IMG/VR virus record: IMGVR_UViG_3300044946_000033
Span: 1-20,377 of that record
Source: a virus
DNA: 20,377 nucleotides
Direction: 5' to 3' (one strand)
Below are positions 1-20,377 of the stretch, one piece after another. Below the pieces are notes generated by a model. That model ran no database searches. It was not told the origin of the DNA and saw nothing but the letters and a program-made list of their open reading frames with translations. The position numbers and the translations under genes are program-made. Position 1 is the stretch's first letter, and each line of letters opens with the position of its first letter.

Positions 1-27
1 GTGAACTATTTGTGTGGCCAATGTCAT
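1..27 (-). CDS. 5' end of an unidentified minus-strand gene, cut by the left edge
   Basis: On the minus strand an ATG at 27-25 follows a full AGGAGG Shine-Dalgarno sequence (complement of 37-42) with nine bases of spacing. Nine sense codons are visible (MTLATQIVH) before the window ends. It lies 24 bases after the stop of the zinc-ribbon gene and is probably its operon partner. Nothing can be said about its function. The confident part is the start: the ribosome binding site is the strongest on this strand. Confidence 0.55.
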
Positions 28-36
28 TTTTGGCTG

Positions 37-43
37 CCTCCTT
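37..43 (-). promoter_or_regulatory. Strong Shine-Dalgarno site that decides the start at 27
   Basis: The plus strand reads CCTCCTT, which is AAGGAGG on the minus strand, nine bases before the ATG at 27. It indicates that a gene truly begins here despite only nine visible codons. Confidence 0.6.
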
Positions 44-51
44 GGTGTGGG

Positions 52-162
52 TTACTTTGGCTTCTTGGCGTAGTCCGTGCGCTTGCATTTCGCACATACG
101 ACGGGCTTTGCGGTTCGCGGCCACCATTTGTGACCGCAGAGTTTGCAGACAATTTGCGCCAT
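52..162 (-). CDS. 36-residue zinc-ribbon protein
   Basis: This very small protein begins MAQIVCKLCGHKW and carries two CxxC knuckles, C6/C9 and C23/C26, separated by 13 residues. A basic tail (KRTDYAKKPK) follows. That is the layout of a minimal zinc ribbon, and proteins this size are common in phage accessory operons, where their partners are usually unknown. A GGAG sequence (complement of 167-170) lies four bases before the ATG. The gene is between a 133-residue unknown gene upstream and another gene 24 bases downstream, all on the minus strand. The zinc ligands are directly visible; a nucleic-acid or protein binding role is inference. Confidence 0.7.
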   Translation of the reverse strand: MAQIVCKLCGHKWWPRTAKPVVCAKCKRTDYAKKPK

Positions 163-242
163 GCGTCTCCAATGCCGGGTTAGGTACCGGCCCTGATTAC
201 CAATCAGACCCAACGCTTACCGTGGAGACGGCGCGGCGAAGG
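163..242 (-). promoter_or_regulatory. Structured intercistronic leader of the zinc-ribbon gene
   Basis: The 80-base gap has a perfect 7-base inverted repeat, CGTCTCC at 164-170 with GGAGACG at 224-230. It encloses two hairpins: GCCGG/CCGGC (174-178 with 187-191) and CTGATT/AATCAG (193-198 with 202-207, three-base loop). In the minus-strand transcript the downstream arm of the closing helix includes the GGAG Shine-Dalgarno of the zinc-ribbon gene, so the fold would hide that site. The pairing is seen in the sequence; translational control is inference. Confidence 0.5.
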
Positions 243-644
243 TTAGTGATCTGTGTAGACGACCTCGCCGACTTGCTGGCCGTTGGCGACGATTGCGCTG
301 GCCGCGAAGTAGAACGGTTGCTCTACGCCGTTGCTGAATCGTTCCTGACGGCCAATCTTGACGGGGTGAATCTCGCCAGCGTCGTCAACGTAGAACCACT
401 TGCGCATGACAAAATCAGGCTGGCAGTCGGCCATGTCAACCGCGCTGCTGATTGACGACTCAGTGATCTGGCGCAAGCAAACCTCGCTGTCGGACTCGAA
501 GCGAGAAACTTCAAAGAATCGGCTATTCAAGGTGTCAGTGAATTGCCGATCAAGGCTCCGGTACGCCTTAGCGAGAAACTCGTAAGCTGCGCGATAGTCG
601 CCCTCATGGTTGCTGAGGATCGCGGACGGATAATCGTGGGCCAT
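243..644 (-). CDS. Hypothetical phage protein, 133 residues
   Basis: I do not recognise the family. The protein is soluble in appearance, with a helical first half (residues 15-60, EGDYRAAYEFLAKAYRSLDR region) and a beta-type second half containing aromatic and charged strands (MRKWFYVDDAGEIHPVKIG). There is no signal peptide or membrane segment. GGAG on the minus strand lies seven bases before the ATG at 644, and a sigma70-like promoter lies a little further upstream at 689-715. It is the first gene of a minus-strand operon diverging from the late genes, a place where phages often keep early or regulatory genes. The overlapping plus-strand frame 12-455 lacks a ribosome binding site and looks like a shadow. 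Confidence 0.65.
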   Translation of the reverse strand: MAHDYPSAILSNHEGDYRAAYEFLAKAYRSLDRQFTDTLNSRFFEVSRFESDSEVCLRQITESSISSAVDMADCQPDFVMRKWFYVDDAGEIHPVKIGRQERFSNGVEQPFYFAASAIVANGQQVGEVVYTDH

Positions 645-688
645 TTCATCTCTCCATGCGGCTGGTTGCCGCTGACTACGAAAACAAC

Positions 689-715
689 CTTATACGTATG
701 CGAAACTGTTGTCAA
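689..715 (-). promoter_or_regulatory. Sigma70-like promoter of the minus-strand operon
   Basis: Read on the minus strand: TTGACA (715-710, perfect consensus), 15-base spacer, TATAAG (694-689, five of six). The very AT-rich tract 716-750 is directly upstream and could act as an UP element. The spacer is shorter than ideal. The palindrome ATACGTAT (692-699) overlaps the -10 region and could be an operator. Confidence 0.55.
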
Positions 716-750
716 GAGAAATCGTATTTATATATTCATTTATTTTCTGA

Positions 751-779
751 TTGAACTTCCTCCTGCTGTGAGGGATAAT
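751..779 (+). promoter_or_regulatory. Sigma70-like promoter of the rightward late genes
   Basis: TTGAAC at 751-756, a 17-base spacer, and GATAAT at 774-779 (five of six). The predicted start is near 786. It diverges from the minus-strand promoter, with the two -35 elements about 35 bases apart across an AT-rich tract. Confidence 0.45.
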
Positions 780-785
780 GAAATT

Positions 786-931
786 GCGCGGCGGCGTGGA
801 AGGACACGTGAGTTAATTGCCGGATTTGTAGTGCGAACGACTGCGGTCTAACCGCTGCATCGCGGCGGGGCCTCATGAGCTTAGATCAGCCGGTACTCAA
901 GCCCGGCCCGCGCACCAATTCAGAGGCACTC
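786..931 (+). other. Leader of the rightward transcript
   Basis: About 146 bases lie between the predicted transcription start and the chosen start codon. It contains one short tight hairpin, GCGGT/ACCGC (843-847 with 851-855, three-base loop), and an in-frame upstream ATG at 875 with no convincing Shine-Dalgarno. I see no small gene here. Confidence 0.3.
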
Positions 932-1588
932 ATGCAAACCCAAACCATCCTTACCGGCTTTGAATCTGCACCGTGGTCGATCAACAACAACACCTCGGTA
1001 AATCCCACGGCTGCCGATGATTTCAAGGTCATTCAGTGGTCGGGTGGGATGACTACGCAGATCGTTGCCAGCAAGCCCTACGGCGGGGCAGAAGCCTACA
1101 CAGCGACCTTTCCCATAGTCCCCGGTACTTCTACTTACACTCTCAGTTACCGCATGATGTTCCCTGGCGCTGCTCTCTCAGTTGCGCAGGCTCTTGAATT
1201 CGACATGATGGGCGTGGCACCTGATGGAAGCGGGGAAGTCGCCAACATGAGCTGTCAATGCGTCCCAGCGAACAGTTGGGAGTGGATGATTGCAGGTAAA
1301 GGCGGGAACTGGGTAGCGACTGGTATTTCAACTCCGCTCTTGCCGAACGTCTGGAATACCATCGCGGTCAAGTTTTCAGTGAATTGGGCTGAAAAGACTG
1401 TGACCTGCGTTTCAATCACGGTGAATGGCGTAGCTTATCCCGTAAACCCTGCTTTGGGAAACATCGCATTCGACGCGCTGAAATGGCAACCTGCTAGTGT
1501 CATGCTTTTGCAAAGGCAGTTGGGAGTAGGAGCAAACGGAGGGATTTTCTCAGTGGATGACACGGCAATTACGGTCACGCAGCAATGA
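932..1588 (+). CDS. Probable virion structural protein with a lectin-like beta sandwich
   Basis: About 218 residues, dominated by beta strands and rich in Ser, Thr, Gly, Val and Asn, with no membrane segment. The C-terminal stretch ending in GGIFSVDDTAITVTQQ resembles the last strands of concanavalin A-like or LamG-like domains, in which a terminal strand of the form VDDV or VDDTxI is typical. I therefore suggest a carbohydrate-binding, fibre or decoration protein; this is inference from composition and fold pattern. ATG 932 is preferred over ATG 875, in the same frame, because AGAGG at 922-926 sits five bases before it. It overlaps the endolysin gene by four bases (ATGA), so the two are probably translationally coupled. 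Confidence 0.6.
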   Translation: MQTQTILTGFESAPWSINNNTSVNPTAADDFKVIQWSGGMTTQIVASKPYGGAEAYTATFPIVPGTSTYTLSYRMMFPGAALSVAQALEFDMMGVAPDGSGEVANMSCQCVPANSWEWMIAGKGGNWVATGISTPLLPNVWNTIAVKFSVNWAEKTVTCVSITVNGVAYPVNPALGNIAFDALKWQPASVMLLQRQLGVGANGGIFSVDDTAITVTQQ

Positions 1589-2013
1589 CCATCAGCCCCG
1601 CCGGTCTCGCCTTCATCTGCCAGAACGAGGGCTTTGTCGCGCACGTCTACGATGACGCTGCGGGACTTCCAACAATCGGATACGGGCACAAGCTCTTACC
1701 GGGCGAGTCTTTTCCGGATGGAACAACCCCCTCGCAGGCACAAGCGCTGCTCTTCAAAGACCTCGCGCTAGTTCAAAACGCCTTAGCTTTGCTGGCTCCC
1801 TCAAATTGCACACAAAATCAATGGGATGCTCTCTGCGATTTCGGGTACAATGCGGGAGTAGCAGCTTTGAAACAGATGCTTTCGCATGGCTGGGATCAGG
1901 TGCCGATGGAGATTCCGCGCTGGGTTTACGCGAAGGTGAAAGGCGTTGAAACTGTGATTCCGGGCCTAGTGACGCGGCGCAAAGCTGAAGTGACGCTGTT
2001 TGGGGCGACCTAA
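1585..2013 (+). CDS. Endolysin, GH24 lysozyme (T4 lysozyme-like muramidase)
   Basis: This peptidoglycan hydrolase cleaves the beta-1,4 bond between MurNAc and GlcNAc to release phage progeny. The family signature is clear at the N terminus: the catalytic glutamate E15 in NEGF, followed by VYDDAAGLPTIGYGH with D23/D24 and T30, matching the Glu-Asp-Thr triad of GH24. The later segment QWDALCDFGYNAG (from about residue 78) matches the family's conserved helix. At 142 residues it is a single-domain enzyme without a separate wall-binding domain. No signal or SAR membrane anchor is visible, so it should need a holin, and two small membrane proteins follow directly. Its ATG overlaps the previous stop and its TAA overlaps the next ATG (TAATG). 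Confidence 0.93.
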   Translation: MTISPAGLAFICQNEGFVAHVYDDAAGLPTIGYGHKLLPGESFPDGTTPSQAQALLFKDLALVQNALALLAPSNCTQNQWDALCDFGYNAGVAALKQMLSHGWDQVPMEIPRWVYAKVKGVETVIPGLVTRRKAEVTLFGAT

Positions 2014-2105
2014 TGAAATTCGATCTTGTGATGCTCGGCGCAATGGTGATCTTGGGGATTTTGGGACTCTGGCAGGACGCCCGCTACAACACGAGGATTC
2101 GATGA
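2013..2105 (+). CDS. 30-residue single-pass membrane protein in the lysis cassette
   Basis: A tiny protein with one obvious hydrophobic segment (residues 5-20, LVMLGAMVILGILGLW) and a short charged tail (QDARYNTRIR). The start forms TAATG with the endolysin stop, and its own stop forms ATGA with the next start, so it is embedded in a coupled lysis operon. Position and topology fit an antiholin, a small holin partner or a spanin-like accessory; there is no lipobox and no periplasmic domain, which makes a spanin unlikely. The coupling on both sides is the main support that it is translated. Confidence 0.6.
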   Translation: MKFDLVMLGAMVILGILGLWQDARYNTRIR

Positions 2106-2329
2106 AGTTCATTGCCGCGTTGAATTCGATCAATACGCCCTGGGTGGCCATTTTGGTAATCATGATCGGCATGACCTTCGATGTGGTCTGCAAGATGTAC
2201 ATGATCCCAAACGATGCGGCTACTGGCGTAATTGGCGCAGGAATCGGGCTTTTGACCGGCCAAGCTCTGAGCAATCGCACAACGGTCCTCACGGAAACTA
2301 CGCACGAACCTTCCCCTACGGCTCACTGA
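2102..2329 (+). CDS. Candidate holin, 75 residues, two membrane segments
   Basis: Starts at ATG 2102 within the ATGA overlap. The frame is open further upstream to 2000, but that extension is basic and hydrophilic and lacks a start signal. Segment one is about residues 13-30 (PWVAILVIMIGMTFDVV) and segment two about 39-53 (AATGVIGAGIGLLTG), followed by a polar tail ending in PSPTAH. Two short membrane helices with a polar tail, directly downstream of an endolysin gene, is the usual class II holin arrangement. Identity is by topology and context rather than by a recognised family. Confidence 0.6.
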   Translation: MKFIAALNSINTPWVAILVIMIGMTFDVVCKMYMIPNDAATGVIGAGIGLLTGQALSNRTTVLTETTHEPSPTAH

Positions 2330-2347
2330 ATAACCAAGGAGTTCCAA

Positions 2348-2725
2348 ATGGCAAGTTTTACCTCAATTCTCTCCGCAATTGGCAACGGTCTCAAGAAGTT
2401 CTTCGGCATTGCCGTAACAGTCGCCACTGATGCAGAACCGCTCGTTGACACCCTGTTCCCGGGCGTCGCTGCGCTTTATAACCTCACTGTGAATGAGGTG
2501 GCAAAGGCTGAGGCGGCTGCCATTGCAGCAGGCCAGCAAAGCGGGACCGGCGCGCAAAAGCTCGCGCTTGTTCTTCAGGCGATTGAGCCTGCATTCCAGC
2601 AGTACGCGCAAGCCACCGGCGTGCCTTCGGCAGCGCAGACGGCAACAATTACCGCTTGGATTAACGGCGTGGTCGCAACTCTGAATGCGATCCCATCTAC
2701 GAACAGCACTGCGCCCACGAGCTAG
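2348..2725 (+). CDS. Small alanine-rich protein of the lysis region, unknown function
   Basis: 125 residues, rich in Ala, Gln and Thr. The N terminus (residues 1-27) forms an amphipathic or weakly hydrophobic helix including SAIGNGLKKFFGIAVTVA; the centre is a predicted helix with repeated Ala and Lys (NEVAKAEAAAIAAGQQ), and the tail is polar (PSTNSTAPTS). AAGGAG at 2336-2341 lies six bases before the ATG, a strong start. It follows the candidate holin by 18 bases. It could be membrane-peripheral and take part in lysis, or be a small virion protein. I do not recognise it. Confidence 0.65.
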   Translation: MASFTSILSAIGNGLKKFFGIAVTVATDAEPLVDTLFPGVAALYNLTVNEVAKAEAAAIAAGQQSGTGAQKLALVLQAIEPAFQQYAQATGVPSAAQTATITAWINGVVATLNAIPSTNSTAPTS

Positions 2726-2753
2726 TTTGGGACTTTGCCTGTGCCGCCGCCTG

Positions 2754-2799
2754 TTTGACAGTAAGACGCTTTTAGCTTTACCCTCTTGCCAGTGTCAAA
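2754..2799 (+). promoter_or_regulatory. Inverted repeat and possible promoter before the terminase genes
   Basis: TTTGACA (2754-2760) is perfectly complementary to TGTCAAA (2793-2799), and GTAAG (2761-2765) can extend the helix with CTTGC (2785-2789, one wobble), leaving a 3-base bulge. The left arm contains a perfect -35 hexamer TTGACA (2755-2760), but the best -10 (TACCCT, 18-base spacer) is poor. It could be an operator or promoter, or a leader hairpin. There is no U tract, so it is not an intrinsic terminator. Confidence 0.35.
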
Positions 2800-2811
2800 G
2801 CCGGAACGAAT

Positions 2812-3306
2812 ATGCCAGCAGGAAGGCCAAAGATTCCATTCAGCCAAGAACTCGCCGACAAGATTTGCGAACGGATCGCAACCTCCGAGCTTGGCATCGA
2901 ACAAGTGCTAGAAGAGATTAGACTTACAGACGGTTTCGCTCCGTCTTCCACAACTATCTGGCGCTGGACGGAAGAGTTCGAGGAATTTCGCAATCAGTCC
3001 GCGCGCGCGAGAAAGATGCAAGCCGAATTGCTCCATGATCGCGCTCAGTTGCAAGCGCAGACTCCACTTATCGGCGTGATCGAAAAGACAGTGGTCAATG
3101 GCGATAAGATCGAAACCACGCGCACGGTCACTGACAACGTGGAGCGCTCGAAGCTTATGGTCCAGACCACTTTGAAGCGTGCAGGCCAACTCAATCCGCA
3201 GAAATACGCCGATTTGCAGCGACTGACCGGCGCGGACGGCGAGGGGCCAGTGGAGCTTTCGGTAGCAATCTCTGAGGCGCGTAAACGTGCCGGTAAGTCT
3301 GAATAA
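2812..3306 (+). CDS. terS: Terminase small subunit
   Basis: 164 residues. The N-terminal part (MPAGRPKIPFSQELADKIC, with the following GIEQVLEEI and SSTTIWRWTEEFEEFRNQ segments) matches the helix-turn-helix DNA-recognition region of a common phage small terminase group, where GRP, a Ser/Thr start of a helix, and a tryptophan-containing recognition helix recur. The middle (residues 60-130) is helical and would form the oligomerisation core; the C-terminal tail, LSVAISEARKRAGKSE, is basic. It recognises phage DNA and loads the large subunit. It overlaps the terL start by 20 bases. The Shine-Dalgarno is weak (GGAA). Confidence 0.8.
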   Translation: MPAGRPKIPFSQELADKICERIATSELGIEQVLEEIRLTDGFAPSSTTIWRWTEEFEEFRNQSARARKMQAELLHDRAQLQAQTPLIGVIEKTVVNGDKIETTRTVTDNVERSKLMVQTTLKRAGQLNPQKYADLQRLTGADGEGPVELSVAISEARKRAGKSE

Positions 3307-4882
3307 TCCCGAAACATTTCTTCGGCAGGATATTGGCTCGTTTGCCACCGATCCGCTCGGATTCGTTAAGTACGCTTTTCCTTGGGGCGCTGCGGGGCCG
3401 CTTCAATCGCAGGGCATTCGCCGCTTTCAGGAAGAAACTCTCGGTCAAATCCGCGACCATCTTTCCAGCCCATATCGTTTTCAGCCGCTGCAGCTCGCAA
3501 TCTGTTCGGGTCACGGGATCGGCAAATCTGCGCTCATTGCATTCATTCTCAATTGGGCTATGAGCACATGCGATGACTGTCGCGGGATCATCACCGCAGG
3601 CAAAGAAGAGCAAATGGCCACAAAGACCTGGCCGGAAGTCTCCAAGTGGTTCAATCTCGCCATAAACCGGCATTGGTGGGAAGTAACCGCGACGAAGATT
3701 CATGTTAAAGAAGGAAAACACAGGGATTCTTGGCGTATTGATCGTGTCACTTGGTCTAAGGAGAACGTCGATACCTTCGCCGGTCTGCACAACCAAGGCA
3801 AGCGCATTGTTGTGATCTTCGATGAATCGAGCACGATAGATGATCGAATATGGGAAGTGACGGAGGGCGCGTTAACTGATGAAAACACGGAGATTATCTG
3901 GGTAGCATTCGGAAATCCCACACAGAATACGGGAAGATTTCGCGAATGTTTCGGCAAGTTCAAGCATCGCTGGGTGCAAAAGCAGATTGACTCGCGGACT
4001 GTGGAAGGAACAAACAAAGAGCTTTACGCGAAGTGGATCAGCGATTGGGGAGAGGATTCAGACTTCGTTCGCATCCGCGTTCGCGGGGAATTTCCGAGGG
4101 CAGGCAGCTCGCAGTTCATCCCCGGTGACATTGTCGCGGAGGCCAGGAAGCGCGACGTTGGGGACCAGACTAAGGCGTACAAGATTCTCAGTTGCGATGT
4201 GGCGCGGTTCGGCAATAACCAGACGGTAATTGGCTGGCGTCAAGGGCTAAGGGCCAGGATCACGGATCGGATGCGCGGCAAAGATGTGATCGAAGTCGGT
4301 AAGCAGGTCATCATGCGCGTGATCCTTGAGCGGCCTCGCTCTGTGGTGATCGACGGAGACGGTATTGGTGGCGGGGTTGTGGATTACGTTCGCGCCTATC
4401 TTCCCGAAGCGTGGAAAGCGGCTGGTCTGCCTTGCGTGGCCCAGAAAGACGGAATAGTCAAGTTACCAGAATGGTTCCGTCTGGAAGAGTTTCACGGTGG
4501 CATGACTCCAGGCGACGGCTTCATGTACTTCAACCGCCGGGCTGAAGTCTGGGGAAAAATGCGCGACTGGTTGCATACGGCTGAAATTCCCGATGATGCG
4601 GAGTTGGCTGATGAACTGACTGGGCCTGAATATTTTCACTCAAATAAGAACCAAATCCAGCTTGAGCGCAAAGAGGACATGGAATCGCGGGGCTTGTCTT
4701 CGCCGGACAACGGGGATATGCTTGCGATGACCTTTGGGGTTACGCCAATCCCAAAGACGAGAGATGAGGCGTTGGCCGAGGACATCGCGGCGACTGCCGA
4801 TCCACTGGAGCAGCATTTTAAGAGGTTGCGCGAGACCGAGCGAAGAAACAAGGAAAAACAGCCGTTGCAGTATTGGCAGTAG
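3287..4882 (+). CDS. terL: Terminase large subunit (packaging ATPase and nuclease)
   Basis: 531 residues with both expected domains. ATPase: Walker A GHGIGKS at 75-81; Walker B VVIFDE at 175-180 with the catalytic E180; a coupling-type motif FGNPTQ near 208-213. Nuclease (RNase H fold): D304 in LSCDVARFG, and D356/D358 in VVIDGDGIGGG. The enzyme powers DNA translocation through the portal and cuts concatemers. The start is GTG 3287, inside terS, with GAGG nine bases upstream. Length is normal for the family. Every catalytic landmark I looked for is present, so it should be functional. Confidence 0.95.
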   Translation: MPVSLNNPETFLRQDIGSFATDPLGFVKYAFPWGAAGPLQSQGIRRFQEETLGQIRDHLSSPYRFQPLQLAICSGHGIGKSALIAFILNWAMSTCDDCRGIITAGKEEQMATKTWPEVSKWFNLAINRHWWEVTATKIHVKEGKHRDSWRIDRVTWSKENVDTFAGLHNQGKRIVVIFDESSTIDDRIWEVTEGALTDENTEIIWVAFGNPTQNTGRFRECFGKFKHRWVQKQIDSRTVEGTNKELYAKWISDWGEDSDFVRIRVRGEFPRAGSSQFIPGDIVAEARKRDVGDQTKAYKILSCDVARFGNNQTVIGWRQGLRARITDRMRGKDVIEVGKQVIMRVILERPRSVVIDGDGIGGGVVDYVRAYLPEAWKAAGLPCVAQKDGIVKLPEWFRLEEFHGGMTPGDGFMYFNRRAEVWGKMRDWLHTAEIPDDAELADELTGPEYFHSNKNQIQLERKEDMESRGLSSPDNGDMLAMTFGVTPIPKTRDEALAEDIAATADPLEQHFKRLRETERRNKEKQPLQYWQ

Positions 4883-4890
4883 GGTGTAAG

Positions 4891-5148
4891 ATGTTCTCGA
4901 TGAAGCTCTGGCTCCGCGCGTTCCTCGGCCTTGATGATATTCCCTCGCTCGCCATGTTCAAAGCGATGGAATTGAGCCAACAGACGCGGCATAACGCGTT
5001 GATGACTGCACTGGACCGCATCGAAAAGCGCATGATTAACACGCACGTCGGCGAGCCCCGTAATTTGACTATCCCGGTGCTAGACTGGGACACGGTGCAG
5101 GCCATCGCTCTGCACGAGATGGAAAAGAACCCTCCAAAGGAGAATTAA
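4891..5148 (+). CDS. Small hypothetical protein, 85 residues
   Basis: Starts at ATG 4891, preceded by AGGGTG six bases upstream; an earlier TTG at 4873 would sit inside the end of terL and is less likely. The sequence is mostly helical, with a basic hydrophobic N terminus (MFSMKLWLRAFLGL) and a coiled stretch (LDRIEKRMINTHVG), followed by a short beta-type region (NLTIPVLDWDTVQ). The N terminus could sit on a membrane. It is the first of five small genes between terminase and portal. I do not recognise the family. Confidence 0.6.
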   Translation: MFSMKLWLRAFLGLDDIPSLAMFKAMELSQQTRHNALMTALDRIEKRMINTHVGEPRNLTIPVLDWDTVQAIALHEMEKNPPKEN

Positions 5149-5149
5149 G

Positions 5150-5509
5150 ATGGCGCAGAAGTTCAACTTCCCGATTGGCGGTCCCGCACCACAAAAGAAA
5201 CCGATGGCAAAACCCATGATGGCTGGCGCAGCCGTTGCGGAACCTGAAGAGGGTCAAGAGCCGGAAGACGGCGCAGAGATTGCCCAGCAGCACGGTCCAG
5301 CTACCGACGTCTCAATGCATCACGAGCATGAGATTGGCGTGCATCACGTGACGTCAGAGCATCCTGACGGCCATCACCACGAGTCGGATCACGAAAGCGC
5401 CGAGAAAGCTCACGAGCACGGCAAGAAGCTGGCCGGTGTCGGGCACGAAAGCTCTGAGCATGAACAACCTGAAGGTGGCGAGCAAGGGCCGTGGGATCAA
5501 GAGAAGTAG
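5150..5509 (+). CDS. Histidine-rich acidic protein of unknown function
   Basis: 119 residues with 15 histidines concentrated in the second half (runs such as MHHEHE, GVHHV and GHHHESDHES), together with many Glu and Asp. The first third is Pro/Ala/Lys-rich (APQKKPMAKP). It is of low complexity and probably disordered. Such a composition can bind divalent metals, but no defined motif is present, and the charge could equally serve head assembly. AAGGAG ends seven bases before the ATG, a strong start, and the gene begins one base after the preceding stop. Not recognised as a named family. Confidence 0.65.
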   Translation: MAQKFNFPIGGPAPQKKPMAKPMMAGAAVAEPEEGQEPEDGAEIAQQHGPATDVSMHHEHEIGVHHVTSEHPDGHHHESDHESAEKAHEHGKKLAGVGHESSEHEQPEGGEQGPWDQEK

Positions 5510-5536
5510 CATCAAACGGGCTAAGGAGATTTCACC

Positions 5537-5710
5537 ATGGAATTGGTCAAGAAGGGTGAGGCGGTGGACATTGATGCCACTTTCCAGTTGCTAGATAAGC
5601 GCATTTCCGCGCTCGAACCGAAAGACAAGGCAGACAGTAAGGGCTGGACTCCAGCGCCTCCGGCTGGGGTGAGCAAAACGGCATGGACACCTGCACCGCC
5701 GAAGGCTTGA
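5537..5710 (+). CDS. 57-residue small protein with duplicated WTPAPP motif
   Basis: Starts at ATG 5537 with AAGGAG at 5523-5528, eight bases upstream. The N-terminal half (residues 1-33) is a charged helix or short coiled coil (IDATFQLLDKRISALEPKD); the C-terminal half carries the motif WTPAPP twice, in GWTPAPPAG and AWTPAPPKA, 13 residues apart. A helix plus repeated proline motif suggests a small adaptor or docking peptide. That is inference. It ends one base before the next ATG. Confidence 0.65.
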   Translation: MELVKKGEAVDIDATFQLLDKRISALEPKDKADSKGWTPAPPAGVSKTAWTPAPPKA

Positions 5711-5711
5711 T

Positions 5712-6164
5712 ATGAGCCAGAGACATTTTGAAGAGGAAGTTCTGCGGCTGCTCCGCGAGGATCACAACAGGATCGTCGAAATTGAGAAGCTGCTCAAGAA
5801 GAAACCAGTTGTATACACCGCAATTTTGAGGGATACCATGGCCATCGGAAACATCAACGCCGGTTCGACCGGCACGTTCGCGGCAACGCTGCTCGAAAAT
5901 GGCGCGCCGCTCACCACTCCCCCCGCAACGCCAACCGTCTGGACGTACAGTTGCAGTGATCCGACTGTGACGATTACGCCCAGCGCCGACACCACCAGTG
6001 CGGTCTATAGTGTTCCGTCAAATGACACTGGCACGTCGTTCCAAGCCGCTGCTTCCGCAGTTGCGCCAGACGGCACGACCGTGACAACTCCCCCGCTGAC
6101 CGTGACGCTGACGCCTGGAACCACAACGGCAGTGTTCTCGGCGGTTTTGAACCAGACTGCGTAA
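5712..6164 (+). CDS. Coiled-coil plus bacterial Ig-like domain protein
   Basis: 150 residues in two parts. Residues 1-33 are a charged heptad-like helix (EEEVLRLLREDHNRIVEIEKLL); residues 43-150 form an Ig-like beta sandwich with the usual WTYSCSDPTVTITPSADT strand pattern and Thr/Pro-rich ending. Ig-like domains on phage heads and tails bind weakly to carbohydrates and are typical decoration modules. The ATG 5838 (MAIGNINAG) inside the gene has its own GAGGGA five bases upstream, so a shorter Ig-only product may also be made. It sits between terL and portal, suggesting a capsid decoration role. Confidence 0.65.
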   Translation: MSQRHFEEEVLRLLREDHNRIVEIEKLLKKKPVVYTAILRDTMAIGNINAGSTGTFAATLLENGAPLTTPPATPTVWTYSCSDPTVTITPSADTTSAVYSVPSNDTGTSFQAAASAVAPDGTTVTTPPLTVTLTPGTTTAVFSAVLNQTA

Positions 6165-6165
6165 T

Positions 6166-6477
6166 ATGCCCTACGTCTCACGCGCTCAGGCTGGCTATTT
6201 TCACACGCACAAGGCCGAGCTTGAGCGCCAAGGCGTTGACGTGGACGAATGGGACGCTGCATCGAGAGGAGAGCATAATCTTCCTATGCACACAAAGACT
6301 GTTGATCTTGGCAAGAAGGGATCATTTCAGGAGAAACCGGGCGCTCTTCACGCGATGCTGAATGTGCCTCAGGGCGAGAAGATTCCAGCATCAAAACTCG
6401 CGCCACATCCAGGCGATTCTCCGTTGCTGAGACGCAGGAAGGCATCGGCCAAAGGTTTCGCCGCGATGAAGCATTGA
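6166..6477 (+). CDS. Small hypothetical phage protein, 103 residues
   Basis: Begins MPYVSRAQAGYFHTHK, a form seen widely in small phage proteins near the portal (from memory). It is basic and helical at the N terminus, then polar, with PGDSPLLRRRKASAKGFAAMKH at the end. It starts two bases after the preceding stop codon and ends seven bases before the portal gene. There are no catalytic motifs or membrane segments. Function unknown; a head-assembly accessory role is suggested by position only. Confidence 0.65.
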   Translation: MPYVSRAQAGYFHTHKAELERQGVDVDEWDAASRGEHNLPMHTKTVDLGKKGSFQEKPGALHAMLNVPQGEKIPASKLAPHPGDSPLLRRRKASAKGFAAMKH

Positions 6478-6484
6478 AAGACTC

Positions 6485-9130
6485 ATGCCCGACACGACGC
6501 TAAATCCTCCCGAGCAGGACGAAGAAATAGAAGCCGGTCCACGCCTCACCCCACTTCAATTTCCAGACGGTTATGTTCCCGGACGCATCGCGCCGTGGAT
6601 GTGCTCTCCGGAGCCTATTTACGGCCCTGAAGAGCTTGGCGAGTACATCTCTGCTATCGAGCAGATGACGCAGAACGTCAATAAGTGCGATGCCGCTGCG
6701 CGTATCTGGGAAGTCTTGCAAGCGTGGGAGATGCGGCTTTTCCGCAGAAATTATCAGTTCCTGAATGTCGGCTGGAAGGGCTGGGGGATGTTCGGCGGAT
6801 CGTCGGGTACTACAGGCGCAGCTTCAATCATGGCCGCTGGCAATGCCATGAAGCTGTTTTCATGCAACGTCTTTGGCGCGCGTCACAAGAAGATCACAGC
6901 TTTACTTTCTCGCGAAGTCCCAGGCACGACCGTCGCGCCGGTGGATGACGAAGACCCGATGGATCAGGCGGCGGCGGAAGAGGCTGAGAAGTTTTTAGAG
7001 GTCTTCATTCATCAAGCGAATCTTAAGTCAGTGGTAAAGAAAGCAGCAGGCTATTTCTGCACCGATGATCGAGTTGGTTTTCTGACTTACACGGTCGCAG
7101 ATCAGACACGATGGGGAACAGAGTTACCGAATCGACAGGAGCCGGTCTACGGCGCTCCAGAGAGCGAAGGCGTAACGCCAGAAACGGAGTTGGACAATGG
7201 AGAAGGCGGCGATATTCTTCAGCGGAGTGGGAATGGGGATGCTGATTCTGATGCTATGTCAGATATTGGAGCAGATACGGAACAGGGCGAACAACCCGCG
7301 CGGAGGGAGGTAACCTTCGTAGGAGGAAAACTTGAGTGGAAAGTCCCGCTCATGGCCGACGAAGAGGAAGAGATGGGCTGGTGCCGCTATCAGCACGAAG
7401 TCTCGGTCAACAAATTAAAAGCTCAGTATCCGTGGGTGAGAGACAAGATCGCCGCCGGTGGGAATGTCGGCGGAATGGACCAGATCGACAGGCTCGCAAG
7501 AATCAATGTCCGGCTGGCTGTGCAAGCGTCGTCTTCAAGCGGCGAAGCGTACAAGAATGACTCAACGGAATCAGTGACGTTCTTTAGACCCTCAGAATAC
7601 GAGGGCATTGAAGACGATGAAATCAGAGACTTGTTCAATGAGACGTTCCCTGATGGACTGGAGGTTTGGCACGCTGGCGGGAACTTTGCTTTCTGTCGTA
7701 ACGCGAGAATGTCGAAGCATGTGAAGTTCATTCATCCGGGACCAGGCGACGGGCAGAATAGAGAAGCGCTGCTGACCAATTATCTCCCGCTGCAGAAGGT
7801 GTTGAATGCCAACATCAGTCTCATTGATCGTTACTTCCGTTCTGCGGTTCCACGACGGTTTGCGCTCGAACCCTATATCAATACGCAACTCCTTAATAGC
7901 CAATCCAACGATCCCGCAAAAATCACCCCTGTCACTGGACTCGAAGACAAGCAACTCCGAATTCAGGACATTACCGGCGTGGAAAATGTTCCCACTCCCA
8001 ACAACGCGATATTCGAGTTCGTGCAGTGGCTTATCTCTGGCGGGCCAGAGGCGATGGATGGCGGCTCTCCGGCGGCGTTCGGTGAAGCGGATGGTTCGGA
8101 GGATCAGGGGGTCTTTAAGACGACGCGGCTGAAAAGGGATCAGGCTCTTCAGGTCTTCTCAATGCCTTGGGGCGCTCTCTGTGACGGAATTTGCACGATT
8201 TCTCAGCAGGCGGTCGAATCTGCGGCTGAGAATAGAATCGCAGACTTTTCAGCATCGTTGCCGGGGCAGAAAAAGCTCAAGATTGAATTGTCAAAGCTGC
8301 AGGGAAATGTATTGGTACAGCCGGAGTCTTTGGAAATCCCACAGACGATGGCCGAGCAGGAAGAGCAACTCGCCGACTTGATTGGGCAAAGTCAAAACGT
8401 CGCTCTTTATCAACAGATCATCATGGACCCCAGAAATATCGGGATTTTCATGCGTATGCCTACGCTCTCAGGTTTGGATTGCGAGACGAAGGATAACGTC
8501 GAAGATCAGCAGGGTGAGTTTGAGATTCTGATGCGGTCCGGGCCTATCCCAAATCCTCAGCTTCAGCCTCTTGTCGATCAACTGAAGGCAATCATGGCGC
8601 AGGTTTCGGAAGGTCTAACACATCCTGAGGCTCAAACGCCGGAAGGTCAACAGGCAATGCAGGCGCTTCAGCAGCAAGGTCAGCAGTTGCAGACACAGAT
8701 TCAGTCCATGCCGCCGCTTGTTTCTACGGTTCCAGTTGCTCAAGACACGAGCGAAAATCACATGATCCACGCTGCGGTAACGGTCGGGATGATGCGGAGT
8801 CCGACTGGAAGAAAATTGAAGTACGGGACGGATGAGCAGAAGGCAATCTTCCAGAATTTCGATCTTCACTGGAAAGAGCACATGCAAATGCTGAAAGCCC
8901 TCCAGCCGCCGAAGGAGATGGAGTTCAAAGGCTCGGTGTCGATTGATCCATCGAAGTTCCCGCCCGATGCACAGACGAAAATGTTTGAATCGATGGGGCT
9001 GGAAATTCCTCCGTTTGCTTTGCAGCCCCAAGATCAGACGCACGAAATCACGCAGGAAAAAGAAGGCGTTGACGCACAGGGAGTTCCGGTTAAGCAGAAG
9101 GTTTCAGTTGTTGGTAAACCGTTGACGTAA
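6485..9130 (+). CDS. Portal protein (head-tail connector), large type
   Basis: 881 residues, by far the largest gene next to the terminase, located just before a scaffold-like and a capsid gene, which is the canonical place for the portal. The N-terminal region (residues 60-250) is helical and contains FSCNVFGARHKKITALLSRE and KKAAGYFCTDDRVG, in keeping with portal clip and wing regions of P22-like and related large portals. Residues 235-285 are an acidic low-complexity insertion. The C-terminal part (about 690-770) is Gln-rich helix, as expected for a barrel domain. The dodecameric ring is the DNA channel and docks TerL. Identity rests on size, order and helical pattern; no short motif is diagnostic. 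Shine-Dalgarno is weak. Confidence 0.8.
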   Translation: MPDTTLNPPEQDEEIEAGPRLTPLQFPDGYVPGRIAPWMCSPEPIYGPEELGEYISAIEQMTQNVNKCDAAARIWEVLQAWEMRLFRRNYQFLNVGWKGWGMFGGSSGTTGAASIMAAGNAMKLFSCNVFGARHKKITALLSREVPGTTVAPVDDEDPMDQAAAEEAEKFLEVFIHQANLKSVVKKAAGYFCTDDRVGFLTYTVADQTRWGTELPNRQEPVYGAPESEGVTPETELDNGEGGDILQRSGNGDADSDAMSDIGADTEQGEQPARREVTFVGGKLEWKVPLMADEEEEMGWCRYQHEVSVNKLKAQYPWVRDKIAAGGNVGGMDQIDRLARINVRLAVQASSSSGEAYKNDSTESVTFFRPSEYEGIEDDEIRDLFNETFPDGLEVWHAGGNFAFCRNARMSKHVKFIHPGPGDGQNREALLTNYLPLQKVLNANISLIDRYFRSAVPRRFALEPYINTQLLNSQSNDPAKITPVTGLEDKQLRIQDITGVENVPTPNNAIFEFVQWLISGGPEAMDGGSPAAFGEADGSEDQGVFKTTRLKRDQALQVFSMPWGALCDGICTISQQAVESAAENRIADFSASLPGQKKLKIELSKLQGNVLVQPESLEIPQTMAEQEEQLADLIGQSQNVALYQQIIMDPRNIGIFMRMPTLSGLDCETKDNVEDQQGEFEILMRSGPIPNPQLQPLVDQLKAIMAQVSEGLTHPEAQTPEGQQAMQALQQQGQQLQTQIQSMPPLVSTVPVAQDTSENHMIHAAVTVGMMRSPTGRKLKYGTDEQKAIFQNFDLHWKEHMQMLKALQPPKEMEFKGSVSIDPSKFPPDAQTKMFESMGLEIPPFALQPQDQTHEITQEKEGVDAQGVPVKQKVSVVGKPLT

Positions 9131-9230
9131 GTTGCTCGGGAAGAACTGGCTCGGGCGCGGCCAGCGTACATCTTCCTAAGCCGAGAGGCTGAGACGGCAC
9201 CGAGCAAGACGCGCCCGGAAATGAGGAGAC
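9131..9230 (+). ncRNA. Pseudoknotted leader before the scaffold gene
   Basis: The 100-base gap shows an ordered set of helices: TTGCTCGG (9132-9139) with CCGAGCAA (9200-9207); GAAGA (9140-9144) with TCTTC (9171-9175); CTGGC (9146-9150) with GCCAG (9160-9164); and AGCC/GGCT (9079-type pairing at 9179-9182 with 9187-9190) closed by a GAGA tetraloop. The 9-base loop of the CTGGC hairpin holds CGGGCGCG (9152-9159), perfectly complementary to CGCGCCCG (9210-9217), just before the AGGAG ribosome site (9224-9228). This is a pseudoknot topology that could control translation. Complementarity is seen; the fold and function are inferred. Confidence 0.5.
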
Positions 9231-10553
9231 ATGGACGGCGAAGGCGCAGTATTGGAAGTAGAAGAGTCGCTTGAAACTCCGGGCGGCGACGGAGAAGGCG
9301 CAGGCGAACAACCCGGCGGTGGAGAGCAGCAACAGCAGGAAGACCCCTATTCCTCGAAAGCCAGCCGTGAATACTCGCAATGGCTGAAAGGTCTTCGCGA
9401 GTCCGGCGACCCGACCGCAGCAAAGTTTGCCAGACTGGCCAAAGACAATCACGGCTCGATGTATGCCCTCAAACAGCTTGATCCTAAGGGCATTGATGGC
9501 GTTCGTGAACGGTATGCTCTGCTCGATTCCGTCATTCACAATGATCCGGAACGCGGCGAATTAAAGGGTCCGGAAGCTATCGCAGCTCTCCAAGACTCCG
9601 TTCGGGAGATTGGCGAGATTGACGCGAAGATCGCCGCCGGTGACGCAACAGCACTTGATTCGTTCGATGACGAGATGAAGGCCGGGATCGTCAAGATGGC
9701 TCCGGCGATTCTTGATCTGGCGAAGTCGATGAATCCGGAAGGCTACGCAGCCGCGGTACTACCTCACTTCGTCCAAGCCCTCGCACAGTCTGACTTGGTG
9801 TCGAACTTCAACGGCCTCGTGGACGTGCTGAACGAGCAACCTCCGAAGTGGCTTACGGATTCGCAGAAAACAGCGTGGCAGGCTGACCAGCAGCAGAAGA
9901 TCGTTTCCTTGGCCGCGAACATGGGCAAGTGGCTTAACGCGCAGGCTGAGAAGGCTGGCGGCCTGAAGAATGGTGTTCCACGTGGAACAAATGGCGAAAC
10001 GAAGAAAGACCCTCTCGCAGAACGTGAGGCCGCTTTTAATCAGCGCGAACAAGAGGCCCACTGGAACACCAACATTTCACCGAAGCTCGATCAGCACGCG
10101 GCGACCGAGTTTCAGAAACTCTTTCAGCCCTATGCCAAGAGGCTCAATCTCGATGCGCCAACCGCAAATGCTTTGAAGATGGAGTTCTCCCGTAGGGTCG
10201 CGCAGACCGCAGCAAAAGATGCCAATTACATCGGCCAAATCAAGCGTTACCGGGCGATGAAGAACCCGGATCCTGGGACCGTCCTTAATTTTGCCAAGGT
10301 GCAGTTCGACAAACATGCCAAGTCTGTCATGGAATCGTTAGTCAACGAGCGGTACAAGCCGTTTCTTAATGGGAAACCCCGGCAACCGGCGGCAACCGGC
10401 GGCAAGGGCGCTCCGCCGCCGCCTCCGGGCATCCAGACCGTCACTGTCCGACCAGCTGACGGCACCCACAACCCCAAGATGCGGACGCTTCAGGACGTGC
10501 ACAACAAGATTTTCTACCTCAACAACGGCAAGAAGGTGCAAGTTAGGGCTTGA
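9231..10553 (+). CDS. Probable scaffolding protein
   Basis: 440 residues, with an acidic Gly/Glu/Gln-rich N terminus (residues 1-45), a long, almost wholly helical charged body, a proline run (GAPPPPPG, about residue 397) and a basic C-terminal end (YLNNGKKVQVRA). Acidic N terminus, helical rod and basic helix at the C terminus, directly upstream of the capsid gene, is the usual form of a phage internal scaffold, whose C terminus binds the capsid protein. No protease motif is visible. AGGAG lies only two bases before ATG 9231, unusually close. The name rests on composition and position. Confidence 0.7.
   Translation: MDGEGAVLEVEESLETPGGDGEGAGEQPGGGEQQQQEDPYSSKASREYSQWLKGLRESGDPTAAKFARLAKDNHGSMYALKQLDPKGIDGVRERYALLDSVIHNDPERGELKGPEAIAALQDSVREIGEIDAKIAAGDATALDSFDDEMKAGIVKMAPAILDLAKSMNPEGYAAAVLPHFVQALAQSDLVSNFNGLVDVLNEQPPKWLTDSQKTAWQADQQQKIVSLAANMGKWLNAQAEKAGGLKNGVPRGTNGETKKDPLAEREAAFNQREQEAHWNTNISPKLDQHAATEFQKLFQPYAKRLNLDAPTANALKMEFSRRVAQTAAKDANYIGQIKRYRAMKNPDPGTVLNFAKVQFDKHAKSVMESLVNERYKPFLNGKPRQPAATGGKGAPPPPPGIQTVTVRPADGTHNPKMRTLQDVHNKIFYLNNGKKVQVRA
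10381..10405 (+). repeat. Ten-base tandem repeat inside the scaffold gene
   Basis: GGCAACCGGC occurs twice in a row (10381-10390, 10391-10400), followed by a partial third copy GGCAA. Because the unit is not a multiple of three, each copy is read in a different frame (RQPAATGGKG), and gain or loss of one copy would shift the frame of the last 50 residues. Confidence 0.6.
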
Positions 10554-10808
10554 CACCGCAAAGAATCAGCGGTTTACTGTAATGCAGTAGGCAGGCGAGC
10601 ACAGAAAAGGTCTATTTCCCTTCGGCGAGTACGCCGTTAGAGGCTTAAAAGACGAAAGTCGGGGAACTAGGAGCCTGCCGAATAACAACGATTCGCGCCG
10701 GGGAAGCCGGGATACAAATTAAAGCGTAAGAGCTACTGCGAATCCACTGAATGAGACACGCAGCAGGAGTGTGTAAACACTGCCTGACTTCATTTCAGAG
10801 GGATTCCA
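10554..10808 (+). ncRNA. Candidate structured RNA or long leader before the capsid gene
   Basis: No gene is visible in these 255 bases, but nearly all of them can pair. In order: ACCGC/GCGGT (10555-10559 with 10569-10573); TACTG/CAGTA (10575-10579 with 10585-10589); GGCAGGC/GCCTGCC (10590-10596 with 10673-10679), enclosing CTATTTCCC/GGGAACTAG (10612-10620 with 10662-10670, one mismatch), CGGCG/CGCCG (10623-10627 with 10632-10636) and GAC-GAAA-GTC (10651-10660); GATTCGC/GCGAATC (10690-10696 with 10738-10744), enclosing CCGG/CCGG; and CAGG-AGTGT-GTAA-ACACT-G-CCTG (10764-10786). The ribosome site GAGGG is at 10798-10802. GAAA and GTAA are GNRA loops. An alternative 7-base pairing, GCAGTAG (10584-10590) with CTACTGC (10733-10739), could make a switch. 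No known RNA family was recognised. Confidence 0.5.
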
Positions 10809-12206
10809 ATGGCTTTAGCCACAGAACTAGCCGTAGAAGCGATTGAGCTTGAATCGTTTGTTGAGGAGATTCCCGACCTCCAAGCGCACTTCGATAAGCT
10901 CCAGACGCGCCTTGAAAAAGGCGGCAAAAAGATTCAATGTTCCTTCAACACCAACCGTGGCGGCACCTCGCGCGCGCCGTTCTGGGCCGGAACTCGCGTA
11001 CAGGGCGGAGCAGGGATTCAGCAGTTCGGTCTCGGAACGACAGCACCCATTGGCGGCGACACCTCCTCGGCTCCCTATGTCCCTGCCTGGGGGCGTGGCA
11101 CAGGTTCACAGTTCGTCTCGATGTGCGCCAGCCCGATTCGCTTCGTCAACGTCTGCGAAATCTCGAATCTTGCTCAATACGCGACGGACGGCAAGGAACG
11201 TGGCTTGGTCAAGTTCTCCCGCGAGGAGATGGACAAGTCTCTTCTTGCGTTCGATAACGGCGTTGAAGCGGTTCTGAACCGCGATGGCTCCGGAACTATC
11301 GACCAGATTCCCCTCACGGCGACCATTACCACAGGCGGTTCAGGCGCGCAGACCTCCATCATCGCCGGAATCAACACCGCAGCCTCATTTGTCGATCAGC
11401 AGCAGGTTCAGTTCCTGTCGGCGGTAGGCGGGACGCTCCGTGGCGGCGCTGGAGCCACAGCGACCATCTCTTACGTCGATCCAGTGACCCAGACTTTGTT
11501 CTTCTCGACTGCCCTTCCTTCGGGAACGGCGTTGGGCGACATTATCGTGGTCAACGGCGCAACGGGTTCAGCCGGAAGCTCGGTCTACGGCAAAGACTAC
11601 TGGATTCAGAATGGCAACATCGGGACATTTGGCGGAATCAACATCGCCACCTACCCCAGCCGCTTCTCTTCGCCGACGATCAACTTCGGCGGCACCGGAA
11701 CCATCGTCAATTCGACCGCTCAACGCGTTCAGTCCATCCGGATGCGCGCAATGGGCGATGATTATGACAAGAATGAGAAGTGCTTCTGGTACGCCAACCC
11801 GCAGCAAGGTGTCTCGCTGGCCGGAAACTACTACAACCCCGGCTATACCCGTCTGGACGAGGGTGGAAACGAACGTGTTCCTGACGTCGCCAAGAAGCAC
11901 ATGCAGGACACCTGGGCCGGTGATGAGGTTGTATGGTCTTCGACCGCCGAACCTTCGCGCATGGACAGGATTGTTCCGGATGCCTTCTACTTCGGCGAGC
12001 TGTTCCCGACACGCCTGCATGAATGGACACCGGGCAACCCGATTGCAGCCGTGCCGACAAACGACGGCTCGGGCGCTTCAAATGCCATCGGGACCACATA
12101 CTACGATTCGACCATGTTTGCCTACGAGCGTGCGTTCAACTTGCTCTGCCCCGAAATGCGCCAACAATTTTTTATACAGGGGTTGCCAGTTCCCGCAGAT
12201 TCTTAA
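10809..12206 (+). CDS. Probable major capsid protein
   Basis: 465 residues, directly after the scaffold gene and a long structured leader. The protein mixes an N-terminal helical arm (residues 1-40, ELAVEAIELESFVEEIPDL) with a Gly/Thr/Ala-rich beta region (about 165-290) and a C-terminal region with Trp and Tyr clusters, as expected for an HK97-type shell protein, though no diagnostic motif exists for that fold. GAGGG at 10798-10802 gives a good ribosome site. A GroES-like gene follows soon after, in keeping with a capsid protein that needs help folding. Alternative: another abundant head protein. No N-terminal processing site is evident. Confidence 0.72.
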   Translation: MALATELAVEAIELESFVEEIPDLQAHFDKLQTRLEKGGKKIQCSFNTNRGGTSRAPFWAGTRVQGGAGIQQFGLGTTAPIGGDTSSAPYVPAWGRGTGSQFVSMCASPIRFVNVCEISNLAQYATDGKERGLVKFSREEMDKSLLAFDNGVEAVLNRDGSGTIDQIPLTATITTGGSGAQTSIIAGINTAASFVDQQQVQFLSAVGGTLRGGAGATATISYVDPVTQTLFFSTALPSGTALGDIIVVNGATGSAGSSVYGKDYWIQNGNIGTFGGINIATYPSRFSSPTINFGGTGTIVNSTAQRVQSIRMRAMGDDYDKNEKCFWYANPQQGVSLAGNYYNPGYTRLDEGGNERVPDVAKKHMQDTWAGDEVVWSSTAEPSRMDRIVPDAFYFGELFPTRLHEWTPGNPIAAVPTNDGSGASNAIGTTYYDSTMFAYERAFNLLCPEMRQQFFIQGLPVPADS

Positions 12207-12229
12207 GCACTTAGCGGCCAACGTGGTGG

Positions 12230-12258
12230 TTGACAATGGTGGTCATGACGCGTAAGAT
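12230..12258 (+). promoter_or_regulatory. Promoter of the endonuclease VII-like gene
   Basis: TTGACA at 12230-12235 (perfect -35), a 17-base spacer, and TAAGAT at 12253-12258 (four of six). The predicted start of transcription falls on or within a base or two of ATG 12265, and no Shine-Dalgarno precedes that ATG, which suggests a leaderless transcript. Confidence 0.5.
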
Positions 12259-12274
12259 TAAATCATGACCACCA
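12237..12274. repeat. Perfect 12-base inverted repeat over promoter and start codon
   Basis: TGGTGGTCATGA (12237-12248) and TCATGACCACCA (12263-12274) are exact inverted copies, 14 bases apart. The -10 element lies in the spacer and the right arm includes the start codon. It could be an operator for autoregulation, or fold in read-through RNA to hide the start codon when the late operon is transcribed from upstream. Confidence 0.65.
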
Positions 12275-12855
12275 CAAAGATTTGCCCAACTTGTAAACTG
12301 GAGAAGTCGATCAATGAATTCATTAAGCCTCTACTATGGCGCTGTTACGAATGCGAGAATCAATCGCGCCGTGATCGCCGTCGTAAAAAGCGCGAGGAAT
12401 TCTTGGCGACTAATCCTCAACCTATACGCACCTCAAAGGCGTGCACGATTTGCAAAGAAGATAAGCCTCTCAGCGAGTTCTATTTTGCGAATCGCGCGAA
12501 GGGTATTCTCTCTTCCTACTGCAAGAAGTGCCAAGTCAAGCTCGGTAATGCTCAGCGAGCCGTTAGGCCGCACGGATTTGTGCGACCTAAGTGCACACGC
12601 CTCAAAACAACGGTCGAATGGTTCTTCAATCAGCTTCAAGAGCAAGAAAATCTATGTGCAATTTGCCGCCAACCTGAAATACATCCTGTCAAGGTTGGCG
12701 GCAAGACTCGAATGCTGGCTATTGACCACGATCACAAGACTGGTCGGTTGCGCGGATTGCTTTGTTTTCGTTGCAACACTGCCATTCATCAATTTGAGAA
12801 GCACGGAGATGATTGGGGCGAAAGGGCTCTAACTTATCTCCGCAAATATCGTTGA
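12265..12855 (+). CDS. Recombination endonuclease VII-like nuclease with two extra zinc fingers
   Basis: 196 residues. The C-terminal part is a typical endonuclease VII (His-Me finger) domain: zinc ligands C131/C134 and C167/C170 flank the active centre LAIDHDHKTGRLRG (D154, H155, D156, H157), and N171 follows C170. T4 endonuclease VII resolves branched DNA, but free-standing copies in phages mostly act as homing nucleases. The N-terminal half has two tandem four-cysteine fingers, C7/C10-C27/C30 and C60/C63-C86/C89, with similar spacer patterns (LEKSINEF and EDKPLSEF), indicating an internal duplication. It sits between capsid and GroES-like genes, has its own promoter and looks richer in A and T than its neighbours, all pointing to mobile cargo. 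Confidence 0.88.
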   Translation: MTTTKICPTCKLEKSINEFIKPLLWRCYECENQSRRDRRRKKREEFLATNPQPIRTSKACTICKEDKPLSEFYFANRAKGILSSYCKKCQVKLGNAQRAVRPHGFVRPKCTRLKTTVEWFFNQLQEQENLCAICRQPEIHPVKVGGKTRMLAIDHDHKTGRLRGLLCFRCNTAIHQFEKHGDDWGERALTYLRKYR

Positions 12856-12865
12856 TTCTCCCTAA

Positions 12866-12899
12866 CCGCGAGGGCGGCGCGTAATCCGCCCGGTATTTT
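12866..12899 (+). terminator. GC-rich hairpin after the endonuclease gene
   Basis: GGGCGG (12872-12877) pairs perfectly with CCGCCC (12886-12891), extended by CC (12866-12867) with GG (12892-12893) across a small bulge, and is followed by TATTTT. The U tract is short and interrupted, so this is at best a weak intrinsic terminator. It could also protect or insulate the next gene's leader. Confidence 0.35.
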
Positions 12900-12911
12900 G
12901 GAGACAGAGAC

Positions 12912-13280
12912 ATGTTCCCACGCAAGCCTTTACTGGACCGCGTTATCGTCCGGGAGATTCCGCTTTCTGAGTATTACGAGACGCAGACAGTTGATGGAAA
13001 ATCACTGGAAGCTGATCTTGACGATTCACGCCGCACTGACCGCAGCGACCGTGGCGTTGTGGTTGCGGTGAGCGACAAGGTCGATGACGTTCGCGTGGGA
13101 GACACGGTTTTCTTTGATGAATTCTCTCTCTGCGATCCGGTTTATCTAAATCCGGCGCACAAGCATCGTTCGGATTTGCCGAAATACTGGCAGATGCGCG
13201 TGGCGGATTTGAAGGGCGTGAGCACTGAGCCAATACGCAGGGAACTTGGAATCCACATGGAGGATACCGTTCTTGCGTGA
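12912..13280 (+). CDS. GroES-like co-chaperonin
   Basis: 122 residues. PLLDRVIVREI at residues 6-16 matches the first strand of GroES/Cpn10 (PLHDRVIVKR in the bacterial protein), RGVVVAV (47-53) matches RGEVLAV, and VRVGDTVFF (60-68) matches VKVGDIVIF. Residues 17-45 fall where GroES has its mobile loop, which contacts GroEL, but the sequence differs and is longer. The tail has an added extension. Phage co-chaperonins such as T4 gp31 replace GroES so that host GroEL can fold a large capsid protein, and this gene follows the capsid gene closely. GGAG at 12900-12903 is eight bases before the ATG. The alternative is a head protein with an OB-like barrel. Confidence 0.65.
   Translation: MFPRKPLLDRVIVREIPLSEYYETQTVDGKSLEADLDDSRRTDRSDRGVVVAVSDKVDDVRVGDTVFFDEFSLCDPVYLNPAHKHRSDLPKYWQMRVADLKGVSTEPIRRELGIHMEDTVLA
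13259..13263 (+). promoter_or_regulatory. Shine-Dalgarno GGAGG selecting a TTG start at 13273
   Basis: GGAGG within the end of the GroES-like gene lies nine bases before TTG 13273, in the frame of the next gene. It is a much better ribosome site than that of the longer TTG start at 13246. Confidence 0.5.
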
Positions 13281-13980
13281 TTGTCCTCAATGGTTCCAAG
13301 CTGCTCTAACCCGCATCGGCGGCGTGAATCAATACCGAGAGCCGATCTTCAAACTCGTCTGGTCTGAGAACGAGCGCATGGTCATCGGCGGTCGCTGGAA
13401 GAACGGGTTTGAGGGCTACAAACAAGCTCCAGCGATACCAGGAGAACCTTGCTGGGCGCTGATGGTCTGGGAGCCTGCGGAAGTCTCTGGAGGGTCATAC
13501 GAGAGCTGGCAGCGAGACTTCAGGGATGAAGAAACAGGGCTTTTGGCGGTCGGTGGTTATCCGAAATACGGCGCCTATCGAGTCCTGCAAAAGTTTTTAC
13601 ATCGAGAGATTATTCAGCAGCCTCAAGCAAAGCAGGTGTGGGACGGGCCAATTATTCGGACGGTAGTAACGCAGCAGTTGAAAACCCGAACGTACAAGAT
13701 GGAGCCTTGCGGTTTCATGCTTGACGTCATGCTTCCGATATTGATGGCGTGGAGACGTTTATCAAATCACGCGAAAGTTGCTGCTTTAAGACAGCAGGAG
13801 CAGGAACGGAAAGACGAGCACATGAAGCGGGTGAAGGACGCACGGGACGGTACAAGAATGGGCCGCACCATGCGTTCTTCGCAGTTGGTTCAGAAGCGTG
13901 CCGAGGTTATTGAGCGCGGCATGAAACAGGCAATGGCTTTAGCTTCCCAGTGTGGTTTGGGAATGAGATTGGAGACATAA
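13273..13980 (+). CDS. Conserved-looking phage head-region protein, unknown function
   Basis: 235 residues from TTG 13273 (the longer start, TTG 13246, would add nine residues). The N-terminal half has a pattern I associate with a widespread unnamed phage protein: RIGGVNQYREPIFKLVWSEN, then GEPCWALMVWEP and GGYPKYGAYRVLQKF. The second half is a long charged helix (about residues 165-225; QEQERKDEHMKRVKDARDG) that looks like a coiled coil. It overlaps the GroES-like gene by eight bases and ends directly before the next ATG. Its place between capsid and adaptor genes suggests a head or connector role. I cannot name it. Confidence 0.7.
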   Translation: MRDCPQWFQAALTRIGGVNQYREPIFKLVWSENERMVIGGRWKNGFEGYKQAPAIPGEPCWALMVWEPAEVSGGSYESWQRDFRDEETGLLAVGGYPKYGAYRVLQKFLHREIIQQPQAKQVWDGPIIRTVVTQQLKTRTYKMEPCGFMLDVMLPILMAWRRLSNHAKVAALRQQEQERKDEHMKRVKDARDGTRMGRTMRSSQLVQKRAEVIERGMKQAMALASQCGLGMRLET

Positions 13981-14781
13981 ATGGCATCAATCAGCACAAT
14001 TCCTTTCGGCGATAAGCGTACTCAAGGTGCTATGCGCGGCGCAAACCCTGAGAACTTCAATGTGTTTTTCTCCGGCCATTCGATGAGAGAGCCACGGAGG
14101 TTCATTTACATCCACACAGTCGCGAAAAAGAGCGAAGTCATCACGCGAATTTTGTTTCCCAAGTTATTTTTGCGCGCGTGTGAGAGTGGGGAACGATATG
14201 TGACTTGCGGCGTTGTTCCCGATCCCATTTCACAAACGAGTCCAGACCAGGAACGCGGTGGATCAAGGATCGACGAACACGACGGATGGAGAGCGGCCAT
14301 TGACATGCTCAATCCGCGTAACATCTCGAATGATCCTTTTCTTGGGACAAACAACCCGGATTTCTTCGCCAACCGCAACGGATCGAACCTAATTGCTCTC
14401 GGCTTCTGGCCGTCGCTGAACGAAACTCCAAACGACGAAGAAATCAAGCTCGCAGAAAAGAATCGCGACACGCGCTATCGCTGGCTGGCAAAAGAATCGC
14501 AACGTCTTGCTCATAAGTCGAAGAAAGACCTCGATGAATTTCTCCAGACTTATCCAGAGACCTACACCGCGTTGGACTCTCTGAATATCAAGACGGATTG
14601 GCACACGCCATCGATTGTGACTTCCACCTGCCCGAATTGTGGAGATGAAATCAAACAAGGTCTTGCGTTCCATAAGTCCAGTGTCACCGACAAACTCTGC
14701 GTGATTGATCCGGAAAAGGCGTACAGGGCCAAGGCGATCACGAAAGAAGAGTACGAGGAATTAGTTACGGCTCCGGCCTAA
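13981..14781 (+). CDS. Hypothetical protein with a C-terminal zinc-binding-type site
   Basis: 266 residues. GGAGA lies a few bases before ATG 13981. The N-terminal part contains beta-type stretches (FNVFFSGHSMREPRRFIYIHTVAKK and ITRILFPKLFL, from about residue 26). The C-terminal part holds C217/C220 (CPNCGDEIKQG), H231 and C240 in an order that could form one zinc site, followed by EKAYRAKAITKEEYEEL, which resembles the helical end of proteins that describe short treble-clef or rubredoxin-like knuckles. Metal binding is inference. It starts immediately after the preceding stop, so it is cotranslated with it. Family not recognised. Confidence 0.65.
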   Translation: MASISTIPFGDKRTQGAMRGANPENFNVFFSGHSMREPRRFIYIHTVAKKSEVITRILFPKLFLRACESGERYVTCGVVPDPISQTSPDQERGGSRIDEHDGWRAAIDMLNPRNISNDPFLGTNNPDFFANRNGSNLIALGFWPSLNETPNDEEIKLAEKNRDTRYRWLAKESQRLAHKSKKDLDEFLQTYPETYTALDSLNIKTDWHTPSIVTSTCPNCGDEIKQGLAFHKSSVTDKLCVIDPEKAYRAKAITKEEYEELVTAPA

Positions 14782-14865
14782 CGAACTTCGCAGGAGTCAG
14801 CCCCGGATGATAGGCGCCATGTCTCCGCTGACTTTTTCGGGGCGCTCCGGCGAAGAAAGGATCAT
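14782..14865 (+). promoter_or_regulatory. Bistable leader before the 14866 gene: long hairpin or terminator-like hairpin
   Basis: Two exclusive folds are visible. Fold one: CTTCGCAGGAG (14786-14796) pairs with CTCCGGCGAAG (14845-14855), 10 of 11 positions, and inside it CCCCG (14801-14805) pairs with CGGGG (14838-14842). Fold two: AGTCAGC (14795-14801) pairs perfectly with GCTGACT (14827-14833), directly followed by TTTT, like an intrinsic terminator with a large loop. The overlap of the left arms makes them compete. An attenuator is possible; whether either forms is untested. Confidence 0.45.
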
Positions 14866-15690
14866 ATGCCCATCGGCGGAATCACCGGACCTTACCCGAA
14901 CCTGCAATCCATCGCCGATCTTTTCCGCAGCGGCATAAATGACACCTTCAACAATGCAGGTGGTCAAGGGACTGGTTACGGCGGAGGGGCGGGAATTATC
15001 ATGCCCAACTCCAACCCCGATCTTTTGACGTTCATGGGTTCCGCGATTCAGGAAGTCTTTTCCGATTTAAGCAATGTCGGCTCTCCAGAACTCGTAATCG
15101 ACAACTATATTCTCGAAGGCATTCCAGCACTCACAACCCAAGACCCGACCGTACAGGTTTCACTTTCTTACTCGGGATACTTCAACGGAGTCACGAATAG
15201 CGATCAATGGACTCTTCCCGGAATTTTGACCAGACTCTCAAAAGTTTCTGAGCGGTGGTCGAATACGACTGACAGTTTTGTGCCGATGCAAATGTCCCCC
15301 TTTGGCATGGCCCAGCAATGGCAGGGGGATCGAATGGGAACGTGGGAGATGAGGCAAGGTTCTTTGTGGATGCCTGGTTGCCTTCAGCCGGTCGATCTTT
15401 CGCTTAGAGGAAGGATTTCCTTTCCGATCCCGATGGGACCAAACCTGAATTTCACAACGACCTTTGTTCCGATTCTGGTTTCTCAAAACGCAATCGTCGC
15501 GAAGATGCTGATTTTGTACGCGAAGAGATTCGCACCTGAAAACTATCAGATGGCCGTAGCCGATGAGCAGAGACTGATGGCGAAACTCCGCTTGGAGACG
15601 GTAAGACAGTTGCAAGCCGCAGAGAGTTTTAGGGAAGCATTTGGAAACGAGGCCACTGCTGATTTTTCTATTCAATGGAGTTGGCTCTGA
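14866..15690 (+). CDS. Probable head-tail adaptor or structural protein, unknown family
   Basis: 274 residues. N terminus Gly/Asn-rich (residues 25-50, NNAGGQGTGYGGGAGI), central beta-rich region with Trp and Ser, then a helical C-terminal segment (residues 210-262; AKMLILYAKRFAPENYQMAVADEQRLMAKL). The sequence of an accessible-strand hydrophobic helix followed by APENY and a charged helix resembles phage connector and tail-tube adaptor proteins that summarise as column-type helices, but I cannot place it in a family. Its 3' end overlaps the convergent endonuclease gene by 19 bases. The ribosome site AAAGGA ends six bases before the ATG, inside the leader's 3' part. Confidence 0.6.
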   Translation: MPIGGITGPYPNLQSIADLFRSGINDTFNNAGGQGTGYGGGAGIIMPNSNPDLLTFMGSAIQEVFSDLSNVGSPELVIDNYILEGIPALTTQDPTVQVSLSYSGYFNGVTNSDQWTLPGILTRLSKVSERWSNTTDSFVPMQMSPFGMAQQWQGDRMGTWEMRQGSLWMPGCLQPVDLSLRGRISFPIPMGPNLNFTTTFVPILVSQNAIVAKMLILYAKRFAPENYQMAVADEQRLMAKLRLETVRQLQAAESFREAFGNEATADFSIQWSWL

Positions 15691-16196
15691 TGGACGAATT
15701 CGCCGTGAATTTCGAGTGCTGCAATTCGATAGGCTTCTGCGGCCGATTCTCGCGTGAGAAACGTTCCGAGATGTCGTTTTACGCCACCGAATTTGATTGC
15801 GGATTGCCATTTTCCCTTGCGGGGCCATACTCCCCTGAATCCAGAGGTATTGCTGCGCCGCAGAGAATAATTGCACTGGTTTTGAGAATGGGTGGCTTTG
15901 CGAAGATTGGCGCGACGATTATCCAAACGGTTGCCATTGCGGTGATCTGGCATCAACTGATGGCCAGAAGTTCCGAGGATATACGCATGAAGTCCCTTGT
16001 ATCTATATCTGCCGTTTTCATCAAGAATTGCTGCCGCCGCGTAATATCCGTCGCTTCTAGTGTCTTTATGGGCATTCCAGTTGTGAAGTTGAACATACGG
16101 TGCGTCTTCGCGGTCGATAAGAGAGAACTTTTCTTGCGTCAGAGTAACGTATGCAATCGACGGACCAATGGGAATGATAATCTTTCGTTTGGGCAT
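15672..16196 (-). CDS. HNH homing endonuclease with AP2-like DNA-binding domain
   Basis: 174 residues on the strand opposite to all surrounding late genes. Residues 65-106 are an HNH module: H70 in YKGLH, D84-H85 in MPDHRNGN, then LDNRRANLRKATHSQNQCN. Residues 107-165 form an AP2-like domain (SGFRGVWPRKGKWQSAIK, RHLGTF, ESAAEAYRIAALEIHGEF), which binds DNA in this family. The chosen start, 16196, has AGGAG seven bases upstream; the frame is open 14 codons further but without support. It has its own promoter and overlaps the adaptor gene tail to tail. It is a free-standing selfish nuclease rather than part of a visible intron. Confidence 0.9.
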   Translation of the reverse strand: MPKRKIIIPIGPSIAYVTLTQEKFSLIDREDAPYVQLHNWNAHKDTRSDGYYAAAAILDENGRYRYKGLHAYILGTSGHQLMPDHRNGNRLDNRRANLRKATHSQNQCNYSLRRSNTSGFRGVWPRKGKWQSAIKFGGVKRHLGTFLTRESAAEAYRIAALEIHGEFVHQSQLH

Positions 16197-16258
16197 GGGT
16201 TCACTCCTAAGGTGATTTGCGCAAGCGGGTCTGAACACCCAAATGCGACCATGCGCTA

Positions 16259-16287
16259 ATTTTAGCAGCAGCGCGAGGAGCGCTCAA
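16259..16287 (-). promoter_or_regulatory. Promoter of the HNH-AP2 endonuclease
   Basis: Minus strand: TTGAGC (16287-16282, four of six), a 17-base spacer, TAAAAT (16264-16259, five of six). This puts the transcript start about 55 bases before the endonuclease ATG. The promoter lies within the leader of the next plus-strand gene. Confidence 0.5.
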
Positions 16288-16299
16288 ACAAATAACTGC

Positions 16300-16316
16300 C
16301 GCGCTGAGGAGGCGCG
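16300..16316 (+). promoter_or_regulatory. Ribosome site displayed in a hairpin loop
   Basis: CGCGC (16300-16304) pairs with GCGCG (16312-16316), leaving TGAGGAG in the loop, so most of the Shine-Dalgarno of the 16323 gene would be exposed between two stem arms. A neighbouring GCGC/GCGC hairpin (16271-16274 with 16280-16283) frames a second GAGGA. Pairing is seen; its effect is unknown. Confidence 0.4.
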
Positions 16317-16322
16317 TCTCGT

Positions 16323-17186
16323 ATGGCTGGAAATGGCATCGTTTATCTTCAGGTCTCTGAATTTTCTTTGGCAGGTATTGACCACACCCGCCGCAGAACC
16401 ATCGTCGAAGGTCAGGCGATTGTCGCCGAAGCCCAAAATTCTCTCGCAACTTTGACCATCGTCGCAGGCGGGACGGGATGGGTTGCGAATGACCAATTTA
16501 CCCTTCCGGGTGGTACGGGAGGCATCGGCAAGGTCGCCACAGTCACTGGCAGCGCAGCAGCTACCGTTTCCATCGTCTCGGCAGGCTACGGATACACAGC
16601 GGCTACTGGCGCGGCGGCAACGGCCATTCTGCCATCTTCGGGAAGCGGCTTGACGATCACAACGACCGTGACGGCCGGCGCAGCGCCTATTTTGATCACC
16701 GGCTGGAAGATTGTCTCGAATGTCCTGACGTTCACGGCGGTCAATTCCCTGACTACTGGCGGAGGACAATCAATCACGGTCACAGGTTTCACTGGATCAC
16801 TGTTTTATCTCAATGGAACCTACACCACCTCGTCAGCGACGGCGAGCACAATTGTCGTTCCTTTGACTGCTCCAAATGGATCGGGAACGCAGTATGCTCT
16901 AGCCGTTCTCCAGCCGAATTACACGACCGGAGGCTTGCCGATCAATTACAACTTCATCGGCATCAACGGTACGCCAAATCCCATCCCGACCGTGGGGCCG
17001 CTTTCGACTCCGAATCCGATTCAATTCACGACCTTGGCAGGATCGGCTTTCAATTACGGGGTCAATCTCACCCAGCCCGTGAATCTGATGAAGATTTCAA
17101 GCGGGGTCACCGAAGTATCGAACGGCTCAGCGGTGACCGCAGATACCATTCGGTTTCGCGCGGAGTTCGTGAACAATAACTTCTAA
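16323..17186 (+). CDS. Virion structural protein with glycine-rich beta repeat
   Basis: 287 residues, almost entirely Gly, Ser, Thr, Val and Ala beta strands. Residues 45-102 contain a motif common in phage tail and fibre proteins: AGGTGWVANDQFTLPGG, then GGIGKVATVTGS and VSAGYGYTAATGAAATA. The middle and C-terminal regions (residues 120-287) are further beta domains. No catalytic motif. AGGAGG (16307-16312) lies ten bases before ATG. Its stop overlaps the next start (TAATG), so it is coupled with the large tail gene. A tail or fibre component is the likely role; the exact part is unknown. Confidence 0.7.
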   Translation: MAGNGIVYLQVSEFSLAGIDHTRRRTIVEGQAIVAEAQNSLATLTIVAGGTGWVANDQFTLPGGTGGIGKVATVTGSAAATVSIVSAGYGYTAATGAAATAILPSSGSGLTITTTVTAGAAPILITGWKIVSNVLTFTAVNSLTTGGGQSITVTGFTGSLFYLNGTYTTSSATASTIVVPLTAPNGSGTQYALAVLQPNYTTGGLPINYNFIGINGTPNPIPTVGPLSTPNPIQFTTLAGSAFNYGVNLTQPVNLMKISSGVTEVSNGSAVTADTIRFRAEFVNNNF

Positions 17187-20100
17187 TGCACGGAACTTCA
17201 CAGGGCGTTCCTGTACCTCTTTCGGGGATCGGCGGATTAGTCACATTGGCTAAACCTGAGACGGTCCCCGAAGGCGCATCTCCACGTACATATAACACCG
17301 ATTTCAATGTCGGTTCAGCAAAAACTCGTGCGGGCCTTACTGGAGCCATCACTTACTCGGGCAGCAGCGTAGGACCGTCTGGTGGCGGCGCGGCAGTCGA
17401 TACATCGCTCGGTGGCGCAGTCTGGGCGAATCCTACCAATGCACTTCTGAACACTGGCGTCTATGCGACGGCATCGCTCAGCCCTACCGTCACGCTCACA
17501 ATAACAACGATTCAAGTAGTAAACTTCGGGCCGCGCGTTCCTGGGGGATTGACTGTCACCTTCACAACGACTCCGGTAAGTGGCGAGACCTATACTTTCG
17601 CTGGACTCACAACTTTTACTGAGCTAAACGGTCAATCCCTTGTTGGAGGTGCGGTAACAGGAAATTCGATTTCTTTTCAATATAGTTCAGATCCTCCTGC
17701 ATATGGTCCAGCGTCTGACACCGGGACCGGCAGTTACCAATTCTCAGCTTTCACTGATGCCCTCGATATTACGCATTTCGGTTTCTCGGTTCCATCTACA
17801 AATTCACCTCTCGGCTTCGTTGTCAATGTCAAAGCATATGGTTTTCCAGCAGACTTGACGGTCCAAATGCTCAAGGCAGGCGTGCCGGTTGGGAATACTA
17901 TTTCTATCCCTCTCGGATCATCCGTTAGCACTCTTACTTTTGGCAATTCCAATGATCTGTTCGGTTCTTCGTGGGCTTATTCCGACCTCAACAATACAGG
18001 TTTCGGCGTTCGCATTACGGCCACGAGTCCATTTAATGCAGCAAACGTTTTCGTCGGATACGTGACTCTTCAGGTCTTTGTCGCTCCCGCAGCATGCAAT
18101 ATGAACTGGGTTGGACCATTTGTTGCTCAAAACGGAGATGTAAAAAATCTTTACCTCGACGCGGACGGGAATTTCTGGGTTGAGGACGTGACAAATAATC
18201 AAGGCGTTTTGACTTTGGCAATGGAAGGAATCACGCCGGGAAGCTATGCAGTCGGGATCAACGGGCCTGATGTTGAATATGTGGCAATCTCGAATGGTCA
18301 AAGCGGTTCTGACATGCCCCTTCAATGGACTCCGCGATGGATTGACAGGATCACGCAGGTAGGACCCGGAGCAGCTCCGGCATTTTCTCCCATTGCCGCG
18401 AATACAAACACCTTTGGTATCGCGACGATCACCCAACCTCCGGAAAATTCCGACATCACCGATCCGGGAAATATCTCTGTTTTGATGTGGTCAGCAGGTC
18501 CAAGTTCTACCGCTCCCGGAAATGTCATTACCGTGTTTTATTCGCCATCTTTTTATTCTGGCGCGCCGCAACCCGGAGCAGAGGATATGGTTCTGGTCAA
18601 CGCTTTTAATTCGGGGAATCCTGTCTACGTCTACATCAGCGGGACGGCTTTTGGATCAGGAACCTACTTAGTAACGTCTGTCGGAAACGCCCTTCCTCCG
18701 GGAGTAGATCACTTCCGTTATTACTTCACGGTCCAAGCCGCGACTTCAAATTATCAGCGACTCGTGGAGACTCCTGGTCAGTACCAAATGACCCTGGCGA
18801 CCATGACGACAAGCGTTCCGGTTCCTGGACTTGAAGTCGGAAATGACATCACCATCGCAAGCGCTTCTGTACCTGCGTGGGATGCTCAGTGGCCCATTTC
18901 TCAGACCTTAAATTCTGGGGTCATGCAGATCACGCAGACCAGTGTCACCGGATCAGTCGCGACATACAATTACTCGGTCGTTTCAGGTGCAAATCCGGTT
19001 GTGGGGCAGCTTGTCACAATCACAAACACGGAAAATGCAGATGGAGCGCTGAATGGAACGAATCTGACCATCGTTTCTGTCTCGGGAGGGTCCTCGGGCA
19101 CTTTCACGATCAATGTCTCTGTGACTTCAGCTTCATCTGTCCCTGAAGATGGTCAGGCCACAACCGCAGGCACGATCTTCGCTTTCGATCCCGGCGTCGA
19201 GACTTTAGGGACCTCAGGTAATCCGATTCTAGGAAACTCGACAGGCGGGACTTTGACGTTCGTCTCTTCGGCGGCGCAGTTAATCGGCGTCGGAACGAGA
19301 GAAGGCTCAGTCATCTTCATCACGAGGAATGGATACTACACTGCTCCTGCTCCTCCAGTCACTTTTACTTGTCCTGAAAACACAACTGCCCTTGCGGTCA
19401 CGCAGATTCCAGTTGGACCGCCTAATGTCATTGCCAGAGGAATTATTCTGACTGAACCGGGACAGAACGGAGTGCCGGGCGCAAATTTCTTCATGATCCC
19501 CACGCCCGTTCAGTACATTGTCGAAAACGTCTCTTACACCGCGAGTTCGTTCATCATCAACGACAACACTTCGACCTCAGCGCAATTCAGTTTCACTGAT
19601 TCTGTTCTTTTGGATGCTCTTGCAGTTGACGTGTACGGTTATAACCTCTTCAATCAGATTGAAATTGGTGACTGCGGATGGGTTGCGAGTTATGACAGTA
19701 GGAATTTCTACGGTCTGTGCTGGAATAAGGTTCAGAACTTCGTCAATCTTTCTTTTGACGGCGGCTATTTGCCTTCTGGTCAGTTAGCTCCTTTGGGTTG
19801 GAGCCAGCCCGATATTTATGGTCAGTTGGTCGTGAGTCCGAAATTCGGGAATGCTTATTATATCCAAAACACAAGCGGCGGAACTTTGGGCGTTGCCGGA
19901 TTGATTTCGCAGACCGCTTTCGAGGACGCTTACCAGCAACCAATCATCGAACCGAACACCGCGTATTCAGTGAGAGTCACGGCGAGAATTCCTTCGAGTC
20001 TTACGATAGGAAATCTGGTCATTTCACTGACTGGCGGGGGGATTGTTTACGGTTCTTTCACTCTTCCGTTTGCCAGCATGAATTCGAGCTTTGCAATTTA

Positions 20101-20377
20101 CTCCGGGAATCTTTTAACAACGGAATTCACGACCGTTCCGCCGAATCTCATCCTGAATGTTTCAGCAACAGCGATTGAAAGCGGAGCGGATGTTGAGATT
20201 GACCGCGTTGAGCTTTATCCGACCGCAATCCCGATCCTTACAACGACTGTTTATGGTTCTTACGCAGGACTCCCAGAGCAAGTTGATTCCGTGACCGGAG
20301 CAGTTGGTTTTTCAAGTGAAAATCAGCAGCCAATAAACGGCGCGATGGTCATGTACGACACGTTCTATGGCCTGAAG
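17186..20377 (+). CDS. Very large beta-rich tail or fibre protein, cut by the right edge
   Basis: An unbroken frame of 1064 codons from ATG 17186 to the window end with no stop. The N terminus (residues 1-50, GVPVPLSGIGGLVTLAKPE, GASPRTYNTDFNVGSAKTR) looks like a phage tail-tip entry seen repeatedly in metagenomic phages, from memory. The middle is a run of Ig-like or fibronectin-like beta segments, including LDADGNFWVEDVT at about residue 324. Residues 921-1015 (NTAYSVRVTARIP to IDRVELYPTAIP) resemble a jelly-roll carbohydrate-binding module. Probable receptor-binding or tail-tip protein. Codon use is even throughout, and no frameshift is seen in the part visible. Confidence 0.75.
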   Translation, partial: MHGTSQGVPVPLSGIGGLVTLAKPETVPEGASPRTYNTDFNVGSAKTRAGLTGAITYSGSSVGPSGGGAAVDTSLGGAVWANPTNALLNTGVYATASLSPTVTLTITTIQVVNFGPRVPGGLTVTFTTTPVSGETYTFAGLTTFTELNGQSLVGGAVTGNSISFQYSSDPPAYGPASDTGTGSYQFSAFTDALDITHFGFSVPSTNSPLGFVVNVKAYGFPADLTVQMLKAGVPVGNTISIPLGSSVSTLTFGNSNDLFGSSWAYSDLNNTGFGVRITATSPFNAANVFVGYVTLQVFVAPAACNMNWVGPFVAQNGDVKNLYLDADGNFWVEDVTNNQGVLTLAMEGITPGSYAVGINGPDVEYVAISNGQSGSDMPLQWTPRWIDRITQVGPGAAPAFSPIAANTNTFGIATITQPPENSDITDPGNISVLMWSAGPSSTAPGNVITVFYSPSFYSGAPQPGAEDMVLVNAFNSGNPVYVYISGTAFGSGTYLVTSVGNALPPGVDHFRYYFTVQAATSNYQRLVETPGQYQMTLATMTTSVPVPGLEVGNDITIASASVPAWDAQWPISQTLNSGVMQITQTSVTGSVATYNYSVVSGANPVVGQLVTITNTENADGALNGTNLTIVSVSGGSSGTFTINVSVTSASSVPEDGQATTAGTIFAFDPGVETLGTSGNPILGNSTGGTLTFVSSAAQLIGVGTREGSVIFITRNGYYTAPAPPVTFTCPENTTALAVTQIPVGPPNVIARGIILTEPGQNGVPGANFFMIPTPVQYIVENVSYTASSFIINDNTSTSAQFSFTDSVLLDALAVDVYGYNLFNQIEIGDCGWVASYDSRNFYGLCWNKVQNFVNLSFDGGYLPSGQLAPLGWSQPDIYGQLVVSPKFGNAYYIQNTSGGTLGVAGLISQTAFEDAYQQPIIEPNTAYSVRVTARIPSSLTIGNLVISLTGGGIVYGSFTLPFASMNSSFAIYSGNLLTTEFTTVPPNLILNVSATAIESGADVEIDRVELYPTAIPILTTTVYGSYAGLPEQVDSVTGAVGFSSENQQPINGAMVMYDTFYGLK

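Follow-up and report, generated by a model that had tools for sequence, protein, structure and literature searches.

A putative bistable leader upstream of the capsid gene in phages of probable Acidobacteriota hosts

Introduction

Leaders that let a single strand switch from one helix to another are well known from riboswitches, and autogenous control is established for the coat protein of the RNA phages MS2/R17 and the scaffolding protein of P22. The MS2 coat protein represses the RNA-phage replicase gene through one simple hairpin. In most tailed phages the capsid protein is the most abundant product, and to our knowledge the matching of its amount to the supply of scaffold and genome is known in few systems. 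We know of no description of an alternating-strand leader on a tailed-phage capsid gene.

Phage-carried cis-regulatory structured RNAs include the manA and wcaG motifs, which are linked to metabolism and other genes (PMC2864571; the word “capsid” does not occur in that paper). Glutamine riboswitches are also found in phages, where riboswitches are reported to be rare (PMC9004378). RNA thermometers, including one in the leader of a phage sigma-70 gene, hold the Shine-Dalgarno sequence (SD) in a 5′ UTR hairpin (PMC11182007). A leader of the type presented below was not found described in the literature covered, a partial coverage with a 2017 survey of 224 candidate RNAs outside it.

Results

The capsid gene and its genomic setting

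The window, i.e., the whole stretch of DNA that was analysed, is a 20,377-base virus record with genes for the large and small terminase subunits and an endolysin. A gap at positions 10554-10808 is flanked by an open reading frame ending at 10553 and by the ATG at 10809 of a gene (10809-12206, + strand, as are all leader features below) that a preliminary description had named as the capsid gene. Fold searches with an AlphaFold2 model of the product (16-sequence alignment, mean pLDDT 51) bear this out. Foldseek and VIA-align both return capsids or encapsulins, and the best matches in PDB, BFVD and VIA-align are HK97-fold shells of these two kinds throughout. An earlier model from a 14-sequence alignment was poor (pLDDT 37), and the product has no sequence-family matches. 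Judged by fold matches to a weak model, the gene encodes a major capsid protein of the HK97 fold.

Directly 3′ of the capsid gene is an endonuclease VII/HNH-type gene (12265-12855; phrog_2633, E = 1.6e-27). A perfect 12-bp inverted repeat, TGGTGGTCATGA/TCATGACCACCA with a 14-nt loop (12237-12274), spans the start codon of this gene at 12265 and is possibly a second start-hiding hairpin. Two genes past the capsid gene there is a GroES-like co-chaperonin gene (12912-13280; phrog_3188, E = 4e-4), whose product may help capsid folding.

Relatives are found among IMG/VR contigs and in five contigs of acidobacterial metagenome assemblies, and the latter point to Acidobacteriota as the probable hosts. 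Nucleotide and protein searches of named phage and plasmid records gave no relatives, and there is therefore no annotated or cultured example among them.

Anatomy of the leader

The gap constitutes the 5′ leader of the capsid mRNA, about 224 nt long, with a promoter-like site at its start (10550-10578). This site consists of TTGACA (10550-10555), a 17-nt spacer and TTTACT (10573-10578), and it overlaps the stop codon of the upstream open reading frame. In four loci (the window, L003, L004 and L007) none of 100 shuffles scores as high. Since 10550-10578 is promoter-like DNA, the RNA probably begins near 10585. The preliminary description had treated all 255 nt as one structured RNA candidate; the helices are there, but the promoter-like stretch probably lies outside the RNA and the 5′ third, with one of the two 7-bp helices, is not conserved. 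Overall that reading is partly supported, a strand that alternates between two helices having been overlooked.

The variable 5′ module (10590-10679), drawn from the sequence and the minimum free energy fold, consists of the helix GGCAGGC (10590-10596) with GCCTGCC (10673-10679) and inner hairpins. It is missing or substituted in relatives, and sequence comparison places it outside the conserved core. The two GNRA tetraloops noted earlier are also present, GAAA in GACGAAAGTC (10651-10660) and GTAA in GTGTGTAAACAC.

The conserved core consists of domain A (10690-10744), hairpin B (10746-10798), the SD AGAGGG (10797-10802, 6 nt 5′ of the ATG), the strand GGATTC (10801-10806) and then the ATG. In domain A the helix P1, GATTCGC (10690-10696) with GCGAATC (10738-10744), which is the second 7-base helix first pointed out, closes the hairpins P2 (CCGG 10698-10701 with CCGG 10707-10710) and P3 (10723-10725 with 10732-10734). 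Hairpin B has a lower stem, CTGAATGA/TTCATTTCAG (10747-10754 with 10789-10798), an upper stem (10764-10767 with 10783-10786) and a GUAA-capped tip. The lower stem is the bulged hairpin that had been placed near the ribosome site, and it does adjoin the SD. The internal loop of hairpin B, GAGACA (10753-10758), is present as GAG(A/G)CA in 19 of 20 leaders, and also in the leaders of capsids near 55-60% identity. A kink-turn was considered by eye for this loop and rejected for a misfit in the tandem G-A arrangement.

Two helices share the strand GAATCC (10740-10745). With GATTCG, upstream, it forms P1, of which it is the 3′ side. With GGATTC, which lies downstream and overlaps the SD, it forms a second helix, SDH, in which it is the anti-SD strand; SDH is drawn from minimum free energy, constrained and prefix folds. 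P1 and SDH have five bases in common in the window and therefore cannot coexist. The helices of the region had been called non-conflicting; what matters more is SDH, a conflicting helix absent from that list. SDH belongs to the OFF state and P1 to the ON state, labels that are read from SD accessibility alone, and in the ON state of the window the first SD bases remain paired within hairpin B. The computed structures are mutually exclusive and would govern access to the SD, as in a riboswitch.

No open reading frame of at least 6 codons for a leader peptide starts within 200 nt 5′ of the window ATG, and no terminator-like site is present in the leader. A leader-peptide attenuator was rejected for these two reasons.

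Folding energy and order of folding

The 255-nt region folds at -80.9 kcal/mol compared with -67.5 ± 4.3 for dinucleotide shuffles (z = -3.1), which is the excess of stability that the preliminary description had looked for, and 1 of 200 such shuffles folds as well as the region. Several other stretches of the contig, mostly coding, also have z < -3 in a scan of 405 windows, and folding energy alone does not set the leader region apart. The excess is mainly in the SD hairpin 10740-10806 (z = -4.4); the 5′ third has z = -1.7. The window stretches 13751-13900, 12601-12800 and 17151-17300, mostly coding, are also at z < -3 on the + strand.

Under constrained folding SDH is the more stable of the two in 17 of 19 loci, with a margin of 2.8-9.6 kcal/mol; P1 is favored over SDH in the full leader of L014 and L022. 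The order of events was followed by prefix folding, i.e., the equilibrium fold of each growing 5′ fragment and not a kinetic simulation. In the window the predicted probability of P1 is 1.0 once 10744 has been made and is mostly kept to about 10803; at 10806 SDH replaces P1 (0.93 vs 0.07). Across 19 loci the order is mostly the same: P1 has a probability of 0.82 or more right after its synthesis in 17 of them, and SDH one of 0.80 or more in the complete leader in 16. The predicted P1 does not form in L012 and L061, and the full leaders of L012, L014 and L022 do not settle into SDH.

Our preferred reading, which we hold to be rather probable, is that the leader is a bistable switch acting on translation of the capsid gene, that it rests in the OFF state and that it has a putative effector, which would most likely be an assembly protein. 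The folding data would be fitted equally well by a ligand-free timing device, in which P1 opens the SD on the nascent mRNA and spontaneous refolding then shuts it, so that each mRNA is translated mostly when young; the predicted folding order and the OFF default require no ligand. However, the sequence conservation of the GAG(A/G)CA loop is left unexplained by such a device, and we consider it a serious alternative of clearly lower probability.

Domain A and the search for further copies

The bistable switch with a protein effector has also to be weighed against a metabolite riboswitch, in which domain A would be the aptamer and a ligand would keep P1 closed (ON). The architecture resembles that of translational riboswitches, and in the close set of relatives domain A forms a three-way junction closed by P1, in which CCGG/CCGG is invariant and the joining strand is rich in A/T. 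However, the interior of domain A is substituted in several loci. The GAG(A/G)CA loop, retained where domain A has been replaced, is a candidate binding site and probably serves as one.

Covariance models R1 (domain A) and R2 (hairpin B) were used in further searches. With R1, domain A is found before the capsid gene of 12 more loci (E ≤ 0.009), and neither model gave a convincing copy except before a capsid gene of the window type. In 396 Acidobacteriota genomes the domain A model has seven matches at E ≤ 0.05 per genome, which is below chance expectation, and among these seven only a capsid-linked contig is convincing. A degenerate DNA pattern run over viral contigs gave, among the matches listed, mostly chance matches. 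When 100 pattern loci were searched with R2 (L165-L186 were left out), three matches were obtained, two of them already-known records and one whose score equals that of L009. The element is absent from L191 and L193, found with a second DNA pattern, and these look like chance matches. In these searches convincing copies are seen only before the window-type capsid gene and not before other genes, which makes a metabolite riboswitch less likely, and we regard it as improbable.

Rfam release 15 gave no match at the gathering threshold over the whole window and none to E = 5 over 10500-10860; ARAGORN found no tRNA or tmRNA in the window. No known class had been recognised in the preliminary description, and the sequence/structure family is new to Rfam 15.

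Three-strand covariation in relatives

Twenty distinct loci were compared, with capsid identities from 95% down to about 60%. P1 and SDH can both be drawn in all 20, with 2-5 nt in common, from a list of pairings made by hand. The three-strand comparison uses the hand list because spacer lengths differ between loci and MAFFT did not bring the SD strands into register. In several loci the three strands (5′ P1, shared and SD strand) have changed together: CGGGA/AATTCCCG/GGGAATT in L011, GTCAGG/TCCTGAC/TCAGGA in L014, GGACT/AGTCCT/AGGA in L061, and in L017 GGGTTC/GAACCC with CCAGACG/CGTTTGG. The altered strands sit in several separate lineages of the capsid tree.

Since the pairing list was made by hand, swap tests were run independently of it, in which the best contiguous helix between segments of one locus is compared with that obtained when segments are exchanged between loci. 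By helix score, 0 of 20,000 permutations equalled the observed value for P1 and 0 of 20,000 for SDH; by duplex energy the counts were 0 of 20,000 for the SD pairing and 229 of 20,000 for P1; and a three-strand test that requires the helices to overlap gave 0 of 3000 for each permuted strand, relatedness being only partly corrected in all of these tests. The control with non-partners, the upstream and SD segments, showed no signal (5123 of 20,000).

Compensatory change in relatives had been named as a check on the helices first described. P1 shows changes on both sides; the helix GGCAGGC/GCCTGCC is not conserved. Covariance-model alignments reveal both-side changes for P1, for P3 and, in hairpin B, for the upper stem. 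One spurious minus-strand row (L039, E 0.65) is included in the pair count of domain A and adds some of the changes there. The column pairs 10-96, 11-95 and 51-89 of domain A have changes in several rows and not in L039 alone. Among the closest relatives SDH hardly varies and gives little information either way, and its covariation therefore rests on the distant, hand-aligned loci.

A static leader, serving as an mRNA stabiliser or a ribosome standby site with an accidental second helix, would not be expected to show the covariation of three strands or the results of the swap tests. It is true that 5′-terminal hairpins often protect mRNA, but we hold this explanation to be very improbable.

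The leaders also differ by whole segments. L003 and L005 have capsid proteins that are identical in the tree, and leaders that are unrelated upstream of the shared strand; the shared strand and the SD strand are retained in both. The leader thus seems to be swapped in modules. In the leaders of capsids near 40% identity the SD is hidden by the pairing TTCTCC/GGAGAA, with a predicted SD accessibility of 0.02-0.07. Hiding of the SD therefore appears to be an old trait of the capsid family, shared by leaders that otherwise differ.

An insert in the leaders of L004 and L006 looks tRNA-like by eye: GGTTTCT/AGAAACC forms an acceptor-like stem of 7 bp, and there is a hairpin resembling a T-arm. ARAGORN found no tRNA in this insert. 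The leaders of the distant relatives L007, L039, L045, L054, L056 and L058 have another small hairpin in common, of the ACAGCCGG-GAGAGA-CGGCA type, located 3′ of the promoter region and 5′ of the conserved core.

Two further explanations fare worse than a static leader. An RNA thermometer that hides the SD at low temperature would agree with the position of the SD in a hairpin, but SD accessibility, as predicted by the energy model only, stays at 0.33-0.34 between 10 and 60 °C, with no release on warming, and a thermometer would need neither the conserved loop nor the second helix; it is scarcely credible here. A processed small RNA or a packaging RNA like the phi29 pRNA has in its favor the suggestion in the preliminary description, for which no evidence was found, and a position among head genes, but the SD, which adjoins the ATG in a cis-acting position, is part of the conserved helices, conservation does not extend to the 5′ third, and Rfam has no match, so that its probability is negligible.

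Discussion

The suggestion that the region is a leader controlling capsid yield is backed by its anatomy and by the comparative evidence. For the bistable switch with an assembly-protein effector, the following course may be proposed. During transcription domain A would fold first, with P1 capturing GAATCC; P1 would provide the window for ribosome loading (ON). Once the SD strand emerges, GAATCC would shift to it and lengthen hairpin B into an SD-hiding stem, the OFF hairpin being the resting state. The GAGACA internal loop is the probable candidate site of binding, and the most likely ligand would be an assembly protein of the phage. Among these, unassembled capsid protein would be the most economical choice of putative effector. 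By stabilising the OFF hairpin such a ligand would tune the capsid supply to assembly. Feedback control via the conserved loop is probable, the existence and nature of the effector and the direction of control being inferred. As a further, tentative proposal, such leaders would make up a new RNA family: an autogenous, assembly-coupled switch by which a tailed dsDNA phage controls its own HK97-fold capsid gene, with free capsid or another assembly protein reading the GAGACA loop.

A compact two-state leader conserved across a family of soil phages of probably acidobacterial hosts would add a new RNA family and a testable case of capsid control at the RNA level. In a reporter, point changes can separate the two states, and the question of feedback is thus directly testable.

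Like translational riboswitches, the leader has the closing helix of a folded domain and an SD-hiding hairpin that compete for one strand. It differs from them in that it has no Rfam class, the gene controlled is a virion gene, the interior of domain A is not conserved throughout, and the ligand is putative. The proposed logic is similar to that of MS2/R17 coat protein and P22 scaffolding protein, whereby a structural protein limits a structural gene at the RNA level. However, unlike MS2, the leader belongs to a dsDNA phage and has two alternative helices, and its protein binding is a proposal. It shares with the thermometers of PMC11182007 an SD hidden in a 5′ UTR hairpin, but has no predicted temperature response and possesses an additional competing helix and a conserved loop. 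With manA, wcaG and the phage glutamine riboswitches it has in common that it is a phage-borne, cis-regulatory structured RNA (PMC2864571, PMC9004378). Those RNAs are tied to metabolism and other genes, whereas the leader described here is tied to the capsid gene.
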